This document shows, one piece after another, positions 1-64,000 of a stretch of DNA of 64,000 nt. Origin of the DNA: Thermosediminibacterales bacterium (GTDB taxonomy: Bacteria; Bacillota; Thermosediminibacteria; Koleobacterales; JARRCM01); NCBI GenBank assembly GCA_029982205.1, contig JARRCM010000003.1, positions 1-64,000 on the forward strand, given 5' to 3'. The notes below the pieces were generated by a model. The model was not told the DNA's origin. It saw nothing but the letters and a program-made list of their open reading frames with translations, and made no database searches. Position 1 is the first letter of the stretch. Every line of letters starts with the position of its first letter. Position numbers and translations under genes: made by a program.

Positions 1-1218
1 TTTAATAAGCTAACAAAGTCTACACTACAAAACGGGTTTTTGGAGTATAAACCCAGTAAAATCAAGGCTTTTGCGGAGTTTTATGGTTGAACTTCGGTTG
101 AAAAAAACAACCCGGGAGTTTTTATTGAATTAAGAAAACTTAATTGGGAATACGGACCTTTTGAACTTGATGCAGCAGTGGCTGAAAAAACTTATCCTGA
201 TATTGCACCTGTTGGAACTAATTGTTCTTATATACGAAAGGGTTTACTGGAACCTGTCGAACAGTTTTTAAGCGAAGATGAAATTAAAGACTATTATAAA
301 GGAGCAATTGAAGCTGTAACATATAATGGAAGCATATGGGGATTTCCCTGGTTTATGACTACATATGCCTTGTTTTTGAATATGGATATTTTTGAAGAAA
401 GAAATGTAAAACCCCCGGAAGACGGTATCTGGACATGGGAGGAGTTTGTTGCGAAATTACAGGAGTTGACATATGATAGTAATGGTGATGGAAAAAAAGA
501 TGTCTTTGGATTTCATTCTTTTATAAAAGAAGGATATTACAACACATGGGGCATAATTACATCAGATGAAGCGAAACTCTTTAGCGATGACCTTTCTGAA
601 TTTACTTTCACAAGCGATGAAGCAATATCGGGTCTCCAAAAATTGGTTGACCTAGCGCAGAAATATAATGTGACTCCACCTGAGTTCGGAAAACAGGGTC
701 CAAAAGAAGCATGGACCGCTTTTGTAGAAAACAAAAACATAGCGGTGTTTCCTGCAGGGTCATGGGCTGTTAATGTGTTGAGACAGAGAGAAAAAGAAGG
801 AAAGGGATTCAAGTTTGATGTTGCGGGATTCCCCTTAGGAAAACTGGGAATGCCAAATATTATACACCCTGAGTTCGGAGCATATGGGATCTTTAAAGAG
901 GACGAAGAGGCAAAAAAACGCGTATGTATCAGCTTTTTGAAATTCATAACAGCACCAGAAGAACAGAGAAAACTTAAAGATTATGGAGTGTTTCCTGTAA
1001 GAAAATCTGTGGGGAATATATACCTTGATGACAGTTATATGATTAGAATTCAAGAAAACTTGAATTATACATCACCACCTCCCTGCCATCCCAACTGGCT
1101 AAAAATTGAACCAATAATACAAAATCAAATAAGAGAAGCCGTTACAGGCAAAAAATCTCCAAAGCAAGCCTTAGAAGATGCAAAATCCAGTATAATATCC
1201 TTTTTGAATACTAATTAA
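1..1218 (+). pseudogene. sugar-type ABC transporter solute-binding protein, interrupted by an in-frame TGA (5' end outside window)
   Basis: Frame 1 is open from the window edge to the stop at 1216-1218 except for one TGA at 88-90. Downstream it reads as an extracellular solute-binding protein family 1 member: EKTYPDIAPVG, the GDGKKDVFGF-like segment typical of these proteins, and KNIAVFPAGSWAV. Codons before the TGA (KIKAFAEFYG) and after it (TSVEKNNPGV) resemble the N-terminal helix and the KNNPGV strand of the family, so the same gene appears to run through the TGA, probably a Trp (TGG) codon mutated to stop. A GTG at 178 could restart translation, but that protein would lack the signal peptide and part of the N-terminal lobe. 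No permease genes lie downstream; they may lie before the window. A sequencing error at base 90 would restore an intact gene. Confidence 0.55.
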
Positions 1219-1372
1219 AATTGTTGCAAAAAATATTGTTGGCCTTTCTTGCCTGTTTTTTAAAAAATTTAACTCAAGAAGGAAAACAGAAAGTAAAAGG
1301 AGAATAATTAAAAAAGAAAAGTATATTTAACTGGTACTGATACAAAGCGGGTGATGAAGGGATGAAAAGATA

Positions 1373-2296
1373 GTGATAATTAATAAACATAAACTGTTTC
1401 GTGAATTTGCAGAGAAAATTGATGAAAGCAGGGTTTTATTAGATGAACCCATGAAAGATCACACATCTTTCCGGATCGGAGGTCCCGCTGATATATTGGT
1501 AATTCCTAAAAACCTTGAGGAGCTAAAGCATGCACTCAATGTTTGCCGCCGTATAGAATTAATTCCATATGTTATTGGAAACGGTTCAAACCTGCTAGTA
1601 TTGGATAAAGGGATTCGTGGAGTTGTTATAAAAATTGCATCTAATTTTAGTTCAATTAAAATTTTTGATGATAAAATTAGAGCACATGCTGGTGTACTCC
1701 TTGCTGCTATATCAAAAAAGGCCATGGAAGCAAATCTTTCAGGGATGGAGTTTGCAGGAGGCATTCCTGGAAGCCTAGGAGGAGCCATCTATATGAATGC
1801 TGGAGCTTATGGCGGTGAGATGAAAGATGTGGTGGAAGAAGTAAAAGTCATGGATTATTCTGGAAACATAAAGGTGTTGTCAAAAAAAGAAATGAATTTT
1901 GGATACAGACATAGCAGGATTCAGGAAGAAGACTTCTTAATAATACTTGAAGCGCTCTTAAAGCTTCAAAAGGGAGACTATAACACCATAAAACAAAGAA
2001 TGGATGAACTGGCTCAGCGCCGTAAGTTGAAACAACCTCTTTGTTTACCAAGTGCAGGCAGTACTTTTAAAAGACCGGATGGTTTTTATGCAGGAAAACT
2101 AATTGAAGAACTAGGCCTTAAAGGTTATAGGGTGGGAGATGCTCAGGTCTCGGAATTACATGCAGGATTTATAGTTAATGTAGGTAATGCCACTGCAAAA
2201 GACGTGCTTGAGCTGATAAAACAGATTCAGCAGAAGGCAAAAGAGAGATACAATGTTGATTTAGAACCTGAAGTGAAAATTTTAGGAGAATATTAG
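1373..2296 (+). CDS. murB: UDP-N-acetylenolpyruvoylglucosamine reductase MurB
   Basis: 307 aa flavoenzyme that uses NADPH to reduce UDP-GlcNAc-enolpyruvate to UDP-MurNAc in cytoplasmic peptidoglycan precursor synthesis. Visible motifs: the FAD-site start HTSFRIGGPAD, GNGSNLLV, the glycine-rich GMEFAGGIPGSLGGAIYMNA, FGYRHSRI, the PSAGSTFKRP segment with the proton-donor serine, and the C-terminal EPEVKILGE holding the conserved glutamate. The length and the lack of the extra loop fit the type II MurB of Firmicutes. The start is GTG: an ATG 11 bases upstream hits a stop after two codons. In many Clostridia murB sits directly before PHP-rapZ-yvcK-whiA; here those genes lie 15.6 kb further on. 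Confidence 0.96.
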   Translation: MIINKHKLFREFAEKIDESRVLLDEPMKDHTSFRIGGPADILVIPKNLEELKHALNVCRRIELIPYVIGNGSNLLVLDKGIRGVVIKIASNFSSIKIFDDKIRAHAGVLLAAISKKAMEANLSGMEFAGGIPGSLGGAIYMNAGAYGGEMKDVVEEVKVMDYSGNIKVLSKKEMNFGYRHSRIQEEDFLIILEALLKLQKGDYNTIKQRMDELAQRRKLKQPLCLPSAGSTFKRPDGFYAGKLIEELGLKGYRVGDAQVSELHAGFIVNVGNATAKDVLELIKQIQQKAKERYNVDLEPEVKILGEY

Positions 2297-2373
2297 GCCA
2301 GGGTTAACCTTGGCTTTTAATTTTTCATTTGACGGACTTTATTAAGAGATGTTATAATAATAAAACTTGATAT

Positions 2374-2470
2374 GGGAGTAGATGGGCACTGGTGTGTTCC
2401 ATGGACTTCAAATCCATTGGGGCGCAGCGATCCTGCGCTCGGTGGGTTCGATTCCCACATGCTCCCGCCA
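2374..2470 (+). tRNA. selC: tRNA-Sec (anticodon TCA), CCA encoded
   Basis: A 97-base tRNA with all selenocysteine-tRNA hallmarks: an anticodon stem ATGGA/TCCAT closing loop CTTCAAA (anticodon TCA, reading UGA), a 6-bp D stem (GGGCAC/GTGTTC), a very long variable arm built on GCGCAG/CTGCGC, a T arm GTGGG-TTCGATT-CCCAC, discriminator G and an encoded CCA. The acceptor pairs 5' GGGAGTA with 3' TGCTCCC. It implies that the organism decodes UGA as selenocysteine with SelA, SelB and SelD, none of which lies in this window. A strong terminator follows immediately. Confidence 0.95.
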
Positions 2471-2480
2471 AATGAATATC

Positions 2481-2512
2481 AGGGTTTACGGATATCCGTA
2501 AACCCTTTTTTA
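2481..2512 (+). terminator. rho-independent terminator after tRNA-Sec
   Basis: Near-perfect 26-base palindrome (AGGGTTTACGG, AT, CCGTAAACCCT) at 2481-2506 followed by a run of T. It lies 10 bases after the tRNA CCA end, so it should end the selC transcript. Confidence 0.9.
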
Positions 2513-2751
2513 TGTTATCCATTCTCGTTCAAAACTTTGTTTCCATAAATAAATTCTATTACTTCCTTGATGTTTAATTTTTCATTTATGGTTATTATAG
2601 ACTTTTGAGTTATTATTTAAGTTTTATTTCATTTTCTATAAAAGAAGGATTAAATTACGAAGCAGAAGCCCATAATAAATATATAGATGATAGTATTAAA
2701 AAAAACATCCTTCGGGGTTAGTAAAGGAGAAGGAAAGGATGATTAATAAAT
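2513..2751. other. AT-rich spacer with two short open fragments, no clear gene
   Basis: Nothing recognisable is complete here. On the minus strand a 33-codon open fragment ends at 2515 and reads like protein (…KLNIKEVIEFIYGNKVLN…). On the plus strand a fragment ending near 2721 reads …GLNYEAEAHNKYIDDSIKKN…. Neither has a start codon with a ribosome site. They may be decayed gene ends or chance. Purine-rich sequence (GGAGAAGGAAAGG) at about 2727-2739 serves the next gene. Confidence 0.3.
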
Positions 2752-5700
2752 ATGCTTGGTTTGATTCTCACTTTCATAGCTTTAGTTATATTAGTATTTT
2801 TGGCTTCTAATAAATTTTTCAAGATTAAAACTAATCAATTAGAAATCAAAGATGTTTTACTAAATCCTGAGGAACTGGAATACCATGCAAAAGAAATTTC
2901 GAAGGTTCATACCGTATCAGGAAAAAAAACTTCGGCAAAATTTCTTTTATCAAGGCTAAACAGCAACTTTAGATTAATTTCATCGGTTTATAAAAGTTTA
3001 ATTAACGATGCCAAAAAGAAAAAAAATTTATCTCCTGCTTCTGAATGGTTACTAGATAACTTTTATAAAATTGAAGAGCAGGTAAAAGTAATAAGACAAA
3101 ACCTTAGAAACGATAATTTATTAGAGCTTAATATTTTAAACAGTGGTTTTCTTAAAGGCTATCCCAGAGTTTATGCAGTTGCTCTGGAACTGGTTTCTCA
3201 TACAGATGGCAGGTTGGATGAAAATGTATTGATTAATTTTATCAAATCATATCAAACTCAAAGCATACTTTCTATTGCAGAAGTATGGGCTTTGTCTCTT
3301 ATGATTAGAATGGCTCTTATAGAAAACATAAGGAATATTTGTGAAAAAATATATGAGACTCAAGTTGAATGGGAAAAAGTTGACAAATTAAGCAGTAAAG
3401 ACCCTGATGAACTATTGAATTTGATAAAAGAGAATATAGAAAAAACAGATAGAGTAAATCCTTCGTATGTTGAATATCTTTTAAGGAAACTTAGAAGGGA
3501 AGAAGTTGAATCATCAGAAATTATTTCATGCCTTGAAAAAAAATTACTTGAATTTAATACTACCATTGAAAAAGTAATTAATGAAGAGCATAAAGAACAA
3601 GCGGCAAGGAAAATATCAATAGAAAATGCTATAACAAGTCTAAATGTTGTTTCAACAATAGATTGGAATGACATATTTGAATCATTGTGTTTTGTGAATA
3701 AGATTTTGAGAGAGGATCCTCTAAAAATCTATTCTAAAATGGATTTTGAATCCAGGGATTATTATAGAAAACAAATAGAGAAAATTGCCAAGCAATACAG
3801 GGTTTCAGAAATAAATGTTGCACGAAAAGCAATAGAATGTGCCCAAAAGGCTTCAGGCAACGGTTTTCAAGACAAATCAAAACATGTGGGCTATTATATA
3901 ATTGACAAAGGCAGAAGAGAACTATTAACTGAACTTGGTTACAAAGGGAAAGATTATTTCCATAATTATCCCACATATTTTTACCTGGCACCTGTTTTTG
4001 TTTTAACAGCTTTAATATGTTCGTTTTTTATTGCTTATTCATATTTATATTCAGGTGAAAGAAATATTTTCCTCAGTATCCTAGTGGGAATTGTTGTGCT
4101 TATACCAGCTAGTGATATTTCAGTTACTACAGTTAACTGGATTTTTACTCACATGTTTCCACCGGCATTTCTGCCAAAGCTTGAGTATAGGAATGGTATA
4201 CCCGAAGATGCTTCTACAATGGTTGCAATACCAACATTGCTGCCAAATGAAAAAAAGGTCAAAGAGCTTATTGATCAAATAGAAGTATGTTATTTGGCAA
4301 ACAGGGAAAAAAATTTATATTTTGCCCTTGTGGGAGACTATAAAGATGCGCAGACTAAAAATGTTTCAATTGACGAAAAAATAAATAAAGCAGCAATTGA
4401 AGGAATAAAAAAATTAAATAAAAAATACGCTGAAAATCAGGATATTTTTTATTACTTTCACAGACATAGACAATACTGTGAAAAACAAGGCAAATGGATG
4501 GGTTGGGAGAGAAAGAGAGGTGCATTAATAGAACTTAACCAATTATTAACTGGTTCAAAAGAAACTTCTTATTCCATAATTTCAGGTGATATATCAAATC
4601 TAAAGGATTTAAAATATGTTATCACCCTTGATGCAGATACAAATCTTCCATTTGATACGGCCAAAAAACTTATCGGGGCGATATCCCATCCTTTAAATAA
4701 AGCTGTTTTAGATGAAGACAAAGGGATTGTAACAGAAGGATATGGTTTGATACAACCCAGAATAGGTGTTGATATTGAAAGTGCAAATAAATCTTTGTTC
4801 ACAAGGATCTTTGCTGGCCAGGGAGGAATAGATCCGTATACAGCAGCAATTTCAGATGTATATCAGGACCTGTTTGGTGAAGGAATCTTTACAGGAAAAG
4901 GAATTTATGACCTGCATATTTTTAATAAGGTATTAAAAGATGCAATTCCTGATAATTCAGTACTTAGCCATGACTTGTTAGAAGGCAGTTATGTTAGAGC
5001 TGGTCTTGCAACAGATATTGAGCTGATTGATGGTTATCCCTCAAAATACAGTTCATATATAATGAGGCTTCATAGATGGGTAAGAGGGGACTGGCAGCTT
5101 ATTAAATGGTTATCTTCAAGAATAAAAAACAGGAAGGGTCAGTCAATAAAGAACCCCCTTTCTGCTTTGTCAAAATGGAAGATATTTGATAACCTGAGAA
5201 GAAGTCTGGTATCTATAAGCATAATGTTGCTTTTTTTCTTCGGTTTAACAGTTTTTCCGGGTAATGTCTTTGTATGGCTGGGATTTGCCTTTCTGGCAAT
5301 TTGTTTTCCGCTAATTACGGGATTTGCTGATTATATAGTATTAAAATCCTATAAAATAAGGGAAAAACTTAATGGAAACCTTATATGTGGGCTTAAAGCA
5401 ACATTGTATCAAGCTGTGCTTTTGTTTGTGTTTTTGCCTTATCAAGCTTTTATGATGACTGATGCTATATTTAGAACCCTTTATAGAGTATATATATCAA
5501 AAAGGAATTTGCTTGAATGGGTGACAGCAGCGGATGTAGAAAAAAACTTGAAAAATGATTTGAAAAGTTATTTTAAAAGAATGAAGGCTGCAATGTTAAT
5601 AGCTGTGGCAACCTTTATGTTTGTTTTTTTTATAAAACCTGTTAATTTGATATATACACTACCTCTTGCGGCGATATGGGTATTTTCACCATTAATAGCA

Positions 5701-8700
5701 TATTATGTGAGCAAGGATGAAGATAAAACTTTAGAAATGTTGAATGAAGAAGATATAACCGAATTGAGGAGGATTGCAAGGAAGACATGGGCGTTTTATG
5801 AAGACTTTGCGGGAGCAAAAGAGAATTACCTTCCACCTGATAACTTTCAGGAGAATCCTCCAAACGGAATTACTCACAGGACATCACCTACTAACATAGG
5901 CTTTTTGCTTATTTCTACTCTTGCAGCAAGGGATTTAGGGTATCTTTCGACAACTCAAATGTTTGAAAGAATAGAAAAAACCGTATCTACTATTGAAAAA
6001 ATGGAGACATGGAAAGGTCATTTGTTTAACTGGTATGATACCCGAACCCTTGAGGTTTTAAGGCCTTTTTTTGTGTCAAGTGTAGACAGCGGAAACTTCA
6101 TCGGATATTTAATAACCTTAAAACAAGGTATATTGGAATATTTGGAAAAACCCATTTTTGATATAAACCTTGTTAAAGGTCTTAAGGATACTATCCTTTT
6201 AATTGAAAAAGAAAGTATTTCTGATATAAGTGATTTAGACAAATTAATAGAAAGAGGCAGCCCAACATTAAGTGATTGGAAAAATTTAATCAATACATTG
6301 TCTTCAAAAGAATATGGAGAATCAGTTTGGGAAAAAAAGTTAGTTGATATGATATGTTGGTTAAAAAACGAAATTGATAAAATTTTTCTAGATGTTGATA
6401 TTGAAAAACACCCGGAATTTCTAAATAACGATGTTTACATTAAATTAAAAATCATTATGGAAAATATAAAAAGTGATATTTCTTTAGTAGATTTAAAATA
6501 TACCTACGAAAAAATGATGATAGAAATCGATAATATTTTAAAAATTGTTAAAGATAAAGAGGAAGAATCAAGATATCTGTTATCACTTAGAAATGATTTG
6601 AAAATATTAAAGAAAAACGTTGAATCAATTATAAACAGCTTTAAGGATTTGATTCATAGAATAGACAAGCTTATAAAAGATACTGATTTTACACCTTTAT
6701 ATGACCATAAAAGACATCTTTTTTCTATTGGATATAATGTAGAAGATGAAAAACTTATTAACTCATATTATGATTTATTTGCTTCTGAAGCAAGAATAGT
6801 AAGTTATATAGCAATAACCAGAAGAGAAGTGCCAAAAAAACACTGGGATAAATTGGGTAGGGCTTTAACGATAAGTGAGGGGTATAGGAGCCTTGTTTCA
6901 TGGGCAGGAACAATGTTTGAGTATCTGATGCCTGCTTTGGTAATGAGAAACTACAAAAATACTCTGTTAGATGAAACTTACTATACAGTTATTAAGGCTC
7001 AAATGAGATATGGTGATAAAAGGAATGTGCCATGGGGGACTTCAGAATCAGGATACTATGCTTTTGACATGATGTTAAATTATCAATATAAGGCTTTTGG
7101 CGTACCGGATCTAGGGCTCAAGAGGGGTCTTATTGAAGATATGGTGGTATCTCCATATTCAACTGTTTTAGCACTGCCGTTTGAACCCAAAAAGGCAATG
7201 GAAAATATAAAAAGACTAGTATCTGATGGTATAGAGGGAAACTACGGTTTCTATGAAGCGGTAGACTATACTCCTGAGAGGTTGCCTGCAGGAAAAAGAA
7301 GAGCATTAGTGCAAAGCTTCATGGCACATCATCAAGGGATGATTTTAATATCCTTAAACAATTATTTAAATGAAAACATTATGCAAAAAAGGTTTCATTC
7401 TGATCCGTTTATAAAAGCAGGGGAAACACTGCTTCAGGAAAAAGTGCCTTTGAAGGCAATTATTACAAAGGAATATAAAGAAGATGTTGAACCCTTAGAA
7501 GAAATAGAAAAGGAAGATATTAAAGTTGTTAGAAAGTTTGGCATCCCAGATTCTTCGATTCCAAATTGTCATCTAATCTCAAACGGCAGATATTCTGTTA
7601 TGATTACAAATGGAGGTAGTGGATACAGTAAAAAAGAGGACATTCAAATTACAAGATGGAGGGAAGATTCTCTAACAGGGAGGTATGGTACGTTCATTTT
7701 CTTGAGAAATCTAAGTTCAAATACCGTCTGGTCAGCAACATATGACCCTATTCATAAAGAACCGGACGGTTATAAAGCTGTATTTTCACTGCATAAAGCA
7801 AAATTCATGAGAACAGATGATAATATTGATACACATACTGAAATTGTTGTTTCTCCAGAGGATGATGTTGAAATCAGAAAAGTTACTTTAACAAATCATG
7901 GTAATAAAGCTGCTGTAATTGAATTGACAAGCTATTTAGAAATTGTTATTTCCTCACATGCAGCAGATATTGCTCATCCTGCTTTTAATAATCTGTTTGT
8001 AAGGACTGAGGTAATACCAGAGTGTGACAGCCTCATAGCTTCAAGAAGGCCCAGAGATCAAAAACAGGCAACCGTTTGGTCTTTTCATACCATAACAGTT
8101 GAAGGAGAAACAGTGGGGAACCTTCAATATGAAACAAATAGGTGCAATTTTATTGGAAGAGGAAGGAATATATCAAATCCTGCAGCCCTTACTCAGCCGC
8201 TTACTAATACTACCGGAATTGTACTTGATCCAATTATGAGTTTGAGAAGAAGGGCCAAAGTAGAACCTGGAGAAAAAGTAACAATATCTTATATAACTGG
8301 AATTGCTTCAAGCAGAGATGAGACATTGGAGTTATCTAAAAAATATTATGATGGTTCTTCAATACATCGCGCATTTGAACTGGCACTTACCAGAAGTCAG
8401 GTAGAGACTGTGTATCTAAATTTAAAAACAGATGAAATCGAAACTTATCAGGATTTGATATCACATATACTTTTCTTAAGCCCTCTTAGAAGAAAGAATA
8501 AAGAACTTTTAAAAAGGAACACAAAAGGGCAGACTGGGCTATGGCCTTATGGTATATCAGGGGATTTGCCTATAGTGTTAATAAGCATTAAACATGCAAA
8601 CGGAATTGATAGAGTTCGGGAACTCCTTAAGGCTCACGAGTACTGGAAAACAAAGGGTCTTCTCGTTGATTTAGTTATATTAAATGAGGACGAAAGCAGT

Positions 8701-11379
8701 TACTTACAACCTTTACAGGAGCTTCTTAAAGAAATCGTGTTTACAAATTATGGGAAATATTTTCAGGACAGCCCAGGAGGGGTATATATAAGAAACGCAA
8801 GTGTTATGCCTGAAGAAGATATAATATTGCTTTATACAGCAGCAAGGATAGTCCTATGTGCAGAGGCTGGGCCAATAAGTTCCCAGATTAATCTTAAAGA
8901 TGAGCAGAGATTTTCGAAAGTTAAAGAGTTTAAAAGAAATAATATTGAATATATTGGTAAGGATGAGCCCCTCGAGCTTGATTTTTTTAACGGATACGGT
9001 GGTTTCTATGATGGTGGTAAAGAATATGTTATTAGACTTAAAGAAGATATGTGTACTCCTGCTCCATGGATAAATGTTGTTTCGAATGAAAGCTTTGGTT
9101 TTCAGGTTTCCGAAAGCGGCTCAGGTTTTACTTGGGCTGAAAACAGCAGGGAAAACAAACTGACGCCATGGTCTAATGATCCGGTATCAGACCCTCCTGG
9201 TGAGGTCATTTATTTGAGGGATGAAGAAGACGGAAGTTTATGGTCAGTTACTCCCCTTCCAATAAGGGAAAAAGAAAGCTATACAATAAAACATGGATTT
9301 GGCTATACGATATTCCAGCATAACAGCCATGGGATTGAACAGGAATTAACTATGTTTGTTCCAAAAGATGATCCTGTAAAAATCAACTTGATTTCTTTAA
9401 AGAATAATTCCGGAGTAAAAAGAAGGCTGACCTTAACTTATTATATGAGGCCTGTGATGGGTGTTACTGATCAGTTTACACAACAGTATGTTACAACTGA
9501 GTTTGAACAAACCACAGGCACGTTCTTGATAAAAAACTCATATAATTCTGATTTTCCCGGTCGCATAGCTTTTATTGCCTCATCAGAAGATATAAAGAGC
9601 TATACAGGGGATAGATATGAATTTATTGGTCGAAATAGGGACTTAAGATCTCCTGAAGCTTTAAAACGTGAATTTCTTTCGAATACAACAGGTGCAGGAT
9701 TAGATCCATGTGCTTCAATACAAATCGAAATTGAGTTAACTCCAGGTCAGAAAAAAGAACTTACTTTTTTGTTAGGCCAGACTAAAAAGCCAAGAGAAAT
9801 TCATCAAATTGTTGATAAATATATAAAGTTAAAAAATTGTAAAAAAGCTTTGGAAGAAATTAAGGAACACTGGAAGAAAATATTAGAAACTGTACAGGTT
9901 AAAACTCCTGATTTAACCATGGATTTAATGATAAATAATTGGCTGCTTTATCAAACTATTTCCTGCAGGCTTTGGGCAAGGTCAGCCTTTTATCAATCCG
10001 GAGGTGCTTTTGGCTTTAGGGATCAATTACAAGATGCAATGAATTCAATTAACGCTCTTCCTGACGCTACAAGAAAACAAATTCTGCTCCACTCCGCTCA
10101 TCAATTTGTTGAAGGGGATGTACAGCATTGGTGGCATCCGGGAGCCGGTGATAAAGGTATAAGAACGAAGTTTTCTGATGATTTGTTATGGCTTCCCCTT
10201 GCGGTTTCTGAGTATGTATATAATACAGGGGATTATGAGATTCTTAATGAAAAAGTAAATTATCTTGAAGATAAACCATTAGGAGAAGATGAAGATGAAA
10301 GGTATGGAACCCCACGGATATCAGATGAAAAAGGCCCTGTATACGACCACTGTATAAGAGCAATTGAAAGGTCACTTAAGTTTGGAGAACATGGAATTCC
10401 TCTTATGGGAAGCGGAGACTGGAATGATGGGATGAACAATGTAGGAAATAAGGGTAAAGGTGAGAGCATCTGGCTTGGTTGGTTTATATATGCTATCTTA
10501 AAACGGTTTGCTCCAATTTGTAAAAAAATGAATGAGTTAGAAAGAGCAGAGCGCTATATTGAAACTGCTAATAGAATTGCTGAGGCGATTGAAACAAATG
10601 CATGGGATGGTAGTTGGTATAAAAGAGCATATTTTGATGATGGAACACCTTTAGGTTCCGCGGAAAACACTGAATGTACAATAGATTCTCTTGCCCAATC
10701 CTGGGCAGTAATCTCAAAAGCTGGGAGAAGTGACAGAATAAAAGAAGCAATGAAATCTGTTGAGCAGTACCTTGTTAAAAGGGAAGAGGGGTTGATACTT
10801 CTCTTTACTCCGCCATTTGATGAGAGCGAATTGAATCCAGGATATATAAAAGGTTATGTTCCGGGAGTAAGAGAAAACGGCGGTCAATATACACATGCAG
10901 CAACCTGGGTTATAGCTGCTTTTGCCATGATGGGTGATGGAGATAAGGCATGGGAGCTTTACCACCTTATAAACCCAATAAATCATACAAGATCAACAAT
11001 AGAATGTGCCAAATATAAAGTAGAGCCTTATGTTATGGCAGCAGATGTATATGCTGTAAATCCTCATGTTGGAAGAGGTGGGTGGACATGGTATACAGGA
11101 GCCGCTGGCTGGATGTATAAAGTTGGTATAGAGTACATCTTAGGTCTCAAAAAAAATGGTGAAAAATTAATAATCGACCCCTGTATTCCTAAAAATTGGC
11201 CTGAATACTTGATTAAATATAGATATAAAAATACTCGTTACAATATAAAAATCAAAAATCCAGAGGGGGTAAACAGACATGTAAAAGAAATGAATTTAGA
11301 TGGCAAATTATTAGAAGAGAAATATATATCATTGATTAATGATAGTAAAGACCATGATGTAGAAGTGATTTTGGGTTAA
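2752..11379 (+). CDS. cgs: cyclic beta-1,2-glucan synthase (GT84-GH189-GH94), 2875 aa
   Basis: Giant multidomain membrane enzyme of the NdvB/ChvB/Cgs family, which polymerises glucose from UDP-glucose into beta-1,2-glucan and closes it into a ring. An N-terminal TM helix (about 2-20) and a helical region to about 400 are followed by TM helices near 405-455. The GT84 domain has TLDADTNLPF (about 622), HDLLEGSYVRAGLA (about 739) and the QxxRW-like HRWVRGDW (about 773). More TM helices lie at about 820-985. The middle cyclisation domain (GH189, about 1010-1590) has FNWYDTRT, SSVDSGNFIGYL, GFYEAVDYTPERLP and SFMAHHQGM. The C-terminal GH94 phosphorylase-like part (about 1610-2860) has GAFGFRDQLQDAMN and GSGDWNDGMN with the catalytic Asp. 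The length equals characterised synthases and all domains look intact. Single-gene unit between selC and a convergent terminator. The polymer assignment is by family; the product in this organism is inferred. Confidence 0.93.
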   Translation: MLGLILTFIALVILVFLASNKFFKIKTNQLEIKDVLLNPEELEYHAKEISKVHTVSGKKTSAKFLLSRLNSNFRLISSVYKSLINDAKKKKNLSPASEWLLDNFYKIEEQVKVIRQNLRNDNLLELNILNSGFLKGYPRVYAVALELVSHTDGRLDENVLINFIKSYQTQSILSIAEVWALSLMIRMALIENIRNICEKIYETQVEWEKVDKLSSKDPDELLNLIKENIEKTDRVNPSYVEYLLRKLRREEVESSEIISCLEKKLLEFNTTIEKVINEEHKEQAARKISIENAITSLNVVSTIDWNDIFESLCFVNKILREDPLKIYSKMDFESRDYYRKQIEKIAKQYRVSEINVARKAIECAQKASGNGFQDKSKHVGYYIIDKGRRELLTELGYKGKDYFHNYPTYFYLAPVFVLTALICSFFIAYSYLYSGERNIFLSILVGIVVLIPASDISVTTVNWIFTHMFPPAFLPKLEYRNGIPEDASTMVAIPTLLPNEKKVKELIDQIEVCYLANREKNLYFALVGDYKDAQTKNVSIDEKINKAAIEGIKKLNKKYAENQDIFYYFHRHRQYCEKQGKWMGWERKRGALIELNQLLTGSKETSYSIISGDISNLKDLKYVITLDADTNLPFDTAKKLIGAISHPLNKAVLDEDKGIVTEGYGLIQPRIGVDIESANKSLFTRIFAGQGGIDPYTAAISDVYQDLFGEGIFTGKGIYDLHIFNKVLKDAIPDNSVLSHDLLEGSYVRAGLATDIELIDGYPSKYSSYIMRLHRWVRGDWQLIKWLSSRIKNRKGQSIKNPLSALSKWKIFDNLRRSLVSISIMLLFFFGLTVFPGNVFVWLGFAFLAICFPLITGFADYIVLKSYKIREKLNGNLICGLKATLYQAVLLFVFLPYQAFMMTDAIFRTLYRVYISKRNLLEWVTAADVEKNLKNDLKSYFKRMKAAMLIAVATFMFVFFIKPVNLIYTLPLAAIWVFSPLIAYYVSKDEDKTLEMLNEEDITELRRIARKTWAFYEDFAGAKENYLPPDNFQENPPNGITHRTSPTNIGFLLISTLAARDLGYLSTTQMFERIEKTVSTIEKMETWKGHLFNWYDTRTLEVLRPFFVSSVDSGNFIGYLITLKQGILEYLEKPIFDINLVKGLKDTILLIEKESISDISDLDKLIERGSPTLSDWKNLINTLSSKEYGESVWEKKLVDMICWLKNEIDKIFLDVDIEKHPEFLNNDVYIKLKIIMENIKSDISLVDLKYTYEKMMIEIDNILKIVKDKEEESRYLLSLRNDLKILKKNVESIINSFKDLIHRIDKLIKDTDFTPLYDHKRHLFSIGYNVEDEKLINSYYDLFASEARIVSYIAITRREVPKKHWDKLGRALTISEGYRSLVSWAGTMFEYLMPALVMRNYKNTLLDETYYTVIKAQMRYGDKRNVPWGTSESGYYAFDMMLNYQYKAFGVPDLGLKRGLIEDMVVSPYSTVLALPFEPKKAMENIKRLVSDGIEGNYGFYEAVDYTPERLPAGKRRALVQSFMAHHQGMILISLNNYLNENIMQKRFHSDPFIKAGETLLQEKVPLKAIITKEYKEDVEPLEEIEKEDIKVVRKFGIPDSSIPNCHLISNGRYSVMITNGGSGYSKKEDIQITRWREDSLTGRYGTFIFLRNLSSNTVWSATYDPIHKEPDGYKAVFSLHKAKFMRTDDNIDTHTEIVVSPEDDVEIRKVTLTNHGNKAAVIELTSYLEIVISSHAADIAHPAFNNLFVRTEVIPECDSLIASRRPRDQKQATVWSFHTITVEGETVGNLQYETNRCNFIGRGRNISNPAALTQPLTNTTGIVLDPIMSLRRRAKVEPGEKVTISYITGIASSRDETLELSKKYYDGSSIHRAFELALTRSQVETVYLNLKTDEIETYQDLISHILFLSPLRRKNKELLKRNTKGQTGLWPYGISGDLPIVLISIKHANGIDRVRELLKAHEYWKTKGLLVDLVILNEDESSYLQPLQELLKEIVFTNYGKYFQDSPGGVYIRNASVMPEEDIILLYTAARIVLCAEAGPISSQINLKDEQRFSKVKEFKRNNIEYIGKDEPLELDFFNGYGGFYDGGKEYVIRLKEDMCTPAPWINVVSNESFGFQVSESGSGFTWAENSRENKLTPWSNDPVSDPPGEVIYLRDEEDGSLWSVTPLPIREKESYTIKHGFGYTIFQHNSHGIEQELTMFVPKDDPVKINLISLKNNSGVKRRLTLTYYMRPVMGVTDQFTQQYVTTEFEQTTGTFLIKNSYNSDFPGRIAFIASSEDIKSYTGDRYEFIGRNRDLRSPEALKREFLSNTTGAGLDPCASIQIEIELTPGQKKELTFLLGQTKKPREIHQIVDKYIKLKNCKKALEEIKEHWKKILETVQVKTPDLTMDLMINNWLLYQTISCRLWARSAFYQSGGAFGFRDQLQDAMNSINALPDATRKQILLHSAHQFVEGDVQHWWHPGAGDKGIRTKFSDDLLWLPLAVSEYVYNTGDYEILNEKVNYLEDKPLGEDEDERYGTPRISDEKGPVYDHCIRAIERSLKFGEHGIPLMGSGDWNDGMNNVGNKGKGESIWLGWFIYAILKRFAPICKKMNELERAERYIETANRIAEAIETNAWDGSWYKRAYFDDGTPLGSAENTECTIDSLAQSWAVISKAGRSDRIKEAMKSVEQYLVKREEGLILLFTPPFDESELNPGYIKGYVPGVRENGGQYTHAATWVIAAFAMMGDGDKAWELYHLINPINHTRSTIECAKYKVEPYVMAADVYAVNPHVGRGGWTWYTGAAGWMYKVGIEYILGLKKNGEKLIIDPCIPKNWPEYLIKYRYKNTRYNIKIKNPEGVNRHVKEMNLDGKLLEEKYISLINDSKDHDVEVILG

Positions 11380-11385
11380 ATATTA

Positions 11386-11437
11386 AACTCACCCTTTAAA
11401 GTGACTAACTCTTTCTTTAAGGGTGAGTTCTTTTATT
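11386..11437. terminator. bidirectional terminator between cgs and the DUF1657 gene
   Basis: A 15-16 bp inverted repeat (AACTCACCCTTTAAAG at 11386-11401, CTTTAAGGGTGAGTT at 11415-11429), T-rich on the plus side and with A residues before it for the minus side. It separates the convergent genes. Confidence 0.85.
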
Positions 11438-11663
11438 ATTGTTGCTGTTTTTTTGGCTGCTGTTGTTGATACATAGGATTATTTTTTTCAAGGTAACTCA
11501 GCCTTAAGTTTAATGAATTGATATGCCGCTGCATATCTTGGCTCATTTCCTGAAACATCTTTTTAACAGTTTCATCTTGAGTGCTCTCAGCGAAAGTGGC
11601 ATATGTTCCCAGAAGGAGTTGTGCTGTAGCAACAGTTTTTTGTAAGTCGCTTTGTATTGTCAT
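11436..11663 (-). CDS. DUF1657 family protein, spoVA-associated
   Basis: 75 aa, helical, soluble, with a Gln-rich tail (QQQQPKKQQQ). The segment SDLQKTVATAQLLLGTYA and the following amphipathic helices match the DUF1657 family, whose members sit beside spoVA genes and are made in spores. GGAGG precedes the ATG at 11663. It is the last gene of the minus-strand unit spoVAC-spoVAD-spoVAEb-DUF1657, 17 bases after spoVAEb. This order resembles the mobile spoVA2mob operon of bacilli, where DUF1657 genes flank spoVAC-D-Eb. The biochemical role is unknown. Confidence 0.8.
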   Translation of the reverse strand: MTIQSDLQKTVATAQLLLGTYATFAESTQDETVKKMFQEMSQDMQRHINSLNLRLSYLEKNNPMYQQQQPKKQQQ

Positions 11664-11680
11664 ATTATTACCTCCTTGAA

Positions 11681-12040
11681 TTATCCTTTTGGATGGAATA
11701 TTATCGCAGTTAGAAAACCAAAAACAATGGCTGCAGTAATTCCTGTGCTTGTAAGTTCGAACATTCCAGTAAGCACACCTATAACCCCATGTTTTTGGGC
11801 TTCACTTATAGCTCCTTTGACAAGAGTATTTCCAAAGCTGGATATGGGCATTGTGGCTCCTGCCCCGGCAAAATCAACTAGTGAATCATATATACCGAAT
11901 CCTCCTAATATACCACCTAAAACAGTAAGCCCTGCTAAAACATGGCCTGGAGTAAAACGAGTAAGGTCTAAAACAAGTTGGGCTGCCATACAAATGAGGC
12001 CACCTACTAAAAAAGAGAACAAATAAATTTTAGCTTCCAA
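11681..12040 (-). CDS. spoVAEb: stage V sporulation protein AE, SpoVAEb type
   Basis: 119 aa, small integral membrane protein with about four hydrophobic segments and the conserved core LGGFGIYDSLVDFAGAGATMPISSFG. Part of the SpoVA channel in the spore inner membrane that moves calcium dipicolinate into the forespore and out during germination. It shares the xxGAGAxxPxxxFGN pattern with SpoVAC. The start is TTG at 12040, chosen for the AAGGAG about 10 bases upstream and the family N-terminus (KIYLFSFLVGGLIC). It lies 14 bases after spoVAD. Confidence 0.93.
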   Translation of the reverse strand: MEAKIYLFSFLVGGLICMAAQLVLDLTRFTPGHVLAGLTVLGGILGGFGIYDSLVDFAGAGATMPISSFGNTLVKGAISEAQKHGVIGVLTGMFELTSTGITAAIVFGFLTAIIFHPKG

Positions 12041-12054
12041 TTATAAACACTCCT

Positions 12055-13095
12055 TTAAATCATTTCAATACTAACAGAATGAGCAATTGAGGGTATATTT
12101 TCGCCCTGCTGGCAGGAAATAGGGCTGTGTAATGCCCCGGTTGCAGTTAATAACAACCTTTTATACGTTCCGTCTAAAAGCTTTTTATACAGATAACCAT
12201 ATGTTACAACAGCTGAGGAAGCACAACCACTTGCTCCTGCATGAACATCCTGTTTTTCTAAATCATAAAGCATCAGACCACAATCCTTAAAATTTTTTGA
12301 AAGATCAAATCCTCCCTGGCTTATAGCAAGTTCAATTGCTAACTGATGTCCAAATTTACCAAGGTCTCCGGATACTATAAGGTCATAATACTCTGGCCCC
12401 CTGCCTGTATCAGCAAAATGTTGAACTAAAGTAGAAGCAGCAGCAGGTGCCATTGCCGCACCAAGATTTAAAGGGTCTTTACAGGCAAGATCTTCTACTT
12501 TTCCTATTGTTACATGGGTGATTTTAGGCCCATTTCCTTCCTTTGACACTATAGCAGCCCCGGCTCCTGTTACGGTTCTCTGAGAGAACGGCTTTTTGTG
12601 GCTGCCGTACTCTGTAGGATATCTATACTGTCTTTCTGCTGATGAATTGTGGCTTGAAGTTGCAACTAATATGTTTGAAGCACATCCACTTTCAATGATC
12701 ATTGATGCTATCGCCAATCCTTCTGCCGAAGTTGAACAAGCACCATAAAGGCCCAAGAATGGGATAGTAAGCTCTAAAGCTGAAAAACCTGAAGTAATGA
12801 TTTGATTCAAAAGGTCTCCTGCTAAAAACAGGTCAATTTCCTGAGGGGTTTTTCCTGCCTTTGTCAATGCTGTGAAGCAGGCATTAAGCATCATTTCCTT
12901 TTCAGCTTTTTCAAAACTCAGTTCACCAGCTAAGTTGTCTGTGTAAATATGATCAAAGTATTCCTTTAAAGGCCCTTTTCCCTCAAAAGGCCCAACTACA
13001 GTTGCCGTATTAATAATGGCCGGTTGGGTGTCAATAACAAAGGTCTGTTTACCAACTTTTTTTCCCAATATATATCTCTCCCTCATAGTTATCAT
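12055..13095 (-). CDS. spoVAD: stage V sporulation protein AD
   Basis: 346 aa soluble SpoVA subunit with a ketoacyl-synthase/thiolase-like fold; the family binds dipicolinic acid and sits on the outer face of the spore inner membrane. Visible: ACSTSAEGLAIASMII (the thiolase-like cysteine loop), VTGAGAAIV, the HAGASGCASSAVVTYGY region, and length typical of the family. Translation probably starts at ATG 13095; a second ATG three codons on is possible and neither has a strong ribosome site, which fits translational coupling to spoVAC 10 bases upstream. Confidence 0.95.
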   Translation of the reverse strand: MITMRERYILGKKVGKQTFVIDTQPAIINTATVVGPFEGKGPLKEYFDHIYTDNLAGELSFEKAEKEMMLNACFTALTKAGKTPQEIDLFLAGDLLNQIITSGFSALELTIPFLGLYGACSTSAEGLAIASMIIESGCASNILVATSSHNSSAERQYRYPTEYGSHKKPFSQRTVTGAGAAIVSKEGNGPKITHVTIGKVEDLACKDPLNLGAAMAPAAASTLVQHFADTGRGPEYYDLIVSGDLGKFGHQLAIELAISQGGFDLSKNFKDCGLMLYDLEKQDVHAGASGCASSAVVTYGYLYKKLLDGTYKRLLLTATGALHSPISCQQGENIPSIAHSVSIEMI

Positions 13096-13105
13096 TTAAT
13101 AATCA

Positions 13106-13576
13106 TCAATAAATAAATATGGCATAAATTAATCCTATAAAAAATGCTGTTACCACTCCGAAAGTTATGACTGATCCTGCTAACATAAACATCTTACTTC
13201 CAACTCCTAAAACCAAACCTTCCCGTTTGAACTCCAGTGCAGATGAAACAACGGAATTGGCAAATCCGGTAACCGGGACGGCGAGACCGGCGCCAGCGTA
13301 TTTTGCTAAATTGTCAAAAACTCCCAATCCAGTTAAAAGTGCACCTATAAAAATCATAGTAGCAACAGCCGGGTTTCCTGCTTCAGCAGAAGAAAGGCCT
13401 AATAACATTTTATATAAGTCAGTAATGAACTGGCCGATTACACAAACAATACCTCCTGTTATGAAAGCAAGAATAGCATTTCGAAAAAGTGTAGGTCTGG
13501 GTTGTAGCTTTCTGACTTTTTCTTGATACCTTTTCTGCGTTGTTGTTAAGGGTTTTTTCTTAGGAGCTCGCGCCAT
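13106..13576 (-). CDS. spoVAC: stage V sporulation protein AC
   Basis: 156 aa membrane protein, first gene of the spoVAC-spoVAD-spoVAEb-DUF1657 unit. A basic N-terminus (ARAPKKKPLTTTQKRYQEKV) precedes several TM helices and the signature FDNLAKYAGAGLAVPVTGFAN. SpoVAC is described as the mechanosensitive pore of the dipicolinate channel. GAGGTGATAAC precedes the ATG. Transcription is expected late in the forespore (sigma-G), but I could not pick a convincing sigma-G promoter by eye. Confidence 0.95.
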   Translation of the reverse strand: MARAPKKKPLTTTQKRYQEKVRKLQPRPTLFRNAILAFITGGIVCVIGQFITDLYKMLLGLSSAEAGNPAVATMIFIGALLTGLGVFDNLAKYAGAGLAVPVTGFANSVVSSALEFKREGLVLGVGSKMFMLAGSVITFGVVTAFFIGLIYAIFIY

Positions 13577-13661
13577 GTTATCACCTCTTTATCTTTTTAA
13601 TCTTGGTTAAGTTTATTTTTGACTTTTAGTTAAGACTTTATACTTGTTATATAATTGTTAT

Positions 13662-13689
13662 AAAAAAACCCGGTAAGCCGGGTTTTTTT
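13662..13689. terminator. terminator downstream of sspI
   Basis: Perfect hairpin AACCCGG-TAAG-CCGGGTT flanked by A and T runs on both sides (13662-13689). The minus-strand stop of sspI overlaps the T run, so it serves sspI; it could also block readthrough into spoVAC. Confidence 0.85.
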
Positions 13690-13897
13690 ATTTTAAAGCA
13701 CCTTCTATCCAGTTCATAATAGTATCTTTTTGATTTGCATCGCTTTTCTGCCAGATAGCTTCAAAAAGAATTCCCAGCCCAGGTAAAGCATTTTCTTCTC
13801 TAGTATTGATGGCATCCTGAATAAATTCACGAATGTTTTCTTTAGACTCACCCTTCAACCCTGAAAGTATTACCTGACGAATGTCCATTTGTGGCAT
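13688..13897 (-). CDS. sspI: small acid-soluble spore protein SspI
   Basis: 69 aa. The segment LPGLGILFEAIWQ followed by a helix ending in WIEGALK, and the N-terminal DIRQVILSGLKG, match the SspI family of minor SASPs, known in Bacillus as spore-specific with no clear single-mutant phenotype. Length is typical. GGAGGC lies 8 bases before the ATG. Monocistronic, with its own terminator; forespore expression is expected from the family. Confidence 0.9.
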   Translation of the reverse strand: MPQMDIRQVILSGLKGESKENIREFIQDAINTREENALPGLGILFEAIWQKSDANQKDTIMNWIEGALK

Positions 13898-14019
13898 TTT
13901 AAAAGCCTCCTTTAAAAATAATTACTAAATGTAGGATACCCATTAATATGATTGATTATTATTTTTTTTTAAACTCAAACGGTGGCAGAGGCTCTGTTAA
14001 GTCATAATGTCCAACAGAT

Positions 14020-14307
14020 TCAATTTTTCTGCCTTTCGATTGAAATTATTTTAAGCGAAGAGGTTTCACCTGACAAAATCTTAATCTTACTTTTGGGAAT
14101 TTCAAATTGTTTAGAAAGATATTTTATGATTTCTTTATTTGCTTTACCCTTTTCTGGTGCTGATTTAACATTAAGTTTTAAGGTTCCATCATCAAGTTGA
14201 TTTGTGAACTCAGTTTTTGGCATTTTTGTAGAAACTTTGATTTTTAGAGTAACCTTACCAGAAGTATCGAGTTTGTGTTGATATTTTTTGATTAAGTCTT
14301 TAAGCAT
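14020..14307 (-). CDS. DUF167 (YggU/UPF0235) family protein
   Basis: 95 aa. The family core is seen in GTLKLNVKSAPEKGKANKEIIKYLSKQF followed by IKILSGETSSLKIISI (compare the usual VxAPPxxGKANxxL…GxxSRxKxV). A helical extension of about 20 residues (LKDLIKKYQHKLDTSG) precedes it. Function unknown across the family, which is small, soluble and widespread. Divergent from the HypA-like gene across a 160-base spacer. Confidence 0.85.
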   Translation of the reverse strand: MLKDLIKKYQHKLDTSGKVTLKIKVSTKMPKTEFTNQLDDGTLKLNVKSAPEKGKANKEIIKYLSKQFEIPKSKIKILSGETSSLKIISIERQKN

Positions 14308-14467
14308 AAAAAATCACTCCAGGTTTTTTGCTTTATTATATCACAACAAAAATGTTTTGAATAAATTGTTTGATATAGCGAATAAATTATGAGTTTGGAG
14401 AATAGAAAATGTAATAACCGAATGTTTGGTGGATTAAACTTAATTTTGTAAAAGGGGAGGAAAAGGC

Positions 14468-14707
14468 ATGCACGAAAAACCAATAATACAAAACATTCTT
14501 GAAATAGTTAAGGAAAATGCAAGAAAAGAAGGGATTAACAGAGTTACAAAATTAAAAGTAAAGGTCGGAGAAAACAGCAGTATAAAAACCGATGTTTTAA
14601 GATCTGTTTTCGAAAGTTTATCATATGGAACTCCTGTGCAGGGTGCACAGCTGGAAATTGAGAAGGTTAAAGGAAGGCTTGATTTGGTTTTGGAAAGTTT
14701 TGAATGA
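14468..14707 (+). CDS. HypA-like mini-protein lacking the zinc-finger domain
   Basis: 79 aa. It begins MHE and continues with the HypA/HybF nickel-binding domain pattern (IIQNILEIVKENARKEGI, then RVTKLKVKVGENSSI, then FESLSYGTPVQGAQLEIEKV). In HypA the Met1-His2 end binds nickel for hydrogenase or urease maturation. Full HypA (about 115 aa) goes on with two CxxC zinc motifs; this protein ends before them and contains no cysteine. No hydrogenase or other hyp genes are nearby. GGGGAGG lies 8 bases before the ATG. It could be a stand-alone paralogue with another role or a shortened gene; no frameshifted zinc domain follows. Confidence 0.75.
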   Translation: MHEKPIIQNILEIVKENARKEGINRVTKLKVKVGENSSIKTDVLRSVFESLSYGTPVQGAQLEIEKVKGRLDLVLESFE

Positions 14708-14708
14708 T

Positions 14709-15173
14709 TTAAGGTTCAGGGATTTTTTCCTCAAGGAATACTTTCAAAAACAACTCCATTTGAGTATCCATTACTATAACTTCAACTTTTAAAAGATAAT
14801 CTTTTCCTTCAATCGTTAGTTTTCTATCATTTACAATATTGTAAATCAGAAGCGGGTCTATTTTATCTATCTCTTCACCAATAAGGTCTTTTAAGAGTTC
14901 AGCAACCTTTTGCTTTATTTTAATTTTAACATGACTATTGTTGTTTTGAGTATCTGGAAATACTATAATTTCTTTTACATGGCGTTTCCATCGTTCGGCA
15001 AGGCTTTTTTCGAGTTTTTCCAGCCTTGTTTCTTGTTCACTTATTTTAAAAAGCATGGATTCCCTTTCAAGATATAGGGAATCTATTTTTTTTGCAATGA
15101 AAAGATTTAATCCTGCAGCCCCCAGTATAATTCCAAACAAAAATGCAGAAATAAAAGGAAAAACTTTTTTCAT
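14709..15173 (-). CDS. YtrI-like sporulation membrane protein
   Basis: 154 aa. One N-terminal TM helix (about 5-27), then a coiled coil (about 32-65, LYLERESMLFKISEQE…LEKLEKS) and an alpha/beta C-terminal domain outside the membrane. The gene directly follows ytrH, with which it shares a base (15173); in Bacillus subtilis ytrH is paired with ytrI, a mother-cell (sigma-E) sporulation gene of the same single-TM design. The YtrI name rests on this pairing and architecture, since sequence similarity cannot be measured here. Confidence 0.6.
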   Translation of the reverse strand: MKKVFPFISAFLFGIILGAAGLNLFIAKKIDSLYLERESMLFKISEQETRLEKLEKSLAERWKRHVKEIIVFPDTQNNNSHVKIKIKQKVAELLKDLIGEEIDKIDPLLIYNIVNDRKLTIEGKDYLLKVEVIVMDTQMELFLKVFLEEKIPEP

Positions 15174-15502
15174 TATTTTGACGCCCCTCTAAAAGACATG
15201 ATTATCCAATAACCAATGTGAGAACCAAAGAAGGCTCCAATAATAACTATAAAATGCCTGAGCAATGTCCCTATTTGCCCTCCTAAAATACCAGATTCGA
15301 TTATTCGAATTGTAGGGAATGTGCCACCTATGGCTACAACCAATGCCCATATACGTACATCTTTAGCAAGGTTTTCCATAGTTTCCAGCGGAGAGCCAAA
15401 AGTTAAGAGACTTCCTAATGAACCAATGATTGAAGCGCCAAGGACAACTCCTAAGGCTGTAAAAAAAGGTAGAAGAAGCTCTTTTAAAATTTTTATTGTC
15501 AT
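15173..15502 (-). CDS. ytrH: sporulation protein YtrH
   Basis: 109 aa integral membrane protein with three to four hydrophobic helices (LLLPFFTALGVVLGASIIGS, VWALVVAIGG-like, FIVIIGAFFGSHIGYWIIM). Length, GGTFPTIRIIESGILGGQIG and helix pattern fit the YtrH family, needed for efficient sporulation in B. subtilis. Upstream of the ytrI-like gene on the minus strand. In Bacillus ytrH/ytrI adjoin dnaE; here dnaE lies about 8 kb away, a looser form of the same neighbourhood. Confidence 0.85.
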   Translation of the reverse strand: MTIKILKELLLPFFTALGVVLGASIIGSLGSLLTFGSPLETMENLAKDVRIWALVVAIGGTFPTIRIIESGILGGQIGTLLRHFIVIIGAFFGSHIGYWIIMSFRGASK

Positions 15503-15697
15503 ATGTCTTACACCCCATTAGAATTTTATTCAGCATATATGTTTAATATGTTGAATTAAAAATGGTTATTTTTGTTTTTGCTTGTTACACTAATAAGATT
15601 TTACGTAGAATAAAAACTTTAACACAAACGGATACTGATGATAAAATAAACATATAATATGACGGTTGGCTATAAAATTGTTTTGAGGGGTGTTTTT

Positions 15698-16690
15698 ATG
15701 TTTAAGTTATCAAAACAGCAGGAAGAAAGAGCATACGAGCTACATAAAAAATCTTTAGTATTCGATGCACATTGTGATACTGTGTTGGATGTTTATTATA
15801 AAAACCGAAAAATTGGTAAACGTTCAGAAGAAGGCCATGTTGATCTGCCACGTCTAAAAAAAGGAGGAATCAATGCACAAATTTTTGCTTTGTTTATAAA
15901 ACCACAATTTAAGCCATATGGTGCACTTAGGGAAACATTAAGATTGTATAACACTTTATACAATGAGGTGGAGAATAATCGAGATGTTATTGAATTCGCT
16001 TATAGTGTTGAAGATATAAAACAAAATTTTAGAGAATCTAAGATTTCCGCAGTTGTAAGTGTTGAAGGCGGAGAAGCCCTGGAGGGGGACATAGATGTAC
16101 TTTCGGTGTTATACCGGTTAGGTATAAGATGTATAACCCTTACCTGGAATCAAAGGAATCAAATAGGAGATGGTGTAGATGAAACAAGAACTGGCGGGGG
16201 ATTAACAGAATTCGGCATCGAGGTAGTCAAGGAAATGAATCGCCTCGGGATGATGATAGATGTTTCTCACCTATCAGAGGCAGGTTTTTGGGATGTTATT
16301 GAAACAAGCAACAAACCAATAATTGCTTCACACTCTAATGCCCGTAAACTGTGTGATCATCCAAGAAACCTGTATGACGAACAAATTAAGGCTTTAGCTG
16401 ATAATGGAGGGGTTATTGGTGTGTCTTTTGCTACACCCTGTCTTCAAAAAGAAAAAAACCTAGAAGATTTTTTAGACCATATTGATTATATTTCTCAACT
16501 TGTAGGCATAGACCATATAGGCCTTGGTATGGACTTCGACGGGATAGATTATTGCCCGCGGGGGGTCGGGTCTGTAGAAAAAGCCCCCAATATAACAAGG
16601 GGACTTGTGTATAGGGGCTATACCGATGAACAGGTTCAAAAAATCCTGGGATTAAATTTTTTGAGGGTATTTAATGAGATTGTGGGGTAA
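15698..16690 (+). CDS. membrane dipeptidase-type metallopeptidase (M19 family)
   Basis: 330 aa zinc dipeptidase related to renal dipeptidase. Metal ligands are visible in order: FDAHCDT (His, Asp) near the start, VVSVEGGEAL (bridging Glu), IDVSHLSEAGFWD and PIIASHSNAR (two His), and GLGMDFDGI (Asp). No signal peptide, so it is probably cytoplasmic despite the family name, acting on dipeptides. An ATG at 15698 with GAGGGG upstream is preferred over an upstream in-frame ATG at 15659, which has no ribosome site and adds a non-homologous leader. Its 3' end overlaps the convergent ylbF-type gene by 20 bases. Confidence 0.92.
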   Translation: MFKLSKQQEERAYELHKKSLVFDAHCDTVLDVYYKNRKIGKRSEEGHVDLPRLKKGGINAQIFALFIKPQFKPYGALRETLRLYNTLYNEVENNRDVIEFAYSVEDIKQNFRESKISAVVSVEGGEALEGDIDVLSVLYRLGIRCITLTWNQRNQIGDGVDETRTGGGLTEFGIEVVKEMNRLGMMIDVSHLSEAGFWDVIETSNKPIIASHSNARKLCDHPRNLYDEQIKALADNGGVIGVSFATPCLQKEKNLEDFLDHIDYISQLVGIDHIGLGMDFDGIDYCPRGVGSVEKAPNITRGLVYRGYTDEQVQKILGLNFLRVFNEIVG

Positions 16691-17015
16691 TATCTATCTC
16701 AACTGCTTTTCCGATGATTTTTTGGACATCTGCTATAAGTGTAAGAAAACGTGCTTCAGCCGTTAAGAATTCTCGAATTAATTGGTTGTAGTTTATAACT
16801 TGGAACAGGTTTTCAAGCTGTTTGGATTTTTCTTCCACCGGCTGGCCGGCAAGCTGGGCAGCTTGAACCTCTAATTGTTTTTTTCGGAAGTCTTCCAGCA
16901 TCTCTAAAGCTTTTGGATCTTGTTTGATTTTTTCATGAGCTTTTTTGTATTCCTTATACTCTTTAGAATCAGCCAGAGCCCGTGCCAGTTCATGGGCTTT
17001 GTCATGAACAAGCAT
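16671..17015 (-). CDS. YlbF/YmcA family protein
   Basis: 114 aa, all-helical, small soluble protein of the YlbF/YmcA (DUF964) family; in Bacillus, members form a complex with YaaT that affects RNA processing, competence and sporulation. KAHELARALADSKEYKEY, the KQLEVQAAQLAGQP region and INYNQLIREFLTAEARF fit the family. Start at ATG 17015, since GGAGGTGAG lies just before it; the frame stays open upstream to 17048 but without a ribosome site. It lies 19 bases after the HAD gene and overlaps the dipeptidase stop tail to tail. Confidence 0.85.
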   Translation of the reverse strand: MLVHDKAHELARALADSKEYKEYKKAHEKIKQDPKALEMLEDFRKKQLEVQAAQLAGQPVEEKSKQLENLFQVINYNQLIREFLTAEARFLTLIADVQKIIGKAVEIDITPQSH

Positions 17016-17034
17016 TTTCTCACCTCCTGAATTA

Positions 17035-17742
17035 TCATAATACCTCATTAATAAACTTAATTACGTCCTTGAGTTTTCCTCTGTAATCATACTTAAAATC
17101 TTTACCGTTGCGATTTATCAGAAAATCCTCCACTAGAAATGTTTTAATACCCAGTTTACCTGCTACGAGGTCTTCTTCGACATCGTTTCCAAACATTATA
17201 CACTCAGAAGGTTTCTTTCCGGCAATTTGAAGGATTTCTTCATAATATTCCAGGTTAGGTTTACAGAAGTGCATGTTTTCATATGCTGTAATAAGTGTTA
17301 AATCAATGTCCAAAGCTTCTATCCAGTTCAGCCGCTCCTTTATTGCCGACATTGGAAAAACCGGGTTCGTGGCAATAATAATATCATAGCCCTTTTCTTT
17401 GGCAATAGGAAGAACTCTTTTGTTTTCATCGGTTATATTTACATATTTTTTAAGTTCTTTAAATTTATTGTTATAAAAATCATCAAATATCGGCATAAGT
17501 TCATTTTGAGAATATGGAACCCTTGAGAAGAAATCCTCTATGAAGACATCTTTGTTGGTTTTTTGGGGGTCTTTGTTTTTTATCATGGCATATGTAGAAT
17601 TCATGATCTCTTTGGCAAGAGTTTGAGGAGGAATAAAATGTGCTAAATGAGGAACTAAAGTTTGCATATATTTTTCTATAAAATCATCGGTATCAATTGG
17701 AAGAAGAGTTCCATCAAGATCAAACAAAAGGGTTGTGATCAA
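17035..17742 (-). CDS. HAD family hydrolase
   Basis: 235 aa. HAD motif I FDLDGTLLP near the N-terminus gives the nucleophile Asp and the acid/base Asp. Motif II is IIATNP, motif III lies near the CKPNLEYYEEIL lysine, and motif IV is MFGNDVEEDLVAG. An alpha-helical cap (about 20-95) makes it a type C1 phosphatase. Substrate unknown. The start is TTG at 17742 with GGAGG about 9 bases upstream. It is followed by the YlbF-family gene on the same strand, likely one transcript. Confidence 0.88.
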   Translation of the reverse strand: MITTLLFDLDGTLLPIDTDDFIEKYMQTLVPHLAHFIPPQTLAKEIMNSTYAMIKNKDPQKTNKDVFIEDFFSRVPYSQNELMPIFDDFYNNKFKELKKYVNITDENKRVLPIAKEKGYDIIIATNPVFPMSAIKERLNWIEALDIDLTLITAYENMHFCKPNLEYYEEILQIAGKKPSECIMFGNDVEEDLVAGKLGIKTFLVEDFLINRNGKDFKYDYRGKLKDVIKFINEVL

Positions 17743-17891
17743 TGGAGAATCCTCCTTTATTCTTTAATATTTCTACAGGTATGATAACACCTTTTTTTAT
17801 TATAAACAAGTCTTTAATAACTTCTTTTTTGTATCAAACAGCCTTTATATCAAATACTATTCAAAAAAAGATTTTGAAAGGGGCAATATAA

Positions 17892-18635
17892 ATGGAAATA
17901 TTTGCAGATTACCATACACACACTCGATACAGCCATGGGAAAGGGTCTATTGAAGATAATATAAAGGCGGGTATCAAAAAAAATCTAGAAGAAATAGCGA
18001 TTTCCGACCACGGCCCTGCCAATTTGGGAATTGGTGTAAAACCGATATTTTTCAAGAAAATGAGAACGGAGATTAATAATCTTCAAAAAAAATATGATAA
18101 AATAAAAATAAAACTTGGTGTTGAGGCAAACATCATAAGTGTCGATGGGAAACTTGATGTTTCAGTTAAAGATTTAAGAGATTTAGATATTGTTCTGGCA
18201 GGTCTTCATGTTATGGTAAAACCTGCCAGTTTGCAAGATGGATACAATCTTTTGTTAAAAAATCAGCTTGGTAAAATATATACTCCTATGGCAAGAAAAG
18301 CGCGTAACATCAATACAAAAGCACTGGTGGAGGCAATCTATAAATATCCCATTGATATAATTGCTCATCCTGGTTTGAGGCTCTCAATAGATACCAGAGA
18401 GCTGGCAAAAGCTGCAGCAAAAACAGGAACGGCTTTAGAAATCAATTCATCACATGGTTACTTAACAGTGGATTTCGCCAGGACTGCAGCTAAAGAAGGG
18501 GTTGATTTTGCTATAGGAAGTGATGCCCATTCACCTGAGGATGTTGGGAATCTGCAATCTGGAATACGGGTTGCGGAAAAAGCAGGTATTCCTGCTGAAA
18601 GGGTGATAAACGCCAGGGAGTATAGCAAGAGGTGA
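17892..18635 (+). CDS. PHP domain-containing metal-dependent phosphoesterase
   Basis: 247 aa. PHP metal motifs: DYHTHTRYSHGKG (residues 6-18), AISDHGPANLG, GVEANII, IAHPGLRL and GSDAHSPEDVG, the usual order of the YcdX/histidinol-phosphatase-like branch. First gene of a tight run PHP-rapZ-yvcK-whiA: its stop overlaps the GTG of rapZ. The substrate is not set; histidinol phosphate is possible but nothing around supports it. AAAGGGGC precedes the ATG. Confidence 0.88.
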   Translation: MEIFADYHTHTRYSHGKGSIEDNIKAGIKKNLEEIAISDHGPANLGIGVKPIFFKKMRTEINNLQKKYDKIKIKLGVEANIISVDGKLDVSVKDLRDLDIVLAGLHVMVKPASLQDGYNLLLKNQLGKIYTPMARKARNINTKALVEAIYKYPIDIIAHPGLRLSIDTRELAKAAAKTGTALEINSSHGYLTVDFARTAAKEGVDFAIGSDAHSPEDVGNLQSGIRVAEKAGIPAERVINAREYSKR

Positions 18636-19534
18636 GAAATTTGGGAAAGAATGACATAAAATTTGTTATAATAACTGGTCTTTCAGGCGCCGGCAAAACT
18701 CAAGCCATCAGATGTTTTGAAGACATGGGCTATTTTTGTATCGACAACATGCCTCCAAATCTTATTCCTAAATTTGCGGATTTATGTTCACAAACCAGCG
18801 GACAGATAAATAAAGTTGCCTTAGTTATTGATATAAGGGGTGGAGGTTTTTTCGATGCCCTTTTCGAGAGTTTGAAGATACTTGTAGAAATCGGGTTTAG
18901 TTATGAAATTCTTTTTCTTGAAGCATCAGATGATGTTTTGATTAAAAGGTTTAAAGAAACCAGGCGCAGGCATCCGATGTTACAGGAAGGAAGGATAATT
19001 GACGGTATTAAGGTTGAAAGGCAAAAACTCGAAAAAATCAAAGCAAAATCCGATCATATTATAGATACAACTAATCTTACTCCCTCTCAACTGAAACAAG
19101 AAATAATAAAAAGGGTGATTAAGGGAAAGAAGCTTGAAAAGATTATAATAACAATACTATCTTTCGGCTTTAAACACGGTATTCCCCTTGATGCCGATCT
19201 TGTATTTGATGTTCGTTTTCTTCCAAATCCATATTATATAGAAGAACTTAAGACAGCATCAGGTCAGGATGAAAAAGTTTACGAATATGTACTTAAATGG
19301 CCGATTGCTCAAATTTTTTTAGAAAAACTTTTAGATCTGCTGGAGTTTTTAATACCCCATTATATACAAGAAGGCAAAACACATCTTGTGATAGGTATAG
19401 GATGTACAGGTGGTAGGCACCGGTCGGTGGCAATAGCACGCAGATTAACTCAGCTTCTTCAACAAAAAAGCCTTAGTGCTATTGTAGAACACCGGGATAT
19501 TTACCAGGATGTAAAGGGGGAAGTTACCCCGTGA
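18632..19534 (+). CDS. rapZ: RNase adapter protein RapZ (YvcJ)
   Basis: 300 aa P-loop protein. Walker A GLSGAGKT at about 16-23, IDNMPPNLIPKF, the DIRGGGFF loop, FKETRRRHPM, and the C-terminal GCTGGRHRSVAIARRL, all RapZ/YvcJ hallmarks. In enterobacteria it guides RNase E processing of the glmZ small RNA; in Bacillus YvcJ affects competence and hydrolyses nucleotides. The GTG start overlaps the PHP stop by 4 bases and its own stop overlaps the yvcK GTG by 4, so translation is coupled. Confidence 0.95.
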   Translation: MRNLGKNDIKFVIITGLSGAGKTQAIRCFEDMGYFCIDNMPPNLIPKFADLCSQTSGQINKVALVIDIRGGGFFDALFESLKILVEIGFSYEILFLEASDDVLIKRFKETRRRHPMLQEGRIIDGIKVERQKLEKIKAKSDHIIDTTNLTPSQLKQEIIKRVIKGKKLEKIIITILSFGFKHGIPLDADLVFDVRFLPNPYYIEELKTASGQDEKVYEYVLKWPIAQIFLEKLLDLLEFLIPHYIQEGKTHLVIGIGCTGGRHRSVAIARRLTQLLQQKSLSAIVEHRDIYQDVKGEVTP

Positions 19535-20889
19535 AGTTGTTTAAGTGGTTTTGTGTTGGATTGAACATTAAACGGTGGATTTTTTTAACCGTTTTAGGCA
19601 TACTTTTGTTAAGTTTGGGCATTTCAATGATAATAGGGTTTCAGGTCGTTAGAAGCCTGGAATATGTTTTTTTTGACATGCTTTTCAGCCATACGGGAAA
19701 CATGTTACAAAAATTTTTGGGTTTGTTTTTTCTTATAGCTGGAAGTTGTTTTGCAGCATATGGAGTCAAAAAAACTATTCGGTCAATTATAGCAAACTTT
19801 TTATCTATAAACGAAGAAAAACTTTTAGAAGTAATATTTGATAAACAGCATCTTCAAAAAGGGCCTAAAATTGTAGCAATAGGAGGGGGAACCGGGCTTT
19901 CGGTTTTGCTCAGGGGATTAAAAGAATACACCAGCAATCTAACCGCAATTGTTACGGTAACTGATGATGGTGGAAGTTCCGGTATTTTAAGAGGAGAATT
20001 AGGTATACTTCCTCCCGGTGATATACGTAATTGTCTTATTGCTTTAGCGGATACTGAACCGTTAATGGAAAAACTGTTTCAATATCGATTCAAGACAGGC
20101 AGTTTAAAAGGACACAGTTTTGGTAATTTATTTTTAGCTGCTATGACAGAAGTGTCAGGGGATTTTCAGAAATCTATCAAGCAATTCAGTAAAGTGTTAG
20201 CAGTAAAGGGCCAGGTTTTACCTATAACCCTGTCTCAGGCGGTACTTTTTGCGGTTAATAAAAATGGAGAGATAGTAAAAGGGGAATCAAAAATCCCCGA
20301 AGGGGGGCCTATAGAAAAAGTTTTTTTAGAACCGGATGACTGCAGACCATTACCTGAAGTTATCGAGGCTATAAAAAATGCAGATGCCATTATTTTGGGC
20401 CCGGGTAGTCTTTATACAAGTATTATCCCTAATCTGCTGGTTAAAGGTGTTGTAGAAGCCATTTCAGAATCCCCTGCAGTCAAAATATATGTAACAAATG
20501 TGATGACCCAGGCGGGAGAAACGAAAGGCTACACTGCTTCCCAACATGTAAAAACACTTCTTAAATATGGAAATTATAAATTGATTGATTATGTTATAGT
20601 AAATACTGAAGATGTTCCCGAAGAGCTTCTGGAAAAGTATAAAGAAGAAGGTGCTGAACCTGTAAAACCCGATATTGAAAATATAGAAGCACTTGGAGTA
20701 AAGGTGATAAGTGATAAAATTATAAACAAAACGAATTTTGTCAGGCATGATTCAAAACACCTCGCAAGGCTTATAATAAAACTTCTTGCCCAAAAAAGTT
20801 ATGAAGGGGATAGATTAAAACTGCTTGATTTATACTATTTAGGAGAGAGGTTTAAAGATTCAGAGCATAAAAAAGATATGAAGTTTTAA
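19531..20889 (+). CDS. yvcK: gluconeogenesis factor YvcK (CofD-like) with N-terminal membrane helices
   Basis: 452 aa. Two TM helices (about 16-36 and 62-82) precede the CofD-like Rossmann domain, which starts IVAIGGGTGLSVLLRG (about 113-128) and continues TVTDDGGSSGILRGE, LPPGDIRNCLIAL, ILGPGSLYTSIIPNLLV and YVTNVMTQAGET. YvcK binds UDP-sugars and supports cell shape and growth on gluconeogenic carbon in Bacillus. The cytosolic Bacillus form is about 320 aa, so the membrane-anchored N-terminus is an extension seen in some Clostridia. GTG start, overlapping rapZ. Confidence 0.93.
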   Translation: MKLFKWFCVGLNIKRWIFLTVLGILLLSLGISMIIGFQVVRSLEYVFFDMLFSHTGNMLQKFLGLFFLIAGSCFAAYGVKKTIRSIIANFLSINEEKLLEVIFDKQHLQKGPKIVAIGGGTGLSVLLRGLKEYTSNLTAIVTVTDDGGSSGILRGELGILPPGDIRNCLIALADTEPLMEKLFQYRFKTGSLKGHSFGNLFLAAMTEVSGDFQKSIKQFSKVLAVKGQVLPITLSQAVLFAVNKNGEIVKGESKIPEGGPIEKVFLEPDDCRPLPEVIEAIKNADAIILGPGSLYTSIIPNLLVKGVVEAISESPAVKIYVTNVMTQAGETKGYTASQHVKTLLKYGNYKLIDYVIVNTEDVPEELLEKYKEEGAEPVKPDIENIEALGVKVISDKIINKTNFVRHDSKHLARLIIKLLAQKSYEGDRLKLLDLYYLGERFKDSEHKKDMKF

Positions 20890-20905
20890 TATCAGAGGTG
20901 AGGTT

Positions 20906-21868
20906 ATGTCTTTTTCATTGAAAACTAAAAACGAAATGTCTAGAATATTAGTAGACAAGGATTGCTGTCAGACAGCAGAACTTGCAGCTTTAATAAGAGT
21001 GGGTGGGAGTATCGAGATAAAACCAGAAGGAAAAATTGGATTGAAATTTTCTACCGAAAATGCTCAGGTAGCCCGTAAGGTTTTTATATTAATTAAAAAA
21101 CAATTTAATTTAAATACAGAGCTTCTGGTGAGGCGAAAACGAAGGCTGAAGAAAAACAATAACTATCTTGTGATTGTTCCGCCTGAAAATGGTGCTCAAA
21201 TACTTCTTAGAGAACTTAATATAGTTCATGAAAGCCGGGATGAAGGTATTCACTTACACTATGGGATTAACGAAAAAATCATAGAGAACTTTTGTTGTAA
21301 AAAAGCTTATATACGAGGGGCTTTTTTGAGCGGTGGTTATATAAGCGATCCTGAAAAAAACTATCATTTAGAAATTGTTTTGCAGAACGAAAAAACTGCC
21401 GAAGACCTTTCTAGTTTGATTAATACTTTTGATTTAAACTCTAAAGTTCTAAAACGAAAAGATTCTTATGTGGTTTATCTTAAAGAAGGTGAACAAATAG
21501 TAAAACTCTTAAACATAATGGGCGCACATACGGCGCTGTTAAACCTTGAAAATGTTAGAATTTTTAAAGATATGAGAAATAAAGTTAATAGATTAGTAAA
21601 CTGTGAAACCGCAAACTTGGGTAAAACAATAGAAGCATCATTACGGCAAACGGAAAATATACTTTATATAAAAAACTGCATTGGATTGAAACATCTTTCT
21701 CCACCATTAAAGGAAATAGCAGAACTCCGGTTAAATTTTCCGGATGCAAATTTAAGAGAACTGGGAAAAATGATTGATCCGCCTATTGGTAAGTCAGGAG
21801 TTAATCATAGATTAAGAAAACTTGAAAGTATTGCAAAAGAACTTAAGAAAAAAAGAGGAGATTTATAA
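20906..21868 (+). CDS. whiA: WhiA DNA-binding protein
   Basis: 320 aa. A degenerate LAGLIDADG-type N-terminal part (ELAALIRVGGSIEI, then CCKKAYIRGAFLSGGYISDPEK) and a C-terminal helix-turn-helix region (LRELGKMIDPPIGKSGVNHRLRKL) match WhiA, a conserved regulator of sporulation and cell division in Gram-positive bacteria. It closes the PHP-rapZ-yvcK-whiA run, 16 bases after yvcK, with GAGGTGAG before the ATG, and is followed by a terminator. Confidence 0.95.
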   Translation: MSFSLKTKNEMSRILVDKDCCQTAELAALIRVGGSIEIKPEGKIGLKFSTENAQVARKVFILIKKQFNLNTELLVRRKRRLKKNNNYLVIVPPENGAQILLRELNIVHESRDEGIHLHYGINEKIIENFCCKKAYIRGAFLSGGYISDPEKNYHLEIVLQNEKTAEDLSSLINTFDLNSKVLKRKDSYVVYLKEGEQIVKLLNIMGAHTALLNLENVRIFKDMRNKVNRLVNCETANLGKTIEASLRQTENILYIKNCIGLKHLSPPLKEIAELRLNFPDANLRELGKMIDPPIGKSGVNHRLRKLESIAKELKKKRGDL

Positions 21869-21870
21869 TT

Positions 21871-21900
21871 AAAGGGTAATTAATTACCCTTTAATTATTT
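21871..21900 (+). terminator. terminator after whiA
   Basis: Perfect palindrome AAAGGGTAAT/TAATTACCCTTT (21871-21892) followed by a T-rich stretch, directly after the whiA stop. The T run is interrupted by A, so it may be moderate in strength. Confidence 0.7.
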
Positions 21901-22037
21901 AAAAACTTTTATCTTACTTAAACGTTTTTAAAGTTTCGAGCAGGACTTTTATAAGTTTAAAGATAAGAAAAGAAGGAAAGACTTGAATTTTATAGAATAA
22001 AAATTTAGCGGTTGTATTTAGGAAGGTGTGGTAATGA

Positions 22038-23336
22038 ATGACTAAACACGAGCAGATAATAAATTTCATAAAGAAACTTAAGATTGGTACAAAGATTTCT
22101 GTTAGACAGATAGCTCAGGAACTAGGAGTGAGTGAGGGTACGGCATACAGAGCTATTAAAGAAGCAGAAACTTTAGGATATGTAAACACAATTCCCCGTG
22201 TAGGAACTGTAAGAATAGAAAAAATGGAAAAAAGAGAAATTGAGAAATTGACATTTGCAGAGGTCGTTAACATAGTTGATGGTGTGATATTAGGCGGGCG
22301 TTCGGGTCTTCATAAAACATTAAATAAGTTTTTGATAGGAGCAATGGAAATAAATGAAATGAAAAGTTACATTGAACCAGGAAGCCTTTTGATAGTGGGT
22401 AATCGAATTAATGCTCATGAAGAGGCTTTGAAAAATGGGGCCGCAGTTCTCATTTCTGGAGGTTTTGAATCAAATGATAAAGTCATACAGCTGGCAAATC
22501 AATTAGAACTCCCGGTGATATCGTCATCCTATGATACTTTTACAATAGCCACATTAATAAACAAGGCTATTTTTAAAAGACTTGTCAAGAAAGATATAAT
22601 ATTGGCAGAAGATATAATGGTTAAAGAACCACTCTGCCTTAAACACAATTCAACTGTTAGAGATTGGAAAAAACTTTTTAATAAAACAAAACACAGTCGT
22701 TTTCCAGTAATTGATGATGAAAAAAAGGTCTTAGGTATAGTAACGGCAACAGACGTAACCAACAAGGAAGACAGCACACCTATTGTGAAAGTAATGACGA
22801 AAAATCCTATTACGATTACAGAAAAAGCCTCTATAGCATATGCAGCTCATATCATGGTTTGGGAAGGTATAGAGATATTACCTGTTATAAGAAATATGAA
22901 GCTGATAGGAGTTATTACCCGAAAGGATGTAATAAAAGCATTTCAACAGATGCAGAATCAACCACATGTTGGTGAAACCCTTGATGATCTGGTAACAAGT
23001 CATTTTTCAGAAGAGAACCTGCCGAATGGTATTAAGCTTTATGGAACTGCTACTTCATCTATGCTTAACCATTTAGGCATGGCAAGCTGTGGGGCTTTAG
23101 TCACTTTAGTGACTTCAGCGGGTTTTTCTGCAATACGTAAATTGAAACATATGGATACTGTTACAGACAGTTTTGTTGTTTTTTTTACGAAACCTTTACA
23201 ACTGGAAGATTATATTGAAGTGAAGGCACAAATCATTGATATTGGTCGCAAATCTGGGAAGGTGGATATTGAAGTTTACAGTAAAGGCCAAATAGTGGCA
23301 AAGGGCCTTATGTCAACAAAAGTATTTAAAAAGTGA
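22038..23336 (+). CDS. YtoI-like regulator: HTH, DRTGG, CBS pair and hotdog domain
   Basis: 432 aa four-part protein. Residues 1-60 form a helix-turn-helix (ISVRQIAQELGVSEGTAYRA); about 70-185 is a DRTGG domain; about 195-305 holds two CBS domains (DIMVKEPLCLKHNSTV and KVMTKNPITITEKASI), a likely adenine-nucleotide sensor; about 315-432 is a thioesterase-like hotdog fold (HLGMASCGALVTLVTSAGFSAI). This is the layout of B. subtilis YtoI, whose gene lies near dnaE, as here (11 bases before dnaE). The target genes and ligand are unknown. Confidence 0.9.
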   Translation: MTKHEQIINFIKKLKIGTKISVRQIAQELGVSEGTAYRAIKEAETLGYVNTIPRVGTVRIEKMEKREIEKLTFAEVVNIVDGVILGGRSGLHKTLNKFLIGAMEINEMKSYIEPGSLLIVGNRINAHEEALKNGAAVLISGGFESNDKVIQLANQLELPVISSSYDTFTIATLINKAIFKRLVKKDIILAEDIMVKEPLCLKHNSTVRDWKKLFNKTKHSRFPVIDDEKKVLGIVTATDVTNKEDSTPIVKVMTKNPITITEKASIAYAAHIMVWEGIEILPVIRNMKLIGVITRKDVIKAFQQMQNQPHVGETLDDLVTSHFSEENLPNGIKLYGTATSSMLNHLGMASCGALVTLVTSAGFSAIRKLKHMDTVTDSFVVFFTKPLQLEDYIEVKAQIIDIGRKSGKVDIEVYSKGQIVAKGLMSTKVFKK

Positions 23337-23346
23337 GGTAAGTTAA

Positions 23347-26300
23347 ATGGCAACATTTACACATTTACATGTCCACACAGAATACAGCCTCCTGGACGGC
23401 ACAGCTCGAATTAAAGACCTGGTATTAAAGGCCAAAACTCTAGGCATGGACAGCTTAGCGATTACAGATCACGGGGTTATGTATGGCGTTGTTGATTTTT
23501 ATAAAGCATGCAAAAAACATAATATTAAACCTATTCTCGGCTGTGAAGTTTATGTTTCTAAACGATCTAGAAAAGACCGGGTTCCAAATATCGATGATAC
23601 TTTTTATCATTTAGTTTTACTTGCAAAAAACTCTAAAGGCTATAAAAATTTGATGAAGCTTTGCAGTCTTGGTTTTACTGAAGGGTTTTATTATAAACCC
23701 AGAATTGACGTTGAACTTTTGGAAAAATATTCAAAAGGCTTGATATCATTAAGCGGCTGTATGGCGGGCAAGATACCGACTTTATTATTAGAAGGCAATT
23801 ATGAAGAGGCAAAATCTACAGCACTTAGATATAATGAGATTTTTGGCCAGGGAAACTTTTATCTTGAATTACAGGACCATGGCATACATGAACAGAAAGT
23901 TGTTAATCAACAGCTAATAAGGCTTCATAACGAAACAGGCATTCCTCTTGTGGCCACAAATGATGTACATTATTTGAACAAACAAGATAACCAGGCGCAT
24001 GATATCCTTTTATGTATTCAAACAGGCAAAACGGTTGATGATGAAGACCGTCTGAAATTTCCAACCCAGGAGTTTTATTTAAAAAGTCAAAAAGAAATGG
24101 AGCAGCTTTTTTCATATATACCTGAAGCGTTGGAAAATACTGAGAGAATTGCTCGAATGTGTGATATAGAATTGGATTTTGGCAATTTACACCTGCCTCA
24201 ATATACGTTAGAAAGTGGGTACGATGAAAACACTTATCTTGAAAAACTATGTTGGGAAGGAGCCCAAAAACGTTACAACAAGATTACTTCAAAAATAGAG
24301 AACAGATTGAAGTATGAACTGCAGATAATTAAACAAATGGGATTTTCTAGCTATTTTTTGATAGTATGGGATTTTGTGAAATATGCAAGGGAAAAAGGGA
24401 TAATGGTAGGCCCCGGGAGGGGTTCGGCTGCAGGGAGTCTTGTGGCTTACTGTTTGTTTATAACAAATATTGATCCTCTTAAACATAACCTTTTGTTTGA
24501 AAGGTTTTTAAACCCTGATAGGGTTAGCATGCCTGATATAGATATTGACTTTTGTTATGAACGGCGTCAGGAGGTTATAGATTATGTAACACGGCATTAT
24601 GGAAGTGAAAGGGTTGCCCAGATTATTACGTTTGGTACAATGGCAGCCAGGGCGGTTATAAGGGATGTAGGCCGTGCTCTAAATATGAGCTATGCCGAAG
24701 TGGATGCTATCGCAAAGATGATTCCTTTCGAACCTGGAATGACAATAGACAGGGCGCTTCAAATAAATCCGGATTTAAAAAAAAGATATGAACAGGATGA
24801 AAGGATTCAAAAACTAATTGATACATCACGAGCTTTAGAGGGGCTTCCAAGGCATGCATCTACACATGCCGCTGGTGTAGTTATTTCTAAAGAACCTTTA
24901 ACTGAATATGTTCCATTACAAAAGACGTCTGATGGTATTATAACAACTCAGTTTTCAATGACTTTACTGGAAGAGTTAGGGCTTTTAAAGATGGACTTTT
25001 TGGGGCTTAGAACCCTTACTGTCATTCGTGATACTTTAGAAATAGTTAAACATACCCGTGGATTAGAAATTGACATCAACAGTGTAGCGCTTGATATACC
25101 AGAGGTATACCATTTGTTGGCCAAAGGAGATACTATAGGGGTTTTTCAACTGGAAAGCAGTGGAATGCAGAATTTGTTGAGGGAATTAAAACCATCGGTA
25201 TTTGAAGATATTGTGGCAGTGGTGGGTCTTTATAGGCCAGGCCCTTTGGGAAGCGGGGCTGCAGAAGATTTCATATTAAGTAAGCATGGGAAAAAACCAA
25301 TTAAGTACTTACACCCAAAACTTGAACCAATATTAAAAGAAACCTATGGAGTTATATTGTATCAAGAACAGGCAATGCGGATAGCCCAAGAATTGGCTGG
25401 TTTTTCTCTTGCTCAGGCCGATATTCTCAGGAAGGCTATGGGCAAGAAAAAACAGGATGTAATGGAAACACAGAGGCAGTCTTTTATAAAAGGATGTGAA
25501 GAAAACGGTATTGACAGGAAAATAGCTGTAGAAATATTTGATATGATTGCTTATTTTGCGGGATATGGTTTTAACAAGGCTCATTCTGCAGCATATGCTT
25601 TGATTGCATATCAAACTGCATACCTGAAGGTTCATTATCCTGCAGAGTTTATGGCAGCACTCTTAACAAGTGTAATGGATAACAGTGACAAAGTTGCAAT
25701 ATACATAAAAGAGTGCAGAAGACTTGGAATAAAGGTTCTCCCGCCAGATATAAACGAAAGTCTTGAAAATTTTACAGTTGTTGATAGAAACATCAGGTTT
25801 GGTCTGGCAGCAGTTAAAAATGTTGGCAGAAACGCAGTAAGGTCAATAATATCTGCCAGAAAATCAGGTGGAAATTTCGTGTCATTAACTGATTTTCTTG
25901 AAAGAGTTGATTTAGGAGAAGTCAACAAAAAAGCTGTTGAAAGTTTGATAAAAGGTGGTGCTTTTGATTCTCTGGGAGTATTTAGGTCTCAATTATTAGC
26001 TGTTTATGAAAATGTTTGTGACAGTATAAGCAGCAGTATGAAACATAATCTTAATGGTCAGATTTCGCTGTTCAGCTTTATGTCAGAAAAAGAGAAAAAC
26101 GATATTAAGAAGGATGACTTGCCAGATATTCCTGAATTTACTCAAAAAGAGCTTTTGGCGATGGAAAAAGAGATGCTGGGTTTGTATATAAGTGGCCATC
26201 CTCTTGAGGAGTATTCTAAACAGCTGAAAAATTTAACCACGATTTCAACTTCTGTCTTAACCTCTCAAAACTCAACATCTTTTGATAACAAACCCTGCAT

Positions 26301-26775
26301 TATAGGTGGTATTATAATTGACTTTACCACAAAGACTACTAAAAACAATAATTTGATGGCTTTTTTAACTCTTGAGGACATGGAAGGATTAGTTGAAGTT
26401 TTGGTTTTTCCAAATGTATTTGAAAAATTTAGAGACTTGATTAAGAAAGATAACATTGTGTTGGTTAAAGGAAGGATAAGTTTAAAAGAGGAAGAGGAGG
26501 GAAAGATAATATGTGATGAGATAATGCCTTTTGAATCTAAAACAAAAAAAGAATTATATTTAAGGCTTTTAAAAGATCACGATAGTAAAACCCTTGAGTA
26601 CATTAAAGAAACAGTTTTACAACATCAGGGCAAAATCCCAATTTATTTTTGGCTGTCAGGTGAAGAAAAAGTTGTGGAAGCCGAAAGTTCACTTTGGGTT
26701 AACGGAAGCGATGAATTGATAGAACAATTATCTAAAATAATAGGGTGGAACAACATTGTTTTATTAGAAGGATAA
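23347..26775 (+). CDS. dnaE: DNA polymerase III subunit alpha DnaE
   Basis: 1142 aa replicative polymerase subunit. N-terminal PHP domain starting FTHLHVHTEYSLLDG; the finger/palm region has GPGRGSAAGSLVAY and the catalytic PDIDIDF (about 395-401); then the RHASTHAAGVVIS and MDFLGLRTLTVI motifs, the beta-clamp/HhH region, and an OB fold near 980-1060 (LMAFLTLEDMEGLVEVLVFP). Length is typical of the DnaE group that, in Firmicutes, works with PolC in primer extension. A short upstream spacer links it to the YtoI-like gene. Confidence 0.97.
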   Translation: MATFTHLHVHTEYSLLDGTARIKDLVLKAKTLGMDSLAITDHGVMYGVVDFYKACKKHNIKPILGCEVYVSKRSRKDRVPNIDDTFYHLVLLAKNSKGYKNLMKLCSLGFTEGFYYKPRIDVELLEKYSKGLISLSGCMAGKIPTLLLEGNYEEAKSTALRYNEIFGQGNFYLELQDHGIHEQKVVNQQLIRLHNETGIPLVATNDVHYLNKQDNQAHDILLCIQTGKTVDDEDRLKFPTQEFYLKSQKEMEQLFSYIPEALENTERIARMCDIELDFGNLHLPQYTLESGYDENTYLEKLCWEGAQKRYNKITSKIENRLKYELQIIKQMGFSSYFLIVWDFVKYAREKGIMVGPGRGSAAGSLVAYCLFITNIDPLKHNLLFERFLNPDRVSMPDIDIDFCYERRQEVIDYVTRHYGSERVAQIITFGTMAARAVIRDVGRALNMSYAEVDAIAKMIPFEPGMTIDRALQINPDLKKRYEQDERIQKLIDTSRALEGLPRHASTHAAGVVISKEPLTEYVPLQKTSDGIITTQFSMTLLEELGLLKMDFLGLRTLTVIRDTLEIVKHTRGLEIDINSVALDIPEVYHLLAKGDTIGVFQLESSGMQNLLRELKPSVFEDIVAVVGLYRPGPLGSGAAEDFILSKHGKKPIKYLHPKLEPILKETYGVILYQEQAMRIAQELAGFSLAQADILRKAMGKKKQDVMETQRQSFIKGCEENGIDRKIAVEIFDMIAYFAGYGFNKAHSAAYALIAYQTAYLKVHYPAEFMAALLTSVMDNSDKVAIYIKECRRLGIKVLPPDINESLENFTVVDRNIRFGLAAVKNVGRNAVRSIISARKSGGNFVSLTDFLERVDLGEVNKKAVESLIKGGAFDSLGVFRSQLLAVYENVCDSISSSMKHNLNGQISLFSFMSEKEKNDIKKDDLPDIPEFTQKELLAMEKEMLGLYISGHPLEEYSKQLKNLTTISTSVLTSQNSTSFDNKPCIIGGIIIDFTTKTTKNNNLMAFLTLEDMEGLVEVLVFPNVFEKFRDLIKKDNIVLVKGRISLKEEEEGKIICDEIMPFESKTKKELYLRLLKDHDSKTLEYIKETVLQHQGKIPIYFWLSGEEKVVEAESSLWVNGSDELIEQLSKIIGWNNIVLLEG

Positions 26776-26874
26776 GATGTTTAATGTTATAAAAATCCGT
26801 GTTACAGAATTTGGCGAAGTTATTTCAGGGAATTTTTAATGGAGTTGGATAAGAAACAAGGAGGCCTGTTTTTT

Positions 26875-27072
26875 ATGTGGACAGTTGTGTATATGGCATC
26901 AAACAGGGAAAATGCTGAAAAATTAAAATCGATTCTTTTAAAGGAAGGTCTTTTAGTAAAATTGAGGGAAGTAAATCGATGCGGAAGGAAACAGGCATGT
27001 TTTGAGATACTTGTTCCAGAATCTGAAGCTGAAGAAGCCCATACAATTTTAATTGAGCATATCAGCTGCTAA
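26875..27072 (+). CDS. small DUF2007-like protein
   Basis: 65 aa, beta-alpha-beta-type small protein: WTVVYMASNRENAEKLKSIL, then LLVKLREV, then ACFEILVPESEAEEAHTIL. This resembles the small putative signal-transducing proteins related to DUF2007, usually found near glycolytic or replication genes in Clostridia. ATG 26875 is preferred, with AAGGAGG 9 bases upstream; an in-frame ATG at 26839 lacks a ribosome site. It sits between dnaE and pfkA on the same strand. Role unknown. Confidence 0.7.
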   Translation: MWTVVYMASNRENAEKLKSILLKEGLLVKLREVNRCGRKQACFEILVPESEAEEAHTILIEHISC

Positions 27073-27080
27073 ATCTATAA

Positions 27081-28064
<984 letters not shown>

Positions 28065-28078
28065 TGAGGTGGGTTGAT

Positions 28079-29827
28079 ATGCGTAGAACAAAAATAGTTG
28101 CAACCATTGGGCCTGCATGTGAAAAAGTCGAGATATTAAAAAAACTCATTGCTGCTGGTATGAATGTAGCAAGGTTTAATTTTTCCCATGGAACCCATGA
28201 AGAACATAAAAAAAGGTTTGAAAACCTAAAAATCGCCTCAGCAGAAATGAAAGTTCCAGTAGCTTTGCTTTTAGATACTAAAGGGCCTGAAATCAGGATA
28301 GGGAGTTTCAAGGAAGGCAAAATATTTTTAGATGAAGGGGATATATTTACACTTACAACAGAAGAAGTTGAAGGAACTAAAGAAAGGGTATCGATAACAT
28401 ATAAAAATTTACCTCAAGAAGTAAACATAAATTCAATAATTCTTTTGGATGATGGATTAATAGAACTTAAGGTTATAGAAAAAAACGAAAAAGAAATTAA
28501 GTGTAAAGTAGTGAACGGCGGTGAACTTAAAAGTAAAAAAGGTGTAAATGTGCCCGGAGTTTCAGTAAACCTGCCAGCAGTAACTGATCAAGACAAAAGA
28601 GATATACTTTTTGGAATAGAAATGGGAATAGATTTTATAGCCGCATCTTTTGTAAGAAAAGCGGCGGATGTTCTTGAAATCAGAAAAATTCTCGAGGAAC
28701 AAAACAGCGAAAACATTGAAATAATTGCTAAAATAGAAAGCAGGGAAGCAATTAATAATATAGATGAGATTATAAAAGTATCTGACGGTATAATGGTAGC
28801 AAGAGGTGACTTAGGCGTAGAAATCCCCCCTGAAGAAGTTCCTATTGTCCAAAAGCAGTTAATAAAAAAATGCAACCTTGCAGGCAAACCGGTAATAACT
28901 GCAACTCAAATGCTGGAATCCATGATTAATAATCCCAGAGCTACTAGAGCAGAAGCCAGCGATGTTGCTAATGCAATTTTTGACGGTAGTGACGCTGTGA
29001 TGCTTTCGGGTGAAACCGCCGCAGGAAAATACCCTGTGGAGTCGGTGAAGTTTATGTCAAGCATAGCTAAAAGGGCTGAAGCTGCCCTTACCTATGAAAA
29101 AAGAGACGTTAACCGTTATAGAACTGCAAAGACCATAACAGATGCAATTAGTCATGCTACAGTGACAACAGCCCTTGATCTTGGGGCTGCAGCCATAATA
29201 ACTGCAACAAAATCCGGCTACACGGCTCGCATGGTATCAAAATACAGACCTACGGCGCCCATTATAGCCGTAACCCCTGATGACAGAGTTGTTAAAAAGC
29301 TTTGTTTGATATGGGGTGTTTACCCGTTAAAGGTATATCATAGTGAAACTACTGATGAAATGATTGAAAGATCAGTAATAAGTGCACTTGAATCAAATCT
29401 GATAAAAAAAGGAGATCTCGTAGTAATTACTGCAGGCATCCCTGTTGGCGTAATAGGTACAACCAACATGATAAAAGTACATATAGTTGGTGATGTCTTA
29501 ATCAAAGGAACGGGAGTAGGATTCCGGCCTGTTAGCGGAAAGGTTTGGGTGGCCAGGACTCCCAAAGATGCTGAAAAAATGCCTGATAAGGCAATCCTTG
29601 TAACATATTCTACGGATAAAGAGTTTATACCAGTAATGAAAAAAGCTGCAGCAGTGATAACTGTAGAAGGAGGATTGACTTCACATGCGGCAGTGGTGGG
29701 TCTTGAATTAGGTATTCCTGTCATAGTAGGAGCAGAAGGGGCAACCCAGAAGCTGTCGACAGGATCTATCGTTACAGTAGATCCTCAACGGGGGCTTGTT
29801 TATAAGGGTATTACAAATGTGAAATAA
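28079..29827 (+). CDS. pyk: pyruvate kinase with C-terminal PEP-utiliser-like domain
   Basis: 582 aa. The pyruvate kinase core (about 1-475) has KIVATIGPACEK, MNVARFNFSHGTHEEH, LLDTKGPEIR, MVARGDLGVEIP and TATQMLESM. An extra C-terminal domain (about 485-580) has the phosphohistidine motif EGGLTSHAAVVGLELGIPVI, as in pyruvate kinases of bacilli and many Clostridia. ATG 28079 follows TGAGGTGGG; an in-frame ATG at 28064 overlaps the pfkA stop but lacks the family N-terminus. pfkA-pyk is a standard glycolytic pair. No hairpin terminator is obvious after it. Confidence 0.97.
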   Translation: MRRTKIVATIGPACEKVEILKKLIAAGMNVARFNFSHGTHEEHKKRFENLKIASAEMKVPVALLLDTKGPEIRIGSFKEGKIFLDEGDIFTLTTEEVEGTKERVSITYKNLPQEVNINSIILLDDGLIELKVIEKNEKEIKCKVVNGGELKSKKGVNVPGVSVNLPAVTDQDKRDILFGIEMGIDFIAASFVRKAADVLEIRKILEEQNSENIEIIAKIESREAINNIDEIIKVSDGIMVARGDLGVEIPPEEVPIVQKQLIKKCNLAGKPVITATQMLESMINNPRATRAEASDVANAIFDGSDAVMLSGETAAGKYPVESVKFMSSIAKRAEAALTYEKRDVNRYRTAKTITDAISHATVTTALDLGAAAIITATKSGYTARMVSKYRPTAPIIAVTPDDRVVKKLCLIWGVYPLKVYHSETTDEMIERSVISALESNLIKKGDLVVITAGIPVGVIGTTNMIKVHIVGDVLIKGTGVGFRPVSGKVWVARTPKDAEKMPDKAILVTYSTDKEFIPVMKKAAAVITVEGGLTSHAAVVGLELGIPVIVGAEGATQKLSTGSIVTVDPQRGLVYKGITNVK

Positions 29828-29906
29828 GAATAATGTAACGAAACCGGTCTTAAAAAAATACGATAATAAAAATAAGAAATTAATATTAATTAATCTTGTA
29901 CTACAC

Positions 29907-29935
29907 TTGACATTAATTACTCTCGATGTTAAAAT
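29907..29935 (+). promoter_or_regulatory. sigma-A promoter of the ilvBN-leuACDB unit
   Basis: TTGACA at 29907-29912, 17-base spacer, TAAAAT at 29930-29935 with a TG extension just upstream. Transcription would start near 29942, a few bases before the riboswitch aptamer. Confidence 0.8.
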
Positions 29936-29950
29936 ACTGAATAAATTCAA

Positions 29951-30092
29951 AACTGCAAGGTTAAACGAGGAAGTGTACCTAGGGTTCCGCCTCCTCTGGA
30001 TGTTAGGCATTTTAAATGCGGTGTTTTGCAGCTGGAGAAGGGTCTGTGACCGAGCGGTACAACTGAAGGATATACCTTCAGACACCGTGGGT
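29951..30092 (+). promoter_or_regulatory. ykkC-family riboswitch aptamer, probably the ppGpp class
   Basis: The core signatures of the ykkC family are in order: CTAGGGTTCCG at 29979-29989, GACCGAGCGGTACAAC at 30048-30063, a hairpin CTGAAGG/CCTTCAG at 30064-30081, and ACACCGTGGG at 30083-30092. CTGCAA at the 5' end pairs with TTGCAG near 30026-30031, closing the first helix. The family has guanidine-I, ppGpp and PRPP classes. The GCGGTACAA segment is not guanidine-like, and a branched-chain amino acid operon downstream fits the ppGpp class. An alternative GGGT/ACCC pairing (30089-30092 with 30100-30103) would compete with the terminator that follows. Confidence 0.75.
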
Positions 30093-30100
30093 ATAAAAAA

Positions 30101-30152
30101 CCCGAGCGGCAAGTTCCTTTACTCTGGAACTACTCTCGGGTGTTGTTGTTTT
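30101..30152 (+). terminator. terminator of the ykkC-family riboswitch
   Basis: Two-part stem CCCGAG (30101-30106) with CTCGGG (30135-30140) and AGTTCC with GGAACT inside it, followed by a T-rich tract (30141-30152). It begins 8 bases after the aptamer, so ligand state can decide its formation. Confidence 0.85.
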
Positions 30153-30175
30153 AAAATAAAATATGGAAAAAGGCA

Positions 30176-30456
30176 ATGAAGGAGAGTTGGGTTTTAAATT
30201 TTCAGTTACAGAGAGCCGGATCAGCTGAAAACCGGTACTGAAAAAAAACCTATTGCTCGCTCCAAAGCCGGACTGTCGAACAGATTTAAGTAGGCAGTTT
30301 CCGTTTTCTGCGTTAAAGTTTAGGTGTATGATATTATCCATGAATTCATACACCTGCTGAGGTCTGTGCCGTGAGGCATAGATAAAATTGGGTGGTAACG
30401 CGAAGACCTTCTCGCCCCATAAGTTGTTCTTGTGGGTGATGAGAAGGTTTATTTAT
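30176..30456 (+). promoter_or_regulatory. T-box leader, apparent Leu specifier, upstream of ilvB-ilvN-leuACDB
   Basis: Stem I carries the usual AGAGAGCCGG…GCTGAAAACCGG arm. The base of stem I pairs GGAG (30181-30184) with CTCC (30260-30263), and the triplet just before that closing strand is CTC (30256-30258), a Leu codon. The T-box sequence GGGTGGTAACGCG lies at 30390-30402; its TGGT pairs with a tRNA end whose discriminator is A, as for tRNA-Leu. The terminator stem ACCTTCTC…GAGAAGGT with a T tract ends at about 30456. It lies in tandem behind the ykkC-family aptamer. Confidence 0.93.
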
Positions 30457-30483
30457 TACTGTAAATAAAAGGGAGTGTTAAAA

Positions 30484-32139
30484 ATGAACGGAGCTCAAGC
30501 ATTAATTAAATCCCTTGAAAATGAAGGAGTAAAAGTAGTATTTGGATATCCTGGGGGAGCTGTCTTATCTCTTTATGAGGCATTAAAAGCTTCAAACATC
30601 AATCATATTCTTACACGTAGCGAACAAGCGGCAGCCCATGCGGCCAGCGGATACTCTAGGGTAACGGGTAAGCCGGGGGTTTGCCTGGCAACTTCAGGAC
30701 CGGGAGCTACCAATCTAATAACAGGAATTGCCACGGCTTATATGGATTCTATCCCTATTATTGCCATAACTGGTCAGGTATCTACTGAGATGATAGGAAA
30801 AGATGTATTCCAGGAAGTAGATATTACAGGTGCTACTGCACCTTTTACTAAACATAACTATCTCGTGAAAAACGTAAAAGACATTCCGAGGATTGTAAAG
30901 GAAGCATTCCACATTGCTTCTACCGGCCGCCCGGGACCTGTTTTGATTGATATTCCTAAAGATGTAGCCGCACAAGAATTAGAATTTTATTATCCTAAAA
31001 CAGTAGAACTAAAAGGATATAAACCAAACTACAACGGTCATCCACTGCAAATCAACCGTGCGGTTGAAGCTATTAAAAGGGCGGAAAGGCCTATTATTTG
31101 CTCAGGAGGAGGTGTTATTTCAGGAAATGCCAGCAGTGAAGTTATTAAGCTTGCCGAAACCTGTCAGATTCCGGTTGTAACCACACTTATGGGTATTGGT
31201 GGTTTTCCTGGAAACCATGAGTTGTTTTTAGGCTTGGTGGGTGTACACGGCAGCTATAGAGCAAACAAAGCTATATCATCCGCAGACCTCATTATAGCGG
31301 TTGGCGCCAGATTTGCAGATAGGGTTACGGGAGGCTCTTCCGATTTTGCCAAAAAAGCAGAAGTTATTCATATAGATATAGACCCTGCGGAGATAGGAAA
31401 AAATGTAGAACCAACCATACCGATAGTAGGAGATGTTAAAAATGTTTTGAAAGATATATTAAAAGGAGTTGACAAACAGACCCGGCCCCAGTGGATTGAA
31501 GCTGTTAATAAGTTTAACTCGAATGGTTTCAAAGATAAAAACAACGAATATGTTAAACCCCGAGATGTAATTAAAAAGCTTTACCAGCTTACCTGTGGTA
31601 AGGCCATAGTATCAACAGAGGTAGGCCAGCATCAGTTATGGACTGCACATTATTATACTTTTTCTAAACCAAGAACTTTTTTAACTTCAGGCGGTCTTGG
31701 CACAATGGGTTACGGATTTCCTGCAGCGATAGGTGCTCAAGTGGCTAAGCCTGAAGCAACTGTTATAAACATATCAGGTGATGGGAGTTTTCAGATGAAC
31801 CTTTCCGAATTAGCAACTGCAATGGAGAACCAGCTGCCGGTAAAAGTGCTGATATTTAATAACAGGTGTTTGGGTATGGTAAGACAACTTCAGGAATTTT
31901 ATTGTAATAGAAATTATTACGGAGTTAGTTTCAAAAACATACCGGATTTTGTTAAAGTAGCTGAAGGCTTTGGCGCCAAGGGATTTAGAATTACTAAAGA
32001 CACAGAGATAGAACCGGTTCTCAAAAAAGTGATTGATTCTAAATACCCTTGTGTTGTTGATATTATCATAGCTCCAGAAGAAAATGTTTATCCTATGGTC
32101 TTGAATGGTTCGCCAATCAGTGAAATGATAGGAGGTTGA
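30484..32139 (+). CDS. ilvB: acetolactate synthase large subunit (first copy)
   Basis: 551 aa ThDP enzyme making acetolactate or acetohydroxybutyrate for Val/Leu/Ile. [14 protein letters not shown], the cofactor-activating Glu in [49 protein letters not shown] and the ThDP motif [15 protein letters not shown]…[10 protein letters not shown] are present. The start is ATG 30484 with GGGAG 8 bases upstream; a GTG three codons earlier overlaps that ribosome site. First gene of ilvB-ilvN-leuACDB, behind a ppGpp-type riboswitch and a Leu T box. It differs clearly from the second copy at 37515, for example [11 protein letters not shown] against HAADGYARATG. Confidence 0.95.
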
Positions 32140-32143
32140 TATT

Positions 32144-32620
32144 ATGAGACATACCCTAGCGGTTTTAGTAGAAAACCATCCTGGAGTGCTTTCAAGAGTT
32201 TCGGGTCTTTTCAGCCGAAGGGGTTTTAACATCGAGAGTTTAGCTGTTGGTCCTACCGAAAAACCGGATATCTCTAGAATGACTATAGTTGTTGAAGGTG
32301 ACGATTATGTTATAGAACAGGTTTCCAAACAATTAAATAAACTTGTTGACGTTATTAAAGTAAGTGATATTAGTTCCCAGGCCTCTGTCAGCAGGGAATT
32401 GGTTTTGATAAAAGTTGATGCAGACCCTTCAGTAAGGTCGCAAATAATACAAATAGTTGAAATTTTTAGAGCAAATATTGTTGATGTGGGGAAAAACAGC
32501 ATGATTATAGAACTTACTGGGGACAAAGATAAAGTAACCGCCATGGAAGAACTATTAAAACAATTTGGTATAAAAGAGTTGGTTAGAACCGGTATTGTGG
32601 CAATGAACAGAGGTTCATGA
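32144..32620 (+). CDS. ilvN: acetolactate synthase small (regulatory) subunit
   Basis: 158 aa. The N-terminal ACT domain ([35 protein letters not shown]) is the Val-binding feedback domain, followed by the usual C-terminal domain ([19 protein letters not shown]). It activates the large subunit and confers inhibition by branched-chain amino acids. Four bases after ilvB with GGAGG before the ATG. It is the only small subunit here, though there are two large subunits. Confidence 0.96.
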
Positions 32621-32645
32621 AAAAATTTTAGGAGGGCGAAAAATT

Positions 32646-34187
32646 ATGGGAAGGATTTATATCTTTGATACTACATTAAGGGATGGAGAACAGTCTCCAG
32701 GTATCAGCTTAAACCTTCAGGAAAAGCTAGAAATTGCAAAACAGCTGGCTGCTCTAAAAGTTGATGTAATCGAGGCAGGTTTTCCCATTGCGTCAAAGGG
32801 GGATTTTGAATCAGTAAAACAAATAGCACAAAAAGTTAAAGGTCCTGTAATTGCAGGATTGGCAAGGGCAAACTATAAAGATATAGATACAGTATGGGAA
32901 GCGGTGAAGTTTTCTGAACAGCCCAGAATTCATACTTTTATTGCTACTTCAGACATTCACATGAAATATAAGTTAAAAATGACAAAAGATCAAGTTTTGG
33001 AGGCTGCATACAGAGCTGTTAAGCATGCTAAAAAGTATACCAAAAACGTCGAATTTTCTGCTGAAGATGCTGTAAGGTCTGACCTGGAATTTCTGTATAG
33101 AGTTTTTGAAGAAGCCATAAAAGCTGGGGCAGAGGTTATTAATATTCCGGACACCGTAGGTTATGCAACACCCTGGGAATTTGGAAAACTTATAAAAAAT
33201 ATTAGGGAAAATGTTCCGAATATAGATAAAGCTGTAATCAGTGTCCATTGTCATAATGACCTTGGCCTGGCAGTGGCTAATACTTTGGCCGCTATTAAAA
33301 ATGGTGCTCAGCAGGTGGAATGCACAATTAACGGTCTTGGAGAAAGGGCGGGCAACGCCGCACTTGAAGAGATTGTCATGGCTTTAGCTACCAGAAAAGA
33401 TTTCTTTGAACATGAAACAGGGATAGAAACACGCCAAATATATCGGACGAGTAAACTTGTGAGCAGTTTAACAGGTGTTAATCTGCCTCCAAATAAAGCG
33501 ATTGTGGGTGCAAATGCATTTGCCCATGAATCCGGAATTCATCAACACGGTGTAATAGAAGAAAAATCCACCTATGAAATAATGACACCAGAAACCATCG
33601 GTTTAGCCGAGAGCAAACTGGTAATGGGTAAACATTCTGGCAGACATGCTTTTAGGGAAAAACTAAAAGAGCTGGGATATGATTTGGCTGATGAGGACAT
33701 AAATAAAGCTTTTATACGATTTAAAGAGCTTGCAGATAAAAAGAAAGAAGTTACAGACCTTGATATAGAGGCACTTATAAGTGAACAGGTTATTAAAACC
33801 CCTGAAGTTTACGAACTAGAGTATTTGCATATTACCAGCGGTAATAAAATTGTTGCCACTGCAACAGTAAAACTTAAAGTTGGGGATGAGGTTATAGAGG
33901 AGGCTGCTTGTGGTGATGGGCCAGTAGATGCATCTTATAAAGCCATAGACAGAGCAGTAAAAGGTCAAACAAAGCTGGTGGAATATGCCATAAAAGCTGT
34001 TACAGGTGGAAAAGATGCGCTGGGAGAAGTTGTTGTAAAAATTGAAAGAAACAATAAAGTGTATATCGGTCGGGGTTTGAGCACAGATATTATTGAGGCA
34101 AGTGCAAGGGCTTATTTGAATGCTATAAACAAATCTTTTGCCGATACTGAAATTAATGCCGAAGATGTTAAAACAACAGCTGTCTAG
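32646..34187 (+). CDS. leuA: 2-isopropylmalate synthase
   Basis: 513 aa. Condenses acetyl-CoA with 2-oxoisovalerate, the first step of leucine synthesis. TIM-barrel motifs [27 protein letters not shown], the metal-binding [14 protein letters not shown] and [15 protein letters not shown]; then the [10 protein letters not shown] segment and a C-terminal LeuA regulatory dimer domain (about 390-500), the site of leucine feedback. Size matches bacterial LeuA, not the shorter homocitrate synthases. GGAGGGCG precedes the ATG; 25 bases after ilvN. Confidence 0.96.
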
Positions 34188-34210
34188 AAAACAGATAAGG
34201 GGGATGAGAA

Positions 34211-35485
34211 ATGGGAATGACAATAACCCAAAAAATACTTGCAGACCATACCGGGAAAAAATATGTAGAACCAGGGGAATTAATTCTTGCTGATGTAGAT
34301 ATGGTTTTGGGTAATGATATTACTGCTCCAGTAGCCATAAAGGAGTTCTATAAATCTGGATGTAAAAAGGTTTTTGATCGGAAAAAAATAGCGCTGGTGC
34401 CTGACCATTTTGCTCCTAATAAAGACATAAAGTCTGCACAGCAGTGCAAAACAGTTCGGGATTTTGCAAGGGAACAAGGAATCGAAAACTATTTCGAAGT
34501 AGGAAAAATGGGAATTGAACACGCTCTTTTACCTGAAAAAGGCATGGTAGTGCCCGGAGATCTGGTGATAGGTGCGGATTCTCACACTTGCACATATGGT
34601 GCCCTAGGTGCGTTTTCCACAGGGGTAGGAAGCAGTGATATGGCTGCTGCTATGATGATGGGGAAAATATGGTTTAAAGTCCCTGAAACTATAAAATTTA
34701 TTTTTAACGGTAAGCTGAATCCCTGGGTAACGGGGAAAGACCTGATTTTATATACCATAGGCCAGATAGGCGTAGATGGAGCATTATATAAAGCTATGGA
34801 GTTTTCCGGTGAGGCAATTACGTCTCTTTCAATGGATGAAAGATTTTCTATCACAAACATGGCTGTTGAAGCAGGAGCTAAAAGCGGAATAATAGCTCCG
34901 GACCAGAAAACAATAAAATACGTTGAGGAGAGGTCAAATAAACCTTATAACATCTATGAAAGTGATGATGATGCAGAATACAGTGAAATCTTTGAGTTTG
35001 ATTGTTCTCAAATTGAACCCCAGGTAGCACTTCCGCATTTACCAGAAAATACTGTGGGCATCAGCAGCATAGACCATATTCTTATTGATCAGGTGGTTAT
35101 AGGGTCATGCACCAATGGCAGAATTGAAGATATGAGAGCAGCTGCAAAGATATTGAAAAATCAGAAAGTGCATCCTTATGTTAGACTTATAATAATACCT
35201 GCTACTCAAGAAGTATATCTGCAATGTATTAAAGAAGGCATTATAGAAATCTTTATAGAAGCAGGAGCAGTTGTCAGTACTCCAACCTGTGGGCCATGTC
35301 TAGGTGGATATATGGGGATTCTTGCAGAGGGTGAAAAGGCACTTGCTACGACAAACAGGAATTTTGTTGGAAGGATGGGTCATCCCAAAAGTGAAGTATA
35401 CCTTTCAAATCCTGCAGTAGCAGCTGCATCAGCAGTAATGGGTCGAATAGCAAGCCCAGAGGAGGTAATAAAAAATGCTGTTTAA
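34211..35485 (+). CDS. leuC: 3-isopropylmalate dehydratase large subunit
   Basis: 424 aa aconitase-superfamily subunit that isomerises isopropylmalate using a [4Fe-4S] cluster. The three cluster cysteines are visible in [12 protein letters not shown] and [28 protein letters not shown] binds substrate. At 424 aa it belongs to the shorter class (like archaeal LeuC/HacA) rather than the 460-470 aa enterobacterial type, in keeping with a separate small subunit of 166 aa. Its 3' end overlaps leuD by 11 bases. Confidence 0.95.
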
Positions 35486-35975
35486 ATCAGAAATTATAAA
35501 ATGTGGAGACAATGTGGATACAGATGTTATAATTCCTGCCAGATATTTAAATTCTTCTGACCCTAAAGAACTGGCTGCTCATGTGTTTGATGATTTAGAC
35601 CCTAACCTTAAGCAAAAAATAAAAAAAGGGTGTATTCTGGTTGCGGGTAAAAATTTTGGATGTGGCAGTTCAAGAGAACATGCGCCAATAGCGATTAAAG
35701 CATCAGGGATTTCCTGTGTTATTGCAGTTTCTTTTGCCAGGATATTTTACAGAAACGCTATTAATATCGGTCTTCCTATTCTGGAGTGTAAGGAAGCCGT
35801 AGAAGAGGCCGAAGAAGGAGATGAATTTATAGTTGATTTTGAAACAGGAAAAATACAGAATGTTACTAAAGACCGGTCATATAATGCAGGAGGGTTTCCG
35901 CCCTTTATAAAAGAAATCATTACAAAAGGCGGGATTATAAGTTTCGCAGCTGAAAGGATGAAACAAAATGTATAA
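35475..35975 (+). CDS. leuD: 3-isopropylmalate dehydratase small subunit
   Basis: 166 aa swivel-domain partner of Leu[17 protein letters not shown] near the N-terminus and [21 protein letters not shown], the aconitase-type substrate loop, define it. The start lies inside the end of leuC (AGGAGG is within leuC) and its stop overlaps leuB by 8 bases, so the three genes are translationally coupled. Confidence 0.95.
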
Positions 35976-37050
35976 AATAGCTGTTATTCCCGGTGATGGA
36001 ATTGGACCGGAGATTACTGAACAAGCAGTAAAAGTTTTGAAAGCTGTTGGCAAACATTTTAACATAGATTTTTCCTTTTTTGAAGCCAGTGCCGGCGGGG
36101 CAGCTCTTGATACAAAAGGGGACCCTCTGCCACAAGAAACTATAGAGATTTGTAAAAGCTGTGATTCTATTCTCTTTGGAGCAGTAGGAGGTCACAAATG
36201 GGATGACCTTCCTGCGGAAAAACGACCTGAAAATGCCGTGCTCAGGTTAAGAAAGGAACTAGGCCTTTTTGCAAACCTGAGGCCTGCTGTGATTTTTGAA
36301 TCTCTTGCAGATGCTTCGCCGCTAAAAAAAGAAATTTTAGATAAAGGTTTTGACATCATGGTAATAAGGGAATTAACCGGAGGAATATATTTTGGCAAAC
36401 CCAGGGGCAGAACTAATATTAATAATGGTTTTAAGGCTATAGATACTATGGAATACACCACTGATGAAATCCAAAGAATAGCTATAGTAGCATTTGAAAT
36501 TGCTCGAAAGCGGCGCAAAAAAGTAACTGTTGTAGATAAATCCAATGTATTAGAAACCTCTAGGCTCTGGAGAGAAGTGGTAAAGTCAGTTCATAAGAAT
36601 TATCAGGATGTAGAAATAGATTTTCAGTATGTTGACAATTGTTCTATGCAATTGGTGAAAGCACCTTATCAGTTTGATGTAATATTAACCGGGAATATGT
36701 TTGGTGATATTTTGAGTGATGAATCAGCTGCCTTGACAGGTTCAATTGGAATGTTGCCTTCAGCAAGTTTGGGTGATGGCAGTTTGTTTCTTTACGAACC
36801 AATTCATGGTTCTGCACCCGACATTGCAGGCCAAAACACAGCAAATCCTATTGCATCGATTCTGTCAGCAGCGCTTATGCTCCGTTACAGCTTCGATTTG
36901 CAGTGGGCTGCGGAGGTTATTGAAAACTCTGTTAGAGCGGTTCTTGCCAAGGGTTATCGCACTGCGGACATCATGCACGATGGTTGTATTGAGGTAGGTA
37001 CATTAGAGATGGGTGAATTAATTTCCCGGGAAATTGAAAACTATAAATAA
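35968..37050 (+). CDS. leuB: 3-isopropylmalate dehydrogenase
   Basis: 360 aa NAD-dependent oxidative decarboxylase completing leucine-precursor synthesis. [41 protein letters not shown], the [18 protein letters not shown] catalytic region, [16 protein letters not shown] and [18 protein letters not shown] (NAD site) are all present. Last gene of the unit; no strong hairpin follows before the next promoter at 37079. Confidence 0.97.
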
Positions 37051-37078
37051 ATTAATTATTTTATATTAAGAAAACTAC

Positions 37079-37108
37079 TTGACAATATTTTGAAAAGTTG
37101 TATATAAT
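37079..37108 (+). promoter_or_regulatory. sigma-A promoter of the second ilvB
   Basis: TTGACA at 37079-37084 and TATAAT at 37103-37108, spacer 18. Both hexamers are perfect. It sits 28 bases after the leuB stop and drives the following T-box leader. Confidence 0.85.
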
Positions 37109-37164
37109 AAAAATCAAATATTATTTATTATTTAAATAAAAAAGAAAAATTGGTTAATTTCGTT

Positions 37165-37469
37165 TAAAAGTGATGATGGGAAGAGTAGGTTAACTCAAAA
37201 AACAACCACAGAGAGCCGGGTATGGTGAAAAACGGCGTTGTTTGAGTTTTCTGAAGATCATCCCTGAACTGTACAGGTGAATTAAGTAATCTGTACCGGG
37301 CCCCCTAGTGGGAATTGGCGACCGTTAAAACCGCCGGGTATCGGGTAGATGTTTGTGTTCTGCCCCGTACCTACAAAGGCTGATTTCGTGAGAAGTCAGT
37401 GAACTAGGGTGGTAACGCGAAGACCTTCGCCCCTTTATTACAAAGGGGTTGAAGGTCTTTTTGATTTTT
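37165..37469 (+). promoter_or_regulatory. T-box leader, apparent Ile specifier, upstream of second ilvB
   Basis: Stem I contains AGAGAGCCGG and the AGTA/GAA loop-E strands. The triplet before the closing strand of the stem base (TCCC) is ATC at 37257-37259, an Ile codon. The T-box sequence GGGTGGTAACGCG is at 37407-37419. The terminator pairs AAGACCTTC-GCCCCTTT with AAAGGGG-TTGAAGGTCTT and ends in TTTTTGATTTTT near 37469. The discriminator match (A) fits tRNA-Ile. Confidence 0.93.
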
Positions 37470-37514
37470 ATGCCGGAAATCATTAATTACTGTGCTGAAG
37501 GAGGGATTGTTGAA

Positions 37515-39185
37515 ATGAGACTAACCGGAGCGGAGATTTTAATTAAATGTCTTGAAGAACAGGGTGTTGATATTATTTTTGGATATCCTGGAGGAGCTGT
37601 GCTGCCGATTTATGATGTGTTATATTTTACACCAACAATTCGTCATGTAAGGACATGTCACGAGCAGGGTGCTGCTCACGCAGCTGATGGTTATGCCAGA
37701 GCAACAGGGAAAGTAGGAGTATGCCTTGCTACATCTGGGCCCGGAGCTACAAATCTGGTTACAGGAATCGCTACTGCATATATGGATTCTGTACCTATTG
37801 TTGCTATAACAGGACAGGTGCCTCGAAACTTATTAGGCAAAGATTCTTTTCAAGAAGTAGATATTACCGGAATTACAATTCCCATAACAAAACATAATTA
37901 TCTTGTAAAAGATGTGGAGAAACTGGCTGATACTATAAGGGAAGCATTTTACATTGCTAAAAGTGGAAGACCAGGTCCAGTTTTGATTGACCTTCCTAAA
38001 GATGTTATGCTTTCAGAAACAGAATTTTCTCCTTATGACCCGAAAAAACTATCTAAAAGTTTTCCTGATGATACAGCCTTGGATTTAAGAGAGCTGGATT
38101 GTGCTGTAAATGCTCTAAATGAATCAAAAAAACCTGTTTTGTATGTAGGTGGAGGAGTAATAAATTCAGGTGCTACAGAACAGGTAGTAGAACTGGCTGA
38201 AAAATTTCTGATTCCTGTTACCACAACTTTAATGGGTATAGGCGGCTTTCCGGGAAAACATCCTCTGTATTTGGGCATGTTGGGAATGCACGGAACAGCA
38301 CCGGCAAATTTTGCCATATCTCATTGTGACCTGTTAATTGCTGTTGGAGCGAGATTTGATGATAGAGCTGTAGGTAAATTCGAGAGTTTTGCTCCGGAAG
38401 CAAAGATTATACACATAGACATAGACCCTGCAGAGATTGGTAAAAACATACATGTTGATATTCCTATAGTTGGTGATGTTAAGAAAGTTTTGGAAATTAT
38501 TAACAGCAGGCTGGAACCTATAAGACAAAGGGAATGGCTTAAACAAGTTGATAAGTGGAAAAAGGATTATCCTTTAAAATACTGTAATAACGGCAAATTG
38601 AAACCACAGTATATAATTGAACAGATTTATGAACTGACAGATGGTGATGCTATAATAACAACTGAAGTAGGTCAAAATCAAATGTGGGCTGCTCAGTTTT
38701 ACCGTTTTAAAAACCCCAGATCTCTAATATCTTCAGGAGGCCTGGGTACGATGGGTTATGGCTTGCCCGCTGCTTTAGGCGCCCAATTGGGTAGGCCTGA
38801 TAAAAAAGTATTTAATATAGCAGGTGATGGAAGCTTTTTGATGAACTGTCATGAACTTGCTACAGCGGTTAATTATAAACTTCCTATTAATATAATTTTA
38901 CTAAACAATCAATCCCTCGGGATGGTAAGACAATGGCAGGATATGTTTTTTGGAAAAAGGTTTTCTTCAGTAAATCTTGAAGACTCAACAGATTTCGTGA
39001 AATTGGCTGAGGCTTACGGCGCAGTGGGATTGAGAGTAAAGAAAAAAGAAGATGTAAGGCCTATTTTAATGAAAGCCTTAAATATTGAAAAGCCTGTATT
39101 AATAGAATGTGTAGTTGACCCTGATGAAAAAGTCTTTCCTATGGTTCCCGCAGGTGGGGCACTGCATGAGATGATAGGCATATAG
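37515..39185 (+). CDS. ilvB: acetolactate synthase large subunit (second copy)
   Basis: 556 aa paralogue of the enzyme at 30484 with the full set of motifs: [72 protein letters not shown] and GDGSFLMNCHELATA…NNQSLGMVRQWQ. ATG 37515 follows GGAGGG; the in-frame stretch back to 37449 runs into the T-box terminator and is not coding. It is alone behind an Ile T box, without an ilvN partner, so it may share the IlvN encoded at 32144 or act unregulated. Confidence 0.95.
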   Translation: MRLTGAEILIKCLEEQGVDIIFGYPGGAVLPIYDVLYFTPTIRHVRTCHEQGAAHAADGYARATGKVGVCLATSGPGATNLVTGIATAYMDSVPIVAITGQVPRNLLGKDSFQEVDITGITIPITKHNYLVKDVEKLADTIREAFYIAKSGRPGPVLIDLPKDVMLSETEFSPYDPKKLSKSFPDDTALDLRELDCAVNALNESKKPVLYVGGGVINSGATEQVVELAEKFLIPVTTTLMGIGGFPGKHPLYLGMLGMHGTAPANFAISHCDLLIAVGARFDDRAVGKFESFAPEAKIIHIDIDPAEIGKNIHVDIPIVGDVKKVLEIINSRLEPIRQREWLKQVDKWKKDYPLKYCNNGKLKPQYIIEQIYELTDGDAIITTEVGQNQMWAAQFYRFKNPRSLISSGGLGTMGYGLPAALGAQLGRPDKKVFNIAGDGSFLMNCHELATAVNYKLPINIILLNNQSLGMVRQWQDMFFGKRFSSVNLEDSTDFVKLAEAYGAVGLRVKKKEDVRPILMKALNIEKPVLIECVVDPDEKVFPMVPAGGALHEMIGI

Positions 39186-39228
39186 AAATATTAACCTAAA
39201 AATAATAATATATTTAGATAACTCCATA

Positions 39229-39257
39229 TTGACATATAGTTTTCACAATGATAAAGT
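39229..39257 (+). promoter_or_regulatory. sigma-A promoter of ilvE
   Basis: TTGACA at 39229-39234, 17-base spacer, TAAAGT at 39252-39257. It starts 44 bases after the second ilvB and leads into a T-box leader. Confidence 0.75.
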
Positions 39258-39304
39258 ACAAAAAAATTTATATTCAATTTATATTCAAAGAATAGATACA
39301 TGCA

Positions 39305-39573
39305 ATGAAGGAGATTACAGCTCAAGACTTAACTTTAGAGAGCCGGAGCAGGTGGAAACCGGTGTTAAACTTGAGTTTGGTGCCACTCCCGAGCTTTACG
39401 GCTGAAAGGGTTAAGTAAGCTGTAACGTGTAGGCTGCGTTAAACAGCCGGGTGGTTATACACCTATTAAGGTCAATTACCGTGAGGTATTGATAAACTAG
39501 GGTGGTAACGCGAAAGAGACTCTCTCTCGCCCCTATTGCAAATTGATACGGGCTTGAGAGAGTTGTTATTTTT
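39305..39573 (+). promoter_or_regulatory. T-box leader upstream of ilvE, specifier GCC (Ala) or GTG (Val)
   Basis: Stem I with AGAGAGCCGGAGCAGGTGGAAACCGG; stem base GGAG (39310-39313) with CTCC (39386-39389). Aligned with the two leaders upstream, the specifier triplet is GCC at 39382-39384 (Ala); shifted by two bases, GTG at 39380-39382 (Val) would fit an aminotransferase of Val/Ile/Leu better. T-box GGGTGGTAACGCG at 39500-39512. The terminator ACTCTCTCTCGCCC…GGGCTTGAGAGAGTT is followed by a T-rich tract ending at about 39573. Confidence 0.9.
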
Positions 39574-39679
39574 AAATAGACACTTAAGGGGGTGGTTATA
39601 AAAATATTAATAAAGTTAGCAAGTCAATGAAAGACCTTAAAATACTAAAAGATTTATAGGGGAATAAGGAGGGCAATAT

Positions 39680-40567
39680 ATGAGCATAAAAATTTATATC
39701 AATGGAGAATTTTTTTCAAAAGAAGACGCAAAAGTTTCTGTTTTTGACCATGGATTTTTATACGGTGATGGTGTTTTTGAAGGAATAAGGGCATATAATG
39801 GAAAAGTGTTTCGATTAGAAGAACATATTGACAGGTTGTATGATGGCGCAAAGACCATTATGTTGAATATAACCCTGTCAAAAGAAGAAATGCAGGAAGC
39901 GATTTTGGAAACCTTAAGAAAAAACAACCTTAAAGATGCATATATCAGAGTAGTTGTATCTAGGGGTGAAGGGGATTTAGGTCTTAATCCGTTAAAATGT
40001 CCGAAACCTAATATAATTATAATTGCAGATAAGATATCACTTTATCCTCAGGAAATGTATGAAAACGGGTTAAGAGTTATAACGGCGGCAACCCGAAGAA
40101 ATGTGCCTGAAGGGGTTAATCCCCAGATGAAATCTTTAAATTATCTTAACAACATCCTTGCAAAAATAGAGGCTAATCAAGCAGGTGTTCCTGAAGCGGT
40201 TATGTTAAATGTTGATAACTTTGTTGCTGAATGTACGGGAGACAATATTTTTATTGTAAAAAAAGGAAAAGTTATAACTCCACCTGTTCATTCCGGTATT
40301 TTGATAGGTGTTACTAGAAATGCCGTGTTAGAACTTGCAGAAAAAATGGGTATGCCGGTTTCTGAAGAAACATTTACAAGGCACCAGCTTTTCACTGCAG
40401 ATGAGTGTTTCCTTACCGGTACTGCTGCAGAGGTTATTCCAGTGATTGAAGTTGACGGAAGAAAAATTGGAGACGGGAAACCAGGTGAAATTACCAGGAA
40501 GTTAATAAAAGCCTTCAGAGAAATGGTTAAAGAAGAAGGTGTCGAAATATATCCTGATGATAATTGA
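39680..40567 (+). CDS. ilvE: branched-chain amino acid aminotransferase (class IV)
   Basis: 295 aa PLP enzyme for the last step of Val, Leu and Ile synthesis. FDHGFLYGDGVFEGIRAYNG at the N-terminus, the PLP lysine in NPQMKSLNYLNNILAKIEA, the AVMLNVDNFVAECTGDNIFIV segment and ECFLTGTAAEVIPV mark the class IV IlvE/DAT fold; the pattern favours IlvE over D-amino-acid transaminase, and the T-box context agrees. AAGGAGGGC lies 7 bases before the ATG. Single-gene unit. Confidence 0.92.
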   Translation: MSIKIYINGEFFSKEDAKVSVFDHGFLYGDGVFEGIRAYNGKVFRLEEHIDRLYDGAKTIMLNITLSKEEMQEAILETLRKNNLKDAYIRVVVSRGEGDLGLNPLKCPKPNIIIIADKISLYPQEMYENGLRVITAATRRNVPEGVNPQMKSLNYLNNILAKIEANQAGVPEAVMLNVDNFVAECTGDNIFIVKKGKVITPPVHSGILIGVTRNAVLELAEKMGMPVSEETFTRHQLFTADECFLTGTAAEVIPVIEVDGRKIGDGKPGEITRKLIKAFREMVKEEGVEIYPDDN

Positions 40568-40579
40568 ATAATTAATTAA

Positions 40580-40610
40580 AATAAAAGAGGGAACAATTCC
40601 CTCTTTTATT
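40580..40610. terminator. bidirectional terminator between ilvE and the chemoreceptor gene
   Basis: Perfect 14-bp inverted repeat AATAAAAGAGGGAA-CAA-TTCCCTCTTTTATT, usable from both sides by the convergent genes. Confidence 0.85.
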
Positions 40611-40652
40611 TTAATTACTTGGTTTACATGCGGCTAGACACACTAAATGAGT

Positions 40653-42494
40653 TTATACCTTAAACTGTTTTACTAATTGATGAAGTTTTTCAGCCATTTC
40701 AGAAAGCTGAGTTGTTGATGCATTGATTTCTTCAAGTGTTGCTACCTGTTCTTCAATACCTGCACTAATTTGCTGAGATGCCCCTGCAGTTTCTTCAGTG
40801 ATTTTTGCAATATCATTTATAGCTTTATTCATCTGTTCGGTAATAGCAGCTTGCTGTTCGGCTGCAGCGGCAGTTTCTTGAATTTGAGTTGAAATTTTGT
40901 TTATTGCTTCAACAATTGTATCAATGTTTTTGTTAGTCATTTCGGCTTTTTCAACTCCCATTCTTACACTTGATTCAGATTCTGTCATGGCTTTAACTGC
41001 ATCTTTTGTTTTTGATTGAATTCCGCTGATCAGTTTTGTGATTTCTGCAGCTGCATTAGCACTTTCTTCAGCAAGTTTTCTTACTTCGTCAGCCACCACT
41101 GCAAATCCCCGACCGTGTTCACCTGCCCGGGCTGCTTCGATTGCCGCATTTAAAGCTAAAAGGTTCGTTTGTTCTGCAATATTAGTAATAAACGATACGA
41201 TTTTTTCGATTTCTGAAGAAGTTTCTTCAAGTTCAGTAATGATTTCTGACATATGTTTTGCAGATACAGACATTTGTTCTACTGCTGATACGATTTCTTT
41301 GACGCTCTTTTGACCTTCAATAGCTGCATGGAGTACGTTTCCACTGTCTTTAGCAACTTTTTGACTTGCTTTTGCCACAGATTCGGCACTATCCGATATT
41401 TCCTGAACACTGGCAGAAGTTTCTTCAATAGTTGAAGCGTTTTCCTGCATACCAGAAGCTACATTGTTTACAGAAGTGGCGATTTCCTCCATAGATTTAT
41501 TAGATTCTTCAATAGCAGAAGCCAACTGCTGCACAGAAGCAGCTACACTATCAGCAGACTCTTTAACATTTAAAATAATTCTATGAAGTTTTTCAATGAA
41601 TGTATTAACCCAATTTGCAAGGTCATGGAACTCATCTTTAGTATTAATTGTTATTCGTTTTGTTAAATCTCCTTCTCCCTGAGCAATATCTTTTATGAGG
41701 TTTATGAGATTTTTGATGGATTTTGTCACATTGGAAATTACTGTAACTCCAATCAATAGGGCGATAATAACACCAGTAAAAGCTGAAATTAAAATAATAT
41801 TTTTGATGTTATTGATCTTATCTTTAGTAGAAGCTTTTGTCGCAAGAAGTTTTTCCGTTGCAAGTTTATCTATGTTATATAAAGTATTTGTCAAAGCAAC
41901 TAGAGCAGTAGTCATATCTATTCTAATATAACGTTTTAGGTTCTCATCAGTTACTGCCTTCTCTTCATCTAACAGTCCTTCATCAATCTGTTTGAGCAAA
42001 TTGCTTTTATAAGCAATTATTTCATCTGATGCTTTCTTTAAATTGTTAAATTTTGGAATAAGTTCTTTAGCATATTTAAGCATTTCCTCATCTTTTACTG
42101 CCGGGATTCCCAGTTCACTGTCCCCTTGTATTAAAGCCCTGGAGTATCTTTCGAATTTTTTGACTTTTGTCAAATAGACTCCTTTATAAGCTTCAAAATC
42201 GTATTGTTCGAGATTATCGTGGCCTCCTCGAATTAGGGCGATTTTTAGAAGTTCCACATGGATTTCATTTATAAGATTTTTTAATTCTGATGTAGCGTCT
42301 TTTATTGGAATGCTTTCATTCATAACCATATTTACTTCATTATTTATTTCTTCAAAACCCAAAATTGATAGATAGGAGATTCCTGCTACTAAGAGGGTTA
42401 AAATCAAAAAAGAAACGATAAGTTTTGTTTTTATTTTAAAGTTTTTTAAAGGGTTAAAGCTTGTCTTTTTTTTAGATTTCAGTTTTGACTTCAT
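40653..42494 (-). CDS. methyl-accepting chemotaxis protein with four-helix-bundle sensor
   Basis: 613 aa transmembrane chemoreceptor. A basic N-terminus precedes TM1 (about 25-47); the extracellular part (about 48-230) is helical with a conserved-type [22 protein letters not shown] start, as in 4HB_MCP sensor domains; TM2 about 231-253; HAMP about 254-306; then a long cytoplasmic coiled coil with the invariant hairpin tip [34 protein letters not shown]. It signals through CheA/CheW to flagellar motors; the ligand is unknown. No che genes are nearby. Its leader holds a separate terminator (42530-42560). Confidence 0.93.
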
Positions 42495-42529
42495 TAAAAT
42501 TTAACCTCCTTCTTAAATATAAAAATAAC

Positions 42530-42560
42530 AAAAAAGCCGTCTTGAAACTTAGTGAGACGG
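42530..42560 (-). terminator. terminator-like hairpin in the leader of the chemoreceptor gene
   Basis: On the minus strand CCGTCT (42560-42555) pairs with AGACGG (42542-42537), followed by CTTTTTTG. It lies between a TATAAT-like -10 (42595-42590) and the gene start at 42494, so it would stop transcripts before the gene unless prevented. It could instead end a small leader RNA. Confidence 0.6.
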
Positions 42561-42711
42561 AAATTTTACCTATGTTTATTTAAAATGGTATTATATACTA
42601 TATTTGACAGTAATCCATAAATTCCTGCTGATTTTTGCATAAACATGCACAAAAACAGCCTGTTAAAGCTAAAATAATGATATGAAAAATTTTTAAAGGA
42701 GGATTTTGTCA

Positions 42712-42897
42712 ATGAAAGGAAGTTCTTCTGAAGATTACTCAGAATATCTTGAAAAAGCTGTTTTGTATCTGTCGAAGGTTAAAAAACTACATGATGACAT
42801 GGAAAAACGGCGAATTGTTAACGTGAAATTAGATGAAGTCGATAAAAAAAGAAATCGAGTATTAGATACCATAATTGAACTGGCTGAAAGCTTATAG
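42712..42897 (+). CDS. small hypothetical helical protein
   Basis: 61 aa, highly charged, predicted helical (YSEYLEKAVLYLSKVKKLHD, then KLDEVDKKRNRVLDTIIELAESL). No family recognised; size and helix pattern recall small flagellar-type chaperones, but that is only resemblance. ATG 42712 is supported by AAGGAGG 9 bases upstream; a TTG two codons earlier is closer to that site. It is divergent from the chemoreceptor gene and followed by its own terminator, which supports it as a real gene. Confidence 0.65.
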   Translation: MKGSSSEDYSEYLEKAVLYLSKVKKLHDDMEKRRIVNVKLDEVDKKRNRVLDTIIELAESL

Positions 42898-42915
42898 CAA
42901 TTCATTTAGATGTTT

Positions 42916-42948
42916 AGCTGCTGTCTGCAAAGATGGCAGCTATGTTTT
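42916..42948 (+). terminator. terminator after the 61-aa gene
   Basis: AGCTGCTGTC (42916-42925) pairs with GATGGCAGCT (42932-42941) with one bulge, followed by a T run. Confidence 0.75.
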
Positions 42949-42962
42949 TGGTTTATAATCTT

Positions 42963-42998
42963 AAAAAAGAAAAAAGAGAACAGTCTATACTGTTCTCT
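42963..42998 (-). terminator. terminator downstream of hisC
   Basis: On the minus strand AGAGAACAG-TATAGA-CTGTTCTCT followed by TTTTTTCTTTTTT (plus-strand A-rich 42963-42974). It lies 42 bases after the hisC stop. Confidence 0.85.
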
Positions 42999-43039
42999 AT
43001 AAAATGATTAAAAAACTTTGTTTTTGAATTTGTATGCAG

Positions 43040-44143
43040 TTACCTTATCAAGAGACTTTTCAAAGCATTAATAAATTTTTCGTTTTGTTCCCTTGTTCCT
43101 ATTGTAACCCTGATATGATTGGGCAGACCGAAAATTTCACCAGAACGGATTATTATTCCAAGTTTTAAAAGTTCATGAAACAGCTTTGTTGAATCAGTAC
43201 CGGTATCTACCAAAATGAAGTTTGTTTCAGAATCCACCCACTCTAAGCCAATAGATTCAAACTGTTCGTAAAGGTATTTTTTTTCAGCATTAACAAGCTG
43301 GCGGCTTTTTTCTACATGATCCCGGTCTTTAAGACTTTCAACAGCAGCTACTTGAGCAATCATATTGACATTGAAAGGCTCTTTTACTCTGTTAATACAT
43401 TCTATAAGTTCAGGGTTTGCTATACCATATCCGATTCTTAACCCTGCAAGACCATATATTTTTGAAAAAGTCCTCAGAACAATTACGTTTTTGCCTTCTT
43501 TAACATATTTTAAGCTATCAGGATAGTCACTGCTCATAACATATTCATGGTATGCTTCATCTATAACAACGATGACATTTTCCGGTAATTTATTCATGAA
43601 GTCATCGAGTTCCTGTTTGGTTACAATGCTTCCTGTCGGGTTGTTTGGGTTACATATAAATACAAGCTTGGTTTTAGGACTGATTTTTTTAAACATTTGT
43701 TCTAAATCTAACCGATAATTGTTTAAATCCACTAAGATACATTCAGCTGACATGAGTTTTCCAGCAAAAATATATTCACTGAATGAGGGGTAGCCTGTGA
43801 TAATTTCATCTCCTTCTTCTAGAAAAGCCTCGGCAATCAATTTGATGATTTCATCCGAACCGTTACCTATTATTAGATTTTCGCGTTTAACGGAAAGTTT
43901 TTCCGAAAGTGCTTCTTTTAAATAATAGTTATAACTGTCAGGATAAAAAGACACTTCATGAATAGCTTTACTCATTGATTTTATTGCCAGAGGTGAAGGG
44001 CCAAGAGGATTTTCGTTTGAAGCAAGTTTGATGATTTCACTTAAACCTAATTCACGTTTCAATTCATCGATATGTTTACCCGGAATATAAGGTTTAATGT
44101 TAAATATACTTTTTCTTGCTAATTTTTCAACAATAGATTTCAT
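43040..44143 (-). CDS. hisC: histidinol-phosphate aminotransferase family protein
   Basis: 367 aa class II PLP aminotransferase of the HisC group: KLASNENPLGPSP, LIIGNGSDEIIKLI, GYPSFSEY, NPNNPTGS, VIDEAYHEY and the PLP-lysine motif RTFSKIYGLAGLRIGYG. HisC proteins transaminate histidinol phosphate and often also aromatic amino acids. It is not in a his or aro operon here, so an aromatic-amino-acid role is as likely as histidine synthesis. GGGAGG precedes the ATG. A promoter and an attenuator-like hairpin lie upstream. Confidence 0.88.
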   Translation of the reverse strand: MKSIVEKLARKSIFNIKPYIPGKHIDELKRELGLSEIIKLASNENPLGPSPLAIKSMSKAIHEVSFYPDSYNYYLKEALSEKLSVKRENLIIGNGSDEIIKLIAEAFLEEGDEIITGYPSFSEYIFAGKLMSAECILVDLNNYRLDLEQMFKKISPKTKLVFICNPNNPTGSIVTKQELDDFMNKLPENVIVVIDEAYHEYVMSSDYPDSLKYVKEGKNVIVLRTFSKIYGLAGLRIGYGIANPELIECINRVKEPFNVNMIAQVAAVESLKDRDHVEKSRQLVNAEKKYLYEQFESIGLEWVDSETNFILVDTGTDSTKLFHELLKLGIIIRSGEIFGLPNHIRVTIGTREQNEKFINALKSLLIR

Positions 44144-44177
44144 AGCGTTTCCTCCCTTTAAAAATTTTTAAAAAGCC

Positions 44178-44213
44178 AAAAAACCCTCACCCGAAAGGGG
44201 GCGAGGGATCGCC
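44178..44213 (-). promoter_or_regulatory. attenuator-like hairpins in the hisC leader
   Basis: On the minus strand a small hairpin GGCGA-TCCC-TCGCC (44213-44200) overlaps the 5' arm of a strong terminator, CCCTCGCCC…GGGTGAGGG followed by TTTTTT (44207-44178). The two cannot form together. They lie about 60-90 bases into the leader, between the promoter at 44275-44303 and the gene. No T-box sequence or other known aptamer was recognised. Confidence 0.65.
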
Positions 44214-44274
44214 AGCTCTCTATCTAAAAAAATATAAAGTTTGAAAATTATTATAATTTATCATAGTATGATTT

Positions 44275-44303
44275 ATTATAACATGCAATTTGGTTTGTTA
44301 CAA
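44275..44303 (-). promoter_or_regulatory. sigma-A promoter of hisC
   Basis: Reading the minus strand: TTGTAA (44303-44298), 17-base spacer, TATAAT (44280-44275). The transcript would start near 44268 with a leader of about 125 bases. Confidence 0.65.
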
Positions 44304-44359
44304 TATTAATTTGTTGTGTTTTGAAATTAAAATTATTATAGGGCAAAAGAGGACAAGAG

Positions 44360-44932
44360 CTATTTTGTTTTTTTTTCATAATTATTGATTATTTCTTTTA
44401 GAGCACTTGTGGTAATAGGCGCACCGATGCCACAATCGTCTCTGCCGTTCATTTTACCGGGATCACCAATACCGATTATAATAGGAACCTCAGCATTCTT
44501 TAATGTGTCTACCGTGTCTCCGAAAATTTTTCCTTCAATTGGTTCTCCGTATTTATTTACACACTGTTTGACTTTTTTGTTTTCCCGCGTAATGCAATAA
44601 TCTGGAGTTATTCCGTTAACTCCTTCTGTATTTGATGCCACTGCAACTACACCGATAACTTCGATTTCCTTACTGTTCAATAGTGTTTTCATTACCTGTT
44701 CCCCTACCCCTGCATGAGTGTTTCCTCTATCATCAACCATACATACAACAATATCACCACTTGCTTTTTTTATGTTTTTTATCATCTCATCAGCATTGAT
44801 AGGAGTAGGATTGCCTGCTGATAGTGAAATACATCGAGTTCCTACATTTCTGCTGGCAGTTTCTATCGCTTGCCGGGCTATACTGTCTCCATCCGTAACA
44901 ATGATGACTTTTTTATTACACATTTGATTCAC
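44360..44932 (-). CDS. spoVAEa: stage V sporulation protein AEa (SpoVAEa)
   Basis: 190 aa soluble protein. VIIVTDGDSIARQAIETA, RCISLSAGNPTPI, VCMVDDRGNTHAGVGEQV, VIGVVAVASNTEGV and the GIGDPGKMNGRDDCGIGAPITTSAL segment match the SpoVAEa family (older name stage V sporulation protein AE). It is a member of the SpoVA set that is dispensable for dipicolinate uptake in Bacillus. Here it stands alone, about 31 kb from spoVAC-D-Eb. Start ATG 44932; an alternative Met is three codons on. Confidence 0.88.
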   Translation of the reverse strand: MNQMCNKKVIIVTDGDSIARQAIETASRNVGTRCISLSAGNPTPINADEMIKNIKKASGDIVVCMVDDRGNTHAGVGEQVMKTLLNSKEIEVIGVVAVASNTEGVNGITPDYCITRENKKVKQCVNKYGEPIEGKIFGDTVDTLKNAEVPIIIGIGDPGKMNGRDDCGIGAPITTSALKEIINNYEKKTK

Positions 44933-45139
44933 CTTTTTGTTTTAGTTTAAATATAGGATTTCCTTTTTGATAAAAATTATGAGATGTTATTTGTAATCTA
45001 AACAAAAAGCTGATGTGGATAGGTTTTAGTGTTTGCAAATAATTAATAGCCTTTAATAGAAATGATATGAACGATAAGATTATTTTAGAATAACGATAAT
45101 AATTAATTCAAGGTAAGGATAAATGAGGTAAAACAAACG

Positions 45140-45166
45140 TTTACATTTCCTAAAATTAGGTATAAT
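45140..45166 (+). promoter_or_regulatory. promoter of the CBS-domain gene with a palindrome in its spacer
   Basis: TTTACA (45140-45145) and TATAAT (45161-45166) are 15 bases apart. The spacer contains CCTAA-AA-TTAGG (45149-45160), a 12-base dyad where a regulator could sit. Confidence 0.55.
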
Positions 45167-45208
45167 CTAAAAATGTATACAGTATTCAAAAAAGGAGATG
45201 TATGATTT

Positions 45209-45658
45209 TTGAAAGCAAAAGATATTATGACAAAACCAGTTATTTCCGTAACTCCTGAAACTACGATAGAAGAGGTTTCTCAAATTTTGTTTGATAACAG
45301 GATAAATGGTGTGCCAGTAGTAAACGAAAACAATGAAGTCATTGGAATAGTTACGGGGCGCATAATTATTCGGTCCTATCTTCCAAGTTATCTGGAACTT
45401 TTAGAAGAAAACTTTCATTTATTAAATTTGAATTCATTTTTATCAAAATCGGAAATTTCGAAGAAAACTCCAGTTAAACAAATAATGCTAAAACCTTATG
45501 TTGTAAATGAAAATATGAACGTAGTAGAGATTGCTGCAATAATGACTACTAGAGGGCTCCGGCAGGTAATCGTAGTGAATGATAAAAACCAGCTTACTGG
45601 TATAATAAGTAAAATTGATATTGTTAGAGCTGTTGCCACCAGAGATAAGAAACTTTAA
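45209..45658 (+). CDS. CBS domain pair protein
   Basis: 149 aa made only of two CBS domains (KAKDIMTKPVISVTPETTIE… and VKQIMLKPYVVNENMNVVEI…LTGIISKIDIVRA). Such stand-alone Bateman modules bind adenine nucleotides and regulate partner proteins. The start is TTG at 45209, with AAGGAGA about 10 bases upstream; the ATG at 45202 is out of frame. The next gene on the same strand, an ArsB/NhaD-type transporter 64 bases later, is the natural candidate partner. Confidence 0.88.
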   Translation: MKAKDIMTKPVISVTPETTIEEVSQILFDNRINGVPVVNENNEVIGIVTGRIIIRSYLPSYLELLEENFHLLNLNSFLSKSEISKKTPVKQIMLKPYVVNENMNVVEIAAIMTTRGLRQVIVVNDKNQLTGIISKIDIVRAVATRDKKL

Positions 45659-45722
45659 TGAAACTTAAACTTCTAAGTTAAACTTTTGATTTTGTAATTT
45701 TAATTTTAGGAGATGAACTATA

Positions 45723-47006
45723 ATGATTGCACTTGGCAGTTTTGAGAACGTAGAAATAATATTTCTGTTTATTTTAACTTATTGTTTTATAGTTACAGAA
45801 AAAATAAATAGAACAGTTGCGGCTTTTTTGAGTGTTGCATTAATGTTCATGTTAAAATTGATTGATTTTGAATATGCCATTGAATCGATAGATTTTAATA
45901 CAATTGGTCTTCTTTTAGGGATGATGATAATTGTTGTTATTACAAAAAAATCAGGTTTTTTTCAGTATATAGCTATTAAAGCTGCAAAAATTTCAAGAGG
46001 AGAACCGTTGAAAATTTTATTTATTCTATGTATAATTACGGCTGTTTGTTCGGCTTTTCTTGACAATGTAACAACAGTTCTGCTTATCGCTCCTGTAACA
46101 TTGGTAATCACAGATGTGCTTTCTCTTAATCCAATTTCTTTTTTGATTCCGGAAATATTTGTTTCAAATGTAGGTGGAACTGCAACATTAATTGGTGATC
46201 CACCTAATATAATGATTGGTAGTGCAGCTGCTTTGGGGTTTGTTGATTTTTTAAAAAACCTTAGTCCAGCAGCTTTTATTATACTTTTTGTAACCATTTT
46301 TGTTTTCAAAATTATTTATGGAAAACAGCTTCAAGTTTCAGAAAAGAATAAGATAAAAATATTAGATCTTGATGAAAGAAAAGCAATTAAAGATAAAACT
46401 CTGTTAATAAAATCCCTGACTGTTATTGCTTTAACCATGTTGGGTTTTTTACTGCATCAGAACTTGGAATTGGAATCATCAATGATTGCCTTGATAGGAG
46501 CAGCTTTTATGCTTTTAATAAGTGGAGTTAACCCTGAAGAAGTTTTTAGAGAAATAGAGTGGCCCACGATATTTTTCTTTGCTTTCCTTTTTATAATTGT
46601 TGGGGCATTAGAAAAAACAGGTGTTTTACAGTTTTTTGCTTATGCTTTGTTAAGCTTGACAAACAACAATATTTTGTTTTTAAGCATTTTTATCTTATGG
46701 GGAGGGGCACTTTTTTCGGCTTTTTTAGATAATATACCTTTTGTTGCAACGATGATTCCTTTAATACAAAACATACACACAATTTCCGGAATAAATATAA
46801 GTCCTTTGTGGTGGGCTTTGGCGTTAGGGGCCTGTCTGGGAGGAAATGGAACTTTAGTTGGTGCTTCAGCTAATGTTGTAGTAGCTGGTATCCTTGAGAA
46901 ACATCAGCATAAACTAAGTTTTATGGATTATTTTAAAACAGGATTTCCTTTGATGATTATGACTATTATTATTTCTACAATATATATTTTGATTTTTATA
47001 TTATAG
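45723..47006 (+). CDS. ArsB/NhaD-type (SLC13-like) membrane transporter
   Basis: 427 aa, about 11 TM helices. AVCSAFLDNVTTVLLIAPVT and VGGTATLIGDPPNIMIGSAA are the paired signature loops of the ion-transporter superfamily, repeated in the second half as LFSAFLDNIPFVATMIPLI and LGGNGTLVGASANVVVAG. This inverted-repeat design covers arsenite efflux (ArsB), Na+/H+ antiport (NhaD) and the human P protein. No ars genes are nearby, so a cation or organic-anion substrate is open. Possibly co-transcribed with the CBS protein upstream. Confidence 0.88.
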   Translation: MIALGSFENVEIIFLFILTYCFIVTEKINRTVAAFLSVALMFMLKLIDFEYAIESIDFNTIGLLLGMMIIVVITKKSGFFQYIAIKAAKISRGEPLKILFILCIITAVCSAFLDNVTTVLLIAPVTLVITDVLSLNPISFLIPEIFVSNVGGTATLIGDPPNIMIGSAAALGFVDFLKNLSPAAFIILFVTIFVFKIIYGKQLQVSEKNKIKILDLDERKAIKDKTLLIKSLTVIALTMLGFLLHQNLELESSMIALIGAAFMLLISGVNPEEVFREIEWPTIFFFAFLFIIVGALEKTGVLQFFAYALLSLTNNNILFLSIFILWGGALFSAFLDNIPFVATMIPLIQNIHTISGINISPLWWALALGACLGGNGTLVGASANVVVAGILEKHQHKLSFMDYFKTGFPLMIMTIIISTIYILIFIL

Positions 47007-47027
47007 AAAAGAGGTAGGGATTATGCC

Positions 47028-47231
47028 ATGATTACATTTAAGGAAATATTTTTATATATAGTCATTTTAGTTTTTCTAATTTCCATATTTCAGTTAAGCG
47101 ATGGGCAGTATGTTGCTGTAAATCCGGGAGTTGAAGCGTATTTAGAAGAAAAAATGTTTCAAGAGAATTTATATTTTTGGGGGATACCCGGTAATATATT
47201 AAATTCGGAGAAAATCATACATCTTCCATAG
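47028..47231 (+). CDS. small single-TM hypothetical protein
   Basis: 67 aa: a hydrophobic N-terminal helix (about 6-23, FLYIVILVFLISIFQLS) that could be a TM anchor or signal, then a short polar tail. No family recognised. It lies 21 bases after the transporter gene with GAGGTAGGG upstream, so it may be the last gene of that unit. No terminator hairpin is evident in the 177-base spacer that follows. Confidence 0.5.
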   Translation: MITFKEIFLYIVILVFLISIFQLSDGQYVAVNPGVEAYLEEKMFQENLYFWGIPGNILNSEKIIHLP

Positions 47232-47408
47232 CTACAATTTGTTTTACATTTGGCAAAGTCATGGAATGGCTTATCCCTTTGTGATTGGATGGCATTTAAT
47301 ATTACAATTTTCAGTTTAAGAAAATTTAATAAAAAACCTTGATAAGTTTATTCATTTAAGTTAGCATAGTTTTAAAAGCAGCAAAAAAATTAAGGAGTTG
47401 ATAAGGGG

Positions 47409-47834
47409 ATGAGTCTTCCTGAAACAAATCTTGCAGAAACTCAATTAAAGAGAAAGAGAAAAGTAAAAATCAAAAGAATATTGATAAACATTTTTGTTTT
47501 TATAATTAGTGTTGCTGTATGGTGTTCGGCGGTTTATTACGGTTATACTTATGCCAAAGACTACATTGATACAGCAATAAAGAATGTCCAGCAGCAGAAT
47601 GCTGTAAACATCCAGCAGTTGAATGAAAGGATAGACCTGATGACTAAGGAAATAAACAATTTGCGTGAAGCAATAGAGAATGCTGACTCTAGTCTGTCTT
47701 ATTCGACAAAGGTTCAAAAGCGAATCGACGGAAAATTAAAAGAGCTCGATGACCGACTGGAGGAACTCAAAAATAGCCTTGAAGTACTAAAAGAGGCGCC
47801 TGGAATTAAGGAGGCAGAAAATGTACAGGATTAA
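47409..47834 (+). CDS. membrane-anchored coiled-coil protein
   Basis: 141 aa. A basic cytoplasmic N-terminus (QLKRKRKVKIKRI), one TM helix (about 25-46), then an outward-facing coiled coil (about 55-132, with heptad-like INNLREAIENA…KLKELDDRLEELKNSLEVL). No family recognised. It overlaps the following glycosidase-family gene by 14 bases; that gene also begins with a signal/anchor and a coiled coil, so the two proteins may pair through their helices on the outer face of the membrane. AAGGAG precedes the ATG. Confidence 0.75.
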   Translation: MSLPETNLAETQLKRKRKVKIKRILINIFVFIISVAVWCSAVYYGYTYAKDYIDTAIKNVQQQNAVNIQQLNERIDLMTKEINNLREAIENADSSLSYSTKVQKRIDGKLKELDDRLEELKNSLEVLKEAPGIKEAENVQD

Positions 47835-48867
47835 TGTTTTTATGGTATTTCTTGTTGCTCCTTTCCTTGCTTTATTTGTGGCAAGTTCGGATTTTACAGA
47901 GGCTGCCACTAGATTAAGTTTTTCGACAGCTGTACTTGAAAAGAAGTTAACTCAATTGGATAACCAAATTGATCGGTTGGGCGAGAGTATATTTGAAATA
48001 GGTGTTGCAGTTCAATCTCAGAAGGATGTTTTCTCCAATCAGTATGATGACCTTAAAAAACTAACTGAAACAAGCAGTTCCCAAAAAAAATTATCTGATG
48101 ATATTTATGAGCAAAAAATCCTGAAAATGCTTGGCCCCGCAGTAGCGTCACACATTTCAGACAGGGTAGAAATAAAGATATTTAAGTTGAACGAATTGGG
48201 ATACAGGGGATTTATAGCTAAAGTAAAGTTGTTTGATCCTGATGTTTTTAAAGTAGTACTTGCTCAAGACACCCTGGGGAAATTAGAAACTACATCTGAA
48301 GCTGCTAAGAGAAAGGGTGCTATTCTGGCTATTAATGGTGGAGGATTTTATAAAGAGAGAAGAAACGGTTCAATTTATGCTAAAATGATTGGGAATACAG
48401 TTATTGATGGCAAACTTGTAGAACCCTTTAACGGTTACCCGGGAAATCTATTCTTTGCAGGTATTAATAAAAAGGGGCAAGTCATTGGGATTGTGCCACA
48501 TAAAGAAGAAGATATAACCCGCCTTGACCCTTATCAAGGGGTAAGTTTTGTTCCTGTATTGCTGAAGGATGGGAAAAAGATGGAGATTCCGGATAAATGG
48601 AAGGAAACCAATCAACCCAGGACTATCCTTGGCAAGTATGCAAATGATGATCTGATTATGATAGTAATTGATGGACGGCAGAGCAGTTGGAGTATAGGGA
48701 TAACCCTTGAGCAACTCCAGGATAAACTGCTGCAGCTGGGAGTTAAAGAAGCTTATAATCTTGACGGCGGTGGTTCCAGTACCATGTATTTTAATGGAAA
48801 AATTCTAAATAAGCCTTCTGATGGGAAAGAACGTCCTGTTGCTAATAATATAGTAATACTGCCGTAA
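47821..48867 (+). CDS. phosphodiester glycosidase family (NAGPA-like) exported protein
   Basis: 348 aa. Signal peptide or anchor (1-28), a coiled-coil stretch (about 38-80, KKLTQLDNQIDRLGESI), then a NAGPA-like domain (about 120-348) with GAILAINGGGFY, QPRTILGKYANDDLIMIVIDG and YNLDGGGSSTMYFNGK, the family signatures. Relatives cleave GlcNAc-1-phosphodiester or act on exopolysaccharide or cell-wall sugars; the substrate here is unknown. It follows and overlaps the coiled-coil membrane protein gene, suggesting a tethered envelope complex. Confidence 0.88.
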   Translation: MYRINVFMVFLVAPFLALFVASSDFTEAATRLSFSTAVLEKKLTQLDNQIDRLGESIFEIGVAVQSQKDVFSNQYDDLKKLTETSSSQKKLSDDIYEQKILKMLGPAVASHISDRVEIKIFKLNELGYRGFIAKVKLFDPDVFKVVLAQDTLGKLETTSEAAKRKGAILAINGGGFYKERRNGSIYAKMIGNTVIDGKLVEPFNGYPGNLFFAGINKKGQVIGIVPHKEEDITRLDPYQGVSFVPVLLKDGKKMEIPDKWKETNQPRTILGKYANDDLIMIVIDGRQSSWSIGITLEQLQDKLLQLGVKEAYNLDGGGSSTMYFNGKILNKPSDGKERPVANNIVILP

Positions 48868-49115
48868 AAATCAAGAGGTTGAAAATTTTGAGAAAAACAT
48901 GCCTTAACAATAATAGATAAAAAGCAAAAAGAAATATTGAAAGCCTTTAATATTTAAAAAGCAGATGTTCCTGATTTAGCATAGAGCTTTTATATAAACC
49001 TGTAGATAATGGGCTTTATATGGATTTTATGGTTGAATATGAGTTTTATGAAACATTTTTCAAAATCATATAAGATACTTGATTATTAAGGTATAGTGGA
49101 TAAATTTAGGAGGGC
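48868..49115 (+). other. non-coding stretch with possible decayed reading frame
   Basis: No intact gene. Short protein-like pieces occur in different frames (around 48920-48950 KQKEILKAFNI, and 48983-49065 ELLYKPVDNGLYMDFMVEYE), separated by stops or a frameshift. This may be a worn-out small gene. It ends at the terminator at 49116. Confidence 0.3.
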
Positions 49116-49140
49116 AGCCCGGTTTACGGGCTCTTTTTTT
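49116..49140 (+). terminator. rho-independent terminator
   Basis: AGCCCG-GTTTA-CGGGCT (49116-49132) followed by eight T residues after a C. It is the first clear terminator after the phosphodiester glycosidase gene, about 250 bases downstream. Confidence 0.85.
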
Positions 49141-49171
49141 AATTTTAAAAAAGGATTTTTGTATATTTTGT

Positions 49172-49220
49172 AGAATACTATTTCATAGAAAATGAAAAAG
49201 TTTTCATGAAATAGTATTCT
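49172..49220. repeat. 49-base inverted repeat upstream of the LacI-type gene
   Basis: AGAATACTATTTCAT (49172-49186) is perfectly mirrored by ATGAAATAGTATTCT (49206-49220), and GAAAA/TTTTC extends the stem inwards with one bulged A. A second palindrome, GAAAATAT-GAAA-ATATTTTC, lies at 49250-49269, just before the ribosome site. No T run follows either, so they are not terminators. They are candidate operators for the regulator encoded next. Confidence 0.7.
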
Positions 49221-49285
49221 GCATTAATGTGTAAGCGGCTTTTATTTAAGAAAATATGAAAATATTTTCATTAAGGAGTAAATAC

Positions 49286-50284
49286 ATGGTTACTATCAAA
49301 GAAGTTGCAAAAAGGGCAAATACTTCTATTGCTACAGTTTCCAGGGTAATAAACAATTCCTCATACGTTAAAGAAGAGACCAGGCAGAGGGTATTGCAGG
49401 CAATTAAAGAGCTTAACTACCAGCCGCTTACCCGCCAGTTGGCAGGAAGGGAAAACCAATTTATAGGATTAGTGGTACCCGATGTTAGCAACCCTTTTTT
49501 TGGAAAAATGGCCAGAGGTCTGGCAGATGCTGCTGGTAAATTTGGTTACAGCATCACATTATGTAATATTGACGGGATTTGCAGAGGAGAAGACGATTAC
49601 CTGTTAGATTTAATTGAAAACAGAGTAGACGGGGTTATATATGCATCCTCTCATAGAATTAGAGAGGTTATAAAAAGAGCCAAACAAAAAAAAATACCTC
49701 TCGTTATGCTGGATAGGGAAATTAAATATACTGATATAAATACAGTAACCATAGATAACAACTATGGTGCGTTTTTGGCTACGGAACATTTGATTTCCCT
49801 GGGGCATAAAAAAATTGCTTTTATTGGGGGTCCAAAAAATTTTCAAATTTCCGAACAGAGAAGAATAGGTTACGAAAAGGCTTTAGAAAAGTATGGTTTA
49901 TCTTACGACGAAGAACTTGTATATACCGGTATTTTTACAATGGAAAGTGGATTTAAGGCTGTGAAGCAATTATTAGAAGATAAAAAGAGTTTTTCCGCAC
50001 TCATAGCTGCTAACGACTTAATGGCTATAGGGGCAATTAATTGCTTGAATCAGCACGGTATTAGTGTACCTGATGATGTTTCAGTTGTTGGGTTTGATGA
50101 TATTTCAATTGCATCTACAATGGAACCTAAACTTACAACTATAGCATATCCAATTGAGAGAATAAGTGAGAGGTCTTTGGAGTTGTTAATGAAACAAATT
50201 TCAAATGAAGATGTCTGTCCAGAAAAAATTACTTTATTTCCTAAACTAATAGTAAGAGGAAGTACCAAGAGCCTAAAAGAGTAA
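49286..50284 (+). CDS. LacI family transcriptional regulator
   Basis: 332 aa. N-terminal HTH and hinge (VTIKEVAKRANTSIATVSRV, then NYQPLTRQLAGREN) followed by a periplasmic-binding-protein-like effector domain (FIGLVVPDVSNPFFGKMARG, IAFIGGPKNFQISEQRR, DVSVVGFDDISIAS). ATG 49286 with AAGGAG 7 bases upstream is chosen; 10 extra in-frame codons upstream fall in a palindrome and lack a ribosome site. First gene before the PotABCD-like transporter and purine genes, so it probably represses them and senses a related sugar, nucleoside or base. Confidence 0.93.
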   Translation: MVTIKEVAKRANTSIATVSRVINNSSYVKEETRQRVLQAIKELNYQPLTRQLAGRENQFIGLVVPDVSNPFFGKMARGLADAAGKFGYSITLCNIDGICRGEDDYLLDLIENRVDGVIYASSHRIREVIKRAKQKKIPLVMLDREIKYTDINTVTIDNNYGAFLATEHLISLGHKKIAFIGGPKNFQISEQRRIGYEKALEKYGLSYDEELVYTGIFTMESGFKAVKQLLEDKKSFSALIAANDLMAIGAINCLNQHGISVPDDVSVVGFDDISIASTMEPKLTTIAYPIERISERSLELLMKQISNEDVCPEKITLFPKLIVRGSTKSLKE

Positions 50285-50300
50285 GAAAGAGGGGCTGGAA

Positions 50301-51122
50301 GTGAAAAAAAACGTATATGTCTATCTGTTGTTGCTACCCGGGTTAATAATTCTTCTGTTATTTTTAGCGGCACCTTTATTTAGTACGGTCTTTCGAACTT
50401 TTCAGGGTAATGAAGGGCTGACACTTGCAAAATATATTGCCTTTTTCAAAGACAGTTACAACAGGGGAGTTTATATAAGGACTTTAAAGCTGGCCCTGCT
50501 AACTACCTTGATAGCTGTAATTTTAGGTTTTCCTACCTCTTATTACATATCCAGGTTAAGTAGAAGAGCGAGGGGATTATACATCATCTTCGCTGTTTTC
50601 CCTTTATTAACAAGTCCTGTTGTGCGTTCCTTCAGTTGGATGGTCATATTAGGAAAAAATGGTATCTTAAATTCGATACTGTTGAAGTTGAATTTAATTG
50701 AAGAACCATTAAGATTACTCTATAACGAGTTCTCCATTGTAATAGGACTTGTGTACTTATTTTTACCGTTAATGATAATGTCGTTAGTTGGTGTTATGGA
50801 AAATATCGACGAAGACTTGATTGAGGCAGCAGAAAGCTTGGGTGCTACAAGAAGGGAAGTATTTATCAGAGTTATATTTCCCCTGAGTATTCCTGGCCTC
50901 ATAGTTGGAAGCGTATTGGTGTTTACAGGAAGTATAACTGCCTATACTACTCCCCAGTTACTGGGTGGAAGTAATACAACGGTACTAGCAACTTTGATTT
51001 ATCAAAATGCCATGTCCTTATTTGACTGGGATACTGCTTCTGTAGTAGCTACCATTATGATATTAACTACCGTTTTTGTTACCTTTTTAATTAACAAACT
51101 GTCAAGCAGGTTAAATGCCTAG
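50301..51122 (+). CDS. PotB-like ABC transporter permease
   Basis: 273 aa, about six TM helices (PGLIILLLFLAAPLFSTVF first). The EAA loop for ATPase docking reads EAAESLGATRREVFIRVIFP. Belongs to the polyamine/thiamine/iron-type permease family. The start is GTG at 50301, 16 bases after the LacI stop. Partner permease, ATPase and binding protein follow on the same strand. Confidence 0.9.
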   Translation: MKKNVYVYLLLLPGLIILLLFLAAPLFSTVFRTFQGNEGLTLAKYIAFFKDSYNRGVYIRTLKLALLTTLIAVILGFPTSYYISRLSRRARGLYIIFAVFPLLTSPVVRSFSWMVILGKNGILNSILLKLNLIEEPLRLLYNEFSIVIGLVYLFLPLMIMSLVGVMENIDEDLIEAAESLGATRREVFIRVIFPLSIPGLIVGSVLVFTGSITAYTTPQLLGGSNTTVLATLIYQNAMSLFDWDTASVVATIMILTTVFVTFLINKLSSRLNA

Positions 51123-51134
51123 GGGTGATGTTTT

Positions 51135-51920
51135 GTGAAGGGAAAAGGAAAATTTTTGGTGTTGTTTGCCTTGCTTGTATATCTTTTTTTGATAATACCT
51201 TTAATAATTATTACGGGAGCAGCCTTTGGTACAGATGAATACCTAAGGTTTCCGCCCCAGGGTTTTTCATTAAAATGGCTGGCTAATATTTTTGAAGTTG
51301 AGATGTTTGTAAGAACTTTTAAAATCAGCCTGGAAATAGCGGTATTAGGTACAGTACTGGCACTATTAGTTGGTATCCCGGCTGCATACGGACTTAGCCG
51401 CTATGATTTTGTGGGGAAAAATTTTTTGCAGGGTTTTTTTCTGTCACCAGTACTGGTGCCCGGAATAGTGTTTGGTTTTTCCTTGCTTAACTTTTTAATA
51501 ATTAAGTATGAGATGCCGGTTTATACGAGCTTATTGATAGGCCATACGGTTATAATAATGCCTTACATAATAAGAGTGATTTCTTCATCTCTCGAGAATT
51601 TTGATTATTCAATTGAAGAAGCTGCTATAAGCCTGGGAGCCAGTAAAGTAAAAACATTTTTTGTAATAGTACTTCCTAATATTACATCCGGAGTTATAGC
51701 GGCTTTTATCCTGGCATTTATAAATTCATTCAACAATGTTCCTGTGTCTATTTTTCTTACGGGGCCAGGTATTAGCACTCTACCCATACAAATGATGAGC
51801 TATGTGGAATATTATTTTGACCCGACGATTGCTGCTTTGTCAGTAGTGTTGATGGTAATGACTATTATTTTGATGTTCATTATAGAAAAGACGCTGGGGT
51901 TGAGCTACTTTGCAAAATAG
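51135..51920 (+). CDS. PotC-like ABC transporter permease
   Basis: 261 aa second permease with about six TM helices and the EAA loop EEAAISLGASKVKTFFVIVLP. PotC-type proteins pair with PotB. GTG start at 51135 after AGGGGTGATG, 12 bases after the first permease. Its end precedes the ATPase start by 19 bases. Confidence 0.9.
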   Translation: MKGKGKFLVLFALLVYLFLIIPLIIITGAAFGTDEYLRFPPQGFSLKWLANIFEVEMFVRTFKISLEIAVLGTVLALLVGIPAAYGLSRYDFVGKNFLQGFFLSPVLVPGIVFGFSLLNFLIIKYEMPVYTSLLIGHTVIIMPYIIRVISSSLENFDYSIEEAAISLGASKVKTFFVIVLPNITSGVIAAFILAFINSFNNVPVSIFLTGPGISTLPIQMMSYVEYYFDPTIAALSVVLMVMTIILMFIIEKTLGLSYFAK

Positions 51921-51939
51921 CGGGGCAGGAGGAAATAAT

Positions 51940-53001
51940 ATGGCGTTATTGAGCTTGAAAAATATATCGGTGGCATACGGAAAAAATGTGGTTTTAAAAA
52001 ACTTAAACCTGGACGTTGAAAAAGGTGAACTAGTTTCACTGTTGGGGCCCAGCGGGTGCGGGAAAACAACCACACTAAGATTGATCGGCGGGTTTGTTGA
52101 GGCGAAAAATGGAAGGTTTGTTTTTAACGGAAAGGATTATACCAAAATTCCCGTACATAAAAGAAATTTCGGATTTGTTTTTCAGAACTATGCATTATTC
52201 CCGCACCTTACGGTATTTGACAATGTAGCTTTTGGCTTAAAACAGAGAAATATTCCTAAGAATGAAATCAAAAAGAGAGTAATGGAAATTTTGGAAACCG
52301 TCGGTTTAAAAGATTATGCCGATAGATCTCCCCGAGAATTATCAGGAGGACAGAAACAGAGGGTGGCACTTGCAAGGGCACTTGTTATACAACCTGATTT
52401 GCTTTTACTGGATGAACCACTCAGTAATTTAGATGCCAAGTTAAGGGTTAAGATGCGCCTGGAAATAAGAAAAATTCAGCAGGAATATAATATTACAGCT
52501 ATATATGTCACCCATGATCAGGAAGAGTGTTTTTCTATTTCCGACAGGGTTGCGGTAATGAATAACGGCGTAATTGAACAGCTTGATACTCCTCAAAAGA
52601 TATATAATCTGCCCAGAACGGAATTTGTTGCTAACTTTGTCGGTTTTGAGAACTTCATTGAGCTGGAACTTGAAGCAAAAGAAAGAGGAGGCGGTGGCTT
52701 TTATAAATTGAAAAATGGTCAGAGATTTAAAGTTACACATTTTAACGGTCGCGAGTATGAGAGGTATGTGAAGGGAGCCATACGCCCCGAAGAAATAGAT
52801 ATCCTTAATGAAGGGGGTGGGAAGGAAACAAATACATTAAAAGGCATAATCGGAATTAGCACATTTCTAGGAAAACATTATCAATATGTGGTGGAAACAG
52901 AAGTTGGCAGGCTTTTGGTAAATGGTAGTGCCCATAAGCGTTATGAAAAGGGTGAACGAGTAACTCTATATTTTCCGGAGGATAAAATAGTATTGGTTTA
53001 G
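51940..53001 (+). CDS. PotA-like ABC transporter ATPase
   Basis: 353 aa. Walker A GPSGCGKTTTLRLIGGF, Q loop VFQNYALFPHLTV, signature LSGGQKQRVALARAL, Walker B LLLDEPLSNLDAK, H loop VTHDQEE, and a C-terminal TOBE region (about 240-350, with AIRPEEIDIL). ATG 51940 with GGAGG upstream is preferred over an in-frame start 30 bases earlier that overlaps the permease. Energises the PotBC-like pair. Confidence 0.95.
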   Translation: MALLSLKNISVAYGKNVVLKNLNLDVEKGELVSLLGPSGCGKTTTLRLIGGFVEAKNGRFVFNGKDYTKIPVHKRNFGFVFQNYALFPHLTVFDNVAFGLKQRNIPKNEIKKRVMEILETVGLKDYADRSPRELSGGQKQRVALARALVIQPDLLLLDEPLSNLDAKLRVKMRLEIRKIQQEYNITAIYVTHDQEECFSISDRVAVMNNGVIEQLDTPQKIYNLPRTEFVANFVGFENFIELELEAKERGGGGFYKLKNGQRFKVTHFNGREYERYVKGAIRPEEIDILNEGGGKETNTLKGIIGISTFLGKHYQYVVETEVGRLLVNGSAHKRYEKGERVTLYFPEDKIVLV

Positions 53002-53015
53002 AAAGGGAGGATAAA

Positions 53016-54110
53016 ATGAAAAGGACGGTAAGGAGCATTATAGTTTTTACCCTGGTCTTAGTATTAGGATTAATGTTGGTGGGATGCGGAACTCAAGGTA
53101 AAAATGATACAGAGCTGGATAAAAAATCTGAAGGAAATACAGATGAACCCAAAAAGTTAGTTATTTCCATTTGGGGATATAATGAGGACAAGTTAAGGGA
53201 AAACGTGTTTGAGCCGTTTGAAAAAGCAAATAATGTGGAAATAGTGTTAGAAGTAGGGAATAACGCTGACAGACTCAATAAAATTAGAATGAACAAAAAT
53301 AGTGAAGTCGATTTGATTTTCCTTGCTCATTCTTATGCTATGCAGGGTGTTAAAGAAGGGTTGTTTGAAAAAATAAATAGAGAAAACATTCCCAATATCG
53401 ATAAAATATACGATATTGCAAAGGCTCCTTTGGGAGAAGATTATGGCCCGGCATATACGATAAATAGAACGGGAATTGTTTATGACGCAGCAGCAGTTGA
53501 CAAACCCATTAAGTCATGGGCAGATCTCTGGAGGGAAGATCTTAAGAATAGCGTTGCTATACCAGAGATAAATACAACATCTGGTCCTGTCATGGTTATA
53601 GCTGCTGCCGATAAAATAGGAGTATCCCTAAAAGATGATTATAGGGCTGCTTTTGAAGAACTTAAGAAAATTAAACCGAACTTGGTAAAAACTTATGCAA
53701 GGTCATCTGAGCTTGTCAACATGTTTGCCCAAGGTGAAGTTACGGTAGGAGTGGCAATGGATTTTGCATATGATAGTATTAAAAAAGCTGTACCTACGGC
53801 AAGATGGGTTGATCCTGAGGAGGGTTCCTTTGCAAACCTCAATGTTGTAAACGTAGTTAAAGGAACAGACAATAAAGAGCTTGCTGAAAAATTCATTGAC
53901 TGGCTATTAAGTGAAGAGGTGCAGAAAGCTAATGCTCTCGATAAAATTGATTCACCTGTAAATGTTAATGTAGAACTAACAGAAGAAGAGGCCAGGGGCT
54001 TGGCATATGGCAAAGACCTGATAAATAGTTTGCAGCCGGTTGACTGGGGTTATATCAACAGTGTTAAGTCAGAATGGATAGACATTTGGAATAAAGAAAT
54101 ATTGCAGTAA
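53016..54110 (+). CDS. PotD-like substrate-binding lipoprotein
   Basis: 364 aa. Signal peptide with lipobox LVGC (Cys24 anchors the protein after processing), then a Gly/Asn/Asp-rich linker and a two-lobe binding fold (KLVISIWGYNEDKL; PIKSWADLWREDL as in PotD; VGVAMDFAYDSIKK). Where PotD has its FWMDS segment with the polyamine-binding Trp and Asp, this protein has SFANLNV, so those ligands are missing. With adenine deaminase and a phosphorylase downstream, a purine base, nucleoside or other non-polyamine substrate is more likely. Confidence 0.9.
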   Translation: MKRTVRSIIVFTLVLVLGLMLVGCGTQGKNDTELDKKSEGNTDEPKKLVISIWGYNEDKLRENVFEPFEKANNVEIVLEVGNNADRLNKIRMNKNSEVDLIFLAHSYAMQGVKEGLFEKINRENIPNIDKIYDIAKAPLGEDYGPAYTINRTGIVYDAAAVDKPIKSWADLWREDLKNSVAIPEINTTSGPVMVIAAADKIGVSLKDDYRAAFEELKKIKPNLVKTYARSSELVNMFAQGEVTVGVAMDFAYDSIKKAVPTARWVDPEEGSFANLNVVNVVKGTDNKELAEKFIDWLLSEEVQKANALDKIDSPVNVNVELTEEEARGLAYGKDLINSLQPVDWGYINSVKSEWIDIWNKEILQ

Positions 54111-54117
54111 TTTTTGT

Positions 54118-54146
54118 AAAGTATCCCTTTAAAAGGGATACTTTGT
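54118..54146 (+). terminator. terminator-like hairpin after the binding-protein gene
   Basis: AAAGTATCCC (54118-54127) pairs with GGGATACTTT (54135-54144), followed by GTTTGC rather than a long T run. It is 7 bases after the stop. The intron relic begins directly behind it. Confidence 0.7.
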
Positions 54147-54150
54147 TTGC

Positions 54151-54288
54151 GTGCGTCTGGCACTGGTTTTGTCTATAAGGTAAAAGTCCTGAAAACGTGA
54201 AAATATGTTCTGTGTCCTGCACTGTGTAGAGCGAAACAAAGGGGCGGCAGGAATTGATGATAGGAAAATTTGTAGAAGGGGAATCACC
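54151..54288 (+). mobile_element. relic of a group II intron (5' end joined to an RT-0-like fragment)
   Basis: The stretch opens with GTGCG, the 5' consensus of group II introns, and goes on with TCTGGCACTGG and GTCTATAAGGTAAAAGTCCT, resembling the start of domain I of bacterial introns. Further on, codons from 54229 read VERNKGAAGID, like the RT-0 motif (xxNKGAxGxDG) of intron-encoded reverse transcriptases. The two ends are only about 80 bases apart, so most of the intron is deleted. It sits right after a terminator hairpin, the typical target of class C introns. The adenine deaminase ribosome site (AGAAGGGG) follows at the 3' edge. Resemblance is judged by eye. Confidence 0.55.
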
Positions 54289-56007
54289 ATGAAAGTTGAT
54301 CTCTTGGTAAAAAACGCATATGTGTTCAATTCTTATATAAAAAAGTTTATAAAAGTAGATGTTGCCGTCTTGGGTCAAAAAATCTTTTACATAGGAAATG
54401 CGGACAGTTACAATTTCTATGCCGACGAAGTTGTAGATGCAGATAACAAATATATGATACCCGGGTTAATAGATATTCATGTTCACATTGAAAGCTCCAT
54501 GACTACCCCTTATGCTTTTTCCCATGAACTCATAAAAAACGGAGTAACAACAGTAGTTGCAGAGCCCCATGAAATAGCTAACGTATTTGGCGTTGAAGGA
54601 ATTAAAGCGATGATAGAAATAGGTAAAGATTGTAACCTGGATATCTACTACGGAATTCCGAGTTCCGTTCCATCTACTTCACAAAAATATGAAACGACAG
54701 GAGCCTGTATTGATGTAGAAGATATTGAAGTACTGGTACATGAAAATAATGTTATCTGTTTGGGAGAAGTAATGAATTATTACGATGTGATAAATAGTCC
54801 GGGTGCTAAAGTAAATAAAATACTTGAATATTTCAGGAAAAACTATCCTGAAATGCCGATTGAGGGGCACTGCCCGGTGCTAAAGGGGCTGGATTTAGCA
54901 AAAGTCGTTTATGACGGAATTGATTCAGACCATACCCATCAGACGGTGGAAGGTTTAAGAGAAAGAATTATGAATGGAGTATTTGTGGAAATCCAGGAAA
55001 AATCTATGAGCCAACCGGTTATAGATTTTCTAGTCCAAAATAAGCTGTATGAGCATTTTTGTTTAGTTACGGATGATGTAATGGCGGATATTCTTATTGA
55101 AGAAGGACATTTAAATAAGCTCGTAAAAAAAGCGATTAAAATGGGAATGAGTCCTGAAAATGCCGTGTATGTATCCACATTTACACCGGCAAGAAGAATG
55201 GGTTTAAAAGACAGGGGAAGTATAGCACCCGGTAAGCTGGCAGATTTTGTCTTACTGGAAGATATTGAGGACTTTAAAATCGTAAAGGTGTATAAAAAGG
55301 GTAAAAAGGTGTATGACAGAAAAGAGAAATATGCTTTTACAGAAAAAAGAAAGTTATTCCCGGATCGTTTTTACAGAAGTATAAGGTTACCAAATATAAC
55401 TGCCGACAAATTTCAAATTAAAGCTCCCATAAAAAGAGGGAGTATAAAATGCAGGCTTATCAAAGTGAATGAGGGGAGTACTTTTACTGAAGAAAAAATA
55501 TGCGAAGTGAATGTTAAAGATGGCTTTTTAGACTGGGAAAACTCACCACACTGTATTGTGGCAGTCTTTGAGAGATACAACAATACGGGCAATTTTGGGA
55601 TTGGGCTAATAACCGGGGATATAATCAAAGAAGGTGCGGTTGCCGCTACCTATGCCCATGATCATCATAATCTGATAGTAGTTAGTAAGACCGTAAAGGA
55701 TGCAGTAAAAGCGGCAAATACAGTTATAGAAAGTCAGGGAGGCTATTGTGCAGTACAAAACGGTGAAATTTTGTCACTTGTAGAGTTACCCGTTGCCGGT
55801 ATACTGTCGGAAGAGAGCTTGAATTCTATCGGTAAAAAGCTTTCTAGTCTCAGAAGCGCAATGCATAGATTAGGGTACCGGCACTATAATTCAGTGATGT
55901 CCTTGAGTACAATCTCACTGCCCGTTAGCCCGTTACTAAAATTAACAGATAAGGGACTTGTTAAACTAGATGAGAAGAGAATTGTAGAATTATTTGTGGA
56001 GGAATGA
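54289..56007 (+). CDS. ade: adenine deaminase
   Basis: 572 aa amidohydrolase converting adenine to hypoxanthine and ammonia. Metal and active-site motifs: GLIDIHVHIESSM, VTTVVAEPHEIANVFG, EGHCPVLKG, the SDHTHQ and VTDDVMADIL segments; the C-terminal domain has TYAHDHHNLIVV, typical of AdeC. Length matches the family. ATG 54289 with AGAAGGGG upstream is chosen: the 28 in-frame codons before it come from the intron relic. Four bases before the nucleoside phosphorylase gene, so the two are co-expressed. Confidence 0.95.
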   Translation: MKVDLLVKNAYVFNSYIKKFIKVDVAVLGQKIFYIGNADSYNFYADEVVDADNKYMIPGLIDIHVHIESSMTTPYAFSHELIKNGVTTVVAEPHEIANVFGVEGIKAMIEIGKDCNLDIYYGIPSSVPSTSQKYETTGACIDVEDIEVLVHENNVICLGEVMNYYDVINSPGAKVNKILEYFRKNYPEMPIEGHCPVLKGLDLAKVVYDGIDSDHTHQTVEGLRERIMNGVFVEIQEKSMSQPVIDFLVQNKLYEHFCLVTDDVMADILIEEGHLNKLVKKAIKMGMSPENAVYVSTFTPARRMGLKDRGSIAPGKLADFVLLEDIEDFKIVKVYKKGKKVYDRKEKYAFTEKRKLFPDRFYRSIRLPNITADKFQIKAPIKRGSIKCRLIKVNEGSTFTEEKICEVNVKDGFLDWENSPHCIVAVFERYNNTGNFGIGLITGDIIKEGAVAATYAHDHHNLIVVSKTVKDAVKAANTVIESQGGYCAVQNGEILSLVELPVAGILSEESLNSIGKKLSSLRSAMHRLGYRHYNSVMSLSTISLPVSPLLKLTDKGLVKLDEKRIVELFVEE

Positions 56008-56011
56008 TAGT

Positions 56012-56776
56012 ATGCTGTATGATAAAACGCTGCAAAAACATATAAGGTGCAAGGTAGGAGATATAGCTCCTTATGTCCTCATACCTGGGGACCCGGGTAG
56101 AGCAAAGAGGATTGCTGAACGGTTTGATGAGGCTGAAAAAATAGCAGAAAACAGGGAATACGTAGTTTATACTGGCTATAAGGATGGAGTAAGGTTAAGC
56201 GTTTGTTCTACAGGGATAGGAGGACCATCAGCTGCCATTGCTGTAGAAGAGCTTGCCAATTTAGGTGCGCACACATTTATTAGAGTAGGATCTGCGGGAG
56301 CAAGAAGAGAGGACATCCCAATAGGAAGTGTGGTAATTGTTAATGCTGCTGTTCGTGAGGAAGGAACTTCACATGAATATTTACCGAGCATTTATCCTGC
56401 GATTGCAGATTTTCATGTTACCCTGGCTTTAAAAGAAGTTGCGGAAGAAAAATTAAAGGATGAAAAGTTTTTTATCGGGGTCAGTTTGACCAGAGATGCC
56501 TACTATATGCAGAATAATGAATTAAACAACATCTTACTCAATACTGATGTAGTAGTATCCGAAATGGAATGTGCCACTGTTTTTATTGTCGGTTCTAAAA
56601 GAAGACTCCGTGTGGGAGCAATAGTGGGAACTGACTCGAATATTTTACTAAAAAAACAGCTTACACTTGATGAAAAAGAACGGCTATTCTACCAGGCTGA
56701 GAAAAAAGTGATAGATATAGCTATAGATGCTCTAGTGAACTTGAGCAAAAAAGAAAATGACAACCCCGCAGTTTAA
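56012..56776 (+). CDS. nucleoside phosphorylase (uridine phosphorylase-like)
   Basis: 254 aa member of nucleoside phosphorylase family 1. PYVLIPGDPGRAKRIAERFD (phosphate loop), CSTGIGGPSAAIAVEEL, FIRVGSAGARREDIPIGS and the ribose-binding SEMECATVFIVG. The architecture fits uridine phosphorylase or hexameric purine nucleoside phosphorylase (DeoD); the base specificity cannot be settled by eye. Beside adenine deaminase a purine role is attractive: nucleoside to base, adenine to hypoxanthine. ATG 56012 with GGAGG upstream. Confidence 0.9.
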   Translation: MLYDKTLQKHIRCKVGDIAPYVLIPGDPGRAKRIAERFDEAEKIAENREYVVYTGYKDGVRLSVCSTGIGGPSAAIAVEELANLGAHTFIRVGSAGARREDIPIGSVVIVNAAVREEGTSHEYLPSIYPAIADFHVTLALKEVAEEKLKDEKFFIGVSLTRDAYYMQNNELNNILLNTDVVVSEMECATVFIVGSKRRLRVGAIVGTDSNILLKKQLTLDEKERLFYQAEKKVIDIAIDALVNLSKKENDNPAV

Positions 56777-56790
56777 TGCTGCGGGGTTTG
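56762..56790 (+). terminator. terminator overlapping the phosphorylase stop
   Basis: AACCCCGCAG and CTGCGGGGTT form a 10-bp stem starting inside the last codons of the phosphorylase gene and ending in TTTGTT. It ends the salvage unit. Confidence 0.85.
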
Positions 56791-56895
56791 TTATGGCATT
56801 AATTATTATAAAATTATTAAGGATACGAAAACAAAGATTAAATATGTTTAATGAAGAATAATCCTTCTAAAAGTTGCTATAATAATGATTTGAGT

Positions 56896-56984
<89 letters not shown>

Positions 56985-57030
56985 ACAAATTAAATGACAA
57001 TAATAATAATAGCATAGATTAAAACATTTA

Positions 57031-57414
57031 TCAAGTATCCTTGTTTTCCGATTTTTGATTTTTTATATAATTAAATTCTGAAATAATGAGTCTCATGATA
57101 TTTAATAAAGATTCCAACTGGCGGGTATCGCAGTTTTTTAAAAGAAAAAAGACCTCTTCTTTTAAAACTTCTTCTTTTTTTCTTGTATCATAAGTTTCTT
57201 TTGATTCAAGAAGGTAATCAAGACTAGTGTTGAGTGCTTTAGATATTTTCTTGAGAGTTTTTAAAGAAGGTGCTTTATCTCCGCGTTCTACCTGACCTAT
57301 GTAGCTATAATGTAAGCCAGCCCTTTCCCCTAACTGCTCTTGAGTAAATCCCATTCTCAAACGAATTTCCCTTATTTTTTTCCCTATTTTTTCGAATTCA
57401 TCCATGTAGTCCAT
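57031..57414 (-). CDS. XRE family transcriptional regulator
   Basis: 127 aa. HTH_3 domain at about 10-68 (KIREIRLRMGFTQEQLGERA, GLHYSYIGQVERGDKAPS, LKKISKALNTSLDYLLE) and a C-terminal helix (FFLLKNCDTRQLESLLNIMR) that may mediate dimerisation, as in SinR/SlrR-type regulators. Start at ATG 57414: the frame is open far upstream, but that part runs through the divergent promoter region and into the neighbouring gene. AGGAG lies 14 bases before this ATG, a long spacing; ATG 57405 is the alternative. Divergent from the L,D-transpeptidase gene. Confidence 0.85.
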   Translation of the reverse strand: MDYMDEFEKIGKKIREIRLRMGFTQEQLGERAGLHYSYIGQVERGDKAPSLKTLKKISKALNTSLDYLLESKETYDTRKKEEVLKEEVFFLLKNCDTRQLESLLNIMRLIISEFNYIKNQKSENKDT

Positions 57415-57479
57415 AATTATGAAATCAACTCCTAGAAAAAATGGTGCCAATTTTATGATTAAATGTAAAGAAAAAATAC

Positions 57480-57496
57480 GTATTATTAAATAATAC
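57480..57496. promoter_or_regulatory. perfect 17-base palindrome between the XRE and transpeptidase genes
   Basis: GTATTATT-A-AATAATAC, centred in the 199-base divergent spacer. Size and symmetry suit an operator of a dimeric HTH protein such as the neighbouring XRE regulator. Confidence 0.5.
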
Positions 57497-57613
57497 AAAA
57501 AATATTCCCAAGTAATAAAACATAAAATGCTATATTTCTTCATAAAAATGTATAGTGACGTTAACCTATGGTAAAAATAGTTTTTAGAATTAAAGGCACG
57601 AGGAGGTGATGCT

Positions 57614-59062
57614 GTGGGAAAAAGCAGGTCAATTTTTTTTGCTGTTTTTTTTCTGATTTTTTTGATTGTCTTTCCTTTGAATAAAGCAGCTGCATCATAT
57701 ATATACGATTCGGAAAGAGATAAATACATACTTTTAAATATTCCTTCTCTCACCCTCAAACTTTTTGAAAATGAAAAATTGATAAGAACTTATCCTGTAG
57801 CTGCAGGTAAATCAATTACACAAACGCCAATTGGTGAATTTAAAATAAACAATAAAATAATAAATCCATATTGGTATCCTAAAGGTAAGCCTCCAGTTCC
57901 TTTAGGACCTGATAATCCTCTAGGAACAAGATGGTTGGGCCTTCAGGATGGCTACGGAATTCATGGAAACAATAATCCTAATTCAATTGGAACTTTTGTT
58001 TCTCTAGGATGTATAAGGCTTTACAATAAAGATATCGAAGAGCTTTTTGATATGGTTAAAATCGGGACAGTAGTGACGGTAACCTATGAAACAATTGAGA
58101 TTGTAAACAATGAAAACGACAAATACATAGTAGTCTATCCCGATGTATATAACTTGGGTGTAAATAAACCCAAAAAGATTTTATCAGTAATTCACGATTT
58201 AAAGATAGATATACCTGAAGAAAAACTCAAAATATTATTAAATTTAGTCGATGAAAAGAAAGTTTTTTTGACTAATGGATATATTATAACACTAAATAAC
58301 GAACCAATTACTACAGATGTTTTCATCAAAGATGGAGTTGTTTTCGTCGAAAAAGAAGCAATTATGAAATCTTTAGATTTAATGCAAATAAACGAAGATG
58401 TTCTGTGTAAAACAATAAATCAAAAGAATTATATATCTCTTAACGACTTGGCAAAATTTATTGAAATAACTTTTAGTATTGATGAAGAAATTGAATTGAT
58501 TAATATTGACATTAACAGAATAAGATTAAACGGGTATTTTCTAACAGCTTATAAAAAAAATAGTAATAACAAACCTTTAATTCCATTAAGAAGATTGGCA
58601 GAAGCCTGTGGTCAAAAAATTGAATGGGATCCTATAGAAAAAAAAGTTAAAGTTAATGAAAAACCTGTTGAGGTTTTTTTAAAGGGCTCAAGTTCGTATA
58701 TAACAACAGAGAAAGCAAAAGAACTTTTCGGGATTGAAAGTATTCATAACATTAAAGAGAGAACAATTGACCTTTATCACATGAAGGTGATTGTTGATAA
58801 TAATAAATTTAAAGAGGAAGATTTACTTTTTAAAGCAGGTGAGTTTTTTATTCCTTTAAGGCCTTTAGCACAAAGATTGGGGTATAATGTGTTATGGGAT
58901 GGAAAACATGTACTCATTGACGAAAAAGTTGTTAAAAGTGAAATTGTCGATGGCAGAGCTTATATAAAAGTTAAAGATATTGGAGAAATATTTAATGTTT
59001 ATGTGGGTTGGAATCCTAAATCAGGTGAAATAAACGTAATCAGCGGAAAAAGGCGGAATTAA
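57614..59062 (+). CDS. L,D-transpeptidase (YkuD) with copper-amine-oxidase-like repeats
   Basis: 482 aa exported cell-wall enzyme. Signal peptide (about 1-27, ending KAAA); YkuD catalytic domain (about 35-155) with TPIGEFKINNK, the GIHGNNNPNSIG histidine and the nucleophile in FVSLGCIRLYN; then a C-terminal half with copper-amine-oxidase N-terminal-type modules (PLIPLRRLAEACGQKIEWDP, FFIPLRPLAQRLGYNVLWDG, AYIKVKDIGEIFNVYVGW), a common wall-binding add-on in Clostridia. It makes or remodels 3-3 peptidoglycan cross-links, possibly in the spore coat-cortex context. GTG start with GGAGGTGATG upstream. Confidence 0.92.
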   Translation: MGKSRSIFFAVFFLIFLIVFPLNKAAASYIYDSERDKYILLNIPSLTLKLFENEKLIRTYPVAAGKSITQTPIGEFKINNKIINPYWYPKGKPPVPLGPDNPLGTRWLGLQDGYGIHGNNNPNSIGTFVSLGCIRLYNKDIEELFDMVKIGTVVTVTYETIEIVNNENDKYIVVYPDVYNLGVNKPKKILSVIHDLKIDIPEEKLKILLNLVDEKKVFLTNGYIITLNNEPITTDVFIKDGVVFVEKEAIMKSLDLMQINEDVLCKTINQKNYISLNDLAKFIEITFSIDEEIELINIDINRIRLNGYFLTAYKKNSNNKPLIPLRRLAEACGQKIEWDPIEKKVKVNEKPVEVFLKGSSSYITTEKAKELFGIESIHNIKERTIDLYHMKVIVDNNKFKEEDLLFKAGEFFIPLRPLAQRLGYNVLWDGKHVLIDEKVVKSEIVDGRAYIKVKDIGEIFNVYVGWNPKSGEINVISGKRRN

Positions 59063-59077
59063 CTACCGCCTTTATTT
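59049..59077 (+). terminator. terminator after the L,D-transpeptidase gene
   Basis: AAAGGCGG (59049-59056) pairs with CCGCCTTT (59066-59073), followed by a T-rich stretch; the 5' arm overlaps the last codons. Confidence 0.8.
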
Positions 59078-59145
59078 ACTTTAAAGGAGGTGTTTTATCA
59101 AGTTTAATAGAATATATTTATTTATACAAAAGATTTTGGGTTTTA

Positions 59146-59173
59146 TGGAACTTTATTTACTGAACTTCGTCTA
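59146..59173 (+). promoter_or_regulatory. candidate ECF-sigma promoter upstream of the sigma factor gene
   Basis: TGGAAC (59146-59151), exactly 16 bases, then CGTCTA (59168-59173). This matches the GAAC-N16-CGTC form read by SigW/SigM-type ECF sigma factors and lies 36 bases before the gene for such a factor, as expected for autoregulation. Confidence 0.6.
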
Positions 59174-59208
59174 TTAATAAAGAAGGTATTTGGAGGGGGG
59201 AGAGGCCC

Positions 59209-59802
59209 TTGAATTTTAATGAACAGCAACTTATAAAAAAATGTCAGGAAGGCAATTTGCAGGCTTTTTCTAAGCTTGTTAAGCTATATGAGAAAAAAGT
59301 TTTTAATATTGCTTATAGGATGTTAGGAGATTATGAAGAAGCTGGAGATGTTTCTCAGGAGGTTTTTCTGAGGATATATAAGTCAATAGAAAGTTTTAAA
59401 GGAAATTCATCTCTTGCCACTTGGATATATCGTGTAACGACAAATATGTGTATTGATCAATTGCGAAGAAAAAAAGGAAAACAAATCTATTCTTTAGATG
59501 AACCAATCGAAACCGATTATGGAAAATTGTATCCTGAGGCACCGGATGCTTCGGATACACCAGAGGAACAAGTTTTAAAAAAAGATGTTCAAAAACTAAT
59601 AAAAAAAAGCTTAGAAAAACTACCTGAAGAACAAAGGATAGTAATAGTTTTAAGAGATATTCAAGGATTTTCGTATAATGATATAGCAGAGATTACAGGA
59701 TGTTCCCTAGGAACTGTTAAATCTAGAATCAATCGTGGCCGTAAAGCTTTAAAGGATATTATAGAATCTGATGGGGAACTTTTTGAAAAAGTTAACGTCT
59801 AA
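59209..59802 (+). CDS. ECF-type RNA polymerase sigma factor (SigW-like)
   Basis: 197 aa. Region 2 (FSKLVKLYEKKVFNIAYRML, GDVSQEVFLRIYKSI, SLATWIYRVTTNMCIDQLRR) and region 4 (LEKLPEEQRIVIVLRDIQGF, DIAEITGCSLGTVKSRINRG) joined by a short linker without region 3, the ECF layout. Closest by pattern to SigW/RpoE-like factors answering envelope stress. The start is TTG at 59209 after a purine-rich GGAGGGGGGAGAGG. Its anti-sigma gene starts 22 bases after the stop. Confidence 0.93.
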   Translation: MNFNEQQLIKKCQEGNLQAFSKLVKLYEKKVFNIAYRMLGDYEEAGDVSQEVFLRIYKSIESFKGNSSLATWIYRVTTNMCIDQLRRKKGKQIYSLDEPIETDYGKLYPEAPDASDTPEEQVLKKDVQKLIKKSLEKLPEEQRIVIVLRDIQGFSYNDIAEITGCSLGTVKSRINRGRKALKDIIESDGELFEKVNV

Positions 59803-59824
59803 TGAAGTGAAAGGAGGGGGGAAA

Positions 59825-61039
59825 ATGACCTGTAATAAAATACGGGAAAAAATCTCTCTATATATAGATGGTGAGCTTACTGAAACAGAAAGAAAAGAAT
59901 TTGAAGAACATATAAAACAATGTTCACAATGCCGCATGGAATATAAAAAGATTTTAACAACCATTAATCTGTGTAATGGTTTGCCGCAGGTAGAACCTCC
60001 TGAAGATTTTCATGAAAAACTTTTAAAGAAGATTACCGATAAAAACAACAACAAAAAACGATCTGTATTTATCCCAAAAATACCTATAAAAATTGTTGCG
60101 GGTATGGCTGCCGTTTTCATAATAGCTTTTTTGTTGGGCACAAGTATAGATTCATTTTTTGATTCGTTTAAAATGGATTCTGCTCCAGTTAAAAATACGG
60201 AAATGCTGCAATTTGAATCTGATGGTGATACTGGTTCAGAAAAATATAGTTTGTCAGGTGTTCCTCAAGCAGAAAAAGAAAATTATTTGAAATCTGAACC
60301 GCAGAGGAATCTTGAGTTACATGAAAAAACCAAAGAACCGGTTGAATTTCAACAAAAAATAATTAAAAGAGCGAATATAGAAATTGATGTTGAAGAATTT
60401 GACAAAACATACTATGAAATAATTCATTTGACTGAACAAGCAGGAGGGTTTATTGAAAATTCAAGAGTATGGAAAACAGGCGCTGTGGATTCTCAGATAA
60501 GAAAAGGCAGGTTTACTCTTAGGGTCCCCGAACATAGTTTTACTCCTACAATTGAAACTTTAGAAGCCCTTGGAGAAGTTAAGGCAAAAGAGCTCACAGG
60601 GTCAAACATAACGAGAGAATATTTTGATACGGAAGCCAGAGTGAGAAACCTAGAAAAACAGGAACAAAGGCTTTTAGAGATATTAGACAAAGCCAAAACG
60701 GTAGATGAAATTTTGAAAGTGGAGAATGAACTCAGCCGTGTAAGGTATCAGATAGAGAGCTTGACAGGTCAGCTCAAAAACTGGGATAGTCTTGTGAGCT
60801 ATTCTACAATAGGACTTCAAATAAACGAAATAAAAACATCTAAAAAACAAATAAAGTCTACAGATTTTTCAGGGATATGGCAAAAAGCGGTTCAAGGTTT
60901 TATTTCAACGATAAATAAAATGCTTGAATTTTTATCATCCATGTTAGTTTTTATGATAACATATTCACCTATATTTGTTATTGTAATAGTTGCTTTAATA
61001 GTTATAAGAGCGGCATTCAAACATTATTACAAAAAGTGA
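59825..61039 (+). CDS. anti-sigma factor with zinc-finger domain and DUF4349
   Basis: 404 aa. N-terminal anti-sigma zinc finger (about 1-50) with the HIKQCSQC zinc motif and IREKISLYIDGELTETERKEF; TM helix about 85-107; extracellular DUF4349 domain (about 185-345: ANIEIDVEEFDKTYYEIIHL, FTLRVPEHSFTPTIETLEAL, a coiled coil NLEKQEQRLLEILDKA) and a C-terminal TM helix (about 370-395). It should hold the ECF sigma factor at the membrane until an envelope signal is sensed. ATG 59825 after AAGGAGGGGG is chosen; an upstream in-frame start overlaps the sigma gene. Confidence 0.9.
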   Translation: MTCNKIREKISLYIDGELTETERKEFEEHIKQCSQCRMEYKKILTTINLCNGLPQVEPPEDFHEKLLKKITDKNNNKKRSVFIPKIPIKIVAGMAAVFIIAFLLGTSIDSFFDSFKMDSAPVKNTEMLQFESDGDTGSEKYSLSGVPQAEKENYLKSEPQRNLELHEKTKEPVEFQQKIIKRANIEIDVEEFDKTYYEIIHLTEQAGGFIENSRVWKTGAVDSQIRKGRFTLRVPEHSFTPTIETLEALGEVKAKELTGSNITREYFDTEARVRNLEKQEQRLLEILDKAKTVDEILKVENELSRVRYQIESLTGQLKNWDSLVSYSTIGLQINEIKTSKKQIKSTDFSGIWQKAVQGFISTINKMLEFLSSMLVFMITYSPIFVIVIVALIVIRAAFKHYYKK

Positions 61040-61040
61040 C

Positions 61041-61067
61041 AAGTAGGCAGTTTGCCTACTTTTTTTG
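61041..61067 (+). terminator. terminator after the anti-sigma gene
   Basis: AAGTAGGCA-GTT-TGCCTACTT with seven T residues; the stop codon lies 2 bases upstream. Confidence 0.9.
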
Positions 61068-61128
61068 CTTTAAAGAGGTTTTTTTAACATAATGGTGAAA
61101 TAATAGTATAAAGGAGTTGATAAAGCAA

Positions 61129-63810
61129 ATGGGAGAGAGATTAATACTAATTGATGGTAACAGTTTGATTCATAGGGCGTTCCATGCACTTCCTCCTCTA
61201 AGAAATTCTAAGGGAATGCCTACAAATGCAGTGTATGGTTTTACTAACATGCTTTTAAAACTTTTGGATGAGCAGAAACCTGATTATATAGCTGTAGCTT
61301 TTGATAAAAAAGGGCCTACTTTTAGACATGAAGAATTTGACGGGTATAAGGCCCATAGACAGCAGACTCCCGATGAATTGGCCTCCCAGTTTGTTCTGGT
61401 TAAACGGGTTTTAGAGGCTTTTAATATAGAAATTTTTGAAATCGAGGGTTTTGAAGCTGATGATGTTTTAGGTACGATAGCAAAAAAAGGAGAAGAACAG
61501 GGTTTCGAAGTTGTAATAGTGACAGGTGATAAAGATGCTTTACAGCTAATTTCACCTAATATTAATGTATTACTTACACGTAAAGGCATATCAGAAATGG
61601 AACTTTTCGATGAGAAAAAAGTTTTAACCCACTATCAGGTCACGCCAAAACAGATGGTAGATGTTAAAGGCCTTATGGGAGACCCTTCGGATAATATACC
61701 TGGTGTTCCAAAAGTCGGCCAAAAGACGGCCATCAAATTAATAAAAGAGTTTTCTTCAATAGAAAACCTTATGGAAAATATCGACAAAATATCAGGCCAA
61801 GTTCTTAAAAATAATTTGCTGGTCTACAAAGATCAGGCTTTCCTAAGCAAAAAACTTGCTACGATTATACTTGATGTTCCGATTGAGGTAGATTTTGAAA
61901 AATTGAAAACAGCTGATATAAATCAAAATAGTGTCTTAGAGCTTTTTGCCGATCTTGAATTTCATAGTTTGGTTAAAAGATTGAAAACAGATACCCTTAA
62001 AAAACATGATGACAACCCAAATTTCATAATGATATCAAGAACAGATTCTACTAATGAAACTTCTATAAAAGAACTTATTGAAAAAATAAAAAAATGTAAA
62101 AGAATTGTTTTAGAAGTTGAGGGAAATTTGTTAAATCCTATGAAAACTGATATAATCGGCCTTGCTTTTGGCCTGGAGAATGGCGAAACTTTTTATGTTC
62201 CAATTAAGTCTTTAGAACAAATAAAGGTTTTTAAAGGTGTCTTGGAGGATGATACCATAAAAAAAATCGGCCATGATTTGAAATACAGTTATATAACTTT
62301 AAAAAGAAATGGAGTGGAGCTTAAAGGTATTGAATTTGATACAATGATTGCTTCTTATCTCCTTGATCCTTCTCGATCCCACCATCAATTGGAGGATATA
62401 GCTTTAGAAAAGTTGAATATAAAACTTATGTCACGAGAGGAGTTTTTAGGCAAAGGGAAAAACGCTGTAGATATCAAACAAAAAACACTAGAAGAGCTCA
62501 AAAACTACACATGCAGCAGAGTGAATACAATTGCGAAACTTTATAGTGTGCTGTTAAATTTGTTAAACAACAATGATTTGATAAAGTTGTTTACGGAAAT
62601 AGAGATACCTTTAATAGAACCCCTTGCATCTATGGAGCTGAATGGCTTTAATATAGATGTTGATGAATTAAAGCGGTTGTCAAAAATGTTTGGAGAAAAA
62701 CTCGAAAATTTGACTGAGCAAATTTATAGACTTGCAGATGCTGAATTTAATATAAATTCCACTAAACAGCTTGGTGAGATTTTGTTTGAAAAACTTGGTC
62801 TTCCGGCAATAAAAAAAACAAAAACCGGATATTCTACCAGTGCATCAGTATTGGAAGAGCTCCGAGGTCATCATGATATTATAGATAAAATATTAGAATA
62901 CAGAACACTTATGAAATTAAAATCTACATACGTAGATGGCTTGATGGCAGTTATAAATCCTGAGACAGGAAAAGTGCATTCAAGTTTTAATCAAACCATT
63001 ACTTCAACAGGCCGAATAAGCAGCACCGAACCAAACCTACAGAACATACCAACTCGTTTAGAGATCGGCCGTAAAATACGTAAGGTTTTTATTCCTGAAA
63101 ACAGCAATTTATTAGTTTCAGGTGATTATTCTCAAATTGAATTGAGAGTATTGGCTCATATATCAGGTGATCAAAACTTGATTAATGCTTTTGAAAAAGA
63201 CCAGGATATTCATACAATAACTGCTTCAGAAGTTTTCAATGTTCCTGTTGAACAGGTTACTTCAACCATGAGAAACAGGGCAAAAGCCGTTAATTTTGGT
63301 ATTGTGTACGGTATCAGTGATTTTGGCCTTGCTAGAGATTTAAATATAAGTCGTAAAGAAGCTGCAGAATATATTGAAAGCTATTTTAAAAAATATCCTG
63401 GAGTTAGAGATTATCTTCGAGAAGTAGTTGCATCAGCCAAAAGAAACGGGTATGTTAAAACTATATTAAACAGGCGGCGATATCTTCCAGAACTTTACAG
63501 CAGTAACTTTAACCTGCGTTCTTTTGCAGAACGAACAGCAATGAATACTCCGATTCAGGGAAGTGCTGCTGATATTATTAAAATTGCAATGATAAAAATA
63601 TATACGGAATTGAAACAAAAAGGCTATAAGACAAAACTGCTTTTGCAAATTCATGATGAACTTGTATTTGATGTTCCTAAGCAGGAGTTGGAAGAAGTAA
63701 GTAGACTTATAAAAACAAATATGGAAGGCGCAGTTACCCTTGCTGTTCCATTAAAAGTTGATATGAAAATAGGTTCTAACTGGATGGAGATGAAGAAAGT
63801 AAATATATAA
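61129..63810 (+). CDS. polA: DNA polymerase I
   Basis: 893 aa. 5'-3' exonuclease domain (1-290: LILIDGNSLIHRAFHALPPL, GPTFRHEEFDGYKAHRQQTP, VTGDKDALQLI, GDPSDNIPGVPKVGQKTA); a 3'-5' exonuclease-like domain (about 300-470) in which the catalytic DxE is replaced by LEVEG, so proofreading is probably lost as in Bacillus enzymes; polymerase domain with SGDYSQIELRVLAHISGD, NRAKAVNFGIVYGISDFGLA and LLQIHDELVFD. ATG 61129 is 12 bases after AAGGAG; a TTG at 61117 abuts that site and is unlikely. Followed by coaE, as in many Firmicutes. Confidence 0.97.
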   Translation: MGERLILIDGNSLIHRAFHALPPLRNSKGMPTNAVYGFTNMLLKLLDEQKPDYIAVAFDKKGPTFRHEEFDGYKAHRQQTPDELASQFVLVKRVLEAFNIEIFEIEGFEADDVLGTIAKKGEEQGFEVVIVTGDKDALQLISPNINVLLTRKGISEMELFDEKKVLTHYQVTPKQMVDVKGLMGDPSDNIPGVPKVGQKTAIKLIKEFSSIENLMENIDKISGQVLKNNLLVYKDQAFLSKKLATIILDVPIEVDFEKLKTADINQNSVLELFADLEFHSLVKRLKTDTLKKHDDNPNFIMISRTDSTNETSIKELIEKIKKCKRIVLEVEGNLLNPMKTDIIGLAFGLENGETFYVPIKSLEQIKVFKGVLEDDTIKKIGHDLKYSYITLKRNGVELKGIEFDTMIASYLLDPSRSHHQLEDIALEKLNIKLMSREEFLGKGKNAVDIKQKTLEELKNYTCSRVNTIAKLYSVLLNLLNNNDLIKLFTEIEIPLIEPLASMELNGFNIDVDELKRLSKMFGEKLENLTEQIYRLADAEFNINSTKQLGEILFEKLGLPAIKKTKTGYSTSASVLEELRGHHDIIDKILEYRTLMKLKSTYVDGLMAVINPETGKVHSSFNQTITSTGRISSTEPNLQNIPTRLEIGRKIRKVFIPENSNLLVSGDYSQIELRVLAHISGDQNLINAFEKDQDIHTITASEVFNVPVEQVTSTMRNRAKAVNFGIVYGISDFGLARDLNISRKEAAEYIESYFKKYPGVRDYLREVVASAKRNGYVKTILNRRRYLPELYSSNFNLRSFAERTAMNTPIQGSAADIIKIAMIKIYTELKQKGYKTKLLLQIHDELVFDVPKQELEEVSRLIKTNMEGAVTLAVPLKVDMKIGSNWMEMKKVNI

Positions 63811-63822
63811 GGAGGCTTTAAG

Positions 63823-64000
63823 GTGTTTGTGATTGGTCTCACTGGAGGGATTGCCACAGGGAAAAGCCTTATTTCTTCTTATTTAAAAGAAAAAGGTGCC
63901 AGGATTATAGATGCTGATGTTGTTGCAAGAGAAGTTGTTGAAAAAGGCAAACCTGCATTACAGCAATTGGTTCAGAACTTTGGTAGAGAAATATTAAATA
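63823..64000 (+). CDS. coaE: dephospho-CoA kinase, 3' end outside window
   Basis: The first 59 codons of CoaE, which phosphorylates dephospho-CoA in the last step of CoA synthesis. P-loop GLTGGIATGKS (the usual form has S instead of T before GKS), then IIDADVVAREVVEKG, the conserved Asp-Ala-Asp segment. GTG start at 63823 with GGAGGC 7 bases upstream, 12 bases after polA. The gene runs off the window end. Confidence 0.93.
   Translation, partial: MFVIGLTGGIATGKSLISSYLKEKGARIIDADVVAREVVEKGKPALQQLVQNFGREILN

Follow-up and report, generated by a model that had tools for sequence, protein, structure and literature searches.

A ppGpp-type ykkC aptamer and a leucine T box in series before ilvBN-leuACDB: a further example of a predicted AND gate

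A tandem of a ppGpp riboswitch and a T box, together with its AND logic, was proposed in 2018 (PMC5912903, Sherlock et al. 2018, Fig. 6C; also PMC6031431, PMC7583486). A count from 2022 lists 15 leaders in which a ppGpp riboswitch is followed by a T box-Leu and 16 with the reversed order (PMC9481103, Table 2). In the published accounts, the AND logic stands as a prediction (PMC5912903, PMC9481103). ppGpp riboswitches antiterminate via their basal helix, and in a related RNA, ppGpp stabilises this basal helix against the terminator (PMC10687018). As for the ykkC classes, a pyrimidine at position 49 rules out the guanidine class, and C75 is the pairing partner of the ppGpp guanine (PMC6031431).

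Here we analysed a stretch of 64,000 nucleotides (the window) from a Thermosediminibacterales bacterium (genome G000), and found a leader of a branched-chain amino acid (BCAA) operon that holds, from 5' to 3', a promoter, a ykkC aptamer with terminator 1, a T box with terminator 2, and the genes ilvB-ilvN-leuA-leuC-leuD-leuB. This arrangement is already published, and the window is a further example of the ppGpp/T box-Leu tandem. We read the leader as two independent, serial antitermination switches that respond to ppGpp and to uncharged tRNA-Leu, respectively, and which would form an approximate AND gate (probability about 0.85). The anatomy, the overlap of aptamer and terminator, the pocket residues, the specifier, the tRNA gene and the conservation of the layout were computed here; from these we infer ligand binding, switching direction and combined logic, for which the serial AND gate is the best explanation. 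The elements of the leader are as follows; the coordinates given in the earlier note were right.

29907..29935, + strand: sigma-70-type promoter, TTGACA-N17-TAAAAT with TG before the -10 (pattern scan; relatives L121, L122, L123)
29968..30118, + strand: ykkC subtype 2a (ppGpp-type) aptamer (RF00442, ppGpp-type and PRPP-type models, alignment structure)
30054..30055, + strand: equivalents of G48 and C49 (sequence, alignments, rule from PMC6031431)
30082..30086, + strand: ACACC, equivalents of A74, C75, A76, C77 and C78 (sequence, alignment, residue roles from PMC6031431)
30105..30105, + strand: A where the PRPP-diagnostic G96 would sit (compared with 20 ppGpp-type and 19 PRPP-type relatives)
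30100..30152, + strand: terminator 1, hairpin 30100-30141 followed by GTTGTTGTTTT (folding, dG -20.4, z -4.4)
30167..30422, + strand: T box leader, stem I to antiterminator (RF00230, 92.5 bits)
30256..30258, + strand: specifier codon CUC (Leu) (adjoins the stem I pairs GGAG/CUCC; specifier of relatives at the same place)
30393..30396, + strand: T box bulge UGGU, complement of the tRNA 3' end ACCA (sequence)
30404..30460, + strand: terminator 2, hairpin at about 30404-30451 with a U-rich tail, overlapping the antiterminator (folding, dG -27.4)

The promoter carries 11 of the 12 consensus letters, and its score in the pattern scan alone was not above chance. L121, L122 and L123, the first three same-order tandem leaders found, have these hexamers and this spacing at a similar distance from their aptamers, and they back the promoter call better than the scan does. 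A second promoter-like site was searched for in the stretch between the aptamer and the T box, and none was found there. These observations bear out the single promoter that the earlier note had described. The genome encodes CodY; control of this promoter by CodY was considered and rejected, as the best nearby match to the CodY box has 5 mismatches and is no better than background.

The downstream genes follow one another without large gaps.

30484..32139, + strand: ilvB, acetolactate synthase large subunit (TIGR00118, 806 bits)
32144..32620, + strand: ilvN, acetolactate synthase small subunit (NF008864)
32646..34187, + strand: leuA, 2-isopropylmalate synthase (TIGR00973)
34211..35485, + strand: leuC, isopropylmalate dehydratase large subunit (TIGR02083)
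35475..35975, + strand: leuD, isopropylmalate dehydratase small subunit (TIGR02084, just under the cut-off)
35968..37050, + strand: leuB, 3-isopropylmalate dehydrogenase (TIGR00169)

The class of the aptamer was examined with our own models, built from ykkC loci sorted by downstream gene rather than from published alignments, with MAFFT and RNAalifold. The ppGpp-type model (R1) was trained on 20 loci from relatives, located before ilvBN, ilvE, BCAA ABC transporters and glutamate synthase, and the PRPP-type model (R2) on 19 loci from relatives with purine genes or xanthine/uracil permeases downstream. The window aptamer is in neither training set. A search of the genome contigs with the ilvB protein gave distant homologues only, and the leaders of these were left out. 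The earlier note had suggested scoring the aptamer against the ykkC subclass models, and this ranked the ppGpp-type model (87.6 bits, 29968-30120, the sole match in the 64 kb window) above the PRPP-type model (64.1 bits) and guanidine-I (44.1 bits). The ppGpp-type model lacks one hairpin, between GGUACA and ACACC, which should not alter the class because the margin of 23.5 bits over the PRPP-type model is large enough. PRPP-type loci score in reverse, including loci outside the training set (for example L124, with 63.6 bits for R1 and 89.8 for R2).

We found the ykkC core and a P0 helix, formed by 29968-29972 paired with 30114-30118 in the structure of alignment A1. Position 49 is C (C30055) and position 75 is C (C30083). 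With some freedom in the alignment of this short stretch, position 96 is A in the window and in most BCAA-linked relatives, absent in most of the glutamate synthase group, and G in 19/19 purine-linked or permease-linked relatives. Position 104, a G contacting phosphate in the crystal structure, is A in the window and likewise in several BCAA-linked relatives. The pocket letters (C49, C75, A at 96) and P0 thus point to ppGpp as the probable ligand, and the subclass named in the earlier note is upheld by model scores and pocket residues alike.

Two other ligands were weighed against ppGpp. Were the aptamer of the PRPP class (subtype 2b), the two inputs of the gate would be PRPP and uncharged tRNA-Leu. 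The scaffold, the pyrimidine at 49 and P0 are common to both classes, and 64.1 bits is still a sizeable score for the PRPP-type model; the lower rank of that score, the A at 96 and an operon for BCAA rather than purine synthesis make this reading very improbable. Two loci of the same order and of one genome (G001), L121 before ilvBN and L120 before glutamate synthase, carry CCCAGGCGG, whose G could align to G96 and would favour PRPP, although both resemble ppGpp-type loci in gene context and junctions. The single-letter rule for position 96 is therefore imperfect in this group as far as the alignments tell, and the ligand can be named with less certainty for the L120 and L121 aptamers than for the window aptamer. 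A guanidine-I riboswitch can be practically dismissed. RF00442 is the only Rfam family with a convincing match to the aptamer in cmscan (29968-30110, E 4e-6), but its score lies under the gathering score of 63 because RF00442 models the guanidine class; position 49 is C where the guanidine class has A, P0 is present, and the operon holds no guanidine-type genes.

The direction of the first switch is suggested by the overlap of aptamer and terminator. The earlier note had given the aptamer a terminator of its own, and both were recovered, with model matches from 29968 and a hairpin at 30100-30141. The 3' strands of P3 and P0 double as the 5' arm of terminator 1, so a folded, ligand-held aptamer would exclude terminator 1. 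Most ppGpp-type loci tested have a terminator 5' arm built likewise, and the terminator pairing is kept as the letters change among ppGpp-type loci (CCCGAG/CUCGGG, CCCAGG/CUUGGG, UCCCAG/CUGGGA, CCCAAG/CUUGGG). At high ppGpp, the ligand would bind the ykkC-2a aptamer and stabilise P0 and P3, terminator 1 would be blocked, and RNA polymerase would proceed; we infer an ON switch on the basis of this overlap. The U-tract of terminator 1 has two G interruptions and is weaker than the runs in the corresponding tails of L122 (TTTTTTATTTT) and L123 (TTTTTATTTTT), so some transcripts may pass terminator 1 unaided, and the leader may behave more like a T box to which ppGpp adds a modest effect. Taken further, both elements would be real and the first would barely gate, leaving control all but entirely to the Leu T box, with slight adjustment by ppGpp. 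The two G breaks favour such a leader, but the hairpin itself is stable and the tandem layout is kept across the order, and we regard it as unlikely compared with a working first gate.

The second switch is a complete T-box leader with a second terminator, in agreement with the earlier note. The match to RF00230 covers all 219 model positions (E 2e-20, gathering score 93). The Leu identity also holds: a tRNA-Leu(GAG) gene is present in the genome (G000:C6, about 2655-2741, ARAGORN), and its 3' end ACCA matches the UGGU bulge. In tRNA-Leu, the GAG anticodon would base-pair with the CUC specifier and a free ACCA end with the bulge; uncharged tRNA-Leu would thereby hold the antiterminator and block terminator 2.

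The window contains two more T boxes. One (37164-37437) has the specifier AUC (Ile) and its own promoter-like sequence, and is followed by a stand-alone second ilvB paralogue (37515-39185). The other (39296-39537) is located before ilvE, and its specifier reads GCC (Ala), with AUC (Ile) or perhaps GUC in relatives; alanine would be an unexpected signal for the T box of a branched-chain aminotransferase gene. A selenocysteine tRNA gene was found at 2374-2470 of the window (RF01852, 76.8 bits). Elsewhere in the genome, leuS has a Leu T box leader with CUC (G000:C1:14266-14527; L204:1454-1715, - strand), as in L306 (G002) and L307 (G001). Stem III and the antiterminator of this leader flank a short stem (GGGTAAAAA...TTTTTACC) with a complete tRNA-Ala(GGC) gene nested at its tip, and three genera of the order keep this arrangement. 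In G003, a tRNA-Ala follows an upstream gene of the same kind, and the T box is missing. Processing of the tRNA-Ala could cut the leuS leader.

The synthesis of ppGpp was also considered. A search of genome G000, whose assembly is 86% complete, for PF04607 (RelA/SpoT) did not find it, and a ppGpp synthetase domain is present in 13/13 tested relatives that are at least 90% complete. The gene order in G002 is apt-rel-dtd, and a search of G000 for these neighbours of rel found dtd absent and no good match to apt. Since the neighbours are missing too, a single assembly gap probably accounts for rel, apt and dtd better than gene loss does; otherwise, rel would have been lost and the genome would hold a ppGpp riboswitch without a synthetase.

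Relatives of the same order show the same tandem layout before ilvBN. A T box lies downstream of a ppGpp-type aptamer in L121 and L122 (ilvBN), L123 (ilvE), L266 and L295 (ilvB), L267 and L268 (ilvE), and also in L274 (whose ORF looks similar to a peptide transporter permease) and L304. For L266-L304, the ORF names come from visual inspection of the translations, not from a profile search. The T box precedes the aptamer in L285 and L298, both before ilvE; there, the scores of R1 and R2 are close or favour R2, and position 96 is A. The specifier is CUC (Leu) in the window, L121, L122, L266 and L295, AUC (Ile) in L267, L268 and the reversed L285 and L298, and tentatively GUC in L123. The published tandem count has Leu T box partners only (PMC9481103). 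We think it fairly likely that a ppGpp aptamer and a T box form a reusable module in this order and class, with Leu before ilvBN and Ile (perhaps Val) before ilvE.

Other riboswitch neighbours were seen among these genomes. Upstream of glutamate synthase genes, L120:3143-3534 (- strand, G001) has a ppGpp-type aptamer and, about 80 nt on, a lysine riboswitch (RF00168, 125.4 bits). Among the logic-gate tandems tabulated in 2022, a ppGpp-lysine riboswitch pair is absent (PMC9481103). This pair and the tRNA-Ala nested in the leuS leader are more surprising than the window's own tandem. L124 (G002, 3450-3650, - strand) has a purine riboswitch followed directly by a PRPP-type ykkC aptamer, which is the known guanine-PRPP tandem. 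In four relatives (L125, L126, L129, L134), a ZTP riboswitch lies behind the glutamate synthase-like gene that follows a ppGpp-type aptamer.

Full expression of ilvBN-leuACDB would take RNA polymerase past both terminators, and would therefore need the general starvation alarm and a leucine shortage together. The window is one more case of a pair of RNA sensors connected in series; its parts are intact, its relatives are conserved, and each half can be changed separately, which makes a clean test case for the predicted AND logic.

The window matches the published ppGpp/T box-Leu tandem (PMC5912903, PMC9481103) in the order of its elements upstream of BCAA genes, a ppGpp-type ykkC aptamer and then a Leu T box, in having a separate terminator for each of them, and in the predicted AND gate. 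It differs in details, namely the interrupted U-tract of terminator 1, a hairpin insert in the aptamer arm after GGGTTCCG, and the A at position 104. The guanine-PRPP tandem (PMC5912903) also places a ykkC scaffold in series with a second RNA sensor, but it uses one common expression platform with IMPLY logic, whereas the window has two platforms and two predicted ON switches. With T box-Leu leaders, the window shares stem I, the CUC specifier, the UGGU bulge and the antiterminator/terminator pair; unlike in those leaders, its T box lies behind a second riboswitch.
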